Assembly: GCF_000017545.1 (NCBI RefSeq) | Contig: NC_009718.1 | Location: 1,054,001-1,118,000, forward strand | Length of the DNA: 64,000 bases | Source of the DNA: Fervidobacterium nodosum Rt17-B1 | GTDB lineage: Bacteria > Thermotogota > Thermotogae > Thermotogales > Fervidobacteriaceae | Direction: 5' to 3' | Part shown: positions 1 through 64,000 of the stretch, one piece after another | Layout of the letters: each line of letters opens with the position of its first letter | Numbering within the stretch: position 1 is the first letter of the stretch | The notes under the pieces: generated by a model | Seen by the model: only the letters and a program-made list of their open reading frames with translations | Databases searched by the model: none | Told to the model about the DNA's origin: nothing | Translations under genes and position numbers: made by a program

Positions 1-1467
1 CTCAACAATTTCCGTGTAAACACCCTTCGGAAGTCTCTCAATGATATCCAACGCCTGAACCTTCTCAAGTGCTTTATAAACATCACTTTCCGAGTATTCT
101 TCGTGGAATAGTCTTATATTATCAAGCAATGTTCCACTGAATAAAACAACATCTTGAGGGACCGCGGAAACTTGTTTTCTAAGCATTTGTAAATCGTACA
201 TTTCAAGTGGGACATCATCTATCAAGATGCTTCCTTGCTGTGCTCTGTACATACCGTTTATAAGGTTCATTATAGTAGTCTTACCTGCGCCAGTTTCACC
301 AACGATAGCGACTAATTCTCCGGGATGGAATTTTAAGTTAACGTCTTTCAATATCCATCTTTCATTGTCATACGTGAACCAAACGTTTTTGAATTCTATC
401 TTGCCTTCCTTTATTTCTGATACATTCCCTTGCGTATGAATTTCTTCCGTTGGCTCATCAAGTAGTGCAAATATCTTCTCCGCACTTGCCGTTGTGTTTT
501 GTATGATATCGTACTTTTCTGACAAATCTTCTATTGGCCTCATGAAAGTGTCGATGTACGAAACAAAAGCAAATAAATCACCGAAATTCAAAACTTTGTT
601 TAGTATGTACTTTGAGCCGAACCATATTATCAAAGACATGGTGAGGTAATAAAGAAAGTTTATCAGTGGCCTGAATATACCAAATACATACAACTGGTTC
701 ATACGTGATTTGTACAATTCTCTATTAACTTTATCAAATTCTTTTCTTTTAAACTCTTCAGCATTAAAAAGTTTTGTTACAGGCATTCCAGCAAGATTTT
801 CAGCAATGTACGCGTTTATCTTCGCAATACCAGCCCTAACGGCTCTGTACGCTTTTATATCAAAATATCTAAACACTACCATAGCGATTATTATAAGTGG
901 AAATACGTAAATGATATCCAAAAATAGCCTGGAGCTTATACTCCACATCATTATAATAACACCAGTCAATAGAAAAACATCGTTAATAATACTTGTGATA
1001 ACTGAGGTGAAAAACTCCTGGACATTCTGCGTATCGCTCGTTATTCTCGTTGTTATCTGCCCACTGGGATGTCTGTCGAAAAACGACATTGGAAGTCTAA
1101 GTATATGGTCATAAAGCTGTCTTCGAATATCGTAAACGATTTTTCCGCCTATGTAAGTCGTAACAAAGATAGACAAATATTCAAAGAGAAATATACCACC
1201 AGAAACAATTAAAAATAACAAAGCCTGTCTTGAGATACCTGCAAGCTTATCCGCTGCGGACAGTTCCTGGGAAAGTATATAAGTATTAATTGCCTTTCGA
1301 ACGATTTGTGGAGGCATGAGTGTAAGATAAGTCAAAGTAATGACTATCAGTATAGCGACAATCATTAAATGGAAATAAGGGAACGAATACTTCAATAATC
1401 TAAAAAAGACAGTTTTTTTAACTTTGCTTTCTCTATCTTCCGCTTCTTTTTGCTGTTTAATCTCCAA
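1..1467 (-). CDS. ABC exporter, fused membrane and ATPase domains (3' end cut by window)
   Basis: The reading frame is open to the left edge of the window, giving the first 489 residues of a protein that normally has about 580-600. Residues 20-330 are a hydrophobic six-helix exporter-type permease domain. The nucleotide-binding domain follows, with Walker A GETGAGKT at about 390-397 and a Q-loop region (VPQDVVLFSG) near 440. The signature motif and Walker B lie beyond the edge. The start is taken as TTG at 1467: the Shine-Dalgarno AGGGGTGAG overlaps the stop of the upstream GAF-GGDEF gene, which ends 13 bases away, so the two are probably co-transcribed and translationally coupled. This is the multidrug/lipid exporter type (MsbA/LmrA-like); such genes often occur as heterodimer pairs, and a partner could lie outside the window. 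Substrate unknown. Confidence 0.88.
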   Translation of the reverse strand, partial: MEIKQQKEAEDRESKVKKTVFFRLLKYSFPYFHLMIVAILIVITLTYLTLMPPQIVRKAINTYILSQELSAADKLAGISRQALLFLIVSGGIFLFEYLSIFVTTYIGGKIVYDIRRQLYDHILRLPMSFFDRHPSGQITTRITSDTQNVQEFFTSVITSIINDVFLLTGVIIMMWSISSRLFLDIIYVFPLIIIAMVVFRYFDIKAYRAVRAGIAKINAYIAENLAGMPVTKLFNAEEFKRKEFDKVNRELYKSRMNQLYVFGIFRPLINFLYYLTMSLIIWFGSKYILNKVLNFGDLFAFVSYIDTFMRPIEDLSEKYDIIQNTTASAEKIFALLDEPTEEIHTQGNVSEIKEGKIEFKNVWFTYDNERWILKDVNLKFHPGELVAIVGETGAGKTTIMNLINGMYRAQQGSILIDDVPLEMYDLQMLRKQVSAVPQDVVLFSGTLLDNIRLFHEEYSESDVYKALEKVQALDIIERLPKGVYTEIVE

Positions 1468-1480
1468 AATAGCTCACCCC

Positions 1481-3817
1481 TTAGGAATTTAGTTCACTAT
1501 CTTCGAATTCTATCTTTCCAGTTATTTTGGATTTATAACATCTTTCATCTGCAAGTTTCAATACCTTGTTGATATCCCCTTCCGCAGGATAGATTGCAAC
1601 ACCTGTTGAAAATGTCATACCCGCTGAAGAACTAAAGCAATCTAATATCCTTCCAATTACCTTTTCGACGATAGTTTCTTCAGTTGTATTGAGTATAATT
1701 ATGACTTCATCACCACCATAACGGAACGCGATATCTGTTTTTCGTATGTTCATATTTATACACTTACCAAATTTCTTCAAAATTTCATCGCCTTTCTCAT
1801 GTCCATACATATCGTTAATCATCTTAAATTTGTTCAAGTCTAAAAACGCTAGTGAAAAACTGTTAAGTGGAATGTTCTGAATAAATTCCTCGAATGTTCT
1901 TCGTGTCTTCAACCCAGTCAATACATCAATCTCCGCTTTTTCTTTCACTGTCTCAAAAAACCTTCTGTTTTCAAGTATAAAAGCCATCTGGTCAGCAAGG
2001 TCTTTTAGAACGGTGAGTTGATAGTCACTGATAGGTTTTAAATCGAAATTGTTATCAGCTATAATCAATCCAAGTATATTTTCACCGCTTTTGACAGTGA
2101 CAAGCGCGAACTCTTTTAATATATCAAATGTTTCAGCAAGTTCTGGAATCTCTTCCTTGGAAATTACGTGAGCCTCTCCATCGGTGTATTTTTTAACAAC
2201 ATCAAGTTCTATAGTTTTTCCCTCGTAAAGTAATTCAAGAGCCGATCTGAAATCTTTAGACACAGTATCTAAAAAGTCTTTCATATTAAGTTCGATATCT
2301 TCTATCGCTTCCCATATCCTATTAGCCTCTTCCTGTGTTCTTGGACCAATGGCTTTTTGGAAAACAAACTTCTCATCGGTATAATAAAAGAACATTGCTC
2401 TATTGAAAGAACCTGCGTAACCGGCAGTTATACCTGTGAGAAATGCGTAAAGTATAGTGTTTATATTTGAATCTTTATTAAGAGTATACTTAATAATTAA
2501 TTTGGAGTTTATAAAGCTTTGCGCAAGTCTTGTTGCTTGGTAATGAATATAGAACAATTTTTTGGCCATTTCTTCCCTTAGATTTTTTATCATGTAAAAC
2601 ACAACATCTTGAGGTGGTAGGTTAAGTATATTGTAATCAAGAGATATACTATCAATTTCTGAATACAAAACCGCTCTTTGTTCTTCTACTTTGTCAACAA
2701 CATAGATGTTTTTAATTTCAGAACATGAAAGTTTTTCAGAAATTCTCCAAAGTTTAAATAGATTTTCTGGAACTTTATTTGGGTCGTTGAAAACGTACAA
2801 GTCAACAAAGTAAGTCACATTGTACTTTATTATTTCACTTAACAGATATGATAAATAACTGTCTATGTAAGCAATCTTTATACGCCTTTTAAATTCATCC
2901 CAATGTACAGTCCTAACCATCAATTGCTTTGCGATCCATTCAAGAAATTCTTTATCTCTATTATCGAATGGAGCAATGTAATGACTATCTATGTCTATTT
3001 CACCAAATACGCTTCCATCATTTCTAAATATAGGTACAACAATTTCACTCTTCACATGAGGGCTGCAAGAAAGATAATTTGTCTCTTGCGAAACATCTTG
3101 CACAATGAAGGTAAGTTTTGTATCTGCCGCCTGACCACATATACCCTTTCCAACAGGAATTCTAACGTGTTCTGTAGGTTCACCCACGTATGGACCAAGG
3201 ACTAGCATTCCTTCATCGTCCATAAGGTAAAAACCTGTCCAGTTGTAGTATGGGACATGTTCATCAAGCAATTTACAAATCATCTCAAGTAAATTTTCGT
3301 TTTTGGCAGATACTATTTGTTTTTTCAAATATTCGAAAATCTCTGATTTATCGTAATAATTTCCTTCAAGTTCTCCATGCCTAAAGTGGACAACCGATTG
3401 ATATATGGCATCTGCAAGCTTGTCTATTTTACCTTTCTTCCATATGGAGTACACATCAAAAACGATAACTTTTTCACTCTTCCCGTCAACAACAATCCAA
3501 TCCTTCTCACCAATACCAACGATAAGGTAAATCACAAAATCTTCCTTAGAAAGCTGAAAATCGCGCGCGCTCTTTCTGATGCGAACTGTGAGCTCATCTC
3601 TTATATTTTCTTTATTTTCGTCATACCAATGCGAAAGCTCGGTAAGTTCATTTCTGCTTATAGATAAAAGTTTCTCATAGAAACCGTCGAATTTGTTAGC
3701 ATAGTTGTCGGTAATTGGCTTATAAGGAAGCTTTTTCCAAAATTCGATCCATTCTTTTTTTTGATATGTTAAAATATCAAGAAAATCACCTATGTGGTTT
3801 TCAACCAAGCTACGCAT
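1481..3817 (-). CDS. GAF-domain sensor with C-terminal GGDEF (putative diguanylate cyclase)
   Basis: A 778-residue soluble protein. Residues 1-160 are an unrecognised helical region. Residues 165-300 are a GAF domain that resembles free methionine-(R)-sulfoxide reductase (YebR/fRMsr), including VRIPVGKGICG and SEIVVPIF, with cysteines at 227 and 251. Residues about 450-620 look like a second GAF domain. The GGDEF domain begins with DVLTGLKTRR near 640; its active loop at 701-705 reads GGDEV instead of GGDEF, and an RxxD inhibitory site (RKTD) sits five residues before it. It therefore probably makes c-di-GMP with product inhibition, though the loop variant leaves activity open. Start ATG has AGGAGG eight bases upstream. 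No membrane segment or signal peptide is seen. The cut ABC exporter follows directly. Confidence 0.85.
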   Translation of the reverse strand: MRSLVENHIGDFLDILTYQKKEWIEFWKKLPYKPITDNYANKFDGFYEKLLSISRNELTELSHWYDENKENIRDELTVRIRKSARDFQLSKEDFVIYLIVGIGEKDWIVVDGKSEKVIVFDVYSIWKKGKIDKLADAIYQSVVHFRHGELEGNYYDKSEIFEYLKKQIVSAKNENLLEMICKLLDEHVPYYNWTGFYLMDDEGMLVLGPYVGEPTEHVRIPVGKGICGQAADTKLTFIVQDVSQETNYLSCSPHVKSEIVVPIFRNDGSVFGEIDIDSHYIAPFDNRDKEFLEWIAKQLMVRTVHWDEFKRRIKIAYIDSYLSYLLSEIIKYNVTYFVDLYVFNDPNKVPENLFKLWRISEKLSCSEIKNIYVVDKVEEQRAVLYSEIDSISLDYNILNLPPQDVVFYMIKNLREEMAKKLFYIHYQATRLAQSFINSKLIIKYTLNKDSNINTILYAFLTGITAGYAGSFNRAMFFYYTDEKFVFQKAIGPRTQEEANRIWEAIEDIELNMKDFLDTVSKDFRSALELLYEGKTIELDVVKKYTDGEAHVISKEEIPELAETFDILKEFALVTVKSGENILGLIIADNNFDLKPISDYQLTVLKDLADQMAFILENRRFFETVKEKAEIDVLTGLKTRRTFEEFIQNIPLNSFSLAFLDLNKFKMINDMYGHEKGDEILKKFGKCINMNIRKTDIAFRYGGDEVIIILNTTEETIVEKVIGRILDCFSSSAGMTFSTGVAIYPAEGDINKVLKLADERCYKSKITGKIEFEDSELNS

Positions 3818-3861
3818 TTAATAACCTCCTCACTTTTCATTTTTTATTTTTTTACTTAATA

Positions 3862-4101
3862 TTACCACTCTTCAATTTTTATTGTTTTTTCCTCCAATAC
3901 CTCATATTTCATATCATCCGTGACTTTAACAATTATTATCTTTGTGCCATAAGAAATTTCGAGAATATCACCGGGTTTAACTTCGTAACTTGGTTTCAAC
4001 GGTCTACCATCTTTTTTTACAAGTCCAGCTTTAGAGACTTCCTGCGCCACAGTTCTTCTTTTTATTATTCTGTTTTGCTTTAAAAACTTATCCAAGCGCA
4101 T
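3862..4101 (-). CDS. rqcP: S4-domain RNA-binding protein RqcP (Hsp15/YabO family)
   Basis: A 79-residue protein that is almost entirely an S4 RNA-binding domain: MRLDKFLKQNRIIKRRTVA at the N terminus, then a VKPGD turn, closely matching Bacillus RqcP (YabO) in length and order. Family members act in ribosome-associated quality control, helping RqcH add alanine tails to nascent chains on stalled 50S subunits. The related Hsp15 binds 50S-nascent chain complexes, so that is the alternative name. The ATG at 4101 has GGGGTGAG five bases upstream. The gene has its own promoter and lies downstream of the gyrB terminator, so it is a separate unit that may read on into the GAF-GGDEF gene, 44 bases after its stop. 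Confidence 0.85.
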   Translation of the reverse strand: MRLDKFLKQNRIIKRRTVAQEVSKAGLVKKDGRPLKPSYEVKPGDILEISYGTKIIIVKVTDDMKYEVLEEKTIKIEEW

Positions 4102-4117
4102 AAACTCACCCCTTAAA

Positions 4118-4126
4118 ATTATACCA
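4118..4126 (-). promoter_or_regulatory. Extended -10 promoter of rqcP
   Basis: Minus strand reads TGGTATAAT, a perfect -10 hexamer with the upstream TG of an extended -10 element. The hexamer 17 bases further upstream is poor (TATAAC), which fits an extended -10 promoter. Transcription would begin around 4111-4113, leaving a leader of only about 10-12 bases that just includes the Shine-Dalgarno. Confidence 0.6.
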
Positions 4127-4211
4127 CACTTTTTTTATTCGTTATACGAACAATTTATGAATTTTACCAAGCTTTTTGAAATAGCATTAAGTGACAAGGT
4201 GAATTAACAAA

Positions 4212-4237
4212 AATCTCGGTCACGTTGGACCGAGATT
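4212..4237 (-). terminator. Rho-independent terminator after gyrB
   Basis: A perfect 10-bp inverted repeat (AATCTCGGTC / GACCGAGATT) with a 6-base loop. On the minus strand it is followed by TTTGTTAATTC. It lies 45 bases past the gyrB stop and ends the long operon before rqcP. Confidence 0.8.
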
Positions 4238-4281
4238 GCTGAAAATGATTTTTCGCGGAATTTTTGAAAATATATCATATA

Positions 4282-6234
4282 TTAGACATCTAAATCGACT
4301 AAGCTAAGTTGTCTTGCGTGTCTCATTATGTATTCTCTTCGTTCTTCAGGATCTTTACCCATAAGTATTTCGAAAAGGCTGTCTGCTTCTTCCGCGTCTT
4401 CTATCTTTACTTTTATTATCTTTCTTGTTTTCGGATTCATCGTGGTTTCCCAAAGTTGTTCAGGGTTCATTTCACCAAGACCTTTGTACCTCTGGACTTC
4501 ATATCTTTTGTTATTTTGCTTAGCTATGTTTATCATTTCGTTCAATTCTTCATCGGAATATAGATACATCGGTTTTTCTCCGCTTATAGACAGTTTGTAC
4601 AAAGGTGGCATTGCTATGTATATTCTCTCTTCTTCTATTAGTTGTCTCATGTACCTGTAGAATAAGGCTAAGAGGAGCGTTCGTATGTGCGCGCCATCAA
4701 CGTCAGCATCGGTCATTATAACAATTTTTCCGTATCTAAGTTTGCTTGTGTCAAAATTCTCGCCAATCCCTCCACCAATAGCCATTATTATATCTTTTAC
4801 CTGTTCATTTTTGAGAAGTTTTAATTCACTGCTCTTTTCAACGTTTAGTATTTTTCCCCTGAGTGGTAAAATGGCTTGGAAGTTTCTATCTCTAGCTTGT
4901 TTTGCACTACCACCTGCGGAATCTCCCTCAACAATAAATAGTTCTGCCTCCTCGAAATTTTTGGTTATACAGTCAGCAAGTTTACCCGGCAATGTTGACG
5001 CGCCAAGCGCGCTCTTCCTTTTTACGGCTTCCCTTGCTCTTTTTGCAGCTTCTCTTGCTTCTCTTGCTTGTTGGGCTTTTTGAATGATTATCTTTAAAAC
5101 TGTTTCGTTAACTTCGAAATAATCGGTTAGTTTATCCCTTACAACTTTTGCAACGGCATCTTGGATTTCTTCATTTCCAAGTTTTGATTTTGTTTGTCCT
5201 TCAAATTGAGGTGTTCCCATCATAAGTACGTTAACAACAGCGGTCATACCTTCACGTAAATCTTCACCTTTGAACGGTTCACCTTTAATTAAATTTTTCT
5301 TTTTCCCAAGTTCATTAACAACTCTTGTGAAAGCCGTTTTAAAACCAGTAACGTGCGTTCCACCATCGATTGTTTTTATATTATTGACAAATGAAACTAT
5401 TGTTTCACCATCTTCATCCGTGTATTGGAATGCTATATGCACTTCGCAATCTTGTTGAGAACCATCGATAACAACCACTTCATGTAATGTTTTTGAACCT
5501 TTATTCAAATGAGCTATAAATTCCTTCAAACCGCCAGCGTAATGGAGTGTCCTTTTAATATCGTTTCTTTCATCAACAAATTCGATTGTTATGCTTGGAT
5601 TGAGAAAAGCCAAGTCTCTTAAGCGTGTTAATATGGTATCCGAATCAAATTCGGTAGTTGTAAATATGAGTTTATCTGGTTTGAACCTTACGATTGTTCC
5701 TCTCTTGTTTGTTTCTCCAATAACCTCAACTTCTGTTGTTTTTACACCTCTGGCGTACCTTTGTCTATAAATTTTCCCATCCCTGTGGACTTCAACTTCC
5801 ATCCACTCAGAAAGCGCATTAACAACGGAAGCACCAACACCATGTAAACCACCACTAACTTTGTAACTGCTTTTTGAGAATTTTCCACCAGCGTGAAGCG
5901 TAGTCATGACTACTTCTAGAGCGCTTGTGCCTGTTTCGGGATGGATATCGACAGGGATACCTCTACCGTTGTCCTCCACTTCAACTGAACCATCGGACTT
6001 TATTGTAACTTTTATAGTATCACAAAATCCTTGAAGGGCTTCGTCGATACTATTATCAACAATTTCATATACAAGGTGGTGTAAGCCATTCTTTCCTGTT
6101 GAACCAATATACATACCCGGTCTTTGCCTGACAGGCTCAAGACCTTTTAAAACTTGTATATTTTGAGCATTGTAATCACTTGCTTCATTGATATTATTAA
6201 CATTTGTTGTGGGATTGTCTACTCTATCTATCAT
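4282..6234 (-). CDS. gyrB: DNA gyrase subunit B
   Basis: A protein of 650 residues. It supplies the ATPase half of the type IIA topoisomerase that pairs with GyrA to introduce supercoils. The GHKL ATPase domain shows VDNSIDEA, DNGRGIP and GLHGVGASVVNALS (about 60-130). The Toprim domain shows EGDSAGGSA near 436 and DADVDGAHIR near 510, and the C-terminal region has YKGLGEMNPEQLWETTM. Length fits GyrB rather than a longer ParE. ATG at 6234 is preferred over the TTG one codon earlier because GGAGGTG ends six bases before it. It is the last gene of a run that includes a DciA-like gene just upstream, a common arrangement near gyrB. A terminator follows. Confidence 0.97.
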   Translation of the reverse strand: MIDRVDNPTTNVNNINEASDYNAQNIQVLKGLEPVRQRPGMYIGSTGKNGLHHLVYEIVDNSIDEALQGFCDTIKVTIKSDGSVEVEDNGRGIPVDIHPETGTSALEVVMTTLHAGGKFSKSSYKVSGGLHGVGASVVNALSEWMEVEVHRDGKIYRQRYARGVKTTEVEVIGETNKRGTIVRFKPDKLIFTTTEFDSDTILTRLRDLAFLNPSITIEFVDERNDIKRTLHYAGGLKEFIAHLNKGSKTLHEVVVIDGSQQDCEVHIAFQYTDEDGETIVSFVNNIKTIDGGTHVTGFKTAFTRVVNELGKKKNLIKGEPFKGEDLREGMTAVVNVLMMGTPQFEGQTKSKLGNEEIQDAVAKVVRDKLTDYFEVNETVLKIIIQKAQQAREAREAAKRAREAVKRKSALGASTLPGKLADCITKNFEEAELFIVEGDSAGGSAKQARDRNFQAILPLRGKILNVEKSSELKLLKNEQVKDIIMAIGGGIGENFDTSKLRYGKIVIMTDADVDGAHIRTLLLALFYRYMRQLIEEERIYIAMPPLYKLSISGEKPMYLYSDEELNEMINIAKQNNKRYEVQRYKGLGEMNPEQLWETTMNPKTRKIIKVKIEDAEEADSLFEILMGKDPEERREYIMRHARQLSLVDLDV

Positions 6235-6281
6235 CAAAACACCTCCATACCGGGATTTTTAATATTTTGCTTATTTAATGC

Positions 6282-6560
6282 TCAGCAACTAACGATAATT
6301 TTATCAACTTTAATTTGCACGATGTTGTATATTCTTTTTTTTATTTGTCTCGACATTTTTCTTATTTCGCTAGCCCAAATACAATCATCACACTCAATAG
6401 AAAGAGTGCCTTCTTTATATTCAATGAATTTAATGTGTTTTGCTATAATCTGGCCAAATATCTCTTGAGATTTTTCACTGAGAATGGAAAGAAAGTAAAC
6501 TTTTTGAAAGAATGAATTTGTTCTTGACAGTTCCTTTATGGCGTTTTTTAAAGTAAGCAT
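6282..6560 (-). CDS. DUF721/DciA-like protein
   Basis: A 92-residue protein of the DUF721 type. The core I(W)ASEIRKMSRQIKKRI near the C terminus, preceded by KEGTLSIECDDCIWA, matches the KH-like fold of this family. The family's best-known member, DciA, loads the replicative helicase DnaB, and DUF721 genes often sit between replication genes and gyrB, as here (48 bases upstream of gyrB). It overlaps the preceding aminotransferase gene by 13 bases, so expression is coupled. It is shorter than full DciA proteins, and I cannot confirm helicase binding from sequence alone. Confidence 0.65.
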   Translation of the reverse strand: MLTLKNAIKELSRTNSFFQKVYFLSILSEKSQEIFGQIIAKHIKFIEYKEGTLSIECDDCIWASEIRKMSRQIKKRIYNIVQIKVDKIIVSC

Positions 6561-7312
6561 TTAATGTATCCCTCAAATTCTTCTGATAACTTTTTACTTA
6601 ATTCATAGGATCTGGTTTGGATATCTCCAATTTGATTGACAGGTACTATTCCTCTACTTGTATGAGTTAAGAACACTTCATCACATTCAAATAGTTCGTA
6701 AGGTTCAACGAATCGTTCTTCGATTGTGTATCCTTTTTCTTTCAAAAAATTCATTACATACATTCTCGTTATTCCATCTAGTATTCCAGATTCGAGAGAT
6801 GGGGTGATAATCTTTCTTTGCTTGATTATAAACACGTTGCTAAAAGTCCCCTCGCACACTTGTCCCTTATTTCCTAACATTATAACATCATAATTGTCCC
6901 CTTTTGTCAATCGCGCAAGGTATATGTCCGGTCTTCCAAGAGATTTTAAATCTGGTGGAATGCTCCATGGATCCGCCCTTCGAACGTTTGTAAAATCTAT
7001 CTTAATGTATCCGGCGTTCATATCTTCTGCCGTCTCTCTGAATACATAACTGACCAATTTGTTTGAATAAGCATAAACAATCCTTATTCTTTCAGAAAGA
7101 TTCTCATATACGAGATTTTCAAATTCTTTAAACGACGGTGGATCGATTTTCAAATAAGATAATGATTTGCATAATCTATTGTAATGTTCCTTTACCGCAA
7201 AGGGTTTATCGTTGTATGTTCTTAATGTTTCATAAACACCTATCCCTTTGGTTAAAACTTCTATGAGTTCAGTCGTTTGAAACTTGCTTTTTAGCAACTT
7301 TCGACACCACAC
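6548..7312 (-). CDS. Class IV PLP aminotransferase / aminodeoxychorismate lyase-like
   Basis: Fold-type IV PLP enzyme of about 250 residues. Matching elements are GVYETLRTY near the N terminus, LKSLGRPDIYLAR containing the probable Schiff-base lysine, CEGTFSNVFIIKQ, TPSLESGILDGITR, and EVFLTHTSRGIVPV. Family members are PabC (4-amino-4-deoxychorismate to p-aminobenzoate), branched-chain aminotransferase and D-amino acid aminotransferase; the length and the SRGIVPV end favour a PabC-like role, but this is not settled. The N terminus lacks the first strand usually present before the GxFET motif. The coordinate uses GTG at 7312, which overlaps mtaB by 44 bases; TTG at 7297 is an equally plausible start. 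Confidence 0.75.
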   Translation of the reverse strand: MWCRKLLKSKFQTTELIEVLTKGIGVYETLRTYNDKPFAVKEHYNRLCKSLSYLKIDPPSFKEFENLVYENLSERIRIVYAYSNKLVSYVFRETAEDMNAGYIKIDFTNVRRADPWSIPPDLKSLGRPDIYLARLTKGDNYDVIMLGNKGQVCEGTFSNVFIIKQRKIITPSLESGILDGITRMYVMNFLKEKGYTIEERFVEPYELFECDEVFLTHTSRGIVPVNQIGDIQTRSYELSKKLSEEFEGYIKCLL

Positions 7313-8576
7313 CTTCTGCTGTTACTGACAGTATAACGGTTTTGACAAAATCGCCAATTATTCCACCATTTGTTTCGTGTGGTATGTAATATTCATCGTA
7401 ACCAATGTATATTCCATTCATAACTCCCTCAACAAGAACTGTTGTTGTCTTTCCTACCAGCTTTCTCTTATAAGCGTTTGCGACATTTTGAGAATGTGAT
7501 ATGAGCATTTCAACTCTATCTTTCTTGACATTACCAGGTACCTTTCTGTCCATTTGAGCCGCTCTCGTGCCAGGTCTTTCCGAGAACCTAAATGCGTGAA
7601 CTTTGCTGAATTCTAATTTTGATACCAAATCAATTGTTTCTTGAAATTCCTGCTCGCTTTCTCCTGGGAAACCAACCATTATGTCCGTTGTTATTGAAAA
7701 TAGCGGGTCAGCTGCCCTTAATTTTTCAACTAAACCCAATAAATAATCAGCCGTATAGTTTCTTCCCATTCTTTTAAGAACGCTGGTGCTACCACTTTGG
7801 ATAGGAATATGTAAATGATTGCATATCTTATCGTTTTCAAGGATTATATTTATAAGTTCATCATCTAAATCTTCAGGGTTTATTGAACTTAATCTTATCC
7901 TGAAGTCGCCATTTATTTTCGAGACCTCGTTAAGTAGTTTAGCTAAATTCGTACCGATATCCTTACCGTACTTACCAAGGTTAAGACCTGTTATAACTAA
8001 TTCTTTATGTTTTTTAGTAATGAGTTGCTCTGCTTCTTTGATTACAACTTCTATAGGTTTGCTTCTAATTCTTGTACCCCTCAGACTTCTTATAACGCAA
8101 TATGTACAACCATTATTACATCCATCTTCAACTTTTATGAAAGCTCTTGACCTTTCAGCAATAGAATCTTTTACCATTTCGTAAGAGATATCATCTTCAC
8201 GCCAATAATCTATTTTTGAATATATACCATTTTCGTTCAAAAATTTCACAATGCTTTTCTTTTCAGAATTGCCAAGAACTAAGTCTACTCCAAGTGTTTC
8301 ATATTCTGAGCTCTCTCTTGGAATCTGAGTATAACAACCAGTAAGGATTATCTTTGAATCTGGGTTTTCTTTTCGTATATGCCTAATGGTCTGCCTTACT
8401 TTTCTTTCTGCTTCACCTGTTACCGCGCAACTATTGATTATGTAAATATCAGCGTTAATATCTGTCTCAGGAATGACAATATAATCTGCATTTTCCAACA
8501 TCTCTATCATTAATTCGCTTTCATACTGATTCATCTTGCAACCTTGTGTTATGACAGATATCCTCGTTTTATTCAT
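7269..8576 (-). CDS. mtaB: tRNA t6A37 methylthiotransferase MtaB-like (radical SAM)
   Basis: A 435-residue MiaB-family enzyme. The N-terminal UPF0004 domain carries cluster cysteines (TQGCKMNQYE, NSCAVTGEAERK, LTGCYTQ). The radical SAM core has CNNGCTYC (C-x3-C-x2-C) near 154-161, and a C-terminal TRAM-like region follows (about 370-430). The order and the CxxxCxxC spacing fit MtaB, which converts N6-threonylcarbamoyladenosine at tRNA position 37 to its 2-methylthio form; MiaB or RimO are less likely alternatives. It overlaps the downstream aminotransferase and starts six bases after the CBS gene. Confidence 0.88.
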   Translation of the reverse strand: MNKTRISVITQGCKMNQYESELMIEMLENADYIVIPETDINADIYIINSCAVTGEAERKVRQTIRHIRKENPDSKIILTGCYTQIPRESSEYETLGVDLVLGNSEKKSIVKFLNENGIYSKIDYWREDDISYEMVKDSIAERSRAFIKVEDGCNNGCTYCVIRSLRGTRIRSKPIEVVIKEAEQLITKKHKELVITGLNLGKYGKDIGTNLAKLLNEVSKINGDFRIRLSSINPEDLDDELINIILENDKICNHLHIPIQSGSTSVLKRMGRNYTADYLLGLVEKLRAADPLFSITTDIMVGFPGESEQEFQETIDLVSKLEFSKVHAFRFSERPGTRAAQMDRKVPGNVKKDRVEMLISHSQNVANAYKRKLVGKTTTVLVEGVMNGIYIGYDEYYIPHETNGGIIGDFVKTVILSVTAEGVVSKVAKKQVSND

Positions 8577-8581
8577 AATTT

Positions 8582-9049
8582 TTAACCACTCACCACCGTT
8601 TCTTTCTTTATAGCGCTCTTCAATACCGAAATTCTCGTTACTACGCCAATCAAAGTATTATTATCATCGACAACAGGAATCATCTTGAAATTCTTTCTCA
8701 TGAATGCATCTGCTACATAAAGAATTGTATCATTGGGTTTTACAGTAAAAACCGGCTTTGAAATGTATTTTCCAATAGGGTCACGGGATATTTTCTTAAG
8801 ATTACTTAAAACAAGGTTGGTATCTGGCAAAAACGCAGCAGTTTGAAGCAAGTTGAAATAACTTGGTAAACAAGCCCTGATTATGTCTTCTTCACTAATA
8901 AAACCAACGACTTTTAAATCATTATCAACAACCGGAACTCCAGACATACTTGATTTTTCAAGTAAATCTATAACTTGCTCAACAGTTTCATTTTCGAAGA
9001 CAAATGTTAAATCGTAAGTCATCACATCCTTAACTTTTAAAGTTTCCAT
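8582..9049 (-). CDS. Two-CBS-domain protein
   Basis: A 155-residue protein made of a tandem CBS pair: first repeat from VKDVMTYDLTFV to GFISEEDII, second from PVFTVKPNDTIL to GVVTRISVLKSA. CBS pairs bind adenine nucleotides or SAM and sense energy state. No catalytic domain is attached, so it probably acts in trans or is a stand-alone sensor. The start is set at ATG 9049, because GAGAGGGTGG precedes it at good spacing and this places it directly after the stop of the PfkB gene; an in-frame start six codons earlier would overlap that gene. Confidence 0.85.
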   Translation of the reverse strand: METLKVKDVMTYDLTFVFENETVEQVIDLLEKSSMSGVPVVDNDLKVVGFISEEDIIRACLPSYFNLLQTAAFLPDTNLVLSNLKKISRDPIGKYISKPVFTVKPNDTILYVADAFMRKNFKMIPVVDDNNTLIGVVTRISVLKSAIKKETVVSG

Positions 9050-9050
9050 A

Positions 9051-10007
9051 TTATTCCACCCTCTCACTGTTTATTAAACTTAAAAACCTCTCTATTTCGT
9101 TCCTTGAAGGTGGTTCTTTACCCATGTACGTAGTTTTAGCGACTGCTGCAGCGTAACCATATCTTGCCATGTCAATGCAACATTTATCCTCGAGATGAGC
9201 CATTACCATACTTGCGACAAAGATATCTCCAGAACCCAATAAGTACGAATGGTCAATATTTACCTTTGGTGAGAATTTCCAAACTCCATCAGCTGTTCCA
9301 ACAAAATCGAATATTGTTTTGTAAGATAGTATGACAAGTTTTGCACCACGTTTTATAAATTCTTTTGTCATTTCAATATATTCTTTTTCTGTATTCAGTA
9401 TATTTTCTAGTATCTTTTCACTTCTTCTCATATCGTATTTTAGTACGTCTGGAAAGGATATCTTTATTGACTCATTTATTATTTCATCACGTGCTTCCCA
9501 AAAAACTGTTTTTTTGTATTTTTTAGCTATTTTTGTCAATTCACCATAGATACTATTTGGCACACCGCGTGGTACACTTCCGGAAATAACAACTGCGCTT
9601 ACTTGTTGTACGAGAACTTCGTAACGTCTTATAAAAGATTCTATTGAAGAAGAATCGACAATTGGTCCTTCAGAATTTATCTCTGTGAGAGTGTGATTAA
9701 TTGTGTCTGCAATTGCTATATTCTCACGTGTTTCATCGTTTATATGCACAAAGCTTGTCGTTATCATTTTACCAGCCTTTTTAAGCTCAGAAAGTAAAAC
9801 ATTACCAACGTATCCTCCAACGAAACCGGTAACTATTGAAGGAATAGCATACTTTGAAAGTATTACCGCAACATTTACACCTTTTCCACCGGGTGTCATT
9901 TTATTTTTTTCGTTTGGTACGATGTTTAACTTATCTAACGTGAAGTTGTCTATCACAAATTCTCTATCCAAAGCAGGATTTAAGCAAACTGCAAGTACTT
10001 TTTTCAT
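9051..10007 (-). CDS. PfkB-family sugar kinase, 1-phosphofructokinase (FruK)-like
   Basis: A 318-residue ribokinase-fold kinase. The N-terminal signature TPGGKGVNVAVIL matches the FruK/LacC branch, which phosphorylates fructose 1-phosphate or tagatose 6-phosphate. The C-terminal motif LLGSGDIFVASMVMA keeps the catalytic Asp but has GSGD where GAGD is usual. No PTS or transporter gene is adjacent, so the substrate is open. Its start overlaps the stop of the ABC ATPase gene by four bases (ATGA) and its stop abuts the CBS gene, showing tight coupling. Confidence 0.8.
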   Translation of the reverse strand: MKKVLAVCLNPALDREFVIDNFTLDKLNIVPNEKNKMTPGGKGVNVAVILSKYAIPSIVTGFVGGYVGNVLLSELKKAGKMITTSFVHINDETRENIAIADTINHTLTEINSEGPIVDSSSIESFIRRYEVLVQQVSAVVISGSVPRGVPNSIYGELTKIAKKYKKTVFWEARDEIINESIKISFPDVLKYDMRRSEKILENILNTEKEYIEMTKEFIKRGAKLVILSYKTIFDFVGTADGVWKFSPKVNIDHSYLLGSGDIFVASMVMAHLEDKCCIDMARYGYAAAVAKTTYMGKEPPSRNEIERFLSLINSERVE

Positions 10008-10738
10008 GATTTTACCCCCAATATGTAATCTTCCGGTTTACCGTTATAAGTCATTCTACCATTTTTCATAATAACTAAGATATCCCCCAACCCTATAAAT
10101 CTCTTCAATGTACGCGTCGCTAATATTATTATCCTCTCTTCTGAAAGGTTTTTGAGCAACTTAGTTACAAACTCGACGTGTTCATCATCAAGATGGTCAA
10201 GGATGCAATCGAAAACAAGTATAGAAGCCTTTCTAAGCGAGGATATAAACAACAACAGGCCTATTTTTTCAAGCACATACAAATCAGAAAGAGGTGTTTT
10301 TTCAAATTTATAAAGAGCTTTTAATACTCCAAATTCGTCTAACTGAGTAGCGTATTTTTCAACACTGAATTCAAAATCACGACCAAAAACGATATGTATC
10401 AACTCTTTCAAATTAATATAATCTAAAGATTCCAAAAAATTTGTATCAAGATACCCTACAATACTCCTAATTGTTTTTTCATCAATACTTTGAATGTCTT
10501 TATCGTCAAAGTACATCTTTCCAGAATACTTTATATCTGGGTATATCTCTTTATTTAAGCACGCAAAACTTCTCAGGAAAGCGGATTTTCCTGAGCCTCT
10601 TGGTCCATAAAGAACTGCTATATTGCCAACATTGAGAGTTAAGTTTATGTTTTCAAAAAGTACACTTTCACCAACACTTGCTGAAAAATTCTCACATTTT
10701 ATTTTCGATATTTTGCTCTCGTTGTTTTTTCTTTTCAT
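10004..10738 (-). CDS. Degenerate ABC-type ATPase
   Basis: A 244-residue protein with the outline of an ABC nucleotide-binding domain. Walker A is intact (YGPRGSGKSAF, about 38-48), and a Walker B-like strand (ASILVFDCILDHLDD) is followed by a D-loop-like LD. The other hallmarks are missing: where LSGGQ should be there is DLYVLEKIGLLLFIS, the catalytic Glu after Walker B Asp is Cys, and the switch His is replaced (ILATRTLKRF). It may bind ATP but is unlikely to hydrolyse it like a transporter ATPase. No permease gene is adjacent. Neighbours are the 59-aa ORF (overlapping its start by 47 bases) and the PfkB kinase (ATGA overlap). Function unknown. Confidence 0.7.
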   Translation of the reverse strand: MKRKNNESKISKIKCENFSASVGESVLFENINLTLNVGNIAVLYGPRGSGKSAFLRSFACLNKEIYPDIKYSGKMYFDDKDIQSIDEKTIRSIVGYLDTNFLESLDYINLKELIHIVFGRDFEFSVEKYATQLDEFGVLKALYKFEKTPLSDLYVLEKIGLLLFISSLRKASILVFDCILDHLDDEHVEFVTKLLKNLSEERIIILATRTLKRFIGLGDILVIMKNGRMTYNGKPEDYILGVKS

Positions 10739-10871
10739 CTTTTTTCACCGTATCTTTCAATCTTTCCTCAAGCATTTCCTGGGCCTTTTCGTTACCAAGA
10801 TTTGCTAATTTTATAAGTTCATACTGAGATAATATCTTTTCCTGAGTTTTCTTTTTTAACTTCTGCATCAT
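10692..10871 (-). CDS. Small hypothetical protein, 59 aa
   Basis: An ORF beginning with two ATG codons (10871 and 10868) behind AAGGGGATGAA, and ending in TGA at 10692. The protein is highly charged: MMQKLKKKTQEKILSQYE at the N terminus, LANLGNEKAQEMLEERLK in the middle, and a Lys-rich tail. It is predicted helical. It is the first gene after the operon promoter and overlaps the start of the ABC-like ATPase by 47 bases. The Shine-Dalgarno, promoter and coding-like residues support a real gene. I recognise no family; a helical partner or regulator of the ATPase is possible but only inferred. Confidence 0.6.
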   Translation of the reverse strand: MMQKLKKKTQEKILSQYELIKLANLGNEKAQEMLEERLKDTVKKDEKKKQREQNIENKM

Positions 10872-10912
10872 TTCATCCCCTTTTTGATTTCTATTTTTCT
10901 TTTTTCGATAAT

Positions 10913-10921
10913 ATTATACCA
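10913..10921 (-). promoter_or_regulatory. Extended -10 promoter of the 59-aa ORF to gyrB gene run
   Basis: Minus strand TGGTATAAT about 42 bases before the first ATG. The -35 position (AAGACC, 17-base spacing) is weak. No terminator is seen between here and the one after gyrB, so this may drive all eight genes down to gyrB. Confidence 0.6.
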
Positions 10922-10990
10922 TTTTTCAGTTAAAAGGTCTTGTATGCTTTTTTAATTTTCTGCTTCTTAAGTTAAGTTTTATTAATAAAA

Positions 10991-11032
10991 AACTAAGGTG
11001 AGACACCCTTTAAAGAGTGCCTCACCTTAGTT
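10991..11032 (-). terminator. Terminator after the gcv/aminotransferase operon
   Basis: A long inverted repeat: AACTAAGGTGAG at the left end pairs with CTCACCTTAGTT at the right, the arms matching over about 20 bp with two G-T type mismatches. On the minus strand the stem is followed by TTTTTTATTAAT. It lies 48 bases past the aminotransferase stop. Confidence 0.88.
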
Positions 11033-11079
11033 TTATGTTTTTTAATTTTTAACCTGCCAAAGTCAAAAAGTTTAAAGCA

Positions 11080-12219
11080 TTAGAAATTTTTATCCCATTC
11101 TTCCATAAATTCCTTTATTCTTTTTAAGCCTTTATCGAGAGTTTCAATATTTGTTGCAAAACTCATTCTTACAAAGCCTGGCATATCAAAAGCGCTTCCA
11201 GGAACTGTCGCTACTAACTTTTCTGAAAGCAATCGTTTGCAAAATTCCTCATCGCTACCTTTGACTTTGAAGAACAAGTAAAATGCACCTTTTGGTTCTA
11301 CAAAAGAAAGGCCATATTCTTCCGCTTTTTCAACAACAAATTTTCTTCTTTTTTTAAATTCTTCAATCATGTAAGAATTGTCAGTTTCACACGCTTTGAT
11401 AGCTGCATATTGAGCGGTTGTGTTTATGTTAGAACTTAAGTGACTTTGTATTTTAGAAATTCTCTTTTTGATATCTTTATTCTTTGTCGCGACGTATCCA
11501 ACCCGCCAACCAGTCATCGCGTGCGATTTGCTGAATGCGTTCACGTATATCAATAAATCGTCATCTACAAGACCATACATTGAAACATGATTACCTTCGT
11601 AAACTAAATCATCATAAACTTCGTCACTTATTACGTATATTCTCTTTTCGTTGGCTATGTCTGCAATTGCTTTCATTGTTTCATAATCGTAAATTCCACC
11701 CGATGGGTTGTTTGGTGAATTTACAACTATCAATTTTGTTTTAAGAGTTATCGCTGAAAGTAATTCGTCCACGGTTGGGACAAATTGCCTTTCAAAACTT
11801 GTTCTAACTACAACTGGTTTCGCTCTGACCATTGTTATTTGAGCAGGGTAACTAACCCAGTACGGCGCAAAGAGTATAGCTTCATCACCTTCATCAAGAA
11901 TTGAGGCAAAAGCATTGAAAAGCGCCTGTTTTCCCCCGTTACTCACAACAATTTCATCAGGAGTAAATTGAACTTTTTTCTTTTCTTTTAAGTATTTTGA
12001 GATTGCTTCCCTTAAAGGTAATATTCCATTACTGTCTGTGTACTTTGTAAGTCCTTTATTAAGCGCATTAATTGCTTCTTCAATAATAGGTCTTGGCGTT
12101 TGAAAATCAGGTTCTCCAGCCGTTAAGTTGACAACATCTTTACCTTCAGATATGAGTTTTTTTGCAAGAGAATCTACCTCTAATGTTTTTGAAGGAGCTA
12201 TTAAATCAACAGGATGCAT
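11080..12219 (-). CDS. Aspartate aminotransferase, class I PLP family
   Basis: A 379-residue fold-type I aminotransferase of subgroup I-gamma. Motifs are GEPDFQTP, VVSNGGKQAL, NSPNNPSG, ISDEVYDDLVYEG, and FSKSHAMTGWRVGY with the PLP-binding Lys, plus the C-terminal Arg in FVRMSFA that holds the substrate carboxylate. This is the thermophilic AspB type, transferring amino groups between aspartate and 2-oxoglutarate; related members act on aromatic or other amino acids, so specificity is inferred. It starts 15 bases after gcvPB and so belongs to the glycine cleavage operon, where it could handle glyoxylate/serine or aspartate nitrogen. Confidence 0.88.
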   Translation of the reverse strand: MHPVDLIAPSKTLEVDSLAKKLISEGKDVVNLTAGEPDFQTPRPIIEEAINALNKGLTKYTDSNGILPLREAISKYLKEKKKVQFTPDEIVVSNGGKQALFNAFASILDEGDEAILFAPYWVSYPAQITMVRAKPVVVRTSFERQFVPTVDELLSAITLKTKLIVVNSPNNPSGGIYDYETMKAIADIANEKRIYVISDEVYDDLVYEGNHVSMYGLVDDDLLIYVNAFSKSHAMTGWRVGYVATKNKDIKKRISKIQSHLSSNINTTAQYAAIKACETDNSYMIEEFKKRRKFVVEKAEEYGLSFVEPKGAFYLFFKVKGSDEEFCKRLLSEKLVATVPGSAFDMPGFVRMSFATNIETLDKGLKRIKEFMEEWDKNF

Positions 12220-12234
12220 ATTTATCTCTCCTAA

Positions 12235-13668
12235 TCATTTTTTATATCTGAAAACAGGGTATTTTGTCGCATTTACATCATCAAGACGTCTGATCGGTGT
12301 TTTGTACGGAGCTTTTTTAACAAGTTCTGGATTTTCAATAGCTTCGTTGTATATCTTTTCCATAGCATCTATAAATTCGTCAAGTGTACGTTTGCTCTCA
12401 GTTTCTGTTGGCTCTATCATCATCGCTTCGTGAACTATCAACGGGAAGTACACTGTCGGTGCATGGAGACCATAGTCAAGTAATCTCTTCGCTATATCAA
12501 GTGTTTTTACACCAGTTTTCTTAACAAATTCTTCGTTGTCGATAACAAACTCGTGCATACAAATCCTATCGTACGCAACTTTATAAATTTTCGATAACTT
12601 TGCCCTTAAGTAGTTCGCATTCAGAACAGCCATATCACTTACATGTTTCAAACCTTTGTTACCCATTGTAAGTATGTAAGTGTAAGCTTTAACCATAACC
12701 GTGAAGTTACCGTAAAAGCTTCTTACCATTCCTATGCTCTTTGGTAAATTGTAATCTAAATCATACTTTTCGCCAGCTTTTCTAATTACTGGAACTGGTA
12801 AGTATGGTGCAAGGTGTTTTTTAACACCGATAGGTCCGCTACCGGGACCACCCATTCCGTGTGGCGTGCTAAAGGTTTTGTGTAAATTCAAATGGACAAT
12901 ATCAAAGCCCATATCACCAGGTCTTGTTCTGCCCATTATTGCGTTTAAATTCGCTCCATCGTAATAAAGTAGCGCACCAACTTCGTGTGCCATTTTTGCT
13001 ATTGTAAGTATATCTTTCTCAAATAAACCTAATGTGTTAGGATTTGTAAGCATTATAACCGCAACATTTTCATCGAGGTGTGCTTTTAGCTCTTCCAAAT
13101 TGACACAACCATCTTTTCCTGATTTCAATTCCACGACTTCAAATCCTGCCATGGCAGCCGATGCTGGATTTGTACCATGTGCGCTGTCTGGTACAAGCAC
13201 TTTTCTTCTCTTATCAAGCTCTCCTTTGTCTTCAAAATAAGCCCTTGCAACAAGCAATCCTGTCAGTTCTCCGTGCGCTCCAGCGGCTGGTTGTAAGGTC
13301 ATGTCGTCCGTACCAGTTATCTCGCAAAGCATTTCTTTTAAATGCCCCATGAGGTCTATTGCGCCTTGAATTGTTTCTCTTGGTTGCATTGGATGAAGTT
13401 GCGTAAACAACATTGCCATATCCTCGTTTATCTTAGGATTGTATTTCATTGTGCATGAGCCAAGTGGATAAAAGCCTTTGTCGACGGAGTAATTCTTAGA
13501 TGCAAGTTCCGTGTAATGTCTTACGACATCGACTTCGGAAACTTCTGGAAGTAGTGGTTTTTCTTTTCTTACAAGATGTTCTGGTATACCACAATCAACA
13601 CTTGGCAATTCATATTCGGGTAATTCATATCCTTTTCTTCCGGATGTGGATTTTTCAAATATGGTCAT
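12235..13668 (-). CDS. gcvPB: Glycine dehydrogenase (decarboxylating) subunit 2
   Basis: A 477-residue C-terminal half of the P-protein of the glycine cleavage system, which decarboxylates glycine and passes aminomethyl to lipoyl-GcvH. The PLP lysine lies in [18 protein letters not shown], and other typical stretches are [12 protein letters not shown] and [13 protein letters not shown]. Bacteria and archaea with split P-proteins encode PA and PB as separate adjacent genes, as here: its ATG overlaps the gcvPA stop by four bases. Length matches the split family. Confidence 0.96.
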
Positions 13669-14999
13669 TTTGACATCACCTCGACTAATCTTTCAATGGA
13701 AGCCTTGGTGTTAACTTCTGTGGAACAGACCAAAGCGCTTGGACCAAGTTCTTTGTAGACTCTATCTATTGGGATAGGACCTAATATACCATCTTTCACC
13801 ATTTCATGCCATTTCTGTCTGTATGTCTCTGGTACCTTTACAACGAATTCATTGAAGAATTCACCATTGAATATTCTTGAAAAGCCTCTTTCTTCAAGCT
13901 TCTTTGCTAAATAATGTGCGTTGTTGTAAGAGCGCCACGCAACTTCTTTTAGTCCCTCTGGTCCCATCGTTGAAATATATATCGCGTTGATTAAAGCGAT
14001 ATACGCTTGGTTAGAACATATGTTTGATGTTGCCTTTTCTCTTCTGATGTGTTGCTCCCTCGTTTGAAGTATCATCACGTATCCTTTGTTTCCTTCCAAG
14101 TCTTTTGTTTCACCTATTATTCTTCCGGGCATCTTTCTAACATGCTTTTCAAGTGTTGTGAAAAATCCTATTCCAGGTCCACCAAAGTTTGGTGTTACAC
14201 CAAGTGATTGTCCTTCTCCAACCACGATATCTGCGCCAAACTTTCCAGGTGCTTCAAGGAGCGCAAGAGATACCGGTTCAGCTACAACTATAAACATTAC
14301 ATTCTGTGGAATAACTTCTCTTATCGCTTTTAAGTCTTCGATTACACCAAAGAAATTAGGATAAGCTATTGCAACAGCTGCGGTTTTATCATCAACACTC
14401 GATTTTAATTTTTCGATATCAACTTTTCCACTTTGGTCATAATCAAGCTCGTGAATCTCAATTCCTTGTGGTTTTGTATAAGTTTTTGCAACAGTTCTAT
14501 ATTCTGGATTTATTGTCTTTGCAACAACCATTTTTGTCTTGCCTGTAACCCTAACGGCCATTAATAAGCTTTCAGCAAATGCGCTTGCACCATCATACAT
14601 CGATGAATTTGCAACTTCCATGCCCGTTAGTTCACACATCATTGTCTGATATTCAAATAACATTTGAAGAGTACCTTGGGAAACTTCAGCTTGATAAGGT
14701 GTGTAGGCGGTTACAAAATTAGGATTGGAAGCCATGTGTTTTACAACTGTTGGGATGTAATGATAGTATATACCTGCACCAAGGAAGATATTTTCAGGGT
14801 CAAAGTTGATATTTTTCTTAGAAATACCCTCAACAAATTTTCTAACAGTGAACTCATCTTTTCCTTCTGGTATATTGTAACCATCTATCGTTTTTGGGAC
14901 GTCTACAAACAAATCATCTATACTTTTAACACCTATTTCTTCAAGCATTTGTCGGATTTCTTCTTCGGTATGTGGAATATATCTATGCACATTGTTCAC
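13665..14999 (-). CDS. gcvPA: Glycine dehydrogenase (decarboxylating) subunit 1
   Basis: A 444-residue N-terminal half of the split P-protein. Recognisable stretches are [17 protein letters not shown] at the N terminus, [42 protein letters not shown], and GPGIGFFTT. It forms a heterotetramer with GcvPB, which carries the PLP. It follows gcvT by 24 bases and overlaps gcvPB (ATGA), so the three subunits are co-expressed. Confidence 0.96.
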
Positions 15000-15023
15000 T
15001 CCCTTCTGTATTCAAAAAATATA

Positions 15024-16316
15024 TTATTTTCTTGACCTTACGCTTCCTTTGTAGAATGGTGTCTTGACAACTAAAGCATCGACCATCTTATCCCTGATTG
15101 CTATCTGTACTTTTTCATTGAGTTTTACATTCGCATCGATCATAACAAAAGCTATTGGTTTTTCAAGCGTAGGAGAGAATGTACCGCTTGTTACATAACC
15201 TATTTTTTGACCATCTTTGTAAACTTCCATATTGTGTCTTGGCACGAGCTTTCCTTCGATAACTAAGCCTCTTAATCTTCTCTTCAAACCTTCTTCCTTT
15301 TGTTTAAGCAAGACTTCTTTACCAAAGAAATCACCTTTTTCGAATTTTACTGCCCAAGGTATAGATGCTTCAAGAGGTGTAATTGTGTCATCCATATCGT
15401 TACCATAAAGAAGTAATCCTGCTTCAAGTCTTAAAACATCTCTTGCACCTAAACCTGCGGGTTTTACACCTATTTCTAATAATTTTCGCCAAACGAATGA
15501 GGTTTGATTTGCGGGAATGTAAAGTTCAAAGCCATCTTCTCCGGTGTAACCTGTTCTTGAAATAATACCTCTCACACCGAATATTTCTCCTTTTTTAAAT
15601 GAATAATATCCAATTTCTTCAAGGTCAAAGTTAACATGAGGTTGTATTTTTTCCTGAGCTTTTGGACCTTGTACAGCAATTAATCCTGTTTCATCGGAAA
15701 TGTTTGTCAATTTAACATTAAACTTTTCAGAGAGTTTTAAAAGATGATTAAAATCTTTATCTATATTTGCAGCGTTTACAACGAACATGACTTCTTCTGG
15801 AGCAATTTTGTAGACAAGTAAGTCATCTACGAACCCACCATTTTCATTGCACATGGCTGTGTAAATTATGTCACCGTAGTTGATTGAACCGAAATCGTTT
15901 GTTACCACATAATTTGCAAATTTCACAGCGTCTGGTCCTTCACATATGAATTCTCCCATGTGAGATACATCAAACATTCCAACTTCTTTTCTTACCAAAT
16001 GCACTTCTGGAATGATACCTTCATATTGGAGTGGCATATAGTACCCAGCAAATTCAACTATTTTAGCACCAAGCTTCACATGGTCTTCGTATAATGGAGT
16101 ATACTTCACTGTTTTTCCCTCCCATTGGATAAGTTCTATTGCCTCGCTGTATTTATCTTCGGGCACAAGTATTTCACATTGAACACTGCTACCAAATATA
16201 GGGTGAATAAAAACGTCCGTTTTTTGAACTAAAACGGGTATATCATGAGAATTTAATAATTTTTCAATTATTCTTGCTTCTATTTCACCAACGGTTGTTG
16301 CAACAATTTTCCACAT
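15024..16316 (-). CDS. gcvT: Aminomethyltransferase GcvT with N-terminal DUF2007-like domain
   Basis: A 430-residue protein, about 65 longer than ordinary GcvT. Residues 73-430 are a complete T-protein, which transfers the aminomethyl carbon from lipoyl-GcvH to tetrahydrofolate: TPLYEDHVKLGAKIVEFAGY, MFDVSHMGEF, GYTGEDGFELYIP, LGARDVLRLEAGL, and the SGTFSPTLEKPIA end. Residues 1-66 are an added small domain with the pattern of DUF2007 (putative signal-transducing, ferredoxin-like fold): WKIVATTVGEIEARIIEKLL, a NSHDIPVLVQ strand, and CEILVPEDKYSEAIELI. The ATG at 16316 has AGGAGA upstream and the fusion is in one uninterrupted frame. It is the first gene of gcvT-PA-PB-aminotransferase. No glycine riboswitch is seen upstream. 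Confidence 0.93.
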   Translation of the reverse strand: MWKIVATTVGEIEARIIEKLLNSHDIPVLVQKTDVFIHPIFGSSVQCEILVPEDKYSEAIELIQWEGKTVKYTPLYEDHVKLGAKIVEFAGYYMPLQYEGIIPEVHLVRKEVGMFDVSHMGEFICEGPDAVKFANYVVTNDFGSINYGDIIYTAMCNENGGFVDDLLVYKIAPEEVMFVVNAANIDKDFNHLLKLSEKFNVKLTNISDETGLIAVQGPKAQEKIQPHVNFDLEEIGYYSFKKGEIFGVRGIISRTGYTGEDGFELYIPANQTSFVWRKLLEIGVKPAGLGARDVLRLEAGLLLYGNDMDDTITPLEASIPWAVKFEKGDFFGKEVLLKQKEEGLKRRLRGLVIEGKLVPRHNMEVYKDGQKIGYVTSGTFSPTLEKPIAFVMIDANVKLNEKVQIAIRDKMVDALVVKTPFYKGSVRSRK

Positions 16317-16366
16317 AAACAGTTCTCCTATGAGTATTTTTTTTGATTTTCTTCAGTTCTAATTAA

Positions 16367-16394
16367 ATTCTATCACTCTTCAAAAATGCATCAA
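16367..16394 (-). promoter_or_regulatory. Promoter of the gcvT operon
   Basis: Minus strand TTGATG, 16-base spacer, TAGAAT, in the 116-base gap between pncB and gcvT. The rest of this gap shows no riboswitch-like helices, so glycine-responsive control through a gcvT-type aptamer is unlikely here. Confidence 0.55.
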
Positions 16395-16432
16395 GAATTA
16401 TTTAAGAATGATTTAGGAAAGTTAATGGTAAA

Positions 16433-17728
16433 TTATTCTTCCCAATAACGTTTACTAACAATTTTCAAATGTGAAGCATCTTTTTTATATCTTCCTACCT
16501 TTGCACATGGTTTTCCATTCACTTCAACTATATCCGCTGTTATGTCGATTTTCTTCTTCAATAGTTTCGATCCAACACCGTAAACATCAGCTGGTACACC
16601 TAACGATTCGAATAATTTGATTTTCTCTTCGTCAAAACCACCTGAAACAACTATTTTCAAATCTTTCAGACCCACTTTATCAAATTCTTGTCTTGCTTTC
16701 CATACAAGTTCTGGACATACACCAAACGATTGCGGACCTATGGGTGTTACTGATTTGTCCCTTAAACTTCCAGATGTATCAAATCTGACACCCCAAATTT
16801 TATTCTTACCCGGTCCTATAATCGGTGAAGGATCTGTTTCACCAAGTATGAATTCTTTACCCATAACGTATTCATATTGTTTCTTAACAACCCTAAACGT
16901 TGTACCAATGACATCGTTATCCCAATCAACTAAAACTATCCTATTAACGGTTTCCGGCATATGCATATCAAACGCAATTGCCGCGTCCTCTGTCTTACCA
17001 TCGTATGCGGCAATTAGCGCGTGCGGAATTGTGCCCATCGATTCTACGCCCCAATAATCTGCATTCGCATCTGTTGAGACACCAAATGCCCCAGCTTTGA
17101 GCGCTGCATAGCCATCAGTTGCTTGGACCCAGTAATGGTCAAATCTTGCACTGAAGAATAATATAGGCTTACCATTTGCTGCCTCAACGACTTTCTTAAC
17201 TGCCGTTGCTGTGCTTGTAGCCCGTGCGATAACGCCCAGTAAAACTGTCTCAAGATAACCAAAGTATATTGGATCACCTTCTATCGTCATTAAAGGTTCT
17301 CCATCCGGAACGTATTCACCATCGTAAACCGCTTTGACTTCTATTTCATCCCATTTGTCTACCCAAAGCTCGTTGAGTTTTAATCTCAAATCCCACTTTT
17401 TTCTCGTCAGTTCAACTATTTCTTCGACGTTACCTTCCACAGATAAGCTCTGCATCATTTTATCCAGGTTTAAAATCTCATTGTAAAGGTATCTTGCTTT
17501 TTCTTCATCTTTGTAATAACCTGTGCAGTATCTCAAGACAGCAAGAGCTTCGTCCACACCACAGACAATTGCGTTATCCCTTGGGAAGAATTGGTAATAA
17601 ACTCTTGGGTGCCTGTTGTCTTTTTTTAGCACCTCAACATATCTTGTAAAGTATTTATCAGAATAGTATCCCATCCTAATCCTATCAATTGGTACTTTAA
17701 AAACCTTCGGATGAAGTCTCTTGCTCAT
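16433..17728 (-). CDS. pncB: Nicotinate phosphoribosyltransferase
   Basis: A 431-residue type II phosphoribosyltransferase-fold enzyme, making nicotinate mononucleotide from nicotinate and PRPP in NAD salvage. Recognisable stretches are FFPRDNAIVCGVDEAL, a middle region with VLLGVIARATSTATA, FDHYWVQATDGYAAL, GTIPHALIAAY, and the phosphate-binding end VSGGFDEEKI plus YGVGSKLL. Length and motifs match the thermophilic branch of the family. Its ATG overlaps the stop of the upstream radical SAM gene by four bases. Confidence 0.93.
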   Translation of the reverse strand: MSKRLHPKVFKVPIDRIRMGYYSDKYFTRYVEVLKKDNRHPRVYYQFFPRDNAIVCGVDEALAVLRYCTGYYKDEEKARYLYNEILNLDKMMQSLSVEGNVEEIVELTRKKWDLRLKLNELWVDKWDEIEVKAVYDGEYVPDGEPLMTIEGDPIYFGYLETVLLGVIARATSTATAVKKVVEAANGKPILFFSARFDHYWVQATDGYAALKAGAFGVSTDANADYWGVESMGTIPHALIAAYDGKTEDAAIAFDMHMPETVNRIVLVDWDNDVIGTTFRVVKKQYEYVMGKEFILGETDPSPIIGPGKNKIWGVRFDTSGSLRDKSVTPIGPQSFGVCPELVWKARQEFDKVGLKDLKIVVSGGFDEEKIKLFESLGVPADVYGVGSKLLKKKIDITADIVEVNGKPCAKVGRYKKDASHLKIVSKRYWEE

Positions 17729-19527
17729 ATTTCATTCCCTCCCATAATCACATTACGCACTGGATAATTAAGACAAACTCCACAAAGTGTACAACCCTTT
17801 CGGCAATCTTTCGTGGTTGCCTGAACGAAATAATTCTGATATTCATTCCACAAAAACTCTTTACTCACACCACTATCAATATGGTCCCATGGGAAATCTT
17901 CTATACCGTAAGGACCTATGTACTGTGAAATGTCTAACTCGTTAAATAAATTCATCCATTTTTCAAATGAGAAAAATTCTCCCCATTCATCATAATAACT
18001 TACTTTGTATGCCTTTTCAATGACTGAAAATAGCCTTCTATCACCACGCGAAAGAATTCCTTCGACGAAACTCTTTTTTCCATCATTGATATCAATCTTT
18101 CCATACTTTCGATATGGTCCCAAGATTTTTCTTACCATACTCATGTATTCCGGCTCTTGCAATTTTGCGAATTGGAATGCGGTATGTGGTTTTGGGATTA
18201 ATAAATTAACAGAGGCCGTTATATCGGAAAAGCCAAGTTTTTTAATATCTTTAATTAACTCACCTATTTCCTTTATATCTTCCTCTGTTTCTTCTGGAAA
18301 TCCAACCATAAAGTAGAGTTTTATCCTTCTCCAACCTGCACGCTTTGCTTCACTCGCTGTGTTTATTATATCGTCGTATGAGATTTGCTTGTTTATGGCA
18401 TCCCTCATCTTTTGACTCCCAGCTTCGGGAGCGAATGTTAAGCCTGTCTTTCTAACCTCGGCAATTTTCTCACCAATTTTTATATTAAATGCATCAACAC
18501 GTGTCGAAGGAATAGAAATTGAGACTTTCTTGTCCTTTAATTCTTCAACTAACTTTTCCGCTATCTCACTTATTTGAGAATGGTCAAGCGATGAGAGCGA
18601 AAGAAGAGATACTTCATCGTAACCTGTATTCTCTATGAGTTTCTTAACAGATTTGACGATCTCATCCGCACTACGCTCCCTGACAGGACGATAAACGTAT
18701 CCTGCATGGCAAAATCTACATCCACGTGTACAACCCCGACTGATTTCAATTACAGCGCGGTCATGCACGCTTTCAACGTGTGGTAATATCTTCTTTTCTG
18801 GAGGGGTAACCGAATTCAAGTCTTTTAGTATGTTTCTTGAAATTCTTTCAGGGACAAAATCGTACTTTGGAACGATTTTCCGACCTTTTTGTTCGTAGAA
18901 TATTGGAATATAAACACCTTCTATCTTCGCTAACTCTCTGAGTCTATCGTATCTCTTCATTTCCCTCGTTTCGTATATCACCCGGAGCATTTTGTGTAGA
19001 TTTACTTCCCCATCACCTATGTATATCGCATCAAACGCCTCAGCTATAGGTTCACAGTTATACGCAACAGGTCCTCCAGCAACAACTATCGGGTCATCGT
19101 CTCTTCGTTCCTCTGCCCTAATTGGAATTCTTGAGAGCTCAAGCATCTTTAGAACGTTTGTGTACGATAGTTCGTATTCAAGTGAAATTCCAAGCATGTC
19201 AAGTTCGTAAACTGGTGTTCGTGTTTCAAGTGTGAAAAGTGGAATATCATTCTTTTCCATCAATTCAATCATATCAACCCAAGGTAAGAAAACACGCTCA
19301 GCGTACACATAGTCAAGCTTGTTAGCAAGCCAGTACAGTATCTCAAGACCGTAATGCGACATACCGACTTCATAAACATCCGGGAAACCGAAAGCCACTC
19401 TTAAGTAATCCTTGCTTGAAGTATCTTTGATAACGCTATTGTACTCAGCGCCTATGTATCTTGCCGGTTTTGAAACTGTTATCAAGTTTTCAGATAAGAA
19501 TCGAAGAATTCTTTCAGAATTATGCAA
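17725..19527 (-). CDS. B12-binding/radical SAM protein, TIGR03960-like
   Basis: A 600-residue protein. The N-terminal part (about 30-200) resembles a cobalamin-binding-type domain (FGFPDVYEVGMSHYGLEIL, VAGGPVAYNCEPIAE, IYIGDGE). The radical SAM core starts at SRGCTRGCRFCHAGY (about 258-272, C-x3-C-x2-C) with IPSTRVDAF and FAPEAGSQ downstream. A C-terminal cysteine cluster (CRKGCTLCGVC) sits near 580. This is the layout of the TIGR03960 family, whose chemistry is unknown; in many bacteria it precedes a TIGR03936 partner and ribosomal or RNase genes, which are absent here. It is coupled to pncB by a four-base overlap. Confidence 0.85.
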   Translation of the reverse strand: MHNSERILRFLSENLITVSKPARYIGAEYNSVIKDTSSKDYLRVAFGFPDVYEVGMSHYGLEILYWLANKLDYVYAERVFLPWVDMIELMEKNDIPLFTLETRTPVYELDMLGISLEYELSYTNVLKMLELSRIPIRAEERRDDDPIVVAGGPVAYNCEPIAEAFDAIYIGDGEVNLHKMLRVIYETREMKRYDRLRELAKIEGVYIPIFYEQKGRKIVPKYDFVPERISRNILKDLNSVTPPEKKILPHVESVHDRAVIEISRGCTRGCRFCHAGYVYRPVRERSADEIVKSVKKLIENTGYDEVSLLSLSSLDHSQISEIAEKLVEELKDKKVSISIPSTRVDAFNIKIGEKIAEVRKTGLTFAPEAGSQKMRDAINKQISYDDIINTASEAKRAGWRRIKLYFMVGFPEETEEDIKEIGELIKDIKKLGFSDITASVNLLIPKPHTAFQFAKLQEPEYMSMVRKILGPYRKYGKIDINDGKKSFVEGILSRGDRRLFSVIEKAYKVSYYDEWGEFFSFEKWMNLFNELDISQYIGPYGIEDFPWDHIDSGVSKEFLWNEYQNYFVQATTKDCRKGCTLCGVCLNYPVRNVIMGGNEI

Positions 19528-19551
19528 GAAAATATCACTCCTTTTAGTGTT

Positions 19552-20682
19552 TTACTGTTCACTGTAACTGAATGAAATAGATATCTTGGCTGTTCCTGAG
19601 ACAGGAATTTCAATTTCATAGTAATCTGCCGATGATTTTAGTATCTTGTAAGTATTCTGTGGAGTTATTGAAAGGTCTTTTATGCTTTTCCCATTCAGTA
19701 TAACCTTTGCGCTACCGTAACCTTTTAAATTCAAATCTCCAACGATGTAAACTCTCCCTCCAAGTTTTGTAAGTTTATTAAGTGTCCAAGAGTGGTACAA
19801 CTGCCAGCTCTTTGAAACGTATATCTCACCCTGTTTATTTACGTCAGGCATTGTGCCCAAACCTATCGGCATAACTCTTCCAGATACATTTGAGTATATA
19901 TAAACTTGACCTGCTGGAAGTTCTTCGCCTGTATTTATTTCAATAACGTAATCAGCAGGCTGCCAGTTATACGTGTATGTATATTGGAGATTTATCTTTT
20001 GCCAATCTTTTCGCGTGATATTTAATACCTTGTTTCGTATATTCACACCGTTTTTCAAACCCTCTTGGTATCCAAGTATAAATATCTTCCTGCCTTCGGC
20101 TGTTACTTCTTCAGCCATTGCGGATTCTGCCGCAACTGCCTTTGAATACATAAGCCTTACGTTATTCTCCTCTGGAGCTGTGGAGAGCACAACGTAAGCT
20201 TTGTCAATCGGAGAGCGAATTTCAAAGAATTGCTCCAATGTGTTTTCTTTCAACACATAATAAATTCTAAATCCACCGGGTACTGCAAACAAAGCCTCTG
20301 CTTTATCAGAAGATTTGAGAACATTCTTCGCTTGCGATTCTTTGACAATCCTACCAATCCCAAACGGTGTTTGAATATACTTTTCACCATTTTCAAAAAT
20401 CGCTACATTGTCATTCAACTCGTAAATTCCACGTGGAAGTTCGACTGGAATTTCATATTTTTGATTTTCAGTATAGCTTTCAATATACCATCTGCTGGAA
20501 GAAACCTGCAAAACTCTCCAACCTTCTGGGACTTCGTATTCTTTATCAACTGTTGTGTAAAACAATCCGTTGGAACTAAAGAGAACCAAAATATCTTGCG
20601 ACTGATTTTGAGCTAATAACATTGAGCTGAGCACAATTATTGAGAAAAATAAGTAAAACTTAAATATTGGTAACTTTCCCAT
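19552..20682 (-). CDS. Secreted protein, DUF4139-like
   Basis: A 376-residue protein with an N-terminal signal peptide: a KLPIFKFYLFFSIIVLSSML hydrophobic stretch ending near ALLAQ-type residues. The mature part is beta-rich, and the region GEELPAGQVYIYSNVSGRVMP followed by LGTMPDV resembles the LPAG-containing strand of DUF4139 proteins, but overall similarity is modest. The end is a run of short beta strands (VSGTAKISISFSYSEQ). No catalytic motif seen. It is 27 bases downstream of the rhomboid protease gene, so co-expression is likely. Function unknown. Confidence 0.6.
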   Translation of the reverse strand: MGKLPIFKFYLFFSIIVLSSMLLAQNQSQDILVLFSSNGLFYTTVDKEYEVPEGWRVLQVSSSRWYIESYTENQKYEIPVELPRGIYELNDNVAIFENGEKYIQTPFGIGRIVKESQAKNVLKSSDKAEALFAVPGGFRIYYVLKENTLEQFFEIRSPIDKAYVVLSTAPEENNVRLMYSKAVAAESAMAEEVTAEGRKIFILGYQEGLKNGVNIRNKVLNITRKDWQKINLQYTYTYNWQPADYVIEINTGEELPAGQVYIYSNVSGRVMPIGLGTMPDVNKQGEIYVSKSWQLYHSWTLNKLTKLGGRVYIVGDLNLKGYGSAKVILNGKSIKDLSITPQNTYKILKSSADYYEIEIPVSGTAKISISFSYSEQ

Positions 20683-20709
20683 AAAATAACACCTCTTTTC
20701 TTTTTTTAA

Positions 20710-21384
20710 TTACGCCAAAGCATCCTTTATGAGCCAAACGTAAGAAATAACCGTTAAACCTATTAACACATACGCCAATAATTTCCAAATCTTTTGCGAA
20801 CGATAATTATCGTAAACTGGTAATGTGTAACCAAGTAAGATACCTGTTAGTAATCCACCTATGTGGGCAGCGTTGTTTATACCTGAGCCTGGAATAAAGC
20901 CAAGAACAACATTTATCACTATCATTGGAAGTAAAGCGCTCCCCGTTATAGGTTTTAAAAAGAATGGTGTATCTTTTCTAAATCCAGCACCAAAAAGCAC
21001 GCCAACAAGACCAAAAATAGCTCCACTTGCACCAACGGATAGAGAGCCATAATAGAAAATATGGGTTGCTACATTTCCCACAATTCCAGTAATAAAATAA
21101 TAAGTAATAAATCGGTAAGTTCCGTATATACCTTCAGCATAGTTACCAATGATGTACAAAGCATACATATTAAAGGCAAGGTGTAAAAAACCACCATGCA
21201 TAAACATAGCGGTAATTATCCTGTACCACTGACCAGATTTGATAAGTGGACCGTATTGCGCACCAAAAAGTAAGTATGCTAAGTCACTTTTTATAAAAAA
21301 TGTTTTGAATACATAAAAAATAAGAAGAATAAGAGAATTCACTAATATCAAATACAAATACGCTGGGTTTTTCCTTTCGTACAC
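20710..21384 (-). CDS. Rhomboid-family intramembrane serine protease
   Basis: A 224-residue polytopic membrane protein with six or more hydrophobic segments. The catalytic Ser lies in SVGASGAIFGLVG (GxSG motif, about residue 125) and the catalytic His in NNAAHIGGLLTGILLGY (near 185). The loop-1 region has GQWYRIITAMFMHGGFLHLAFNMYAL, typical of bacterial rhomboids. These cleave membrane-protein substrates within the bilayer; the target is unknown. The start is GTG at 21384, nine bases after GGGAG; the GTG three codons earlier touches the Shine-Dalgarno. Confidence 0.92.
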   Translation of the reverse strand: MYERKNPAYLYLILVNSLILLIFYVFKTFFIKSDLAYLLFGAQYGPLIKSGQWYRIITAMFMHGGFLHLAFNMYALYIIGNYAEGIYGTYRFITYYFITGIVGNVATHIFYYGSLSVGASGAIFGLVGVLFGAGFRKDTPFFLKPITGSALLPMIVINVVLGFIPGSGINNAAHIGGLLTGILLGYTLPVYDNYRSQKIWKLLAYVLIGLTVISYVWLIKDALA

Positions 21385-21437
21385 TAATCTCACTCCCGAA
21401 AATTTTTATTTTTGTATAAACTTATTTACTTAGTACA

Positions 21438-21466
21438 ATTATATCACCGCTTGATAAACTAATCAA
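21438..21466 (-). promoter_or_regulatory. Promoter of the rhomboid gene
   Basis: Minus strand TTGATT, 17-base spacer, TATAAT, between the ybaB terminator and the rhomboid start. Confidence 0.7.
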
Positions 21467-21489
21467 AAGTTATAAATGTAATAAACACA

Positions 21490-21519
21490 AAAAAGGCTGG
21501 TTAGTGTTCCAGCCTTTTT
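21490..21519 (-). terminator. Terminator after ybaB
   Basis: An 11-bp perfect stem (AAAAAGGCTGG / CCAGCCTTTTT) with an 8-base loop. On the minus strand the right arm runs into further T residues. It separates the amrS-apbE-ybaB unit from the rhomboid gene. Confidence 0.88.
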
Positions 21520-21553
21520 GTTTAAGTTAATTATTTACTAAAATTCGAATTTG

Positions 21554-21913
21554 TTAAGCTAATGGATTGTATTTGGCAATTATCTCGTTTGTTCTTTCTT
21601 CTCTTATCTGGTCAACTTTTTGCCATATCTCACTTATAGCTGTTTTAAGCATATCTTTGAACATTTCTTGGTCTTCAAGTATATCAGATTCGTAAATTAT
21701 GTCTTTCACTTGTCTATCACACGTTGCAACAATTTTTAAAGCTCCACCGATTTCTACGGTAACTTCCTCATTCGCAAGTGTATTTTCTAACTCTTTGAGT
21801 TCCTGTTCCATTTTTTCTTGCAATCTTTGTAATTCTGCAAAGTTCTTTGGTAATCCAGGTGCTCCACTACTTCCTCCTAAATTCTTACCACCAAAACTCT
21901 TAAGCTTTTTCAT
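21554..21913 (-). CDS. YbaB/EbfC family nucleoid-associated protein
   Basis: A 119-residue protein of the YbaB/EbfC DNA-binding family. It has a Gly-rich start (FGGKNLGGSSGAPGLPKN), a long helix (ELQRLQEKMEQELKELENTL), then beta strands (VTVEIGGALKIVATCDRQVKDI) and a final helix. The family forms tweezer-shaped dimers that coat DNA; it usually sits next to dnaX/recR, which are not here. The start is ATG at 21913, with GGGGAGG at good spacing; an upstream in-frame start would add ten residues without a ribosome site. Confidence 0.85.
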   Translation of the reverse strand: MKKLKSFGGKNLGGSSGAPGLPKNFAELQRLQEKMEQELKELENTLANEEVTVEIGGALKIVATCDRQVKDIIYESDILEDQEMFKDMLKTAISEIWQKVDQIREERTNEIIAKYNPLA

Positions 21914-21955
21914 ACTAATAACCTCCCCATTCTTAAGTCTCAAATTTATAATTAA

Positions 21956-23017
21956 TTACTTATCAGGATTCTCCCATATTACAAAGTTATCTGTTTGGAG
22001 TGTTTTTGTTTTAAGTCCTTCTGGTGTTTTTTCCTGATAAACAAGAAACACCTCAGCACCATACTTTGGGAAGAGTGTTCTTGTAAGCAACCAATTTTCC
22101 CTCCCAAGAACAAAAGCGGCTGTTGAAAACGCGTCTGCGATAACAGGATCCTCACTTATCACCGTTGCGCTTATAGCTCCTCGCGCAGGATATCCGGTTT
22201 TCGGGTCTATTATGTGGTGATATCTAACACCGTCTACAATAAAAAATCTCTCATAATCACCGCTCGTTGCGATAGAACCCGATTTCATATACACAAGCTT
22301 TATGTTTTCGCCAGGTTGCCCTCTAGGGTCTCTGACACCTATAATCCAATTCGCCTTATTATACTTCGGACCAAGTATCATTATTTGACCACCAGCTTCG
22401 ATAAATCCGTGACAGTTCTTATCATATTCTTTAGCTATTTGGTAAGCTCTTTTAAGAGCATAACCTTTCAGCATTCCACCGAAATCTAACCATGCACCAT
22501 TTGTTTTTACCATCTTTTTTATGTAGTCTATCGCTATATTTTTGTGTCCAGATAGTGAAGCAGCTTCTGCTATTTTTTCCGATGTTGGTACGCTGAATTG
22601 CTCAGTAGCACTTCTTTCAGTAAATTTACTAAATCCCCACAAATCTACTAACCTTCCGATAGCTGGGTCAAAAGCACCTTCTGTTTGATTGGCGATCTTT
22701 AACGCTAAGTCTACCAAAGCTAACGTTTCATCATCAACCTCTATCCAATCTTGTGAATGGTTAATTTTGTATAGCACACTATTTGATGAGTACGCATCGT
22801 ACTTACTCTCAATTCTCTTCATTTCACTGAAAATAGCTTTGGATATAGTTGAAGGATTTACCTTCGAAGCGATTTTAATTCTTACATAAGTGCCAAAGAT
22901 ATAATCTTCATAGTCATTGTATTGACCAGTCTTACCAGAGATGAAGAAAAGATAAATAGCAGTTAGAACTATGAAGATAATAATTGTCGAAAAGACAACA
23001 ATCTTATTGAGAATCAT
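21956..23017 (-). CDS. apbE: FAD:protein FMN transferase (ApbE)
   Basis: A 353-residue flavin transferase that attaches FMN to Ser/Thr of target proteins such as Rnf/Nqr subunits. An N-terminal hydrophobic segment (VVFSTIIIFIVLTAIYLFF) anchors or exports it. ApbE motifs are GTYVRIKI, DPAIGRLVDLWGFSK, LDFGGMLKGYA, EAGGQIMILG, GVRDPRG, SIATSGDYERFF, and HHIIDPKTGYPA followed by ADAFSTAAFVLG. The start is ATG at 23017, preceded by CCTAAGGAATTT and overlapping the amrS stop (ATGA). Confidence 0.93.
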   Translation of the reverse strand: MILNKIVVFSTIIIFIVLTAIYLFFISGKTGQYNDYEDYIFGTYVRIKIASKVNPSTISKAIFSEMKRIESKYDAYSSNSVLYKINHSQDWIEVDDETLALVDLALKIANQTEGAFDPAIGRLVDLWGFSKFTERSATEQFSVPTSEKIAEAASLSGHKNIAIDYIKKMVKTNGAWLDFGGMLKGYALKRAYQIAKEYDKNCHGFIEAGGQIMILGPKYNKANWIIGVRDPRGQPGENIKLVYMKSGSIATSGDYERFFIVDGVRYHHIIDPKTGYPARGAISATVISEDPVIADAFSTAAFVLGRENWLLTRTLFPKYGAEVFLVYQEKTPEGLKTKTLQTDNFVIWENPDK

Positions 23018-24048
23018 AAATTCCTTAGGATCTGGTTGCTGCACACTTTACACCGCCCTTCCTCATCAAGATTAACAATTTCTATATTATAGCCTTTTCT
23101 AATTATAACAACATTACCACATTTTGGACAGTATGTACTTTCATATTTTTCGTCCCAAACGTTCCCAAGATAAACATAATTTAGGTATTTTTTCGCACTG
23201 TTGTATATATCGATTAACTTTCCTACGCTTGTCGCCGGCTTTGTGTATTTATAAGCCGGATGATATCTAGATAAATGGAGTGGTATGTCCTTTGAAATAT
23301 TCACTAGTGCTTTAAATTCTTCCTCAAGTTCTTGAATATCGTCATTTTCCCCAGGTATCACAAGTGTTGTAACTTCAACGTGGATATTGTTATAAACGCA
23401 GTATTTTATCGTGTTCAAAACGTGTTCAAAATCTCCTCCACAAACTTTACGGTAAAATTCGTTGTTAAATGCTTTCAAATCTATATTCATAGCATCTATG
23501 AATTTTCCAAGTTCAGCAAGCGGCTCATGGTTTATGTATCCGTTGGTCACTAATACGTTCTTAAGGCCTGCCTCGCGAGCAAGTTTTGCTGTTTCAAGCA
23601 CAAACTCATACCACACTATAGGCTCACTGTAAGTGTAAGCAATTCCTATATTTCCTTCATGTTTATATTCCAGAGCAATTTCTACAAGCTCGTATGGTTC
23701 AATTCTTTTAACATAATACGGTCTTTGTTGAGAAATCTCCCAATTTTGACAAAAAGCGCATCTAAAGTTACAGCCCCAAGTTCCGACCGATATTATCGAA
23801 CTGCCAGGATAAAAGTGAAAGAGAGGCTTCTTCTCTATAGGGTCAAGCGCCATAGATGTTACTTCACCATAATTTAAAGAATACAATTTACCTTCTATGT
23901 TCTTTCTTACCTTACAAATCCCAGTCCTACCATCTGAGATTACGCATTCATGGGGGCATAAAACACATTGTAGCTTATTTTCATCACTTTCGGATCTTCC
24001 AAACGTTTCCAAACGTTTCCAATACTTCGCCTCGTGGTAATTGAACAT
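23014..24048 (-). CDS. amrS: AmrS-type radical SAM enzyme (AmmeMemoRadiSam system)
   Basis: A 344-residue radical SAM protein of the PflA-like branch. The N terminus binds extra cysteines (CVLCPHECVISDGRTGICKVR), and the core has GCNFRCAFCQNWEISQ (C-x3-C-x2-C, about 93-100). A C-terminal metal-type cluster (STYCPKCGNVVI, GRCKVCSNQIL) ends the protein. The family is named for co-occurrence with AMMECR1 and Memo proteins, neither of which is in this window; its reaction is not established for this organism. Here it is coupled to apbE (four-base overlap). The start ATG has AAGGAGG upstream. Confidence 0.88.
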   Translation of the reverse strand: MFNYHEAKYWKRLETFGRSESDENKLQCVLCPHECVISDGRTGICKVRKNIEGKLYSLNYGEVTSMALDPIEKKPLFHFYPGSSIISVGTWGCNFRCAFCQNWEISQQRPYYVKRIEPYELVEIALEYKHEGNIGIAYTYSEPIVWYEFVLETAKLAREAGLKNVLVTNGYINHEPLAELGKFIDAMNIDLKAFNNEFYRKVCGGDFEHVLNTIKYCVYNNIHVEVTTLVIPGENDDIQELEEEFKALVNISKDIPLHLSRYHPAYKYTKPATSVGKLIDIYNSAKKYLNYVYLGNVWDEKYESTYCPKCGNVVIIRKGYNIEIVNLDEEGRCKVCSNQILRNL

Positions 24049-24101
24049 ATCAGAGGCGCCTCCTTATTTCAAAAAATGCAAAATTAACTAATGCTGAAAA
24101 C

Positions 24102-26663
24102 TCACTTATCTCTGAGTACAGTCCTAATACCATTCATAATTGGTCTTGAGTTTTGCAAAACTTTACCACTTGGAAGTATTATCTGCTCAAATCCTTGCGT
24201 TGACAATTTTGAAATCTCTGCTCTCGTAGGTATGGTTTTCACTTCATATGAAACTTTCATATGCCCTGGCTCAAATCTATTTGGGTATACCAGCGTGTAA
24301 TTCCCATCTGGTAAATTAACCTTGAAAACGCTTTTTCCGTCTGTACCGTAACCCGCTTTTACTGAAACGTGCACAGCGTAAGGCAAATCAAGAGAATAGG
24401 CTATGCAATACGGTGCAAGGTTATTGGTAACTTTAGTAGGTAAAGACACAGCAATTCCTAATATATCATATTCCATGTTAGTGCGTTCCCAATCTTCCTC
24501 TACTTTTGTTTCGTCGACTTTAACAATTTTTCCAAAGAGCTTGTTACCTATTTTTACAGCTTCTTGGTTGAATTTGTTTCTAAGATTTCTAAGTTTTTGA
24601 ATTGCCTTTCGTCTGCTCTCAAAAATATCGTCAAAAGCACCAACTTTTATAAGAGCTTCGATAACGGAAAGTGGTAAATCCGCTTTTTCGACAAAATCTT
24701 CGAAGCTTTTGAATTCCATTGTCTGTAGCTGTTTTGACTTTTCCACAGATATACCAGGTAATATGTGTAACGGTAAGTGATATATTTTCTCGTCTTTATT
24801 CATAGTTTTTAAGTTTGAGAAAAGCTTAGGTGGAAGCACTTTGTAATTTAAAGTTTGAAGATTGTACAACGCATCTTGCAATATCGACGTGTCATATTTT
24901 AGGTAAGTATCGTAAAAAATATCTGGAAAATTCACTTTAAAATACGCCATATAGTACGTCAAGTGAGAATAAGCAATAGCATGAGATTTGTTAAACGCAT
25001 ATTCGCCAAACGCCAAGATATTCTTTGCGAGTTCTAAGCCTTCTTTCCCAAGTTTACCGAAAAGGGCGTTTTTCAATCTTTCATAAAGTTGTCTTATGCT
25101 ATCGATATCTTTCTTCGCTATCGCTTTTCTCAAGATATCCGCTTGTGTACTACTAAAACCTGCTAATTCCATAGCAATTTTCATTATCTGTTCTTGATAA
25201 ATCGGCAGGCCATAAGTCTCGTCTAAAATTTCAAGGTTGTATTTTTTCAATTTCTTGATTTTCAAATTTCTTATTTCACCTGTAATTCCAGACCTCAAAG
25301 GCCCAGGTCTGTTTAGTGATATTGTGATTGCTAATTCGGAGATATTAGATGGTTTGACATCTCTGACAACAGATTTTCCTATGCTACTTTCAAGTTGAAA
25401 AACATTGTCTGTAAAACCAACTGAAATATATCTATATGTATTTTTCTTGAATTCTTCTTTTTCTTCTTTGAAAGATTGGCTTATAGTATCTCTTAATTCT
25501 TTGTATATACTTAAAGTTTTTAGGCCGAGCAAGTCGAACTTTATATATCCAAGATACTGTAAATCGTCCATATCCCATTCAATTGTGTCAATGCCACTTT
25601 CACTATGAATCATAGGCACGTTTAAAGGTGTGGTTGAAATTATAACACCTGCGGCATGGGTGGAACGTTGAATAGGAATGTTTGACAACTCGTTCGCATA
25701 TTCTTCTGGTATGCTATCCAAAAATTTCTTTGGGATTCCAACGAAAGTGGATATGTTGTAAACGTAACCAAATTCACTTTTCAACAATTTTATAAGCTCT
25801 TGTCTTCTTACATCTTCTATATCTAAGTCTATATCTGGATAGTCAGTTCTTCCTTCATTTAAAAATCGTTCAAACAAAAGATTGTACTTAACTGGGTCTA
25901 TCTTCGTTATGCCCAGTCTGTAAGCAAGTAAACTACCAACAGCGCTCCCTCTACCGTATCCGACCTCAATGTTATGAGCTTTAGCAATCTCAACTATCCT
26001 CTTTACAGTATAAAAATAGTCTTCGAACTTGAAAGATTTAACAAGTCTTATTTCTCTTTCCAACCTTTCTTTGTATTCTTTTTCTTGGTTTAATAATTCT
26101 TCTAAAAAGTCATCACTCGAAATCGGCAACTTTTGAGAAGATTTGAAAGAATATTCTTGTATGTTAAATTGACTCTCATCAATTTCAAATATGTGTTTGT
26201 TAATATCGAAATTTTCAATATCATCGATTTCAATCTTTTTTCCCATGTAATCACAGAGTATTTTGTAAATTTCTTCTTGACCGGGAAGGAAGTAAATAGG
26301 TTTTGACTTGATATACGTAAATCTCTGTTCTAAAATCTTCGAATTATGTTCATTTAAATCTCTTGAATTATATATTTTCAGAAATTCAATAAATTCTGAT
26401 GTGTTTCTGAAAACATACGTTTTATCATGTTTTCTATAGCCTATAACCGGTATTATGTCTTTATATTTTTTACTTACACGAATGAATTTTACAACACCGT
26501 GGAGTGTTGTATCTGATAAGACAAGGACAGCAATTTTATTTTCAATAGCCCATTGGAAAATTTTATCGAAATCCAGTACCGAACCTTCAAAAGAGTATGG
26601 TGAAACAAAACAAAGGCCACGTTTCTTAAGTGAGTTGATATAGCCTATATAAAGCACCTCCAC
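24102..26663 (-). CDS. dnaE: DNA polymerase III alpha subunit, short DnaE type
   Basis: An 853-residue C-family polymerase, short like the Thermotoga DnaE and unlike the 1,100-residue proteobacterial form. The catalytic core is intact: VGYGRGSAVGSLLAYRLGI, YPDIDLDIED with the two catalytic Asp, FDLLGLKTLSIY, RPGPLRSG, GLPIYQEQIM, and FNKSHAIAYSHLTYYMAYFK. The first 110 residues look like a PHP domain (LVLSDTTLHGVVKFIR) that has lost the metal-binding His residues of the usual HxHSxxS start, so no PHP exonuclease is expected. A (helix-hairpin-helix)-type region follows the palm. The start is unclear: GTG at 26663 is used, but GGAGGTG overlaps the first codons (see findings). rpe is four bases upstream. 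Confidence 0.92.
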   Translation of the reverse strand: MEVLYIGYINSLKKRGLCFVSPYSFEGSVLDFDKIFQWAIENKIAVLVLSDTTLHGVVKFIRVSKKYKDIIPVIGYRKHDKTYVFRNTSEFIEFLKIYNSRDLNEHNSKILEQRFTYIKSKPIYFLPGQEEIYKILCDYMGKKIEIDDIENFDINKHIFEIDESQFNIQEYSFKSSQKLPISSDDFLEELLNQEKEYKERLEREIRLVKSFKFEDYFYTVKRIVEIAKAHNIEVGYGRGSAVGSLLAYRLGITKIDPVKYNLLFERFLNEGRTDYPDIDLDIEDVRRQELIKLLKSEFGYVYNISTFVGIPKKFLDSIPEEYANELSNIPIQRSTHAAGVIISTTPLNVPMIHSESGIDTIEWDMDDLQYLGYIKFDLLGLKTLSIYKELRDTISQSFKEEKEEFKKNTYRYISVGFTDNVFQLESSIGKSVVRDVKPSNISELAITISLNRPGPLRSGITGEIRNLKIKKLKKYNLEILDETYGLPIYQEQIMKIAMELAGFSSTQADILRKAIAKKDIDSIRQLYERLKNALFGKLGKEGLELAKNILAFGEYAFNKSHAIAYSHLTYYMAYFKVNFPDIFYDTYLKYDTSILQDALYNLQTLNYKVLPPKLFSNLKTMNKDEKIYHLPLHILPGISVEKSKQLQTMEFKSFEDFVEKADLPLSVIEALIKVGAFDDIFESRRKAIQKLRNLRNKFNQEAVKIGNKLFGKIVKVDETKVEEDWERTNMEYDILGIAVSLPTKVTNNLAPYCIAYSLDLPYAVHVSVKAGYGTDGKSVFKVNLPDGNYTLVYPNRFEPGHMKVSYEVKTIPTRAEISKLSTQGFEQIILPSGKVLQNSRPIMNGIRTVLRDK

Positions 26664-26667
26664 AAAC

Positions 26668-27306
26668 TTACATTCTGAACTTATTTAATTCATGTAATTT
26701 ATCGTTTCTGAAAACACCGTACCCCATTACAAGTATATTAACTCCGATGTTGATTAAGTCTTGAGCGTTTGAGTTACCAACACCACCATCTACAGCTATC
26801 TTGAAAGATAAATTTCTTTCTTTTCTTATTTCATTCAAGCGCTTGATTTTCTCCATCATCGTTGGTATGAATTTCTGACCTGAAAATCCCGGGTTAACCG
26901 TCATTACTAAAATTCCATCCGCGTAAGATAAAATTTCTTCAAGGGTATAGATAGAAGTTGCAGGGTTTATAGCAACAAATGCCTCTGCGCCAAGTGATTT
27001 TATTAATTCAACACTTCTATGTAAATGATAACAAGTTTCTTGATGAATTGTAACACGCGTCGCACCTTTTTCTATGAATAATTTGATATGGTCATCTGGA
27101 TTTGTTACCATAAGATGAGCATCTATGGGAAGGTCTGTAAATGTTCTCAATGTTTCTATCATGGGATAACCAAACGTCAAATTTGGAACGAAATGCCCAT
27201 CCATAACATCAAGGTGTATCTCATCGATAAATGGTTTTACTCTTTCGAGTTCTTCCTTTAGTCTTGAAAGGTCAGCTGCTAAAATAGACGCAGATATAAT
27301 TGCCAA
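26668..27306 (-). CDS. rpe: Ribulose-phosphate 3-epimerase
   Basis: A 212-residue TIM-barrel enzyme interconverting ribulose 5-phosphate and xylulose 5-phosphate. Family motifs are ISASILAAD, HLDVMDGHFVPNLTFG, DAHLMV, VNPGFSGQKFIP, and AVDGGVGNSNA; the metal-binding His and Asp residues are present. The start is taken as TTG at 27306, nine bases after AAAGGAG; another in-frame TTG at 27315 abuts the Shine-Dalgarno and is less likely. It shares a transcription unit with dnaE and has its own promoter facing phoH. Confidence 0.93.
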   Translation of the reverse strand: MAIISASILAADLSRLKEELERVKPFIDEIHLDVMDGHFVPNLTFGYPMIETLRTFTDLPIDAHLMVTNPDDHIKLFIEKGATRVTIHQETCYHLHRSVELIKSLGAEAFVAINPATSIYTLEEILSYADGILVMTVNPGFSGQKFIPTMMEKIKRLNEIRKERNLSFKIAVDGGVGNSNAQDLINIGVNILVMGYGVFRNDKLHELNKFRM

Positions 27307-27332
27307 TTTAATCAACTCCTTTCTCTAATTTC

Positions 27333-27361
27333 TTTACTATTTAGCTATTCTCTGGTATAAT
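27333..27361 (+). promoter_or_regulatory. Promoter of phoH-pgpH-ybeY
   Basis: TTTACT, 17-base spacer, TATAAT, with an upstream TG (TGGTATAAT). Its -10 overlaps the -10 of the opposing rpe promoter by two bases, within the palindrome GTATAATTATAC. Confidence 0.7.
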
Positions 27362-27388
27362 TATACTTGTATAAAAAGTAAAAAGCAA
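27360..27388 (-). promoter_or_regulatory. Promoter of rpe-dnaE
   Basis: Minus strand TTGCTT, 17-base spacer, TATAAT, facing away from the phoH promoter and sharing the palindromic -10 region. Confidence 0.65.
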
Positions 27389-27431
27389 CAATTATTCAAA
27401 ACGTAAAAAATTTTATTGTAGAGGTGGTCAA

Positions 27432-28388
27432 GTGAATTTACGTAGAATTTCTATTCCTTCAGACGTAGCAGTTGTCGAAATCCTTGGACAATACGATAAC
27501 AAAGCAAGATATTTAAGAAGAAGATTTAACGTAGAAATTAACGTGATTGACGATGAAATAAGGATTAAGGGCGAAGATGAAAAATCTGTCAACACCGTAG
27601 AAAAGATTTTAAGGGAAGTTATAAATATCACAAGAGAAGGGCATTTATTAGATTGGACAGAATTTGAATACATCGTGGAGGAAAATGAAAAGATAGAAAA
27701 ACCAGAAGAAGTTTATAAGAAATCCGTTGGAAAAGTAAAGGCAAAGACCGAAGGACAAAGGAAATATCTTGAAGCAATAGAGAAAAATGATATAGTCTTC
27801 GCTATAGGTCCCGCAGGTACTGGAAAAACTTACCTCGCTTCGGCTGTTGCAGTCGATTACCTCAAATCAGGAAGGGTACAAAGAATTGTATTGACACGCC
27901 CAGCTGTAGAAGCGGGTGAAAAGCTTGGTTTTTTACCAGGTGATTTAACTGAAAAAGTCGATCCTTACTTAAGGCCTCTTTACGATGCGCTCATAGATAT
28001 GGTCGGAATAGAGAAATTTATTTCACTTCGCGAAAAAAATGTTATAGAAATAGCTCCTCTGGCATATATGCGAGGAAGAACGCTTAATAACGCATTTATA
28101 ATATTAGATGAAGCGCAAAACACAACTTACGAACAGATGAAGATGTTCTTAACACGTATGGGGTTTGGATCAAAAGTTATAGTTAATGGTGATATTACGC
28201 AAATAGATATAGAAGAGCAATCTGGACTTGTCATAGCTCAAGAAATTCTCAAAGATATAGATGGTATAGCATTTGTCTATTTAACTGATGCTGATGTAGT
28301 AAGACATCCATTGGTAAAAAAGATAATACGTGCTTACGATAGTTTTGAGAAAAACAAAAAAGAGGAAAAACTTCAAAAGAGGAGATAA
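27432..28388 (+). CDS. phoH: PhoH-like ATPase
   Basis: A 318-residue PhoH-family protein. The N-terminal KH-like segment ([19 protein letters not shown]) is followed by the ATPase with Walker A GPAGTGKT (126-133) and Walker [12 protein letters not shown], then [10 protein letters not shown]. Such proteins are predicted RNA-handling ATPases, and the phoH-pgpH-ybeY order is a conserved bacterial neighbourhood tied to 16S rRNA processing. The start is GTG at 27432 with AGAGGTGG upstream. It is two bases upstream of the PgpH-like gene. Confidence 0.93.
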
Positions 28389-28390
28389 AA

Positions 28391-29773
28391 ATGAACCGAA
28401 AAATTCCTGAAGGGAATATGCTTAAAGATGAAGCATTTATCTATGATGGTATAATACTTGCTCTTATCATAAGCGTTGCCAACAACATATATGACCTTAG
28501 CTTGCTTGATCTTGCAAACGAATTTATACTTATACTTGTCATTTGGTATGGTATTATAGAACATTTCATTAGGAATTCCAATATAATTAACATCGACCTT
28601 AGGTATAGACTGCTTTTTTATAGTATTTTCCTCTTTGGCGGAATAACAAATACATTAATATATAAATCATACGGTATTACTTTCATCCCGATAACAGCAG
28701 TCCCAATGCTTATAACCCTCTTGATTGACTACGAATTTGGCGCAAGTGCTGGCTTGATTTTATCACTTTCAACCGCATTCCATCACAAAGATTTCTTTAT
28801 GTTCCTTCACTTTTTCCCTCAGGTATTCATAGTTACCTATACGCTAAGAAACGTTAAAAATAGGATACAAGTTACCAAAGCGGGGCTATTTTCAGGAATA
28901 GCTAGTCTATTAATGATTTTTCTCCAAGAACCTGTTAGACATTTCTACTTTTCCTTAAAAGATTATGTGATTGTATTTATTAATCCTTTTGTATCATCGA
29001 TAATTGTCCTCGGAATACTCCCATATATAGAGGTATCATCAAGGATATATTCAAATATAGGTCTTTCAGAAATTTCAACTATAAACCATCCGTTGTTGAA
29101 GTTGCTTTCAGTTCATGCGCCTGGGACTTATTATCACAGCATGAGGGTGGCAGAACTTGCGGAACGCGCTGCAGAAAGTATAAATGTAAATGCCATACTT
29201 ACAAGAGCCTGTGCGTACTATCACGATATAGGGAAAGTTAGAAATCCTGAGTTCTTCATAGAAAATTTAAAGAGCATTGATGATAATCCCCATAATTCAC
29301 TTCAACCGGAAGTAAGCGCAAAAATCATAATGAAACATGTGACCGATGGAATAGAAATCGCCAAAAAATATAGATTGCCCATACAAATAGAAATGGCAAT
29401 TCCTCAGCACCATGGCACAAGGTTACAAAAATACTTCTACCTCAAAGATGTTCAGGAGAACGGAAAAAGCGACATTGAGAAATATCAATACCCTGGCCCA
29501 AAACCAAAGACAAAGGAACTAGGAATAATAATGCTCGCGGATGTTGTGGAAGCAAAATTGAAAAGTATCAAAGATAAAAATATAAATGACGTAAGTAAAA
29601 TAATAGAGGAAACGGTTATTGAGCTTTTTGAAGAGGGTCAATTAGATGACACAGGTCTAACTATTAGCGAGCTTAGAACGATAATAGAGAGTTTTACTAT
29701 CGTCTTCGAAAGTTTGTCTAAGCAAAGAATAGAGTACCCTACATTAAACCAAGAAATGGAAACTTCTGGATAG
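28391..29773 (+). CDS. PgpH-like membrane HD-domain phosphohydrolase, no ectodomain
   Basis: A 460-residue protein: about seven hydrophobic segments (residues 15-215), then an HD domain. Metal-binding features are GTYYHSMRVAELAERAAE (near 245-262), ACAYYHDIGKVRNP (HD pair near 277) and a later QHHGTR. It closely matches the catalytic domain of PgpH, the c-di-AMP phosphodiesterase, and sits between phoH and ybeY as PgpH (YqfF) does elsewhere. Unlike Listeria/Bacillus PgpH (about 700 residues) it lacks the large extracellular 7TMR-HDED domain. Activity toward c-di-AMP is inferred; degradation of another nucleotide is the alternative. Confidence 0.83.
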   Translation: MNRKIPEGNMLKDEAFIYDGIILALIISVANNIYDLSLLDLANEFILILVIWYGIIEHFIRNSNIINIDLRYRLLFYSIFLFGGITNTLIYKSYGITFIPITAVPMLITLLIDYEFGASAGLILSLSTAFHHKDFFMFLHFFPQVFIVTYTLRNVKNRIQVTKAGLFSGIASLLMIFLQEPVRHFYFSLKDYVIVFINPFVSSIIVLGILPYIEVSSRIYSNIGLSEISTINHPLLKLLSVHAPGTYYHSMRVAELAERAAESINVNAILTRACAYYHDIGKVRNPEFFIENLKSIDDNPHNSLQPEVSAKIIMKHVTDGIEIAKKYRLPIQIEMAIPQHHGTRLQKYFYLKDVQENGKSDIEKYQYPGPKPKTKELGIIMLADVVEAKLKSIKDKNINDVSKIIEETVIELFEEGQLDDTGLTISELRTIIESFTIVFESLSKQRIEYPTLNQEMETSG

Positions 29774-29793
29774 CCAAAAAACGAGGTGATAAA

Positions 29794-30237
29794 ATGATAA
29801 TTTTCAATGAGCTACCTTCTGGATTAGAAGATTTTATCCAAAAAGTGAAAAATGAATTAGAAGCTATTGTGAAAAAAGAAATTGGAAACGTTGATGTATC
29901 GTTTATATTTATAACACCGGAAACAATGGCTGAAATGAATAAACAATATAGGGGAAAAGATGGGGCAACAGACGTATTAACTTTTGTTTATGGCAACAAC
30001 GCGGAAGGAGAAGAAGAACCTTACTCCGAAGGTTATCTGTGTTTAGAAAAAATCTTAGAAAACAGCAAAGAATTTGGGAATTCTCTCGAAAAAGAATTAT
30101 TAACTGTTCTCGTCCATTCAATACTACACATGGCTGGCTACGACCATGAGTACTCTTCGGAAAACTCAGAAGAGATGTTTAAAAAGCAAGAGGAATACGT
30201 TGATAAAATTTGGCAAGGATTCAACAAAGAGCTTTAA
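29794..30237 (+). CDS. ybeY: Endoribonuclease YbeY, 16S rRNA maturation
   Basis: A 147-residue zinc-dependent single-strand endoribonuclease. The metal motif is HSILHMAGYDH (H-x3-H-x5-H, about 109-119), with KDGATDVLTF upstream as in the family. YbeY acts in 16S rRNA 3' end maturation and ribosome quality control. Start ATG has CGAGGTGA upstream, 20 bases after the pgpH-like stop, so it is the last gene of this three-gene run. The neighbouring MBL gene is convergent. Confidence 0.94.
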   Translation: MIIFNELPSGLEDFIQKVKNELEAIVKKEIGNVDVSFIFITPETMAEMNKQYRGKDGATDVLTFVYGNNAEGEEEPYSEGYLCLEKILENSKEFGNSLEKELLTVLVHSILHMAGYDHEYSSENSEEMFKKQEEYVDKIWQGFNKEL

Positions 30238-30240
30238 ATT

Positions 30241-30990
30241 CTAAAAATTAGTTTTTGATAAAAGATTTTTCAAACTCCACTCTAACATTTCGGGATGGAG
30301 TCTCTTAGAGAAATTTTCATCAGCTTCAAAATCTGCTGGTCTCAATTCACCAATTATTATCTTTTTGATTTTTTCAATATAATCAATCATATCTGTAACT
30401 AATTTATAATCACCATATTCTCCATGGCCTGGTATTACATGTTTGGCTTTAGGAAGTTTTTCAAGTGTCTTAATCCATACGTTTAAATTACTATCTTCAA
30501 CAATTTCAGGATGTATAGTATTTATAACAGTGTCACCTGTTATCAGAATATTTTCTTCAGGGATATAAACATAAGAAGAATCTGGAGTATGACCTGGTGC
30601 ATGGACAAATTTGATTTTTAATCCATCTTCGTACTCAAATATATCATCAAAAATAACGTCTGGAAGTTTTGGTTTAAAATAATCAATTCCAATTTCCACA
30701 AAGTAATTTTGGTCAAATTGCTCCATTTTCTCTCGTGTTAGCGAGTGAGCAACAATTGGACAATCAAAAATAACATTACCGAAAGTATGGTCTGGATGGT
30801 AATGTGTGTTTAAAACCAAGGAAATCGGTTTCATAGTAAATTCTTTGACAAATTTGCTAATACTCTTTGCCTTCTCGGGAAATAAGGAAGTGTCTACAAG
30901 TATTACACCCTTTTTCCCAATAATAATAACATTATTCGCTGCCTCTTCGTGTTCTATTACATATACGTTTTCTGTTACTTTACGAACCAT
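30241..30990 (-). CDS. Metallo-beta-lactamase-fold hydrolase
   Basis: A 249-residue MBL-fold protein. Zinc ligands are NTHYHPDHTFGN (HxHxDH), then HAPGHTPDSS, ITGDTVIN and VIPGHGEYG. The family covers glyoxalase II-type thioesterases, lactonases and other hydrolases; the HTFGN variant after the HxHxDH motif does not identify the substrate. Start ATG has GAGGTG seven bases upstream. It is divergent from the CsaB-like gene and convergent with ybeY, so it appears to be transcribed alone. Confidence 0.85.
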   Translation of the reverse strand: MVRKVTENVYVIEHEEAANNVIIIGKKGVILVDTSLFPEKAKSISKFVKEFTMKPISLVLNTHYHPDHTFGNVIFDCPIVAHSLTREKMEQFDQNYFVEIGIDYFKPKLPDVIFDDIFEYEDGLKIKFVHAPGHTPDSSYVYIPEENILITGDTVINTIHPEIVEDSNLNVWIKTLEKLPKAKHVIPGHGEYGDYKLVTDMIDYIEKIKKIIIGELRPADFEADENFSKRLHPEMLEWSLKNLLSKTNF

Positions 30991-31064
30991 GGGTTACACC
31001 TCTTAAATTAAAATTTTTATCTTCTTTTCACTTAAAATAGTTCTCTAAAGGAGTGGTATTTTCC

Positions 31065-32075
31065 TTGAAAGTTTTGTTACTAGGTTATTATGGCTACGGT
31101 AATTACGGTGATGAGCTCATGCGACTCGGTATTACAGATTTTCTAAAAAAATTCAATATACAATATGTCACTGCCCTTCCAAAAAGAATTAGCAAAGACA
31201 CAATTTCTCGGTTTAATATTTTTGAAATATTGGAATACATTTACGACAGTGATGCTGTTATATACGGTGGAGGCGGTTTACTCCAAGATATTACAAGTAC
31301 AAGGAGTTTCTTGTATTATGCTTCTGTGATAAATCTGAGCTTAATCATGAGAACACCTGTTATACTCTTCGGAAATAGTATTGGTCCTGTTAAGAAAAAA
31401 GGTAATAGAATTTTACTAAGAAACATATTAAAAAACAAAAATACATTTTTATTTGCAAGAGATGTAGTTTCATACAAATACGGGCTTTGCTTAAACAAGG
31501 AGACCGAGCTTTCATGTGACCCATCCATAAGATATCTTCGAAAATTTTTAAGTGTGGAGGAGTTCAAAAGTAAAAATTTTGACAAAACTTATGATTTACT
31601 TTTAGTACCAAAGAATAATAAGAAAGATATTGAAGAATATAGTGTTTTAAATAATTACTTTAAAAATATAATAATAGCACCTGCGCAAAGAACTGATATG
31701 GAAATATCAAAAAAGCTTGCTAAAAAACTTGAATGTGAGCTATTCGAAGATATAGAAGATGTTGACAAATTTACTTCACTTATATTATCGTCAAAATTCG
31801 TCATCTCTGAAAGGTTTCATCCAGTTGTTGTCGCGTCGTACTACGGTATTCCATTTATCTCACTTGAAAATTCAAAATCACAGAGATTTTTCAGAAAATA
31901 CACAAGTCGAAGAGAATTTTTCGCAAGAAATTTGATTGATATAGAAAAAAGATTAGTCCCTATTTTAAATGAGCCTTTGAAGCTTAAAGAAATAATGGAT
32001 AAAGAATGCGATGAAAGTTATAAAAAATTATATAAAACATTGCTAAGAGCAACATCAAACATAATTTATAAATAG
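31065..32075 (+). CDS. Polysaccharide pyruvyl transferase, CsaB-like
   Basis: A 336-residue glycosyltransferase-like protein. Family features are KVLLLGYYGYGNYGDE at the N terminus, YGGGGLLQDITS, LFGNSIGPV, and ERFHPVVVASYYGIPFISLE near 255-275. CsaB ketalises pyruvate onto N-acetylmannosamine of the secondary cell wall polymer that anchors S-layer proteins with SLH domains; in Thermotogae the target could concern the outer sheath. The start is TTG at 31065 (MKVLLLGYYG), seven bases after AAGGAGTGGT; an upstream GTG at 31053 overlaps the Shine-Dalgarno. The strong bidirectional terminator follows. Confidence 0.85.
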   Translation: MKVLLLGYYGYGNYGDELMRLGITDFLKKFNIQYVTALPKRISKDTISRFNIFEILEYIYDSDAVIYGGGGLLQDITSTRSFLYYASVINLSLIMRTPVILFGNSIGPVKKKGNRILLRNILKNKNTFLFARDVVSYKYGLCLNKETELSCDPSIRYLRKFLSVEEFKSKNFDKTYDLLLVPKNNKKDIEEYSVLNNYFKNIIIAPAQRTDMEISKKLAKKLECELFEDIEDVDKFTSLILSSKFVISERFHPVVVASYYGIPFISLENSKSQRFFRKYTSRREFFARNLIDIEKRLVPILNEPLKLKEIMDKECDESYKKLYKTLLRATSNIIYK

Positions 32076-32087
32076 TATAAATTAACA

Positions 32088-32130
32088 AAAAAGCGTGCTT
32101 CCAAAATTAGATTTTGGAAGCACGCTTTTT
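32088..32130. terminator. Bidirectional terminator between csaB-like gene and NuoF paralogue
   Basis: A 20-bp perfect inverted repeat (arms 32088-32107 and 32111-32130, core AAGCGTGCTTCC) with a tiny loop, flanked by A and T runs on both sides. It ends the plus-strand csaB-like gene and the minus-strand nuoF-like gene. Confidence 0.9.
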
Positions 32131-32155
32131 ATTTCAATTATAATTCTTATATAAT

Positions 32156-33775
32156 TTACTTAGCTACAGCCTTTTTCTTTTCCTTCTTTTCTTCTTTACA
32201 CAGACCAACTTTACAATATTTATCTTTTATGTGTTGGATAAATTCTTCTTTGAAATTATTTATAAGCGATAGCAGAGGTACATTTATACTTTGACCAAGT
32301 CCACAGAACGAAGCATCGGCACTTAAAATAGCTATCTGCTCTAAATATTTCAAATCATCCATAGTTGCTTCGAATTTTGTCATTTTCTCGAGAATTTCAC
32401 ACGCAAGTCTTGTACCTTCTCTACATGGTGTACATTTACCACAAGACTCGTGTCTGAAAAATTCCATAGTGTTTAATGCAATATCTACAACACAGTGTGA
32501 ATCGTCAATTGCAAGTATAACACCAGATCCAAGACTTACACCATAATTTTTCATTGAATCGTAATCAAGTGGTACATCTAATTTATCTGGTCCAATAAAT
32601 GTACCAGCAAGCCCTCCTGTTTGAACCATTTTAAGTTCGCGACCACCTTTTACTCCTCCACCGAATCCGTAAAGTACCTCTCTTACTGTGACTCCCATTG
32701 GTAATTCAACCATACCTCGTCTATTAACATCGCCAACAAGACAGAACACTTTTGTACCAGGTGAATTTGGCGTTCCGATGCTCCTAAACCATTGCGCACC
32801 ATTAAGTATTATCTGAGGAACATTCGCAAGAGTTTCAACATTGTTTATAACTGTTGGTTTCCCAAAAAGACCAGACTGTGGTGGATAAGGTGGTTTAAGT
32901 CTTGGCCTACCTGACTTGCCTTCAATAGATTCGAGTAACGCTGTTTCTTCTCCACAAACGTAAGCTCCTGCCCCGAGCCTTACAGTAAGGTCGAAATTGA
33001 AGCCGCTACCAAGTATATCTTCACCCAAGAAGCCGTATTCATATGCGTCTTTTATGGCTTTTTTCAAGTTTTCTACAGAGTTATAATATTCTCCTCTTAT
33101 GTAAATATAACCTTTCGTTGCACCAACTGCGTATCCTGCTATTATCATTGCCTCTATAACACTGTGAGGATCTCCTTCCATTATAAGCCTATCTTTAAAT
33201 GTACCTGGTTCACCCTCATCTGCATTACATACTATGTACTTTTGATCAGCTTTTGTTTTAGCTGTAAATTCCCATTTCAAACCCGTTGGGAAGCCTGCTC
33301 CTCCGCGCCCTCTTAAACCACTGTCTTTTATCTCTTTTATAACTTCCTCAGGGGTCATTTTTAACGCTTTTGAAAGCGCAAAATATCCATCCCTTGCGAT
33401 GTATTCGTCTATATTCCTTGGGTCGATAACTCCTATATTTCGCGTAACAATTCTTGTCTCTTTAAGTGCGAATTTTTCCGGAGCCTTTATATCAGATTTT
33501 TGTATTGTAAGGTCCCAAACAATTCTTCCTTTGAGCAAATGTTCCTCAACTATCTTTAATACTTCTTCTTTACTTTTGACAGAATAATAGACATCATCTG
33601 GAAGAACATGCATTACTACTCCGTTATAAGAACCGAGAGAGACAGTTTCTAAAACTGTTACGAGTGATGAGAGATTATAGTTATTTACAAGTTCTTTTAA
33701 ATAATTTGCGTATTCTCTTGCACCAAGTAATATACTGTTGCTGTCCACAGATATAAGGACGGTGATTGGTGTCAT
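32156..33775 (-). CDS. NuoF-like NADH-binding flavoprotein paralogue, N-terminal cluster domain degenerate
   Basis: A 539-residue homologue of the hydrogenase beta/NuoF subunit. Residues 110-510 hold the FMN/NADH domain (GLRGRGGAGFPTGLKW, CNADEGEPGTFKDR, YIYIRGEY, GAGAYVCGEETALLESIEG) and the N3 [4Fe-4S] site (ESCGKCTPCREG and FCGLGQ). Residues 1-90 align with the thioredoxin-like [2Fe-2S] domain of the 610-residue paralogue, but all four ligand cysteines are absent (VSLGSY replaces GCMGAC), and the C-terminal double ferredoxin domain is missing, leaving CKVGLCKEE and a Lys-rich tail. NADH oxidation with FMN is likely; the partner is unknown. Its start overlaps the NuoE-like gene by four bases. 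Confidence 0.9.
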   Translation of the reverse strand: MTPITVLISVDSNSILLGAREYANYLKELVNNYNLSSLVTVLETVSLGSYNGVVMHVLPDDVYYSVKSKEEVLKIVEEHLLKGRIVWDLTIQKSDIKAPEKFALKETRIVTRNIGVIDPRNIDEYIARDGYFALSKALKMTPEEVIKEIKDSGLRGRGGAGFPTGLKWEFTAKTKADQKYIVCNADEGEPGTFKDRLIMEGDPHSVIEAMIIAGYAVGATKGYIYIRGEYYNSVENLKKAIKDAYEYGFLGEDILGSGFNFDLTVRLGAGAYVCGEETALLESIEGKSGRPRLKPPYPPQSGLFGKPTVINNVETLANVPQIILNGAQWFRSIGTPNSPGTKVFCLVGDVNRRGMVELPMGVTVREVLYGFGGGVKGGRELKMVQTGGLAGTFIGPDKLDVPLDYDSMKNYGVSLGSGVILAIDDSHCVVDIALNTMEFFRHESCGKCTPCREGTRLACEILEKMTKFEATMDDLKYLEQIAILSADASFCGLGQSINVPLLSLINNFKEEFIQHIKDKYCKVGLCKEEKKEKKKAVAK

Positions 33776-34257
33776 TTCCCCTCACCACCTTTTAAGTTTT
33801 CAATAATTTCATTTACTTTTTCCACTGTAAGATCTCCGTAGTATTGGTCATTAACCATAATAACTGGCGAAACACCGCAAAGGCCAAGGCAACCTGTCTC
33901 TTCCAATGTAAATAATCCGTCTTTTGTTGTTTCTCCAAAGTCTACTCCTAATTTTTGCTTTAAAAATTGTACAATTTCCCTACCGCCTGGCACATGGCAA
34001 GGAAGACTTGTACAAACTCTGATTATGTACTTTCCACGAGGTTTAGTGGAGAACATAGTATAGAATGTAAGGACCTCATAAACTTTTGAAGATGGTATAT
34101 TTAACTCTTCTGCTATCATTTCACCAACTTCTGGTGGAATATAATGACTTTGATAATGGTCCTGGACACGGTGGAGTAAATATACAAGCATATCTCTTTC
34201 TTCAAGACTTTCTTCTTTAATCTCGTTAATAATGTTTCTTAAAGTCACGCGATCCAC
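33772..34257 (-). CDS. NuoE-like [2Fe-2S] subunit, second copy
   Basis: A 161-residue thioredoxin-like [2Fe-2S] protein of the NuoE/HydC type. Cluster ligands are RVCTSLPCHVPG (C-x4-C) and ETGCLGLCGVSP (C-x3-C). An N-terminal helical part (RDMLVYLLHRVQDHYQSHYIPP) precedes it as in NuoE. The start is GTG at 34257 with GGGGAGGGAAGG upstream; a longer frame reaching back to 34383 would be read through the terminator hairpin and adds only a hydrophobic-looking stretch, so it is rejected. It couples to the NuoF paralogue (ATGA). Confidence 0.9.
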   Translation of the reverse strand: MDRVTLRNIINEIKEESLEERDMLVYLLHRVQDHYQSHYIPPEVGEMIAEELNIPSSKVYEVLTFYTMFSTKPRGKYIIRVCTSLPCHVPGGREIVQFLKQKLGVDFGETTKDGLFTLEETGCLGLCGVSPVIMVNDQYYGDLTVEKVNEIIENLKGGEGK

Positions 34258-34351
34258 ACACCTTCCCTCCCCGAAAACAAAAATTTTGAAAAAATTTTGA
34301 AAAAGCCCACAATAGAGAATTAAAAAATGATTAAACCTAAAAAATAATAAA

Positions 34352-34388
34352 AGCAGGTGAGCTTCACTGCGGAAGATACTCACCTGCT
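34352..34388 (-). terminator. Terminator after the 610-residue NuoF-like gene
   Basis: Outer 10-bp stem (AGCAGGTGAG / CTCACCTGCT) with an inner CTTC/GAAG stem. On the minus strand it is followed by TTTTATTATTTTTT. It lies immediately after the stop at 34396 and separates the two NuoE/NuoF operons. Confidence 0.88.
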
Positions 34389-34395
34389 CCTATTT

Positions 34396-36228
34396 TTACT
34401 TTGAAATCGTTGATTCTACTGCTGGTGTTACTTTGCTTATCGCTCCGAATCTACAGACTTCTATACAACTACCACATCTTACACATGCTTCTTGATCTAT
34501 TTCGTGTACTTTCCTTACCTCTCCGTGTATTGCATTTGTTGGACACACTCTTGCACATGCCGTACAACCAACACATTTTTCTGGAGAGATTACGTAACTT
34601 ATAAACGCTTTACACTTTTTCGCTGGACATATGTTGTCTTTTACGTGTGCTTCGTATTCGTGCCTATAATATCTAAGCGTTGATAAGACTGGATTTGGAG
34701 CTGTTTGACCAAGACCGCAGAGTGAAGAATCTTTAATTACTTGCGCGAGTCTTTCGAGCTTTTCAATATCTTCCATCGTACCTTCGCCTTTTGTTATCTT
34801 ATCAAGTAAATCGTACATCACTTTCGTACCTTCGCGGCAAGGCGTACACTTTCCACAAGATTCATCAACTGTAAATTCAAGGAAGAATTTCGCAACGTCG
34901 ACCATACAGTCGTCTTCATCAAGAACAATCATACCACCCGAACCCATAATCGCGCCGAGCTTTCCAAGTGATTCGTAATCCACCGGCGTATCGAAGAATT
35001 CAGAAGGAATAACTCCACCACTTGGTCCACCCGTTTGAACAGCCTTTATCTGTTTACCCTGTGGATGTCCACCACCAATTTCGTACAACAACTCCCTAAG
35101 TGTTATACCCATTGGGACTTCAACAAGACCAGTGTTTTTAATTTTACCAGCAAGAGCGAAAACTTTTGTACCTGGTGATTTTTCTGTTCCATATTGCCTG
35201 AACCATGAAGCACCTTTTAATATTATCGGTGGAACAAGAGATAATGTTTCAACGTTATTTATAACTGATGGTTTACCCCAAAGTCCTTTCTGGACAGGGA
35301 ATGGTGGTTTGACCCTTGGTTGTCCTCTCTTACCCTCTATTGAGTGCATTAATGCAGTCTCTTCACCACAGACAAACGCACCTGCACCTATTCTTATTTC
35401 AATATCAAATGAGAAGTTTGTTCCGAGTATGTTTTCACCAAGGAAACCGTACTCATGAGCTGTTTCGATAGCCCTTCCAAGCCTTTCTATAGCGAGTGGG
35501 TATTCGGCTCTCACGTAGACAAAACCTTTTTGAGCACCAATTGCATAGCCAGCAATTGTCATAGCTTCAACTATCGAGTGTGGATCACCTTCAAGAACTG
35601 ACCTATCCATGAAAGCTCCTGGGTCTCCTTCGTCTGCGTTACAAATCATGTACTTAATATCAGATTTCTGCTGACGTGCGAGCTCCCATTTCAAACCTGT
35701 TGGGAATCCAGCGCCACCACGTCCCCTTAAACCGCTATCTTTTATTTCTTTTATAACATCTTCAGGTGTCATTGTCGTAAGAGCTTTGTGCAAAGCAAAG
35801 TATCCATCTCTTGCGATGTATTCCTCAATGCTCATTGGATCAACAACACCGACATTCCTAAGCGCGATTTTCACTTGCCTCGCAAAGAATGGAATCTCTT
35901 CTTGGACAGGTTTGGCCTTTACAGTTAATTTCTCCTTTGCTCCCTCAAATAAGAATTCGGGGACTATACGACCCTTAAGTATATGTTCTTCAACGATTTT
36001 TTCCGCGGCTTTCGGTGTAAGTTTTTGGTAGTATACTCCGTCTGGATAAACAATCGCCAACGGGCCAAGGCTACATGCACCCATACAACCAGTTTCAACT
36101 ACGGAAACAACGGTGTCCAGACCGTATTCTTTCAACTTTCTTTCAAAAGCTTGTTTAACACTTTCTTCACCAGCGGATATACAGCCACCACCAGCGCAGA
36201 TAAGGATTGTATTAGTAGTTAAAGCCAC
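34396..36228 (-). CDS. NADH-dependent flavoprotein, hydrogenase beta/HndC type
   Basis: A 610-residue iron-sulfur flavoprotein of the HydB/HndC/NuoF class. Order: thioredoxin-like [2Fe-2S] domain with CAGGGC and GCMGAC (1-90); FMN/NADH domain (GLRGRGGAGFPTGLKW, CNADEGDPGAFMDR, GAGAFVCGEETALMHSIEG); N3 cluster site (SCGKCTPCREG, LCGLGQ); and a C-terminal double [4Fe-4S] ferredoxin (CVGCTACARVC, CVRCGSCIEVC) near 555-600. In bifurcating [FeFe] hydrogenases this subunit holds the NADH/FMN site and couples ferredoxin to NAD. Start GTG at 36228 has GGGAGGCG upstream. It is the third gene of an Hnd-like order A-B-C, but no hydrogenase large subunit (HndD/HydA) follows; a terminator does. Confidence 0.93.
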   Translation of the reverse strand: MALTTNTILICAGGGCISAGEESVKQAFERKLKEYGLDTVVSVVETGCMGACSLGPLAIVYPDGVYYQKLTPKAAEKIVEEHILKGRIVPEFLFEGAKEKLTVKAKPVQEEIPFFARQVKIALRNVGVVDPMSIEEYIARDGYFALHKALTTMTPEDVIKEIKDSGLRGRGGAGFPTGLKWELARQQKSDIKYMICNADEGDPGAFMDRSVLEGDPHSIVEAMTIAGYAIGAQKGFVYVRAEYPLAIERLGRAIETAHEYGFLGENILGTNFSFDIEIRIGAGAFVCGEETALMHSIEGKRGQPRVKPPFPVQKGLWGKPSVINNVETLSLVPPIILKGASWFRQYGTEKSPGTKVFALAGKIKNTGLVEVPMGITLRELLYEIGGGHPQGKQIKAVQTGGPSGGVIPSEFFDTPVDYESLGKLGAIMGSGGMIVLDEDDCMVDVAKFFLEFTVDESCGKCTPCREGTKVMYDLLDKITKGEGTMEDIEKLERLAQVIKDSSLCGLGQTAPNPVLSTLRYYRHEYEAHVKDNICPAKKCKAFISYVISPEKCVGCTACARVCPTNAIHGEVRKVHEIDQEACVRCGSCIEVCRFGAISKVTPAVESTISK

Positions 36229-36289
36229 GCTATTCGCCTCCCTGAAAATAATCGGATAATCAAAAATACTTGTCTAAAGTGTTATGCAA

Positions 36290-36670
36290 TTATCCAACCT
36301 CGCCTCTTTTGACAACAAGGTCGGAAACAACTTTCCCTTCTAGTATATGTGACTGAACGATTCGCTTTGCATTTTCAGGAGTAACGTGTCCGTATATTAC
36401 AGGCTCTTGCCCTTCAAGAGAAACTTCTATCGTCGGTTCAACTTCACAAAGTCCCATACAACCAGATTGAACAACTGCGATATCATCAATTTTCATTTCG
36501 TTCATGTATTCAACTATGGCTTTTAGCGTATCTTTCGCACCTGCGGCTATTCCACATGTACCCATTGCAACAATAATTTTTCCTCTTTTTCCACTTTCTC
36601 TCATCTTTATATTTTGAAGTGCCTCTTCTTTAATCTTCATTAATTCTTCTAAACTCTTTACTTTACTCAT
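36290..36670 (-). CDS. Thioredoxin-like [2Fe-2S] ferredoxin, HndB-like
   Basis: A 126-residue protein matching the stand-alone ferredoxin of the Hnd complex. It has KIIVAMGTCGIAAGAKDT and QSGCMGLCEVEPTIEV; the first motif has one Cys where other members have two, the HndB pattern. A C-terminal HVTPENAKRIVQSHILEGK follows, as in the N-terminal domain of HydB/HndC. It lies between the NuoE-like and NuoF-like genes (overlap of four bases with the former), the HndA-HndB-HndC order of Desulfovibrio NADP-reducing hydrogenase. Role: electron transfer within the complex. Confidence 0.88.
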   Translation of the reverse strand: MSKVKSLEELMKIKEEALQNIKMRESGKRGKIIVAMGTCGIAAGAKDTLKAIVEYMNEMKIDDIAVVQSGCMGLCEVEPTIEVSLEGQEPVIYGHVTPENAKRIVQSHILEGKVVSDLVVKRGEVG

Positions 36671-37161
36671 TGCGACCCACCCCTCCTGTAAGCAGCTATA
36701 ATTTTACTTACCATATCAGGCGTTACTTTACCATAGAAATCTTTCTCACCAACAAGCACAACTGGTGCCATACTACAAGCACCAAGACATCTCACCGGAT
36801 GAACTGAGAAAAGACCATCTTCTGTTACTTCTTCCGCTTTAACTCCCAGCTCTTCCAAAAATCTTTCCATAACTCTGTCCGCACCTTTAACGTAACACGC
36901 TGTACCAAGGCAAACTTTAATTTGATTTTTGCCTTTTGGCTTTGTAGCAAAGAAATTGTAGAATGTTACAACTCCATACACTTCTGATATTGGTACTCCT
37001 AACCTTTCAGCAACGTGTTCTTGTACTTCTTGCGGTAACCAGCCAAAGAGCTCTTGTGCTTTATGGAGCACACCAATAAGTATTCCAGGTTTATCCTTTA
37101 CCTGGTCAATGTAAGCATCCAACTCCTCGTAAAGTTCTTTGTGTTTTTCACATACGGCCAC
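36667..37161 (-). CDS. NuoE/HndA-like [2Fe-2S] subunit
   Basis: A 164-residue NuoE-type subunit. Cluster ligands are CLGTACYVKG (C-x4-C) and VRCLGACSMAP (C-x3-C); the helical N-terminal domain (HKAQELFGWLPQEVQEHVAERLG) is typical. The start is GTG at 37161: it follows AAGGAGGG at six bases, and the TATAAT promoter lies at 37190-37195, so an ATG at 37203 would be upstream of transcription. It is the first gene of a three-gene unit with the HndB- and HndC-like genes. Confidence 0.92.
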   Translation of the reverse strand: MAVCEKHKELYEELDAYIDQVKDKPGILIGVLHKAQELFGWLPQEVQEHVAERLGVPISEVYGVVTFYNFFATKPKGKNQIKVCLGTACYVKGADRVMERFLEELGVKAEEVTEDGLFSVHPVRCLGACSMAPVVLVGEKDFYGKVTPDMVSKIIAAYRRGGSQ

Positions 37162-37189
37162 ACACATCCCTCCTTCACACTTCGTGATT

Positions 37190-37198
37190 ATTATAACA
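37190..37198 (-). promoter_or_regulatory. Extended -10 promoter of the Hnd-like operon
   Basis: Minus strand TGTTATAAT (TG plus perfect TATAAT) about 28 bases before the GTG start. A -35 match is poor. It fixes the start of the first gene downstream of 37190. Confidence 0.6.
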
Positions 37199-37306
37199 TA
37201 CAAAAAGAAAATTTCACATATCAGAAAAAGCTTAATTTTGGAGATTTAATTAGAAAATTTTGATTATCCAACCATTTATATATTAATTTGATACATATTC
37301 ATTTTT

Positions 37307-38131
37307 TCACAAAGTCAGGGAAAATAAAACAATAATCATACCTATAATTTTTAATAAACTCAATTTTTCACCTAAAAATACTATCGCTAAAAGTGTGGCA
37401 ACTATAGGTTTCAAAAAGAATATTCTACTCGATTGCGTTGCGCCAATTTTTTCCATGGCTTTAAAAAAAGTTAGATAAGCAACACCTGTAACTATTAAGC
37501 CAAGATAAATCAAGATAAACCATTGGTTTATACTCAAAATGGGAATTTCAAACTTTCTGAATATTGTTAAAAGTAAAATATAAATCAAGCCAGAAGAGAG
37601 AGAAGAGTACGCGGTAACAACTAAAGAATTGTACTTTTTTGTATATTTTCTCATGAGCACAGTGTAAAGACCGAATGTTGAAGCGGCAACTACACCAAAG
37701 AAAATTCCCAACCAAGAATCTCCACTTATTTTTCCAAAACTAAAAATAACTAATCCAAGAAATCCTAATCCAATACCTACGTATTTTCTTAATTTGTACC
37801 TTTCATTGAGTATTATCCAAGCAAATAATGACACAAATATAGGGTTACTCGCAACCAATGTTGCAGCAGTAGAGGCATTTGAATATTTGACAGCCAACTG
37901 CAAAGATGTCATCGAAATTACGCTGTTCAAAATACCAACAAGTGTAATTGGCAGAAAATCTTTTATCTCAATATCATCTTTCACAAATATCATTAAAACT
38001 AATCCACCTAACAAAAACCGAAAAGCCGTCATGAAAAACGGGTCGACAATCCCCATCAACGGTTTTGAAACAACCTCTATACTTGAAAAAGCAAAAAGCG
38101 TAAATGCCAAATATAAATATGAACTAAGCAT
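37307..38131 (-). CDS. EamA/DMT-family transporter
   Basis: A 274-residue protein with about ten hydrophobic segments in two EamA repeats (first ending near AWIILNERYKLRKYVGIGLGF, second near AIVFLGEKLSLLKIIGMIIV). The family exports or imports amino acids, nucleotide sugars or other small metabolites; substrate cannot be told. It lies 24 bases downstream of the cupin gene on the same strand and may share its transcript. Start ATG at 38131 has a weak ribosome site (AAGGGG at about ten bases). Confidence 0.88.
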   Translation of the reverse strand: MLSSYLYLAFTLFAFSSIEVVSKPLMGIVDPFFMTAFRFLLGGLVLMIFVKDDIEIKDFLPITLVGILNSVISMTSLQLAVKYSNASTAATLVASNPIFVSLFAWIILNERYKLRKYVGIGLGFLGLVIFSFGKISGDSWLGIFFGVVAASTFGLYTVLMRKYTKKYNSLVVTAYSSLSSGLIYILLLTIFRKFEIPILSINQWFILIYLGLIVTGVAYLTFFKAMEKIGATQSSRIFFLKPIVATLLAIVFLGEKLSLLKIIGMIIVLFSLTL

Positions 38132-38155
38132 AAAAACAACCCCTTGTATAATATT

Positions 38156-38422
38156 TTAACCAATACTGTAGTGTTTAAAAATTTTCTTTTTAACATTCCA
38201 AGTGCATTTTACACTCGCATTAAACCAAACCATATTACCTGCCCCAAAGCTCACCTTCGTACCATCGTCAAGTGTAACTTCTACTTCTCCTTCTACAACA
38301 TAGAATTGTTCTGGCTCATCATAATACCAATCAAAAACACTTTCTTCTTTACTCCAAGTAGGCCACATCTTGGCTTTCTTTATTTCTTCTTCCGTTGGCT
38401 TCCAAACCTTAACTTTTTCCAT
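38156..38422 (-). CDS. Small cupin-domain protein (DUF861/Cupin_3)
   Basis: An 88-residue single-domain cupin. The fold is visible as FYVVEGEVEVTLDDGTKVSFGAGNMVWF, preceded by a WSKEESVFDWYYDEPEQ stretch. Its size and order match the Thermotoga cupin TM1112. The usual His ligands of the first cupin motif are largely absent (EQFYVVEGE), so metal binding is uncertain. Start ATG has GGGAGGG seven bases upstream. Function unknown. Confidence 0.82.
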   Translation of the reverse strand: MEKVKVWKPTEEEIKKAKMWPTWSKEESVFDWYYDEPEQFYVVEGEVEVTLDDGTKVSFGAGNMVWFNASVKCTWNVKKKIFKHYSIG

Positions 38423-38467
38423 AGTATTTCCCTCCCCACAATCAAAGATTTAAAAACTTCTATTACA

Positions 38468-38496
38468 ATTTTACTATCCAAACTCTGATTTGTTAA
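38468..38496 (-). promoter_or_regulatory. Promoter of the cupin gene
   Basis: Minus strand TTAACA, 17-base spacer, TAAAAT. The -35 sits in a TTGTTAATC direct repeat (plus-strand 38490-38498 and 38505-38513) beside the inverted repeat at 38506-38543. Confidence 0.55.
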
Positions 38497-38505
38497 TCAA
38501 AAAAT

Positions 38506-38543
38506 TGTTAATCTTTGCGAAAATATTCACACAAAGATTAACA
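38506..38543. repeat. 12-bp perfect inverted repeat between cupin and pcp
   Basis: TGTTAATCTTTG and CAAAGATTAACA, perfectly complementary, separated by 14 bases. There is no T tract after it on either strand, so it is more likely an operator than a terminator. It lies just upstream of both divergent promoters. Confidence 0.6.
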
Positions 38544-38583
38544 TTCGAGTTATTATTTAGATAAAGACCTTTAAGAATAACCG

Positions 38584-38612
38584 TTGACCCTAAATTTAAT
38601 AGATGCTATAAT
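38584..38612 (+). promoter_or_regulatory. Promoter of pcp
   Basis: TTGACC, 17-base spacer, TATAAT: the strongest consensus promoter in the window. It is followed 50 bases later by the ATG with AAGGGGG upstream. Confidence 0.8.
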
Positions 38613-38661
38613 GAGCTAAAACAAATAAAAGTAAATTGTGCTAACCTAAGGGGGCATACAA

Positions 38662-39297
38662 ATGAAGGATAAATTATTCGTATTAATAACAGGATTTGAG
38701 AAATTTGGAGGAGAGAAAATAAATCCAAGTGAAAATATTATCAAAAAAATTCGAAAGAAAAAATTCGACAACGTTCTGATTGATACTATAGTCTTGCCGG
38801 TTAGCTATGAGAAAAGTATTAAAATTCTTGAGGAGTACTATTCTAAAAACCAAGTTGATGTAGCAATTCATTTAGGGCAAGCTGGGGGAAGAGCAACTAT
38901 TAATCTTGAAAGGGTTGCTATCAATCTTATGGATTCTATCCACCCGGATAATGATAATGTAACGTTAAGCGATAAAAAGATTATCGAAGATGGAAACGAC
39001 GCATACATGACAAAAATAAAAATAAAAGAACTTGCGGAATTTTTAAATAAGAAGAACATCCCAACAAGCATATCATATACGGCAGGACAGTATATATGTA
39101 ATGAAGTTTATTATTTTTCACTTTACAATTCCGAGAAAAGTAGTAATCCAAAGTTTTCTCTATTCATACACGTGCCATTTTTGCCTCAGCAAGTAAGTGA
39201 AAAGTACCCCAAGAATGATAAATTGCCGTCAATGCCTATTCAGTTACAATTTAAAGCTGTTATGGAGGTAATAAAAAATATACACAAATTCATATGA
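38662..39297 (+). CDS. pcp: Pyrrolidone-carboxylate peptidase (pyroglutamyl peptidase I)
   Basis: A 211-residue cysteine peptidase that removes N-terminal pyroglutamate from peptides. The catalytic triad is visible: Glu in GRATINLERVAIN, Cys in SYTAGQYICNEVYY, and His in SLFIHVPFLPQQ. The N-terminal GFEKFGGEKINPSE is a family hallmark. Length is standard. Single-gene unit with its own promoter; the next gene is on the opposite strand. Confidence 0.93.
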   Translation: MKDKLFVLITGFEKFGGEKINPSENIIKKIRKKKFDNVLIDTIVLPVSYEKSIKILEEYYSKNQVDVAIHLGQAGGRATINLERVAINLMDSIHPDNDNVTLSDKKIIEDGNDAYMTKIKIKELAEFLNKKNIPTSISYTAGQYICNEVYYFSLYNSEKSSNPKFSLFIHVPFLPQQVSEKYPKNDKLPSMPIQLQFKAVMEVIKNIHKFI

Positions 39298-39300
39298 AAT

Positions 39301-40659
39301 TTATTGATAAAATACTTTTATCATTGCTACATCTCCAAAAGATAGTGAGATACTCATCGGTAAATTTCTCAAAATGTGTCCTATTTCTATACCTTTGGTC
39401 ATGAATACACTATACGCCCTGTACTCATTACATAAAATTGCGTAATCATCTGAGAAAGAATTCAACTCAAGTTCTTTTACTATATCTTCTATAATTCTAT
39501 TGCTCGTATTTATAATTTTTTGTTCGTTATCCACAAAACAAAAGTGCTCGTTTTTACCAATGGATATTACTGAGTAATCATCTGGTATCTCTGCGTACAA
39601 TTTCTTTATAATGTTTTCTATATAAAATGGCAGAATTTCGCTTGGAACACCGGCAACTTCTCTTTTTAGAAACTCAAATAAAAGTTTGTGTGAACTTTCA
39701 TTAGGGTACTTTTTCTCAAAGATTGAATACAGGCCATCGGAATAAAGAAGATAAGCGTTACCTTCTTCCATATAGAATTTTCCAACATCTTCTATTGAAT
39801 AAATATGGTCAATCAAGCCTATCGGGAAAGTATTTTTCATATCCAGCGGGTAAAAATCTTTTCCGTCATATACGATAATACCCGGATGGCCACAGTTAAT
39901 ATATTCGACGCTACCACCAGGATGTATCTTGAAAAATATTCCCGTCAAATAGTTATTTGCCAATATACTTTTTGTTCCTTCGTGAAGTTCGTTAACAATA
40001 TCAACAAGTGACGTATTTCTGCTTGTGGAAGAACGTATAGCGGATTTTACCGCAGAACATAAAAGAGCAGATTGGATTCCGTGTCCGGATATGTCAGCTA
40101 CATATCCAAAAACCTTTCCATCAATTTCAAAGTAATCGTAAATGTCTCCACCTACAATCTGTGCAGGTAAGTACCTTGAAGTGAACCATACACCATTCTT
40201 AAAAGATATTTCTGGTGGTAGCATAAGCTTTTGTAAATTAGTCGCCAGGCTTAAACTATCTTTCAATTCAGTGTAAAGGTTCTCTATTCTCTCTCTATTT
40301 TTCTTAAGTTCTATATGGAGCGCAACCTTTGAAATAAGCTCAATATCCATAACGGGAAGTTCTATAAAGTCCGAAATCCCAATTTGATATGCATCAAAAA
40401 GTATGGTGTATTCCTTCTTTTCGACTATAAGAATTATGGGAATATCTTTAAGTTTACTGTCTGTTTTTATCTTTTTTATCCAAGTAAAGCTTTCGTGTGT
40501 ATTGGATGAATAAATTAAAATAATTTGGAAATTATTTTCCATATTTAAGTCTTCTACACTATTGATTAAAAAAACTTCATATCCAACAAAATTTAGCAAT
40601 TCCTGGACTTCGCTAACAATTTCTTCTTTGTTAGATAAGACACATATTTTGTCAACCAA
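39301..40659 (-). CDS. Receiver-like domain fused to PP2C (SpoIIE/RsbU-type) phosphatase
   Basis: A 452-residue protein. Residues 1-120 have the fold pattern of a response-regulator receiver, but the phospho-acceptor Asp position reads IILIYSSN and the conserved Lys of the KP motif is absent (ELPVMD), so phosphorylation is unlikely. A helical linker (about 120-165) is followed by a PP2C/SpoIIE phosphatase domain with QIVGGDIYDYFEIDG, VADISGHGIQSALLCSAVKSA and AYLLYSDGLYSIF. Residues after 355 resemble a small ATPase-like or unassigned domain. Such proteins regulate anti-sigma factor partners; no anti-sigma gene is adjacent. Confidence 0.82.
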   Translation of the reverse strand: MVDKICVLSNKEEIVSEVQELLNFVGYEVFLINSVEDLNMENNFQIILIYSSNTHESFTWIKKIKTDSKLKDIPIILIVEKKEYTILFDAYQIGISDFIELPVMDIELISKVALHIELKKNRERIENLYTELKDSLSLATNLQKLMLPPEISFKNGVWFTSRYLPAQIVGGDIYDYFEIDGKVFGYVADISGHGIQSALLCSAVKSAIRSSTSRNTSLVDIVNELHEGTKSILANNYLTGIFFKIHPGGSVEYINCGHPGIIVYDGKDFYPLDMKNTFPIGLIDHIYSIEDVGKFYMEEGNAYLLYSDGLYSIFEKKYPNESSHKLLFEFLKREVAGVPSEILPFYIENIIKKLYAEIPDDYSVISIGKNEHFCFVDNEQKIINTSNRIIEDIVKELELNSFSDDYAILCNEYRAYSVFMTKGIEIGHILRNLPMSISLSFGDVAMIKVFYQ

Positions 40660-40690
40660 TATATCCTCACCCTATCCAAAATAACTAATT

Positions 40691-42208
40691 TTATTTAATT
40701 TTTTCTACGATTTCTTCCCCACCGAACATCCTCTTTATCTCTTCATTTCTTTCATTATCGTTAAGTTCTTTTATTATTACACTATCACCGTTTCTTACAA
40801 TAGAAAAATGTTTTTCAGCCCTCAAAGCTATCTGTGGCAAATGCGTTACGATGATAATTTGATGTTCTTTTGCCAATCTTTCAAGTTTTTCGGAAAGTTT
40901 GACCGCTGTTTTTCCACCAACTCCAGAATCTATTTCGTCATAAATCAAAACAGGTGTACTTACAGTAGATAGTTCAAGTGCAAGCATCAATCTTGAGAGT
41001 TCACCACCAGAAACTATTTTTCTTAGCGGGTAAAGTGGGCCTGCACTTAAAGTACTACCAACCAACTCTACTTCATCTATACCATTTGAAGAAAGTTCTG
41101 TTTTTGAAAATGAGAAATCTATCCTCGCATTCATATTCAAATCTTTAAGATGCTCCTGAATTTCACTTATAATCTTCTCAGATGATTTTTTACGATTAAG
41201 ACTTATTTCTTCAGCAATTTTGTACAATTTATCTTCAAGAGTAGATTTTTCGTAATCGGCATTTTCAATCAGCGACAAGGTCTTTTCTTTCTCTTCCAAA
41301 GTTTTTTTCCATATGCTAAGATTTTCAAGTACGTCTTCGGTTGTTGGACCGTATTTTCTTCTAATCTTTTTGTAAACCCATAACCTGTTCTCTATATCCT
41401 CTATATTAACCTCATCAAGTTTTATCAATTCTTTTGACAAACTGTTCTCAAGTTCTGCTACTGATTCAATTATCTTATCCAATTCATTGTGGAATTTTTC
41501 CTCTAGGAAAGAGTAAAGTTTCCGTAATACACTTTCCGTTTCCTCAAGTTGCTGAGATGCTAAGTTATAATTTTGTAAAAGCGTCTGTATGTTTGAAGCT
41601 TTTTTGTAAGCATTCTCAAGTTCTTCCTCTTCTTCGACACTTAAATTTGCTGAATCTACCTCACTAATTTTTTGCCTTAGTTCCTCAATTTCTTGAATTA
41701 ACTTGTCCTTATCAACAACAGAAAGCATCTTTATTATATTATTATAACGTTGGTAAAGTTCTTTATATTCTATTATTTTTTCTTCGTGCTGTGCAATATT
41801 ATCGAGTATCTCTAATATAAACGATTTTTCAAGTAATTTCATATGAGAATTTTGCTTATGTATAGTAATTATATTCGATACGATGTTTTGAACAATATCT
41901 TTTGGCACAAGTTTACCATCTATCTTGTAAAAAACCTTTTTCCCCTTTTTCTCAACACTGAATATATGTTGCCCACTGCTTATTCCATATTCTTCGTTAG
42001 GATGATCAATATTTAAAACGATGTCAGCAGAGAAAACATCACTTCTCACGTTTCCATAATCAACAAACGCACCAATTATATCTAATAGCAAACTTTTCCC
42101 AGTGCCTGTTTCGCCTGTGATAACATTTAAACCTTCGGAAAAATAAATATCAATATCTTTAAGATAAACATATTCGTTTATATGCAGTAGTTCAATCAAT
42201 CGTGACAC
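40691..42208 (-). CDS. recN: DNA repair protein RecN
   Basis: A 505-residue SMC-like repair ATPase acting at double-strand breaks. Walker A is GETGTGKSLLLD (about 33-44), then a long coiled coil (about 150-350), then signature IVSGGELSRLMLAL and Walker B VLIYDEIDSGVGG, followed by IIVTHLPQIALRAE. It is shorter than the 550 residues of E. coli RecN, through a shorter coiled coil. Start ATG at 42208 has AGAGGTG seven bases upstream. Confidence 0.94.
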   Translation of the reverse strand: MSRLIELLHINEYVYLKDIDIYFSEGLNVITGETGTGKSLLLDIIGAFVDYGNVRSDVFSADIVLNIDHPNEEYGISSGQHIFSVEKKGKKVFYKIDGKLVPKDIVQNIVSNIITIHKQNSHMKLLEKSFILEILDNIAQHEEKIIEYKELYQRYNNIIKMLSVVDKDKLIQEIEELRQKISEVDSANLSVEEEEELENAYKKASNIQTLLQNYNLASQQLEETESVLRKLYSFLEEKFHNELDKIIESVAELENSLSKELIKLDEVNIEDIENRLWVYKKIRRKYGPTTEDVLENLSIWKKTLEEKEKTLSLIENADYEKSTLEDKLYKIAEEISLNRKKSSEKIISEIQEHLKDLNMNARIDFSFSKTELSSNGIDEVELVGSTLSAGPLYPLRKIVSGGELSRLMLALELSTVSTPVLIYDEIDSGVGGKTAVKLSEKLERLAKEHQIIIVTHLPQIALRAEKHFSIVRNGDSVIIKELNDNERNEEIKRMFGGEEIVEKIK

Positions 42209-42242
42209 CTCTCAATTTTTGTATTTATAGAATTTCAAAAAT

Positions 42243-42662
42243 TTATTTTTCAAGGTCACTCTTATCGAATCCATACGGCAACAATTCTTGTACTGTTGTT
42301 TCAATCCAATCTCCTTTTGTATTTGCAAGTATAACCTTAAAATTCCCAAATTCCGCCATCACTTGTCTGCACGCACCACAAGGGGCTACAGGTTTATCTG
42401 TATTGGCTATAACAACGAGTGTATCAAAATCTCTTTCTCCTTCAGATACCGCTTTGAAAATAGCTGTTCTTTCAGCACAGTTTGTTAAGCCGTAAGAAGC
42501 ATTTTCAACATTCACTCCAGTGAAAACTTTCCCGTTTTTAGTAACAAGCACAGCTCCAACTTTGAAATTCGAATATGGCGCATAAGCTTGCTCACGCACT
42601 TCTTTTGCAATTTCTATAAGTTCATTAATTTTCCTCTCTTTGTCTGTTTTCTCCATCATCAT
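42243..42662 (-). CDS. cdd: Cytidine deaminase
   Basis: A 139-residue enzyme that deaminates cytidine and deoxycytidine. The zinc site is TNCAERTAIF with the catalytic Glu and PCGACRQVM. N-terminal YAPYSNFKVGAVL is typical. The start is ATG at 42662 (first of three consecutive ATG codons), six bases after GGAGG; an earlier in-frame start nine codons upstream lacks a site. It overlaps the CNNM gene by 38 bases; in other bacteria cdd is near era and dgk, not here. Confidence 0.93.
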   Translation of the reverse strand: MMMEKTDKERKINELIEIAKEVREQAYAPYSNFKVGAVLVTKNGKVFTGVNVENASYGLTNCAERTAIFKAVSEGERDFDTLVVIANTDKPVAPCGACRQVMAEFGNFKVILANTKGDWIETTVQELLPYGFDKSDLEK

Positions 42663-43965
42663 TTTTTTCCTCCTTATCGATATCGACATTTATCTTCATA
42701 AGTACTTTTTCAATCCTATTTCTTGAAGCCGCGACAACTTTGTAAGTTATATTACTATCTTCATATTGCTCACCAACTTTTGGAATATGATGGAATTTAT
42801 CTAGAAGGTATCCCGCAAGCGTTTCAAATTCGCCTTCCGGAAACTCTATTCTGAGTTCTCTTTCTATGTCATTTAACGAAAGCGTTGCGTCGACCAAATA
42901 TGTAAAATCATCTAGCTTTTTAATTCCTGTGCTTTCATGCTCATCGTATTCGTCCATTATCTCGCCAAATATCTCTTCAAGTATATCTTCCATAGTGACA
43001 ATTCCTGCGGTACCACCATACTCGTCAACCACTATCGCCATGTGGACTTTTTTGCTTTTAAACTCTTTAAGCAACTCAGAAACAGGCATAACCTCTGGGA
43101 CAAAAAGTGGCGGCCGCATGAGTTCTTTCACTCTCACTTTATTCATAACATCAGAACCACGCTGAGCAATAAAAGAAAGTATATCCTTCGCGTAACATAT
43201 ACCTACAACGTTGTCTATTGTATCTCTATAAACTGGAATTCTTGAATATTCCTCTTCTATGATAACATTAATTACCTCTCCAAGTGTCTGAGTTTCCTCA
43301 ACTGCAACAACATCTATCCTTGGTATCATTATCTCTTTAACTAATGTTTCATCCATCGCAATCGTTCTTTCTACCATAAGGCCTTCTTCGTGGTCAATAG
43401 TGCCTTCTTCCCGTCCCATTTCAAGATAAGAGGCAATATCATCCATTGTTATAAAAGGTGCTTCTGCTACTTTTTGACCACCGAAAAGTTTTACAAAATA
43501 ATTAGATACGGTGACAAAGAATGAAACGAGTGGAGAAAGAAGTTTTGAAATTGGTACAACTAATTTCATACTTATCTCGAAAAATTTTTCACTATTCTGC
43601 CTTGATAAAATTTTTGGAGTAATCTCACCAAAAATAAGAAGGAGAAAAGTCATAACAAATGTCGAAACTATTGTTGAGAGCGATTCATAAACTATGATTT
43701 TCGAGAACATAACAGCCGCTATAGAAGAAGCTAATATATTAACTATGTTATTTGAAATCAAAAGCGCAGTTAGCAATTTATTAAACAAATGAATTTCTGT
43801 TTTTTCCTCCTCATCTTCCTTTTTCCTTGCAAGTGTTCTTAACTTATGTTTACTTACAGAAGTCAATGCTGTCTCAGAAGCTGAAAAAAATGCCGATAAT
43901 ATTATTAGAAAAGCTATAATCAAGATGCTCCACATATAACTCAATGGATCATCCACAAACAACAC
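42625..43965 (-). CDS. CNNM/CorC-family membrane protein (DUF21-CBS pair-CorC_HlyC)
   Basis: A 446-residue protein. Residues 10-190 are the DUF21 membrane domain (first segment SILIIAFLIILSAFFSASE, then LISNNIVNILASSI and LLIFGEITPK). Two CBS motifs follow (IMIPRIDVVAVE to GICYAKDIL; VPVSELLKEF to GIVTMEDILEEIFGEI), then the CorC_HlyC domain (about 355-430). The family is linked to magnesium or other divalent cation efflux. Start is uncertain: GTG 43965, TTG 43962 and GTG 43956 all follow GGAGG within 1-10 bases. Confidence 0.88.
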   Translation of the reverse strand: MLFVDDPLSYMWSILIIAFLIILSAFFSASETALTSVSKHKLRTLARKKEDEEEKTEIHLFNKLLTALLISNNIVNILASSIAAVMFSKIIVYESLSTIVSTFVMTFLLLIFGEITPKILSRQNSEKFFEISMKLVVPISKLLSPLVSFFVTVSNYFVKLFGGQKVAEAPFITMDDIASYLEMGREEGTIDHEEGLMVERTIAMDETLVKEIMIPRIDVVAVEETQTLGEVINVIIEEEYSRIPVYRDTIDNVVGICYAKDILSFIAQRGSDVMNKVRVKELMRPPLFVPEVMPVSELLKEFKSKKVHMAIVVDEYGGTAGIVTMEDILEEIFGEIMDEYDEHESTGIKKLDDFTYLVDATLSLNDIERELRIEFPEGEFETLAGYLLDKFHHIPKVGEQYEDSNITYKVVAASRNRIEKVLMKINVDIDKEEKNDDGENRQREEN

Positions 43966-44000
43966 ACCTCCACAATATGATATTGTTATTTACACTTTTT

Positions 44001-44009
44001 ATTATACCA
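44001..44009 (-). promoter_or_regulatory. Extended -10 promoter of the CNNM gene
   Basis: Minus strand TGGTATAAT about 35 bases before the start; the hexamer at -35 is GTTATT and weak. It faces the divergent promoter of the PAS-GGDEF gene. Confidence 0.55.
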
Positions 44010-44044
44010 TAATGACTTAAACTAATAACTATTATCTAAAAATT

Positions 44045-44072
44045 TTGAAAAATAATAGGATTTTGATATAAT
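44045..44072 (+). promoter_or_regulatory. Promoter of the PAS-GGDEF gene
   Basis: TTGAAA, 16-base spacer, TATAAT, about 30 bases before the coding region; divergent from the CNNM promoter. Confidence 0.65.
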
Positions 44073-44102
44073 AAACTAGAAATTTATAATGGTCTAAAAC
44101 TT

Positions 44103-45725
44103 TTGAGGATGGTGGTATTTATAAATACAAGAGAAATTTTCAACGAAGAATTATTTCAGCTTTTTATTAGTTTGTCTAAGTCTTCCATTTTTCTAATATT
44201 ATGCGATAGCAACGGCAATATATTAAATTATTCCGATAATGCTCCAGAATTCATAGTTAAAAATAGGAATATCTTCGATGTTGTTGATGGACTAAAAGAG
44301 TTTATAGAAAATATTAAATATGAATCCAGCGTATCGCTGGATAATTTTTTTAGCACAAAAAAATCAAAAGAATTGCCTATCGTAGAAAAACTTAGATTAA
44401 TACCAATAATCAAAAAAGATAATTATCTCATACTTGGCGAAGTTGTAACTCAAAAGGTACTTATAGATGAATATATTTCAGAAAGATTAAACACATTAAA
44501 CATGTACCTTGAGTTTGCCCCTGTATTTTTTGTCGTTCTCAACAAAGAGGGAAACATCGATTACATAAATTCTTGGGCTCTTAGGAAAACAGGGTATAAC
44601 TTTGAAGAAATTATAGGGAAAAATTGGTTTGAAATATTCATACCTGAAGATATTAGAAATAAAGTTTTTGACGTTTTCAAACTTATTTTAGATAAAAAAA
44701 TTGAACTTGCTCAAACTTATGAAAATGAAATATTGACCAAAGATGGAAAATTTATAACAGTGCTATGGGAAAACAAACTATTAGTAAAAAATAACGAGCC
44801 TTTTGGAACGATAAGTGTTGGAGTTGATGTTACAGACAAAAAAATAAAAGATTTTGAGGGGAGTGTATTGTTTGAACTTCTCAATACATTTTCAGAGAGC
44901 GATTATCAAAGAGCGCTGAAAAGAATTTCAGCAGTTTTAAGAAAAGATTGCAATTTTTCATTCATAAAAGTGGAAATTATAACGTCAGAGGAGATTCACG
45001 AGTCCCTAATATTAGATAATACTGAATATAATAAGGGCGCGCAAGAAAATTTGGAAGGATTAAATATATACGAGAAAAAAACAGAAGATAAAACTATAAG
45101 AATATATACAAAATGTGAAAAGCTACCAAAATATGCAACTGAAAATTGTATTAAAAACGTAGTGAATTTCCTCTTTTCATTCGCTGATAAATTTTATTAT
45201 GTACAAAAACTTGAAGAGGCATCATTTAAAGACCCACTAACAGGATTGTATAACCGCAGGTATTTTATGATAATGCTAAAAAATGAAATAAGAAGGGCAA
45301 AAAGATACGGAACAAAATCATCTGTAATGATGATAGATTTGGATGGCTTAAAGCAGATAAACGATACTTTTGGACATGACAAAGGCGATTTGGCAATTAA
45401 AACTTTAGCGCAGGCCATGATTTCAAGCACGCGAGTTACAGATGTGTGTGCTCGTTTTGGTGGAGATGAATTTGCAATTCTTTTGCCCCAAACACCTGTA
45501 GATAAAGCCCAGGTAATTGTTTACAGATTAAAAGAAACACTGGAAAAGTTTAATTCTGAAAGCACTGAAAAGTTTAAAATTCATTTCAGCGCTGGAATAA
45601 CTAGCATAATTAAAGCAGACGATGATGAAGGAATAAATACGCTCAAACGTGCAGATGAATTGTTATATAAGGCAAAAAGCCTTGGAAAAAATTTAATTAT
45701 TATAGATAATTTATATAATGAATGA
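44103..45725 (+). CDS. PAS-GGDEF diguanylate cyclase
   Basis: A 540-residue soluble protein. Residues 1-115 are a divergent N-terminal sensor region. A PAS domain spans about 140-255 (FFVVLNKEGNIDYINSWALRKTGY, PFGTISVGVDVTDKK). Another GAF-like stretch may lie at 255-370. The GGDEF domain starts at DPLTGLYNRRYF; the active loop is RFGGDEFAILLPQ with an RxxD inhibitory site (RVTD) five residues before it, so it is likely an active, product-inhibited c-di-GMP synthase. The start is uncertain: TTG 44103 is used, but ATG 44109 or GTG 44112 are plausible. The next gene is convergent, two bases away. Confidence 0.88.
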   Translation: MRMVVFINTREIFNEELFQLFISLSKSSIFLILCDSNGNILNYSDNAPEFIVKNRNIFDVVDGLKEFIENIKYESSVSLDNFFSTKKSKELPIVEKLRLIPIIKKDNYLILGEVVTQKVLIDEYISERLNTLNMYLEFAPVFFVVLNKEGNIDYINSWALRKTGYNFEEIIGKNWFEIFIPEDIRNKVFDVFKLILDKKIELAQTYENEILTKDGKFITVLWENKLLVKNNEPFGTISVGVDVTDKKIKDFEGSVLFELLNTFSESDYQRALKRISAVLRKDCNFSFIKVEIITSEEIHESLILDNTEYNKGAQENLEGLNIYEKKTEDKTIRIYTKCEKLPKYATENCIKNVVNFLFSFADKFYYVQKLEEASFKDPLTGLYNRRYFMIMLKNEIRRAKRYGTKSSVMMIDLDGLKQINDTFGHDKGDLAIKTLAQAMISSTRVTDVCARFGGDEFAILLPQTPVDKAQVIVYRLKETLEKFNSESTEKFKIHFSAGITSIIKADDDEGINTLKRADELLYKAKSLGKNLIIIDNLYNE

Positions 45726-45727
45726 TA

Positions 45728-46366
45728 TTATCGACCTGGGATATAAAGCGAAAATTTCGCCGCGATGTTTTCATATGTCATATCAGTTAACTGAACAACT
45801 TTGGTTGGATGAAACCTTAAGCCAACACCGTAAAAAAGTAAATAAACCTTTCCTGTTTTACCAACCGTAATAGTCGATTCAGGTGGAATAATTATATCGT
45901 AATTTGTTCTTATCTTCGGTTCCTTAAAGTAGAAGAATCTGTAGTTTGATAATCCTGGTTGTACTTCTTTTGAAAAATATGTATTATCCTTATCTTTTAC
46001 TGTGACCCAAACTGACTCGTTTCCAACAACGAACATCATAAAATAGCCTGTTGTTGGATCATCGTTTATTGCCGTTAGTATTTTTTCAAAATCATAGCCA
46101 AATTCTTTGAGGTGTGTTGATGCCGATATATATTTATCAATAACTGAATTTGGGCCAATGAGTGTCTTGGTTTGTTCAAGTTGTTCATTCATCTCCAAAA
46201 CTTTGTTATCAACATACTTTTTCAACTGATCGTATTTCTGGAGAATCTCTCTGTACCTAATGAAATTTCCAAGAGATAATACAACTGATACTATAACTAT
46301 TAATAAAAAAAGTATCCCAAAGAACGAGGAGAAATCACGTGTTTTTTTCTTACGAACCACTGGCAT
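45728..46366 (-). CDS. Membrane-anchored hypothetical protein
   Basis: A 212-residue protein with a basic N-terminal tail (MPVVRKKKTRDF), one hydrophobic helix (FFGILFLLIVIVSVVLSLG), a coiled-coil-like segment (REILQKYDQLKKYVDNKVLE), then a beta-rich extracytoplasmic domain. No family is recognised. It lies 46 bases downstream of rodA and is likely co-transcribed, which suggests, but does not show, a cell envelope role. Confidence 0.65.
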   Translation of the reverse strand: MPVVRKKKTRDFSSFFGILFLLIVIVSVVLSLGNFIRYREILQKYDQLKKYVDNKVLEMNEQLEQTKTLIGPNSVIDKYISASTHLKEFGYDFEKILTAINDDPTTGYFMMFVVGNESVWVTVKDKDNTYFSKEVQPGLSNYRFFYFKEPKIRTNYDIIIPPESTITVGKTGKVYLLFYGVGLRFHPTKVVQLTDMTYENIAAKFSLYIPGR

Positions 46367-46412
46367 TAATCTACCACCTCATATTGAGAAAGATTTTTAT
46401 TTTATCAAAATT

Positions 46413-47537
46413 CTAATAAATTGGACGTGGAATCTTTGATACAAGCCTTGCTTTGATTAATAAACCAATTAGAGCACCAAATATTACAGTTGATGTTCCA
46501 CCATAGCTTATAAATGGAAGAGGTATCCCCGTAACTGGAAGAATTCCAAGGTTCATACCTATGTTCTCAATAACATGAAAAGTAAAAATAGAAGAAACAC
46601 CAATTGACACATATTCCCAAAAACTATCCTTATATCTTCCTATTCTTAATAGACCACCAAATATTATTGTACCATAAATTAAAATTAAAACCAAAGAACC
46701 TATCATTCCAAATTGCTCGGCGTAAGCTGAAAATATAAAATCGGTGTATTGCATAGGAACTATATGCATATTTGTACCCGTTCCAAGACCATAGCCTGTA
46801 CCAAATAAACCACCGTTCGCAATTACAACTTTAGACATTATTACGTTGTAGGCACCGTACTGGAAGTGTTCTTCTGGATTGAAAAGTGAAATTATGCGCG
46901 CCCTTTGATAATCCTTCAATACAAAAAAGAAACTAATCGGAGCTAGCAAAATACCAATAAGTAAGATCAGAAAAATGTATCTTCTATCAACATCACTTGC
47001 TAGTAACATCACAAACCAAACAAATAAAACTAATAATGTCATGCCAAGATCTGGCTCAAGAAATACCAAAAAAGCTGGAAAAACTGCAAATATAGAGTAT
47101 AAAAACGCTTTGTTGTTTTTTTGCTTTGAAAAAATATTTGATAATAAAAGCACAATAGAAAATTTAAAAAGTTCAGATGGTTGAAGATCGAAAGGTCCTA
47201 TGTCGATCCACCTCTTAGCCCCGTAAACCGTCTTACCAATTAAAAGCACAAGTATAAGAAGTAAAACTGATAACGCATATAAATATTTTCCATATGTTTT
47301 CAATCTAGACTCTTTTTCAAAAATTATGTAGAACATCACCCCTAAAGCAACGATATCCCAAAAAATTTGTCTTTGGAATCTGTAAGATTGTGATGTATCC
47401 CTTACAACACTCTTAAGAGTCACTAAACCAATTAAAATTAGTAAAATCACAAGGGATATAAGTAAATAATCAAAGAAAGAGAACTCGTTTTCTTTCATAT
47501 TTTCCAAACCAACCTTATGCTTCTTTTTTGCTTTCAT
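46413..47537 (-). CDS. rodA: RodA/FtsW-family lipid II glycan polymerase
   Basis: A 374-residue SEDS membrane protein with about ten hydrophobic segments. Landmarks are AKRWIDIGPFDLQPSELFKFS (with the conserved WIxLGxxxxQPSEL loop), FLEPDLGMTLLVL, GYGLGTGTNMHIVP and PFISYGGTSTVI near the C terminus. SEDS proteins polymerise peptidoglycan glycan strands with a partner PBP; the single-copy context and the sequence favour RodA over FtsW. The start is uncertain: ATG at 47537 overlaps ttuA by 23 bases, and ATG at 47498 is the alternative. Confidence 0.9.
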   Translation of the reverse strand: MKAKKKHKVGLENMKENEFSFFDYLLISLVILLILIGLVTLKSVVRDTSQSYRFQRQIFWDIVALGVMFYIIFEKESRLKTYGKYLYALSVLLLILVLLIGKTVYGAKRWIDIGPFDLQPSELFKFSIVLLLSNIFSKQKNNKAFLYSIFAVFPAFLVFLEPDLGMTLLVLFVWFVMLLASDVDRRYIFLILLIGILLAPISFFFVLKDYQRARIISLFNPEEHFQYGAYNVIMSKVVIANGGLFGTGYGLGTGTNMHIVPMQYTDFIFSAYAEQFGMIGSLVLILIYGTIIFGGLLRIGRYKDSFWEYVSIGVSSIFTFHVIENIGMNLGILPVTGIPLPFISYGGTSTVIFGALIGLLIKARLVSKIPRPIY

Positions 47538-48486
47538 CGTCTTTTGCTCCCGCTATACCTCCATTTTCAGAATTATCAAAACCGATTTTAAAACTATTTT
47601 CTACTCTTTCTTCGAGTCTGCAATATTGACATTTTTCCTCAGTCGTTGGAAATCCACATACTGAACATTCTTTAAGCTCAATTTTTTGTTCTTTATAAAC
47701 GATATCTCTTAAATTATCAAAATAACCAAACAACAATCTGTGCTTTGCACCTGGCTGTTCACTCTCTATTAAATTTAAATATTTTTTATAATTAGAACTA
47801 GTCGCTCCTTTTGCAAATGGACATTTTTGTTCCATAAAAGGTATATTGTTTAAGAACACGTACGCATATGTCTCACGCTCTGTCACGTAAATAAGTGGCT
47901 TGGCTTTTCTGACAAATTTCTCGTGAGTCTTTTCGAGTACGGGCCATTGCCTTGCAAAATATTCAACTTGCCAGTTTAGTATATTCCCGAAGAGAAAAGT
48001 CGCCTCATCATCCAAATTATGCCCTGTCACAAGTACGCTAAAACCATTCTCAACGGCAAATCTATTCATCCAGTACCTTCTTACAATTCCACATATACTG
48101 CACACGGGACGGCGAACTATACTTGCTATTTCAGAAGTGCCGAGTCCGTGAAAATGTTGCGTTGTGTCGTAAATGTTGATGGGAACTCCTATAGATTCCT
48201 GCAAACTCTTGACAACTCTCTCAGCAGCGTTCGTATGTCTTCCCATCTTTAAAAATAATCCTTCTACGTTGTAACCAAGTTTCTTTAAAGCGTAAAGTAC
48301 CGCGCTACTATCTTTACCACTTGAAACAGCGACAAGTACTTTATCTTCTTTTTGAAACATTTTGAAGTCGTTTATAGCCTTTTGCACTCTTTTTTCAAAA
48401 AATTCAATAAAATGTTCTTTACAAAATGCTACATTATGAGCCCTCAAATGTATCACAGCTTGATTTGAACATTTTTTACATTTCAA
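47515..48486 (-). CDS. ttuA: tRNA-5-methyluridine(54) 2-sulfurtransferase TtuA-like
   Basis: A 323-residue PP-loop ATPase of the TtcA/TtuA class. It has an N-terminal zinc finger (MKCKKCSNQ and FCKEHF), PP-loop AVSSGKDSSAVLYAL (about 53-67), RRPVCSICGIVRRYW and QKCPFAKG supplying catalytic cysteines, and a C-terminal zinc finger (CSVCGFPTTEEKCQYC). The paired zinc fingers distinguish TtuA from TtcA. TtuA makes 2-thioribothymidine at tRNA T54, a heat-stabilising modification in thermophiles. It overlaps rodA. Confidence 0.9.
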   Translation of the reverse strand: MKCKKCSNQAVIHLRAHNVAFCKEHFIEFFEKRVQKAINDFKMFQKEDKVLVAVSSGKDSSAVLYALKKLGYNVEGLFLKMGRHTNAAERVVKSLQESIGVPINIYDTTQHFHGLGTSEIASIVRRPVCSICGIVRRYWMNRFAVENGFSVLVTGHNLDDEATFLFGNILNWQVEYFARQWPVLEKTHEKFVRKAKPLIYVTERETYAYVFLNNIPFMEQKCPFAKGATSSNYKKYLNLIESEQPGAKHRLLFGYFDNLRDIVYKEQKIELKECSVCGFPTTEEKCQYCRLEERVENSFKIGFDNSENGGIAGAKDDESKKEA

Positions 48487-48540
48487 GCTCCCACCTCCGA
48501 AATAAATCTCATTTTCTATTTTTTCTTGTGTAATTGTACC

Positions 48541-48573
48541 AAAAATCCCCGCTTTTGAATAGCGGGGATTTTT
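48541..48573. terminator. Terminator after htrA (likely bidirectional)
   Basis: 13-bp perfect stem (AAAAATCCCCGCT / AGCGGGGATTTTT) with a 7-base loop and T runs on both strands. On the minus strand it lies 43 bases past the htrA stop. Confidence 0.92.
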
Positions 48574-48615
48574 ATCTAAACGAAAAGTATTAAAATTTTA
48601 ATTAATAATACTATA

Positions 48616-49977
48616 TTAATATCTCAGTGAAAAGACGGACCTAACACCATTATAGTAGTAGAATATACCAACGTAGTCACCTTTTTTGATGTTTTCTACA
48701 ACTTTATTCCACGAATTAATATCTTTTATGTCGTAAGAATAACCGTTCACAGAAATTCTCCATATTACTGAGCCAACTTTTATGTACGAATTTTGAGATT
48801 CCTTAACAATAACACCTTCGACACCTGCAGGTACTTTGTATTTATTTCTATCATCAGATGTTATATTTGAAACTTTCAAATTTAAAAATTCTTTAGCTGC
48901 GGTGCTCCCTGTTTTTTGTGTTGGGAAAGTTCCAAGTGTCACCTCAACTGTGATTTCTTTACCCGCTCTGTTAAGAGTAACTTTTACCTTTGTACCTGGG
49001 GTGTAGTTTCTAACAAGCGATGTTAGTTCTTCAGCTAATTCCACATAGCTACCATTTAGCTTTGTTATTACGTCTCCTTCTTTTATTCCTGCTTTTTCTG
49101 CTGGTGAACCTTTTTCAACTTGGGCAACGTAAACTCCCTTATTTACTTTTAAACCCAAACTCTTTGCCAAGGATTCTGTGACAGTTTGAACATATACACC
49201 AAGGTATGCCTTTTCAACTTTTCCAGTAGCTATTATTTGATTTATAAATCTCTTGGCTGTGTTTATTGGTATCGCAAATCCAATATTCATAGCTTGAGAT
49301 GGATTAATTATTGCTGTATTTATACCTATTACCTGTCCATATATGTTTAGCAAAGGCCCTCCACTATTTCCTGGGTTAATTGCCGCGTCTGTCTGTATCA
49401 AATTTGTGTAATAACCGCTTCCATCTGGTTTTGGTATTTTTCTACCTACGGCCGAAATAACACCAACAGTTACAGCGTGCTGGAATCCTAAAGGATTACC
49501 TATAGCTATCGCCCACTCACCAATTTGAAGCTTATCTGAATCGCCAAGCTCGATAACTGGTAAATCTTTTTTTGGTGAAATTTTTATGACTGCAATATCC
49601 AACTCTTCATCTCCGCCAATGTATTGAGCGTCGTATGTATCACCGTTAAGAAGGGTAACTGTTATCTTCTTCGCGCCTTCCACAACATGGTAATTTGTAA
49701 CTATATAACCTTCCTTACTTATTATGAATCCAGAACCGACACTATCCGATTCTTCAAATTGTCTTGGAATGTCACCAAAAAACTGCTTGTAGAATTCTCT
49801 TATAAATGGGTCAATATAAACTTCAGTTTGAACGACAACGTCTATCTTGACAACTGCTGGAGCTGCAGCCTTAACTACGTTCACAATAGGACTTTGGTAA
49901 TCTGCATTTACTATACCAAAAGATAAAACAAATAATGTTGTTAAAATGCCAAAAACTAAAATCTTAACTTTTTTCAT
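48616..49977 (-). CDS. htrA: HtrA/DegP-type serine protease
   Basis: A 453-residue periplasmic or cell-surface protease and chaperone. An N-terminal signal sequence (KILVFGILTTLFVLSFGIVNA) is followed by the trypsin-like domain with His in VTNYHVVEGAK, Asp in EELDIAVIKI and Ser in INPGNSGGPLLN, then PDZ1 (LGVYVQTV to AGIKEGDVITKLNG). A second PDZ-like region is at the C terminus (KVGSVIWRISVNG to FYYYNGVRSV) and is divergent. Start ATG has AAAGGAGG upstream. Likely stress-related, folding control in the envelope. Confidence 0.93.
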   Translation of the reverse strand: MKKVKILVFGILTTLFVLSFGIVNADYQSPIVNVVKAAAPAVVKIDVVVQTEVYIDPFIREFYKQFFGDIPRQFEESDSVGSGFIISKEGYIVTNYHVVEGAKKITVTLLNGDTYDAQYIGGDEELDIAVIKISPKKDLPVIELGDSDKLQIGEWAIAIGNPLGFQHAVTVGVISAVGRKIPKPDGSGYYTNLIQTDAAINPGNSGGPLLNIYGQVIGINTAIINPSQAMNIGFAIPINTAKRFINQIIATGKVEKAYLGVYVQTVTESLAKSLGLKVNKGVYVAQVEKGSPAEKAGIKEGDVITKLNGSYVELAEELTSLVRNYTPGTKVKVTLNRAGKEITVEVTLGTFPTQKTGSTAAKEFLNLKVSNITSDDRNKYKVPAGVEGVIVKESQNSYIKVGSVIWRISVNGYSYDIKDINSWNKVVENIKKGDYVGIFYYYNGVRSVFSLRY

Positions 49978-50048
49978 AAACTAGCACCTCCTTTAGATAT
50001 GTTTTCATATGTCTTTAAATATACTTTCAAAGATTCAATTCCGAAGTT

Positions 50049-50057
50049 ATTATATCA
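50049..50057 (-). promoter_or_regulatory. Extended -10 promoter of htrA
   Basis: Minus strand TGATATAAT, about 70 bases before the htrA start. The surrounding 280-base gap to the TPR gene also holds an AAAGCATGCTTT palindrome (50135-50146) and no coding region. Confidence 0.5.
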
Positions 50058-50192
50058 TACCGTACCTTAAAGAAACCTTAAATACAATAGCTTTTATTTG
50101 GTTTTTTAGAGAATTTACCCACATTTTATAATAAAAAGCATGCTTTAATTCTAATCTAAATATCCCTAACTATTGCTCTTTTTTATAAAGTA

Positions 50193-50221
50193 TTTACTTT
50201 TATGAAGAAATATGATAAAAT
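50193..50221 (+). promoter_or_regulatory. Promoter of the TPR gene
   Basis: TTTACT, 17-base spacer, TAAAAT, about 35 bases before the ATG at 50257. It rules out an in-frame ATG at 50212, which would lie inside the promoter. Confidence 0.65.
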
Positions 50222-50256
50222 GTAAATACAACGTTACAAAACAGGAGGTGTTGTTA

Positions 50257-51336
50257 ATGATTATAAGACTTATCTTGGGCTTAGAAAGCAAATTTATTTT
50301 TGATATTGATGAAGAAACGCCCATTCTTGTTATTTTACGAGATCTTTTCTATTCTGGTGATTGGAGAAATTTAAAGAAAGATATCGAAGAGCTTAAAGAG
50401 TTATATGAAAGTGTAGAAATTCTTGAAAAGATAGAAGAAAAAATCGTATTGTTGAATGAACTCGTTTACGAACCTATCGTTTGGACAGAAGTTAAGGAAT
50501 TTCTTGAAAAATATGGTTTGACCCCAGAAAATATGTTACATGCCACAGCCGATGGGCTTTACGAATTAGCAATAGAATATGCAGACAAGAATCAAATCGA
50601 AGTTGCAAAAGATATTTTAAAATTCGCAATGAGGCTAGACAAAAATTACGCTCCTGCCTATGAATTTTTCGGTTCATTGTTACTAGAAGAAGGAGACATC
50701 GAAGGAGCGATAAAGTATTTAAATAGATCTATCGAACTTGACCCTTGGCTTATTCAATCTTACTCAATGATAGGCGAGGCATATTACAACATTGGTAACT
50801 ATGAAAAAGCTGTAGAATACTGGGAAAAAGAAATCGCAATTTCGCCATCTAATACATTTACCTATTTCATGATTTCGGATGCTTACACGAAAATAGGAAA
50901 ACTCGAAAAAGCGATAGAGATTTTGGAAAAGTACAGAGAAGAGTCAGAAAATAGTATTATAGCCCTTTACGAGCTCGCAGAATTATACAGAAAGAAAGGT
51001 AATGAAGAGAAGGCAAAAGAGTACGAATCCTTAATTATGGAAATAGACCCACAAAAAGATCCAAATGGCATCGAAATCTGGGCGAAAGTACATTTGAAAA
51101 AAGGGAATTACGACAAGGTAATATCGGTAATAGAAAATGCAATAAAAGCTAATCCAGAAGCCAAACATCTGAATTTAGTATTGGCGGTAGCGTACGTAAA
51201 AACAAATCAGATAGAAAAAGCAAGACGGGTTGTTGAAGAATTGAAAGACGATAATTTCTGGTACTTGTATGGTAAACGTGAATTCTTCGATGAGCTTTTG
51301 ACAAATAGTGAAAAGGAATTGTGTGGTATAAAATGA
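50257..51336 (+). CDS. TPR-repeat protein
   Basis: A 359-residue protein. The N-terminal 100 residues have no clear family. Residues about 115-345 are five or six TPR units with the pattern Y..LG..Y...G....A...Y..A....P, e.g. APAYEFFGSLLLEEGDIEGA, AYYNIGNYEKAVEYWEKEI and ALYELAELYRKKGNEEKAK. TPRs mediate protein-protein contact. No signal peptide is seen, so it is probably cytoplasmic. ATG has ACAGGAGGTG upstream. It is linked to the prepilin peptidase gene by a four-base overlap (ATGA), so may assist in secretion or pilus assembly; this is inference. Confidence 0.85.
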   Translation: MIIRLILGLESKFIFDIDEETPILVILRDLFYSGDWRNLKKDIEELKELYESVEILEKIEEKIVLLNELVYEPIVWTEVKEFLEKYGLTPENMLHATADGLYELAIEYADKNQIEVAKDILKFAMRLDKNYAPAYEFFGSLLLEEGDIEGAIKYLNRSIELDPWLIQSYSMIGEAYYNIGNYEKAVEYWEKEIAISPSNTFTYFMISDAYTKIGKLEKAIEILEKYREESENSIIALYELAELYRKKGNEEKAKEYESLIMEIDPQKDPNGIEIWAKVHLKKGNYDKVISVIENAIKANPEAKHLNLVLAVAYVKTNQIEKARRVVEELKDDNFWYLYGKREFFDELLTNSEKELCGIK

Positions 51337-52037
51337 AGTATGTTATCTCATTCATACTAGGTGCTATATTTGGTAGTTTTGCTAATGTTTTAATATATAG
51401 ACCTATTGCGGGGCTCAAATTAAATGAGCCTCGCTTTTCAGTCTGTCCAAATTGCAAAAATAGAATAAGATGGTATGATAACATACCTATATTAAGTTAT
51501 ATTATTCTTGGCGGGAAATGTAGATATTGTAAAAGTAAGATAAGCATAAGGTATCCAATTATAGAGATTTTATACGCCATAGTGTTTACACTAAATGCTA
51601 TATTTTTCCCTCTTGATATCTCCATAGTGCTAAACATTATTTTCACTGTTTCCGTTCCGGCCGTATTCATTGATTTTAAAAAAATGCTCTTGCCAGATTA
51701 CACATGGATAGTGATTTTAATATCATCTTTCTACTCAAATGTTGCTCATTTTAAAGAAAATATTTTGCTAGACACTTTCGGTGCTCTAATTACTTTAGTA
51801 ATTCTTTTGCTTCTTAAAATAAGATACAAAGACGGCATAGGTGAAGGTGACATATTTCTCTTTCCAGTAGTTGCTTTTTCAACAGGATTTATTTTCATGC
51901 CTCTGCTCCTTCTAATTTCTTCTGTTTCAGGTATAATTTTTTCTTTTCTAAAGAAAAACAAACTCATTCCTTTCGGTCCATTTATACTTATAAGTGGTTA
52001 TATTTTAACAATATTTAGATATTCAATATTCTTATAG
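51333..52037 (+). CDS. pilD: Prepilin peptidase / N-methyltransferase (type IV pilus)
   Basis: A 234-residue membrane enzyme that trims and methylates type IV prepilins. The N-terminal domain binds zinc through CPNCKNRI and CRYCKSK, and catalytic Asp residues are in VFIDFKKMLLPD and GIGEGDIFLFP. About eight hydrophobic segments. No pilin gene lies next to it; pilus genes are presumably elsewhere. Start ATG 51333 overlaps the TPR stop (ATGA); an earlier GTG at 51321 is closer to the Shine-Dalgarno AAGGA and remains possible. Confidence 0.9.
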   Translation: MKYVISFILGAIFGSFANVLIYRPIAGLKLNEPRFSVCPNCKNRIRWYDNIPILSYIILGGKCRYCKSKISIRYPIIEILYAIVFTLNAIFFPLDISIVLNIIFTVSVPAVFIDFKKMLLPDYTWIVILISSFYSNVAHFKENILLDTFGALITLVILLLLKIRYKDGIGEGDIFLFPVVAFSTGFIFMPLLLLISSVSGIIFSFLKKNKLIPFGPFILISGYILTIFRYSIFL

Positions 52038-52062
52038 CTTTTTCCATTCAATACAATACAGG

Positions 52063-52092
52063 TTGTAAATTTAAGTTATTGTGTGTTATAAT
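52063..52092 (+). promoter_or_regulatory. Promoter of the lytic transglycosylase
   Basis: TTGTAA, 18-base spacer, TATAAT. It lies so close to the coding region that the start must be downstream of about 52099, supporting ATG 52132. Confidence 0.6.
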
Positions 52093-52131
52093 TTTATGAG
52101 ATTAAAAAATATGAAAGAGGGAAAAGTAAAG

Positions 52132-52593
52132 ATGCGACATATGGCTTTGCTTGCTTTTCTAAGCATTATAGTTTTTCTTTTTTTACTAACACAGTATTTT
52201 CCATTAAAATATTATGACATAATTGTTCAAAATTGTAAGTCTTTAGATCCTTTACTTGTTATAAGTGTGATAAAAACTGAAAGTAGTTTTAGGGAAAATG
52301 CCGAATCAAGTTTAGGGGCTTATGGTTTGATGCAACTAATGCCTGAAACAGCGGAATGGCTAAATAAAAAGTTTAAAACAAATTATGATTATAAAATTCC
52401 AGAAGATAATATCGCTCTTGGCTGTTTGTATCTTAATTATCTTATGGAAAAAGACGGTGATATTTACAAAGCTCTCGTTCATTACAACACAGGACCGTAC
52501 GCATCAGATGAAATTAAAAACGACGCTGGTGAAAGATATATAAAAAAAGTTATGAGAAACTATAAGCTTTATAAATTCTTATACAGGAGATGA
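52132..52593 (+). CDS. Soluble lytic transglycosylase-like protein
   Basis: A 153-residue SLT-fold protein with an N-terminal hydrophobic segment (ALLAFLSIIVFLFLLTQYF), either a signal peptide or anchor. The catalytic Glu is in VIKTESSFRENAE, followed by GLMQLMPETAEWL and LVHYNTGPY. It cleaves peptidoglycan glycan strands; such enzymes often go with pili or secretion systems, and the prepilin peptidase gene is directly upstream. Start ATG 52132 has GAGGG upstream. It overlaps the out-of-frame ATG at 52590 by four bases. Confidence 0.88.
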   Translation: MRHMALLAFLSIIVFLFLLTQYFPLKYYDIIVQNCKSLDPLLVISVIKTESSFRENAESSLGAYGLMQLMPETAEWLNKKFKTNYDYKIPEDNIALGCLYLNYLMEKDGDIYKALVHYNTGPYASDEIKNDAGERYIKKVMRNYKLYKFLYRR

Positions 52594-52598
52594 CCTGT

Positions 52599-54113
52599 AT
52601 GGTTGTTGTAACTTCCCAAGAAATGCGTGAATTAGAGAAATGTGCTATAGAAAAGTTTGAGATGACAGAAGAAATTCTCATGGAAAGAGCTGGTATTTCA
52701 ACTGTCCAAGCAATTTGGAACGAGTATGGTAGTCTATCAGAAAAAAACTTCGTTGTGATATGTGGCCCAGGTAACAATGGTGGCGATGGTTATGTAATAG
52801 CTCGTGATATACTGAATTATACAGAGGCAGTAAGGGTTATAACCTTAGGTGAACCCAAAACAGAAGTTTCAAAAATTAATAGAAATAGATTTCTCAAACA
52901 CGGTGGCATAATTTATAAATACGAAGAACTCGGATTAGAAAAAACTATTGAGATGATTTCAAGCGCAGACATCGTTATTGATGCAATATTTGGAACAGGA
53001 TTAAAAAGGGAAATAACGGATGAAAGTATAGCTAACTTGATTGAAGCGATAAACATTTATTCAAATTGCGTAGTATCTGTTGACATACCTTCAGGAATAG
53101 ACACTGATACAGGAGAAATTTTAGGTTCGGCCGTTCAAGCAACTATGACTGTCACTTTTGGATTTCCAAAGCCCGGTCATCTTCTCTTCCCGGGGAGAGA
53201 CCTAATAGGTAAGCTTAAAATTGCGAAAATAGGTATACCTTCCCAGACTTTTTTATCTGAATCATTCAAAAGATTTCTAATAACAGGTGAAAATTTAAAG
53301 AAACCTCTTCGACCAAGGTGGGCTCATAAAAAAAGCTTTGGTGAAGTGATAATAATAGGTGGTTCAAAACAGTATATCGGTGCTCCCGTGTTATCTGCGT
53401 TAGCGGCTCAGAAGACTGGCGCTGGGATGGTTAAAATTATAGGTCCTTCTGAAGTATGTGATATTGCCCTTAGCTATGATCCTTCTTTAATTTGCTACAG
53501 AATGGATTCGGTAAGTAAAGATTTCGTAAGCTCCGTTGTTAAGAACTGCTCGGAAAATTCTGTTATCGTTGTGGGTCCTGGATGGGGTCAAGATAATTTT
53601 GATGAAAAAATCAATATATTATCTTTTATTATAACTGAAATTCAAAATCCAGTTATTATTGATGCGGATGCGTTAAACATCCTATCATCAAATGTTGATA
53701 TATTAAAACAAAAAGAAATCACAAAAAGTATTTTACTAACTCCTCATCCCGGTGAGTTTTCCAGAATAACTAAACTTAGTACAAAGGAAGTTAAGGGAAA
53801 TTACACGCTCGCAGAGAGATTTTCTGAGGAATATCAAGTAATTACTGTACTAAAAGATGCAACAACAATTGTAACTGACGGCAACACAACATTCTTCAAC
53901 ATATCAGGTAACACATCTCTCGCCAAAGCCGGGAGTGGAGATATTCTTTCTGGAATTATTGGATCTTTAATATCTCAACATCTTGATCCACTTGAAGCGG
54001 TAAAGACAAGTGTGTACATTTTTGGGATAGCTGGTGAGATGATACAAGCGGAAGGCTTTAATAGTAGTTACGATGTCATTTCTAAATTACCAGAAGCATT
54101 TTCAAAAATTTAG
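52599..54113 (+). CDS. nnr: Bifunctional NAD(P)H-hydrate epimerase and dehydratase
   Basis: A 504-residue fusion repairing damaged NAD(P)H hydrates. The N-terminal YjeF_N epimerase domain (1-205) has ICGPGNNGGDGYVIARDI and VDIPSGIDTDTG. The C-terminal YjeF_C dehydratase domain (225-504) has VGPGWG, DADALNIL, LTPHPGEFSRI, and AKAGSGDILSGIIGSLI. Order and length match Thermotoga TM0922. The start is ATG 52599, nine bases after AGGAG, rather than ATG 52590, which abuts it. Confidence 0.95.
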   Translation: MVVVTSQEMRELEKCAIEKFEMTEEILMERAGISTVQAIWNEYGSLSEKNFVVICGPGNNGGDGYVIARDILNYTEAVRVITLGEPKTEVSKINRNRFLKHGGIIYKYEELGLEKTIEMISSADIVIDAIFGTGLKREITDESIANLIEAINIYSNCVVSVDIPSGIDTDTGEILGSAVQATMTVTFGFPKPGHLLFPGRDLIGKLKIAKIGIPSQTFLSESFKRFLITGENLKKPLRPRWAHKKSFGEVIIIGGSKQYIGAPVLSALAAQKTGAGMVKIIGPSEVCDIALSYDPSLICYRMDSVSKDFVSSVVKNCSENSVIVVGPGWGQDNFDEKINILSFIITEIQNPVIIDADALNILSSNVDILKQKEITKSILLTPHPGEFSRITKLSTKEVKGNYTLAERFSEEYQVITVLKDATTIVTDGNTTFFNISGNTSLAKAGSGDILSGIIGSLISQHLDPLEAVKTSVYIFGIAGEMIQAEGFNSSYDVISKLPEAFSKI

Positions 54114-54147
54114 AAAGCAAAGAAGAGGTTTTTGGGAGGGGTTTTAA

Positions 54148-56031
54148 GTGGCTATCGAAACGAATGATTTTAATAAGCCAACTGATGAATCTAGAGCTGT
54201 TGAGAAATTTATAAGGTTATTAATCGCAAATAATGAATTATCACTAGCCCGAAATATATTAGAAGCATTGGGTGAAAAATATATTTATTTACTATTCGAA
54301 TTGGAAGTCCAGGCGGGAAATTACAAAAGGGCTGTCGAAATATATAACTATCTTCCGAAAGATAAGCAACAAAATTATTTACATATTATACAACGTATCG
54401 AAAACGATGCCGAAAATGTTGCTGAGTCTATAGAAAAAATAATCAAAGAGTATGATCAGGAAAACTACGCAGTTTTTATCGCGGAAGTACAAAAATTGAA
54501 ACGAACTTATCCTCAAGTTGTTGAAGCAGTTGCTTTCGAATTACTTGCTGCAATAAGAAAAAATGACAAGAAAAGAATTAAATTACTTTCAGAATTACTT
54601 TATCAAATAGACAAATCTCACCCATTACTATCTCGAGTTAAGTCTGGAAAAAACTTAACACCTATTATTGGATCTGCTTTCTTGATTGTTCTTTTTGTAA
54701 TAGTACTCGCGAATTTATTAGTATCTGTCTTTTCGTTGACTAAATCTGGAAGCTTAGAACTATCCTCGTTGGATAATAAAATAACAAACATTTCAAAGTC
54801 AATTGAAAGTTTTTCTAATAAATCCAACCAAGAAATGAGGAATATATCTCAAACAATTGAAATTATAAAAACAAGCATCGAATATCTTGATAACAAAATC
54901 TCACAAATTCAACCTCAAACTTCTGAATCAAACAATGTAAGTTTAAAATCGATTAATGAACAATTCCAATTTATCTCTGAAAAAATCAATTCGCTTGAAA
55001 AAAGCATAAATAGTATAAAAATTTATTCAACCAATCAAACAAGCAACCAAAAAAATCAAGGTACTCAAACAAAAGAATATGTATACGATGAACAATTTAT
55101 CTTGGAAGTATCAAAGTCGCTAGTTGGAATCAAAAACGAAATGACTAAAATATACGAAAAAATACAAAATCAAACAAGCTCAAAAGATTATAGCCAAGAC
55201 TTCCAAATACTTAGAGAAAATATAAAGAATCTTTCAAGCAAAATCGATTCAATGAACCAAGTTGTACAAAATATGCAAAACACGCAAGAAAAAGCAGATT
55301 TATCATCTAAAATAGATGAGTTGAAGGCTGCTATCAACGAAATAAGAACAAATCAGCCTGAAGTTAAAAATATACAGGAGCAACTCAATATATTGATAGA
55401 CAGAATAAACAAACTTCAAGTAAACTCCTCGCAAAATGTACAATCAGCCTCACCTTCGATGAACATTGAGGATAAAATTAGTTCAATCGAATCACAGTTG
55501 CTGAAAATCATAGAATCATTAAATAACATAAAGGATTCTAAAACTACTGAGAGTGTAAAAATTGAAGATGTAACCCAAATAAAAAATTCAGTCGCTTCAC
55601 TAGGAGACACTGTATCAAAAATTGAAAAAGAGATATCGGAAATAAAAGAACAAATGAATAGAATCGAAAAAAGTCTTAGTGATTCCTCTAACGTTTCAAA
55701 ACCAACGAATCAAAGTACGCAAGTTCAAGTACAAAACAACAGTGTAAATATACAGGATATATTAAAAGAAACTAAAGACTTAAGAGAGATATTCCTAATT
55801 GGTTTGAGATATTACAACAATTCGCAATATGAAATCTCAAATGAAATAATGGCATATCTTAGAGATCAACTTGAGGGAATCGATATTTACTTTAAAGAAG
55901 ATGTTTTCTATTATGAGATTATGAGCAAATTAAAACTTGGAGATAAAAGCGCCGCATCAAAAATATATCAAAATTACAAAAAAGAGTATCCGTCGGGACA
56001 GTATATAAAAGAATTAGAACAATTTTTCTAA
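54148..56031 (+). CDS. Coiled-coil membrane-anchored protein with TPR-like ends
   Basis: A 627-residue protein: residues 1-165 helical and probably cytoplasmic, with TPR-like units (AGNYKRAVEIYNYLP); one membrane helix (residues 172-197, SAFLIVLFVIVLANLLV); a long heptad-rich coiled coil rich in Ser/Asn/Gln (200-525), containing IS-x2-ES-type repeats; and a C-terminal 90 residues resembling the TPR-like end of YbgF/CpoB (YYNNSQYEISNEIM, KLKLGDKSAASKIYQNYKKEYP). This suggests an envelope-spanning or tethering role, but no function is established. GTG start has GGGAGGGG upstream; it has its own unit gap of 34 bases from nnr. Confidence 0.75.
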   Translation: MAIETNDFNKPTDESRAVEKFIRLLIANNELSLARNILEALGEKYIYLLFELEVQAGNYKRAVEIYNYLPKDKQQNYLHIIQRIENDAENVAESIEKIIKEYDQENYAVFIAEVQKLKRTYPQVVEAVAFELLAAIRKNDKKRIKLLSELLYQIDKSHPLLSRVKSGKNLTPIIGSAFLIVLFVIVLANLLVSVFSLTKSGSLELSSLDNKITNISKSIESFSNKSNQEMRNISQTIEIIKTSIEYLDNKISQIQPQTSESNNVSLKSINEQFQFISEKINSLEKSINSIKIYSTNQTSNQKNQGTQTKEYVYDEQFILEVSKSLVGIKNEMTKIYEKIQNQTSSKDYSQDFQILRENIKNLSSKIDSMNQVVQNMQNTQEKADLSSKIDELKAAINEIRTNQPEVKNIQEQLNILIDRINKLQVNSSQNVQSASPSMNIEDKISSIESQLLKIIESLNNIKDSKTTESVKIEDVTQIKNSVASLGDTVSKIEKEISEIKEQMNRIEKSLSDSSNVSKPTNQSTQVQVQNNSVNIQDILKETKDLREIFLIGLRYYNNSQYEISNEIMAYLRDQLEGIDIYFKEDVFYYEIMSKLKLGDKSAASKIYQNYKKEYPSGQYIKELEQFF

Positions 56032-56082
56032 TTTTGACAATTCAAATCTAAAAGACTTGAGATTTTTTGTGAGGTGTTAATT

Positions 56083-57021
56083 TTGATAGAGCTTTTTAAC
56101 AAAGAGGTAAAACCCGCTTTTTCTGAATATTTCCCATTAAATTGGCAAGAGATATTTGGTAATAAAAATGGAATTATCGTTGAAATAGGCTTCGGTGGTG
56201 GCGAATATTTGCAAAGTTACGCCTCACATTATCCAGAAAAAAACTTTGTAGGTTTTGAAGTTTCCATAACCTCAATGAAAAAAGCAAATAACAGACTTAA
56301 AGAGTTTCCAAATGTTAGATTAATCATAGCCGATGCAAGATTTGGAATGCGTGAGTTTTTTGGTCCAAAATCTGTCGAGAAGGTCATTATGAATTTCCCA
56401 ATTCCTTGGGATAAAAAGTCCCATGAAAGAAGAAGAGTCATAATTCCTGAGTTTTTTGATACGCTTGCCAACATTCTCGATGATGGAGGAATATTCGAAT
56501 TAGCAACAGATGTTGAGTGGTACGCTAAACAAACAATTGAAATTGCTACCGAAAAAGGATATTTCGAGTTAGAAAGTTTTGTGGAAAATTCTGACAGAGA
56601 AATTAAAACGCGCTACGAACAAAAATGGATAAAATACGGAAGGAATATTTATTTGCTAAGACTGAAAAAAATAAAGCACATAGAAGTTGAAAGATTGATT
56701 GGAGGTATTCATGAAATGCCCCACGAAAAAGTTAGAATAAATGAAGAAAAATTTAAGGAATTACATGGAAAAATTTTTAAGGAAAATGCATCTGTCGTGG
56801 TTGTTAAAGGTATTTACAAATCGACATCAAACGATGCCTATTTGATAAAAGTAATATCATCGGATAAAGATTTTCAACAACATTATTACTTAGTCGCTTA
56901 CCCAGAAGAAGATAGAAATTCAAACTGGATAATAAAGTTAGATAGCTCATCAAATCCTTATCGAACACCAGCTGTAAAATTCTCTGTCAAGGCAATAGCC
57001 GAATTTTTGGAAGGAAATTAA
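56083..57021 (+). CDS. trmB: tRNA (guanine-N7)-methyltransferase TrmB with C-terminal extension
   Basis: A 312-residue enzyme methylating G46 of tRNA. The SAM-binding core is IVEIGFGGGEYLQSYA and the catalytic region VIMNFPIPWDKKSHERRR, with TDVEWYAKQ and the TRYEQKW end. It is about 100 residues longer than E. coli TrmB: residues 215-312 form an extra C-terminal domain (PHEKVRINEEKFKELHGKIF onward), as is known from some thermophilic bacteria. The start is TTG 56083, six bases after GAGGTG. Confidence 0.92.
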   Translation: MIELFNKEVKPAFSEYFPLNWQEIFGNKNGIIVEIGFGGGEYLQSYASHYPEKNFVGFEVSITSMKKANNRLKEFPNVRLIIADARFGMREFFGPKSVEKVIMNFPIPWDKKSHERRRVIIPEFFDTLANILDDGGIFELATDVEWYAKQTIEIATEKGYFELESFVENSDREIKTRYEQKWIKYGRNIYLLRLKKIKHIEVERLIGGIHEMPHEKVRINEEKFKELHGKIFKENASVVVVKGIYKSTSNDAYLIKVISSDKDFQQHYYLVAYPEEDRNSNWIIKLDSSSNPYRTPAVKFSVKAIAEFLEGN

Positions 57022-57059
57022 ACAATAAATTAAACGTTTTAACAAACAGAGGTGACTCC

Positions 57060-58049
57060 ATGCGATATTTTATTTTAGGTGCTGGAAGCTGGGGTTGTAC
57101 AATCGCACAATTACTTAAAGAAAATGGTCATGACGTTCTTTTATGGGCACATACCAACGAGCTTGCCCAAAAGTTAAATACATCGAAAACTATGCCACAC
57201 ATAGACGCTAATTTAGATGTATATGTAACCAGTGATATCTCCATTGGCAAAGAGTTCGATGTCATTGTAATAGCAACACCGACGCAGTTTATAAGAAATG
57301 TACTAAAGATGATTGATTATAAACCAAGTATTGTACTGAATCTTTCTAAAGGAATAGAGATAGCAACCGGAAAAAGAATATCTGAAATTGTGCATGAAAT
57401 TTTAGGTTGTGAATATGCTATTTTATCGGGTCCATCACATGCTGAAGAAGTTGCGAAAAAGCTTCCAACAGCTGTTGTTGTTGCTGGAAGTAACGCAGAA
57501 GTTTTCCAAAAAGAATTTTCAAATGAATATTTTAGAGTCTACACCCACGATGATGTAACTGGCATTGAACTCGCCGGTGCTTTAAAGAACGTTATAGCCA
57601 TCGCTGCCGGTATAGTAGATGGACTTGGAGGATGGGATAACGCAAAAGCTGCGCTTATTACACGCGGTTTGTACGAAATGATAAAATTTGGTATGCATTT
57701 TGATGCGAATCCATTAACGTTCATGGGACTTGCTGGATTAGGCGACTTGGTTGTTACATGTAATAGCAAACATAGTCGAAATAGACGCTATGGTGAAATG
57801 CTAACAAAAGAGTTTGACCCTATAAATTTACTACAAGCAAGTAAGGAAGTTGTTGAAGGAGCGTACACTTGCAAAGCAATAATCGAAAATTACGGTCACA
57901 AATTCGACCTTCCTATAATGAAGGAAGTCTATGAGGTAATTTACAATAAAAAGTCACCACTTGAATCTATAAAATCTTTGATGAATCGTACATTAAAAGT
58001 GGAGATGGAGGAAGTAAAAAAATGGCTGGAGAAAAATTTGAAAGATTAG
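57060..58049 (+). CDS. gpsA: Glycerol-3-phosphate dehydrogenase [NAD(P)+]
   Basis: A 329-residue dehydrogenase making sn-glycerol 3-phosphate from dihydroxyacetone phosphate for phospholipid synthesis. NAD-binding ILGAGSWGCTIAQLL starts the Rossmann domain. The catalytic Lys lies in GALKNVIAIAAGI, with GLAGLGDLVVTC and SRNRRYGEML downstream. ATG has AGAGGTG upstream. Its 3' end overlaps mazG by 28 bases. Confidence 0.95.
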   Translation: MRYFILGAGSWGCTIAQLLKENGHDVLLWAHTNELAQKLNTSKTMPHIDANLDVYVTSDISIGKEFDVIVIATPTQFIRNVLKMIDYKPSIVLNLSKGIEIATGKRISEIVHEILGCEYAILSGPSHAEEVAKKLPTAVVVAGSNAEVFQKEFSNEYFRVYTHDDVTGIELAGALKNVIAIAAGIVDGLGGWDNAKAALITRGLYEMIKFGMHFDANPLTFMGLAGLGDLVVTCNSKHSRNRRYGEMLTKEFDPINLLQASKEVVEGAYTCKAIIENYGHKFDLPIMKEVYEVIYNKKSPLESIKSLMNRTLKVEMEEVKKWLEKNLKD

Positions 58050-58777
58050 TCGAAATAATGGCTACACTTAGAGGAGAAAATGGCTGCGATTGGGATAAAG
58101 CTCAGACACATGAATCTTTAAAGCCATACCTTATCGAAGAAGCTTACGAAGTATTAAACGCAATAGATTTGAAAGATGATGAAGAGTTAAAAGAAGAATT
58201 AGGTGATGTACTGTTACAGGTTGTTTTTCACTCACAAATCGCGAAAGAACGTGGGGTTTTTAACATAGATGATGTTATAGACACCTTGAACGATAAGTTA
58301 GTAAGAAGACATCCGCACGTTTTTGGTGATGCTCAAGGTTATTCATATGCACGTTGGGAAGAAATAAAGGCAAAAGAAAAAGGTGAAAAGAAAAGAACAA
58401 GTATTGGAGATGTGAATCACGCGCTACCTGGATTATCACTTGCAAGAAGAGTCCAAGAAAACGCTGCTGGTGTTGGTTTTGACTGGACAAAAATTGAAGA
58501 CGTATGGAACAAGGTTCATGAAGAAATCGATGAACTTAAAAACGCAAAATCACCAGAAGAAGTTGAAGAAGAAGTCGGCGATTTGTTATTTGCCATAGTT
58601 AACTTATCAAGATTCTTAAATGTTGACCCCGAAACAGCCATTCGAAAGGCCACAGAGAAATTCATTAGCAGATTTGAAAAGATGGAAAAGTTAATCGAAA
58701 TGGATAATAAAAAAGTAGAAGAATTAAACCTCGAAGAACTTGACGAATATTGGAATAAAGTAAAAGAAAATAGATAA
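58022..58777 (+). CDS. mazG: Nucleoside triphosphate pyrophosphohydrolase MazG
   Basis: A 251-residue all-helical NTP pyrophosphatase with two MazG repeats: EEAYEVLNAI with ELKEELGDVLLQVVFHSQ, then EEIDELKNAK with VEEEVGDLLFAIVNLSRFL. The Glu/Asp metal site is present in both. It clears aberrant or excess NTPs and can lower ppGpp-related alarms. Start ATG follows GGAGG; it overlaps the end of gpsA by 28 bases. Confidence 0.93.
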   Translation: MAGEKFERLVEIMATLRGENGCDWDKAQTHESLKPYLIEEAYEVLNAIDLKDDEELKEELGDVLLQVVFHSQIAKERGVFNIDDVIDTLNDKLVRRHPHVFGDAQGYSYARWEEIKAKEKGEKKRTSIGDVNHALPGLSLARRVQENAAGVGFDWTKIEDVWNKVHEEIDELKNAKSPEEVEEEVGDLLFAIVNLSRFLNVDPETAIRKATEKFISRFEKMEKLIEMDNKKVEELNLEELDEYWNKVKENR

Positions 58778-58804
58778 AAAATCATCTAACCAGAGGTGGA
58801 ATAG

Positions 58805-59509
58805 GTGATAGTATACGGTAGGAATGTACTAAAAGAAATATTGACAAGCAACCACCCAGTAAAGTTAATTTACTTTTCGGATTCACACGATAAGGAACTA
58901 GATAAGTTAATTGAACAAGTAAAAGAAAGAAAATTACCGTACACCATAGCACCAAAAAATGTCTTAAAAAAACTCTGTGGTGAGGAAAAAAATCAAGGGG
59001 TTGTTATAGATATTGGCGATTTCCAATATGCTGACGAAAGCTACTTACCAGAAAACCCATTTATAGTTTTATTAGACCAAGTTCAAGATCCGCAAAATCT
59101 TGGAGCCATTGTTCGAACAGCTGTAGCCGCAGGTGTCAATATGGTTGTACTGACGAAAGATAATAGCGCACATGTTACGCCGGGTTCAATTAAAGCATCG
59201 GCTGGTACTATTTTTAGAATACCGATAGTTATAACCGTTAATCTCGCAAGATACATTGAGAAATTGAAAGATAAAGGTGTATGGATATACGGTGCCGACA
59301 TGCGTGGTAAACCACTTTGGGAAGTAAAACTTGAAAGACCTTTAGGCATTGTGTTTGGTAACGAGGGAAGTGGAATTAGACAACTTGTGAAAGAGTCCTG
59401 TGATGAACTTGTTTCAATACCGATGAAGACCCCTATAGATTCACTGAATGTCTCTGTAAGTGCTGGTATATTAATATACGAAGTACTTAGAAGAGAGATG
59501 GGTGGATGA
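58805..59509 (+). CDS. SpoU-family RNA 2'-O-methyltransferase, RlmB-like
   Basis: A 234-residue SPOUT methyltransferase. The N-terminal ribosome-binding part starts VYGRNVLKEIL. The knot motifs are LDQVQDPQNLGAIVRTA, GIVFGNEGSGI and SVSAGILIYEVLRR. Length and the N-terminal VYGRN pattern fit RlmB, which methylates G2251 of 23S rRNA, or a TrmH-like tRNA enzyme. GTG start at 58805 has GAGGTGG upstream. It overlaps the next gene by four bases (ATGA). Confidence 0.88.
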   Translation: MIVYGRNVLKEILTSNHPVKLIYFSDSHDKELDKLIEQVKERKLPYTIAPKNVLKKLCGEEKNQGVVIDIGDFQYADESYLPENPFIVLLDQVQDPQNLGAIVRTAVAAGVNMVVLTKDNSAHVTPGSIKASAGTIFRIPIVITVNLARYIEKLKDKGVWIYGADMRGKPLWEVKLERPLGIVFGNEGSGIRQLVKESCDELVSIPMKTPIDSLNVSVSAGILIYEVLRREMGG

Positions 59510-60072
59510 TAATTTTATCAGCAGAACCTTCATTTATCGATGAATACGAACCGGAAATTTTTATAACAACAACAATAAAAGGACACCATTTTGCTGTTCC
59601 TTACACTCTTTATTTCGACGGTTTGAAGCTCCATATATACCATTTCAAGGAATTGAAATACACAATCGATAAAAAGATAGATATAAAATATGATAAATAT
59701 ATATTCAGAATATTGATTGGTAATGAGATAGGCATCGCAGAAAATTACGTAAAATTACCGCCTGACATTTTCATCTGCTTTGACAAAACATCATATCCTT
59801 CAAAATATTTTTACAGAAAAGCCCAAATGTGGATTGGCGCACAAATTTCAAAAACAAATGTTTTTGGTCAAGTGATTTACACCAATGCGGTAAATAGAGT
59901 CTTGTTTTCCCCGAAAGCAGAAATTAACGAAGGAATAATTTTTGAAGGGACAACGCACGTTGTAATAGATGACTCATACTTCACTAAGCAAGAAAGCAAA
60001 AACAAACATACTATATGGCATGTGAAAAAATCGAAAGGAGAAAACAACAACGATAATGAAAAAGAAAAATGA
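59506..60072 (+). CDS. Hypothetical protein, beta-rich
   Basis: A 188-residue protein with no recognised family. It looks beta-strand rich (IFITTTIKGHHFAVPYTLYFDGL), with a Lys/Asn-rich tail, and shows no signal peptide or membrane segment. Codon and base use resemble its neighbours. It sits between two RNA-methyltransferase genes, overlapping the first by four bases and the second by 17, so it is translationally coupled with both and may serve RNA modification; this is inference from context. Confidence 0.7.
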   Translation: MIILSAEPSFIDEYEPEIFITTTIKGHHFAVPYTLYFDGLKLHIYHFKELKYTIDKKIDIKYDKYIFRILIGNEIGIAENYVKLPPDIFICFDKTSYPSKYFYRKAQMWIGAQISKTNVFGQVIYTNAVNRVLFSPKAEINEGIIFEGTTHVVIDDSYFTKQESKNKHTIWHVKKSKGENNNDNEKEK

Positions 60073-61189
60073 ATATATTCAAAACATACTTTCTAACAAT
60101 AGTAAAATGGGTGATACGACTTTTGTTGCGTTCTGTACATCAGGATTAGAAGGTGCTTTAGCTAATGAACTAAGAAAAAACAATTACAAAATAACATATT
60201 CCTCCTCCGGGAGGATATTTTTTACCGCCGATTTGAAAGATACCCCTTCCATAAATACTAAACTCAAAGCTGCAGATAGAATCGCTATACTCATTTCTCA
60301 ATTTTTCGCTGAAACATTCGATGAACTTTACGATAATATTCTGAAAAGTGGTGTAAAAGATTACGTTGAACCAAACGCGAAAATCACTATAGAGAAAATA
60401 AAGGTCACTAATTCAAAACTTAGTGCAACCGGGGCTATAGCGTCGGTTGTGAAAAAAGCTATCTTAGATAACATAAAGGGAAGTAACGAAACAGGTCCAG
60501 AATATCCATTTATAATTATCCTAAAGGATGATACGGTTTATCTATTACTCGATACGACTGGAAATATCGGTCTTCACAAAAGAGGGTACAGAATAAAAGC
60601 GAGTAAAGCTCCAATAAGAGAAACGATAGCGACTGGAGTAATAATCTTATCGCATTGGAATAGTGAAATTCCATTATTTGACCCATTCTGTGGCAGTGGG
60701 ACGATACCAATCGAAGCCGCAATATTAGAAGTCCCAAATATTTCAAGAAAGTACGTTTCAGAAAATTGGAAAATATTAAAGAAAGAATGGGAAATAATAA
60801 AAAAGAATAATGGAAAAAACATTAAGACTGAAAATAAAAAAATATACGCATCAGACGTAGATTGTCAAGTGATAAATATCGCAAAAGAAAACTACAATAG
60901 AGCAAAAAAATTATTTAACATCAACACAAATATAGATTTCAAATGTACCGACTTCAGAAAACTTCCTGTCTTTAATGAACCTGCTTATGTGATTTCAAAC
61001 CTACCATACGGTCAAAGAATAGAGGTGGATATTCTTAAAGAAATAAAAATATTAAGAGAAAAATTTCCAAAAGGAAAATTTTATTTAATCCATCCATCTG
61101 AAGATTTTGAAAAATACTTTGGCAAAGCAACAAAAAAATTTAAATTCCAAAATAGTGGAATATGGACATATCTGTATATGTACTATTGA
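60056..61189 (+). CDS. THUMP-domain RNA methyltransferase, RlmL/TrmN-like
   Basis: A 377-residue methyltransferase. A THUMP RNA-binding domain lies at about 50-160 (VEPNAKITIEKIKV). The SAM-dependent domain has DPFCGSGTIPIEAA and the catalytic SNLPYGQRIEVD, a variant of the NPPY motif used for N2-guanine methylation. It resembles the YpsC/RlmL and TrmN group, so 23S or tRNA guanosine is the likely target but the site is unknown. It is in one unit with the upstream unknown gene. Confidence 0.87.
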   Translation: MKKKNEYIQNILSNNSKMGDTTFVAFCTSGLEGALANELRKNNYKITYSSSGRIFFTADLKDTPSINTKLKAADRIAILISQFFAETFDELYDNILKSGVKDYVEPNAKITIEKIKVTNSKLSATGAIASVVKKAILDNIKGSNETGPEYPFIIILKDDTVYLLLDTTGNIGLHKRGYRIKASKAPIRETIATGVIILSHWNSEIPLFDPFCGSGTIPIEAAILEVPNISRKYVSENWKILKKEWEIIKKNNGKNIKTENKKIYASDVDCQVINIAKENYNRAKKLFNINTNIDFKCTDFRKLPVFNEPAYVISNLPYGQRIEVDILKEIKILREKFPKGKFYLIHPSEDFEKYFGKATKKFKFQNSGIWTYLYMYY

Positions 61190-61215
61190 AACTTTTAATC
61201 ATAGAGAGGTGAAAT

Positions 61216-63546
61216 ATGCTTCTCATAGAAGAATTCCTAGACAATTGTTATCAAATAGCAAAAAAAATTGAGGAAACTAGTTTAAACGAACTTATCGAAT
61301 ATATCGAAGATAACTTCGATAAAATAGATGATCCCTTACTGTTGGATAACGAAATAAAACAAAAATTAAGCGAATTTACGGAATATATTCTCTCTTCAAA
61401 AAAATTACCTATCGAAAGAGCCCTAAAAAGGCTACAACAAGTCAGTGGAATGGTAGAAAGATTCAAGTACAATTACCTAACTTCAACTTTAGAATGTTCA
61501 GACGTTCCAAAGCCACTTGATACACCAATTAAATACGCAAAAGGTGTTGGACCTTCAAGAGAAAAATTGTTGAAAAAATTAGGTATTGAAACTATAGGAG
61601 ATCTAATAAACTACTTCCCAAGAGATTACGAAGATAGGAGAAAAATAATTCCTATTGTGTTTATAAGGGAAAATGAGAAAGTAACTACCAAGGGGATAAT
61701 TAAAAGTGTTGAAAAAATTAAAAAAGGGGATTTAGTCATTATCAGTGCACTACTACAGGATGGAATAAGTCAGGTTGTTTTGAAGTGGTTCAACCAAGAA
61801 TTCAAAGAACTTGAATTAAAGCAACTCATTAATAAAGAGGTTTATGTCTCAGGCACACCAAAGCGAGGATTTTTCGGAGCGATTGAAATACAAAATCCTG
61901 AAATAAGTCTTAGCAACTCTCCTGAACGCGAAATAATACCGATATATCCACTTACAGAAAACTTAACGCAAAAAACTCTGAGGAAAATTATAGAAGACAA
62001 CATATCGGCAGTGTGTAATTATCAAGACGTTATTCCAAATGAAATAGTAGAAATCAGAAAACTATTAGACATCAAAAGAGCGTACATTGGAATGCACTTT
62101 CCAAGAAGTTCGTTCCATCAGAAATTGAGTCGAAAAAGACTTGCTTATGAAGAATTGTTGTTATTCCAGTTGGCACTCTTCATTTCAAGAAAAAATGTTG
62201 AAAAGATCGGTGGTATTGCTAAACAACTTTCCGGTCAATTAGCCGAAAAATTTGTAAATTCACTGCCATTCAAACTCACAAACGCACAAATCAGAGCCCA
62301 TAACGAAATTCGACAAGATTTGATGAGTCCAAATCCTATGAACAGACTTTTGCAAGGTGATGTTGGTAGTGGTAAAACATTAGTCGCGGAACTTGCGATA
62401 ATAGATAATTACGAGGCAGGTTTCCAAAGTGCATTAATGGTTCCAACATCAATACTTGCGATTCAACACTATCAAAAAATATTTAACCACTTAACGAATT
62501 TGGGAATACGTGTAGCGTTGCTAATTGGCTCCACGAGTCAAAAGGAAAAAGACAAGATTAAATTCGCGCTCAAAAATGGTGACCTTGATGTAATCATAGG
62601 TACGCATGCGCTAATTCAAGAAGATGTACACTTTGCCAACCTTGGACTTGTAATTATCGATGAACAGCACAGATTTGGCGTTAAACAAAGAGAAGAATTG
62701 ATATCAAAAGGTAAGGTTGTTGACACGCTAATAATGACGGCAACTCCTATCCCCCGCACACTTTCACTGACTTTATACGGTGACCTTGACGTGTCCATTA
62801 TCGACGAAATGCCACCTGGAAGAAAAGAAATAAAAACATTTACGTTAAAACATACACGCGCGAAAGAAGTATACAAATTTGTCAAAGACCAAATCATCGA
62901 AAACGGCGATCAAGCTTACATAGTATATCCACTAATCGAACAATCCGACCAAATAAACGCAAAGGCAGCTGAAGATATGTATGAAAAACTAAGCAAAGAA
63001 GCTTTTGCGGATATACCTATGGGGCTTTTGCATGGAAGGATGTCAGATTTTGAAAAAAACGAAGTTATGAGTAAATTTGTTAAGGGTGAAATAAAGATAT
63101 TGGTCTCAACATCCGTTATAGAAGTCGGGGTTGATGTGCCTAATGCAACAATAATGGTTATAGAAAATGCCGAAAGATTTGGACTCGCGCAATTACATCA
63201 ACTTCGTGGACGAGTTGGAAGAGGAAGCAAACAGAGCTATTGTTTCTTAATTGTAAGCGAAGCAGGTGAAGAAGCATGGGATAGATTACAGTTTTTTGCC
63301 AGTACAACAGATGGATTCAAAGTTGCGGAATACGACATGAGGCTTAGAGGACCTGGTGAATTCTTTGGAACACGTCAACATGGAATGATGGACTTTAAAG
63401 TAGCTGATCTGATTTCTGATTCAGAGTTAATAATGCTAGCAAGAGAAGACGCGAAATGGATAATTGAAAATCGAGCTGAAAGCAGTATAATAAAAAAGGT
63501 ATTTGAATTATACGGTGATAGAATCAAACTTTTAGATGTTGGATAA
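61216..63546 (+). CDS. recG: ATP-dependent DNA helicase RecG
   Basis: A 776-residue helicase that reverses stalled replication forks. An N-terminal extension (1-105) leads into the wedge domain (KGVGPSREKLLKKLGI onward, about 113 to 250). The helicase domains have LQGDVGSGKT (381-388), DEQHRFGVKQ, TATPIPRTLSLTLYG, and VIEVGVDVPNATIMVI plus QLHQLRGRVGRG. The C-terminal TRG region (FASTTDGFKVAEYDMRLRGPGEFFGTRQHG) is typical. Length fits the Thermotoga type, which carries an extra N-terminal domain. Confidence 0.96.
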   Translation: MLLIEEFLDNCYQIAKKIEETSLNELIEYIEDNFDKIDDPLLLDNEIKQKLSEFTEYILSSKKLPIERALKRLQQVSGMVERFKYNYLTSTLECSDVPKPLDTPIKYAKGVGPSREKLLKKLGIETIGDLINYFPRDYEDRRKIIPIVFIRENEKVTTKGIIKSVEKIKKGDLVIISALLQDGISQVVLKWFNQEFKELELKQLINKEVYVSGTPKRGFFGAIEIQNPEISLSNSPEREIIPIYPLTENLTQKTLRKIIEDNISAVCNYQDVIPNEIVEIRKLLDIKRAYIGMHFPRSSFHQKLSRKRLAYEELLLFQLALFISRKNVEKIGGIAKQLSGQLAEKFVNSLPFKLTNAQIRAHNEIRQDLMSPNPMNRLLQGDVGSGKTLVAELAIIDNYEAGFQSALMVPTSILAIQHYQKIFNHLTNLGIRVALLIGSTSQKEKDKIKFALKNGDLDVIIGTHALIQEDVHFANLGLVIIDEQHRFGVKQREELISKGKVVDTLIMTATPIPRTLSLTLYGDLDVSIIDEMPPGRKEIKTFTLKHTRAKEVYKFVKDQIIENGDQAYIVYPLIEQSDQINAKAAEDMYEKLSKEAFADIPMGLLHGRMSDFEKNEVMSKFVKGEIKILVSTSVIEVGVDVPNATIMVIENAERFGLAQLHQLRGRVGRGSKQSYCFLIVSEAGEEAWDRLQFFASTTDGFKVAEYDMRLRGPGEFFGTRQHGMMDFKVADLISDSELIMLAREDAKWIIENRAESSIIKKVFELYGDRIKLLDVG

Positions 63547-63567
63547 AGTTTTTCATTATGTTATAAT
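63539..63567 (+). promoter_or_regulatory. Promoter of gcvH
   Basis: TTGGAT, 17-base spacer, TATAAT with upstream TG (TGTTATAAT). The -35 overlaps the recG stop. It gives gcvH its own transcript, apart from gcvT-PA-PB. Confidence 0.65.
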
Positions 63568-63609
63568 AAGAAAAGAACTTCATTAAATTTATCAAGGAGG
63601 TATCGGGGT

Positions 63610-63972
63610 ATGAAAAAGTACGCAAAAACTCACGAATGGTTCGATACAGAAACAGGTTTGGTAGGAATTTCTAATCATGCTCAAGAACAACTTGGCGATA
63701 TCGTCTTTGTTGACCTCCCACAGGTGGGGAAAGAAGTTAAAAAAGGGGAAGTAATACTTTCATTGGAAAGCGTTAAAGCAGCAGGCGATGTGTACGCACC
63801 AGTTAGTGGAAAAATCGTTGAGGTAAACGAAAAAGTCAGCGCAACACCGGAGCTTGTTAACCAAGATCCAGAAGGTGAAGGTTGGCTTGTAAAAATCGAA
63901 CCAACTAACCCATCAGAAATTGAAGAACTTCTTACAGAAGAAGAGTACAAAAAAATATTAGAGGGGGAATAA
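63610..63972 (+). CDS. gcvH: Glycine cleavage system H protein
   Basis: A 120-residue lipoyl carrier shuttling the aminomethyl group between P and T proteins. The lipoylated Lys is in ILSLESVKAAGDVYAP. N-terminal KKYAKTHEWFDTETGLVGIS and the C-terminal EGWLVKIEPTN match the family at full length. Start ATG has AAGGAGG upstream. The gene lies about 47 kb from gcvT-PA-PB. Confidence 0.95.
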   Translation: MKKYAKTHEWFDTETGLVGISNHAQEQLGDIVFVDLPQVGKEVKKGEVILSLESVKAAGDVYAPVSGKIVEVNEKVSATPELVNQDPEGEGWLVKIEPTNPSEIEELLTEEEYKKILEGE

Positions 63973-63979
63973 TTTAAAG

Positions 63980-64000
63980 ATGACGAATATAAACGCTTAC
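63980..64000 (+). CDS. Start of a gene cut by the window edge
   Basis: ATG at 63980 begins a frame MTNINAY that continues beyond the right edge. GAGGGGG, at the very end of gcvH, lies 12 bases upstream, a long spacing. Too short to identify; it may be co-transcribed with gcvH. Confidence 0.35.

Follow-up and report, generated by a model that had tools for sequence, protein, structure and literature searches.

Does the long open reading frame (ORF) at 15024–16316 (minus strand) of the window, the whole 64,000-nt stretch of Fervidobacterium nodosum DNA analysed here, encode one fused protein, or also a free enzyme nested within it? By translation, Pfam and NCBIfam, its 430 aa comprise a DUF2007 domain and a complete aminomethyltransferase, the T-protein GcvT. 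An in-frame N-terminal addition of about 66 residues with the DUF2007 pattern, ahead of a complete T-protein, was the core of the original prediction, and the profile searches bear it out. The domain (residues 1–66; 16119–16316, minus strand) is matched by PF09413 over residues 2–64 (E = 2.6e-6, 27.9 bits, in a Pfam search with the 430-aa protein), above the curated gathering cut-off of 25.7 bits, and the N-terminal 70 residues alone score 32.9 bits (E = 7.2e-8). It is joined in frame to GcvT, with no stop between them.

The enzyme downstream is whole. GCV_T (PF01571) spans residues 75–322 (E = 1.3e-94; profile positions 1–255 of 255), GCV_T_C (PF08669) residues 346–423 (E = 3.4e-24; positions 1–80 of 80), and NCBIfam recognizes a full GcvT at residues 69–426 (NF001567, 484 bits against a threshold of 300). 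Residues 2–362 of the Thermotoga maritima T-protein 1WOO align end to end with ORF residues 71–428 (E = 4e-125); because the alignment starts from residue 2 of 1WOO, the enzyme needs no extra domain to be complete. The solved T-proteins (1WOO and 1WOS from T. maritima, 3A8I from E. coli) thus resemble the ORF from residue 70 on, including the GG..DD motif, but differ from it in starting at about ORF residue 69–70, with nothing before. Both aspartates of that motif, D164 and D165, are unchanged in 70 of 70 GcvT sequences; with the offset of 69 in residue numbering taken from the 1WOO alignment, D165 corresponds to D96 of the T. maritima protein, which is taken here to be its catalytic Asp.

The arrangement is not peculiar to this genome. 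In a search of 103 Thermotogota genomes for GcvT and DUF2007, 100 gcvT loci were fetched and 99 were testable (that of G033 is cut off by a contig edge). In 95 of the 99, DUF2007 comes immediately before gcvT on the same strand: fused in frame in 30, so that a survey of GcvT N termini across the phylum finds the fusion to be no one-off; as a separate abutting or overlapping gene in 62; and in 3 (G018, G025, and G046) as a domain below the search threshold, recognized by a profile built from the phylum's own sequences. The separate pairs are tightly spaced, with gaps of at most 35 nt (61 of 62 within 30 nt) and overlaps in 40. Wherever found, DUF2007 gives a single match per Thermotogota genome. 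In G010 and G011 another gene sits between it and gcvT, and in G008 and G009 it is located elsewhere in the genome. The intervening gene in the first two (loci L154 and L148) is an ORF beginning MCRMVAFIS or MCRMVGFIS, about 750 to 50 nt ahead of gcvT, which looks by eye like a class-II glutamine amidotransferase. A further observation concerns G003, where a second, more distant GcvT-like gene (C104:3899–4998, about 41% identical) is hit as two segments that lie in adjacent frames.

Outside the phylum the pairing was not found in the samples taken, which are samples rather than a census. Among 80 DUF2007-bearing genomes of other phyla, mostly one per family, 72 also had a gcvT match, and in 0 of these 72 were the two adjacent. 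As an outside control, 78 named gcvT loci of many other phyla, returned by a search with the full alignment, were examined; none had DUF2007 within 1.5 kb upstream, in a scan that found all 7 of the Thermotogota loci used as positive controls. The tie between DUF2007 and gcvT is therefore strong, specific to Thermotogota, and nearly exclusive in these samples: the DUF2007 genes of the sampled bacteria from other phyla do not lie beside gcvT, while those of Thermotogota are coupled or fused to it. This phylum-wide pairing suggests that DUF2007 is a dedicated partner of the T-protein.

Mapped onto a GcvT-core tree (a quick search, midpoint-rooted), the fused state requires four changes, of which well-supported branches force at least three. 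The simplest reading suggests three gains (in family f1 and in two clades of f10) and one re-splitting (G080), hence about three independent fusions. The codon phase of a GGAGG motif at the junction differs as well, being 2 in f1 and in G054 and G055 and 0 in the other f10 clade, which argues for separate origins. At four loci with separate genes (G088 and G097–G099; L082, L081, L084, and L085), DUF2007 and gcvT share a reading frame, interrupted by one stop codon immediately ahead of the gcvT start; these junctions are one mutation short of fusion.

The GGAGG motif bears on the opening question directly, and raises a point overlooked in the original prediction: there is a second start at V70. 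The long form has a Shine-Dalgarno sequence visible in the DNA (AGGAG, 16325–16329, minus strand), 7 nt ahead of its ATG (16314–16316). Within the junction, GGAGG (16118–16122, minus strand), conserved at the nucleotide level, is followed after an 8-nt spacer by an in-frame GTG (16107–16109, minus strand), the first codon of a free T-protein and GTG in all 11 Fervidobacterium-type fused ORFs. The predicted short product, of 361 aa (15024–16109, minus strand), is the part that aligns end to end with 1WOO. Among the fused Thermotogota ORFs, 28 of 30 have GGAGG and an in-frame ATG, GTG, or TTG 7–8 nt on, exactly at the T-protein start. By comparison, such a signal is carried by 24 of 7659 in-frame starts (0.3%) in other long ORFs, a background drawn from the fetched gcvT loci, and elsewhere inside the same 30 fused ORFs there are 2. 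In G077, GGGGG takes the place of GGAGG; in G052, GGAGG is present without a start at a usable distance. The internal starts in f10 are mostly TTG, a weak start.

Codon usage across the junction is informative about what is being conserved. Setting aside the start codon and the Met and Trp columns, the only columns among the 430 codons of the 11 Fervidobacterium-type ORFs that always end in G are 65, 66, and 70; the chance of all three always-G columns falling within this 6-codon stretch is about 1.6e-6. Residue 65 may be W, E, K, or G, with the third-position G fixed throughout. Of 19 invariant Glu columns, column 66 alone is GAG in 11 of 11 ORFs, the next best being 7 of 11. In the AT-rich f1 genera g3–g5, where G is the third base of 6.7% of codons, 7 of 8 ORFs keep AAG GAG at the junction. 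Judged by these codon columns, conservation at the junction acts on nucleotides, not residues. In many species pairs synonymous sites have come close to saturation, so ancestry alone is insufficient to account for the conserved signal.

These observations weigh against a plain gene fusion, in which all T-protein would carry DUF2007 as an allosteric sensor, as first proposed, and the internal start would be an inactive relic of formerly separate genes. Such a reading would fit an ORF open across the junction in 30 genomes, a DUF2007 with a start and Shine-Dalgarno sequence of its own, and the apparent loss of a usable internal start in G052. A relic would be expected to decay, however, and here the GGAGG and start bases are invariant despite near-saturated synonymous sites; Glu columns elsewhere do vary, and codon 65 keeps its fixed G through changes of amino acid. 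That every T-protein bears the domain is accordingly improbable, since the conserved internal signals point to a free T-protein too. Translation starting near residue 70 was also what the original prediction had named as telling against it, if found in RNA; it is indicated here by sequence and not by RNA evidence.

The long form, too, is under selection, as its start and the substitution pattern of DUF2007 indicate. All of the fused ORFs carry a start codon at their DUF2007 end, with a recognizable, usually weaker, Shine-Dalgarno sequence, and ribosomes starting there would make the fusion, since no stop intervenes. Predicted accessibility is similar for the two starts, the mean unpaired probability of the internal Shine-Dalgarno sequence (0.63) being about that of ordinary starts. 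This matters for a further possibility, that DUF2007 is a translated leader whose translation opens the gcvT ribosome-binding site by coupling, the domain itself mattering little. The overlaps in 40 of the 62 separate pairs do suggest translational coupling, but with accessibility of this order no opening seems needed. Moreover, the protein is conserved, with a defined predicted fold: finite dN/dS values for DUF2007 in f1 pairs are 0.03–0.19 (the value for G048/G050, a length-offset artefact, is left out), and the domain is under purifying selection. It also persists in G008 and G009 despite having moved away from gcvT. A mere leader role is thus very unlikely.

The reading preferred here, and considered probable though well short of certain, is that of a nested two-start gene derived from a coupled pair, making both DUF2007-GcvT and free GcvT, with DUF2007 as a dedicated partner of the T-protein. 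At the level of sequence, the domain, its pairing with gcvT, the fusions, and the conserved internal start are secure; that both products are made from the one gene is probable. The ATG at 16316 would give the 430-aa DUF2007-GcvT protein, and the internal GTG at 16109, served by a separate Shine-Dalgarno sequence, the free 361-aa GcvT. The ancestral state in Thermotogota would have been a translationally coupled pair, DUF2007 then gcvT; in about three lineages the DUF2007 stop codon would have been lost and the gcvT ribosome-binding site kept. Most Thermotogota would then have DUF2007 working in trans; here it would act in cis, on a subset of the T-protein.

What the domain does is less clear from its likenesses. 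AlphaFold2 models it alone as beta-alpha-beta-beta-alpha (E-H-E-E-H; mean pLDDT 80.6), with low confidence in a loop at about residues 31–45, and the same secondary-structure elements appear in the full-length model, where a linker of a few residues leads to the T-protein. The supposition of an independently folding N-terminal domain thus finds support, both models giving it a ferredoxin-like fold of its own. PF09413 itself is described as a “putative prokaryotic signal transducing protein,” and the domain resembles that family in its above-cut-off match, its order of elements, and a conserved FG motif, which lies in the low-confidence loop. A structure search with the domain model gave weak matches (E = 0.03–0.2, none at or below 0.001), including GlnZ and DarA (E = 0.04–0.2), GlnK, and the solved structure 2HFV (E = 0.033). 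There is thus a distant fold resemblance to PII/GlnB-like proteins (GlnZ, GlnK, DarA), but the DUF2007 chain is shorter, the scores are weak, and it has no identified nucleotide-binding motif. Because the matches are weak and include EscJ/PrgK ring domains, which score slightly better in the same search, the PII-like interpretation is no more than a lead. The domain has no identified ligand site, and sequence searches for a PDB homologue, with the domain and with the family profile, gave chance matches only. In those parts of the literature that a full-text search returned for the name DUF2007, no function is assigned to it.

The surroundings of the fused gene offer some further clues. Next in its operon is gcvPA (glycine decarboxylase subunit 1; 13665–14999, minus strand), which overlaps by 4 nt with gcvPB (subunit 2; 12235–13668, minus strand). 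The gene for the lipoyl carrier of the glycine cleavage system, gcvH, is at 63616–63963 on the plus strand, opposite to gcvT-gcvPA-gcvPB and 47 kb away. In most Thermotogota genomes the operon goes on with gcvH-gcvPA-gcvPB or gcvPA-gcvPB; in 10, the DUF2007-gcvT pair stands apart, with gcvH, gcvPA, and gcvPB on other contigs, showing that DUF2007 follows gcvT and not the whole system. Directly upstream of the fused gene is one with QRPTase (nicotinate phosphoribosyltransferase-like) domains (16433–17728, minus strand), a homologue of which precedes gcvT in 20 of 20 loci of the family.

Earlier studies suggested that T cannot induce the conformational change in the H-protein without its N-terminal region (PMC7733448, citing Okamura-Ikeda, 2003). 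A domain at this end could plausibly alter H docking. DUF2007 would most likely be a small domain of ferredoxin-like (PII-like) type, with a regulatory or assembly role, at the T N-terminus, a region needed for H-protein docking, where it might tune the handling of H-protein or folate by the decorated T-protein subset. Allosteric control of the T-protein through a putative bound ligand, as the original prediction envisaged, is plausible in outline; regulation by DUF2007, its putative ligand, and the docking mechanism are all speculative. Taken further, DUF2007 might be a Thermotogota-specific regulatory subunit, with two competing ribosome-binding sites setting the ratio of regulated to free T-protein in three lineages, so that sensor-bearing and bare subunits would be mixed; this is a tentative possibility, with the balance somewhat against it.

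Alternatively, DUF2007 might be not a sensor but a tether or assembly factor, holding T near the H- or P-protein or stabilizing it at high temperature. Such a role is a rival to the sensor reading and not to two starts, with which it is compatible. It would suit a domain that tracks gcvT alone, and 30 of 30 fusions are at loci with no gcvH adjacent to gcvT. That correlation, though, rests on 3–4 events, and a tie between fusion and the absence of gcvH from the operon was rejected as not significant on the tree; the interface, too, is putative. A tethering role is on the whole rather unlikely.

The allosteric reading had also been offered as the explanation for a missing glycine riboswitch. The absence itself holds: no glycine riboswitch reaches the Rfam threshold in the window, a local scan included. 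However, 15 loci sampled across Thermotogota yielded none either, and since these include loci with a separate DUF2007 gene, the fusion does not account for the absence. A weak 6A RNA match upstream (19.4 bits against a cut-off of 41.2) was dismissed as noise. A terminator-like stem in the DUF2007 coding region (16217–16237, minus strand) is not kept in other Fervidobacterium-type ORFs, and so is treated as due to chance.

Genes with two in-frame starts in one ORF, and a domain found in the long form only, are known: infB, encoding the forms of IF2, and clpA, encoding ClpA and a short form (PMC13245402). Like DUF2007-gcvT, infB uses an internal GUG (PMC13245402). The present case differs from both in its apparent origin, by loss of the stop codon between two coupled genes, about three times, and in involving a metabolic enzyme.

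The fused feature is more informative than was first proposed, being a phylum-specific partner of the T-protein that has been joined to the enzyme several times. For DUF2007, a phylum-wide and nearly exclusive tie to one well-studied enzyme supplies a definite partner to examine. More generally, what looks like a domain fusion can conceal a second product, and annotation of the long ORF alone would mislead both the design of protein constructs and statements about regulation. Should both forms be made, these Thermotogota would offer a simple natural system in which a regulatory domain is dosed against its enzyme by translation initiation.
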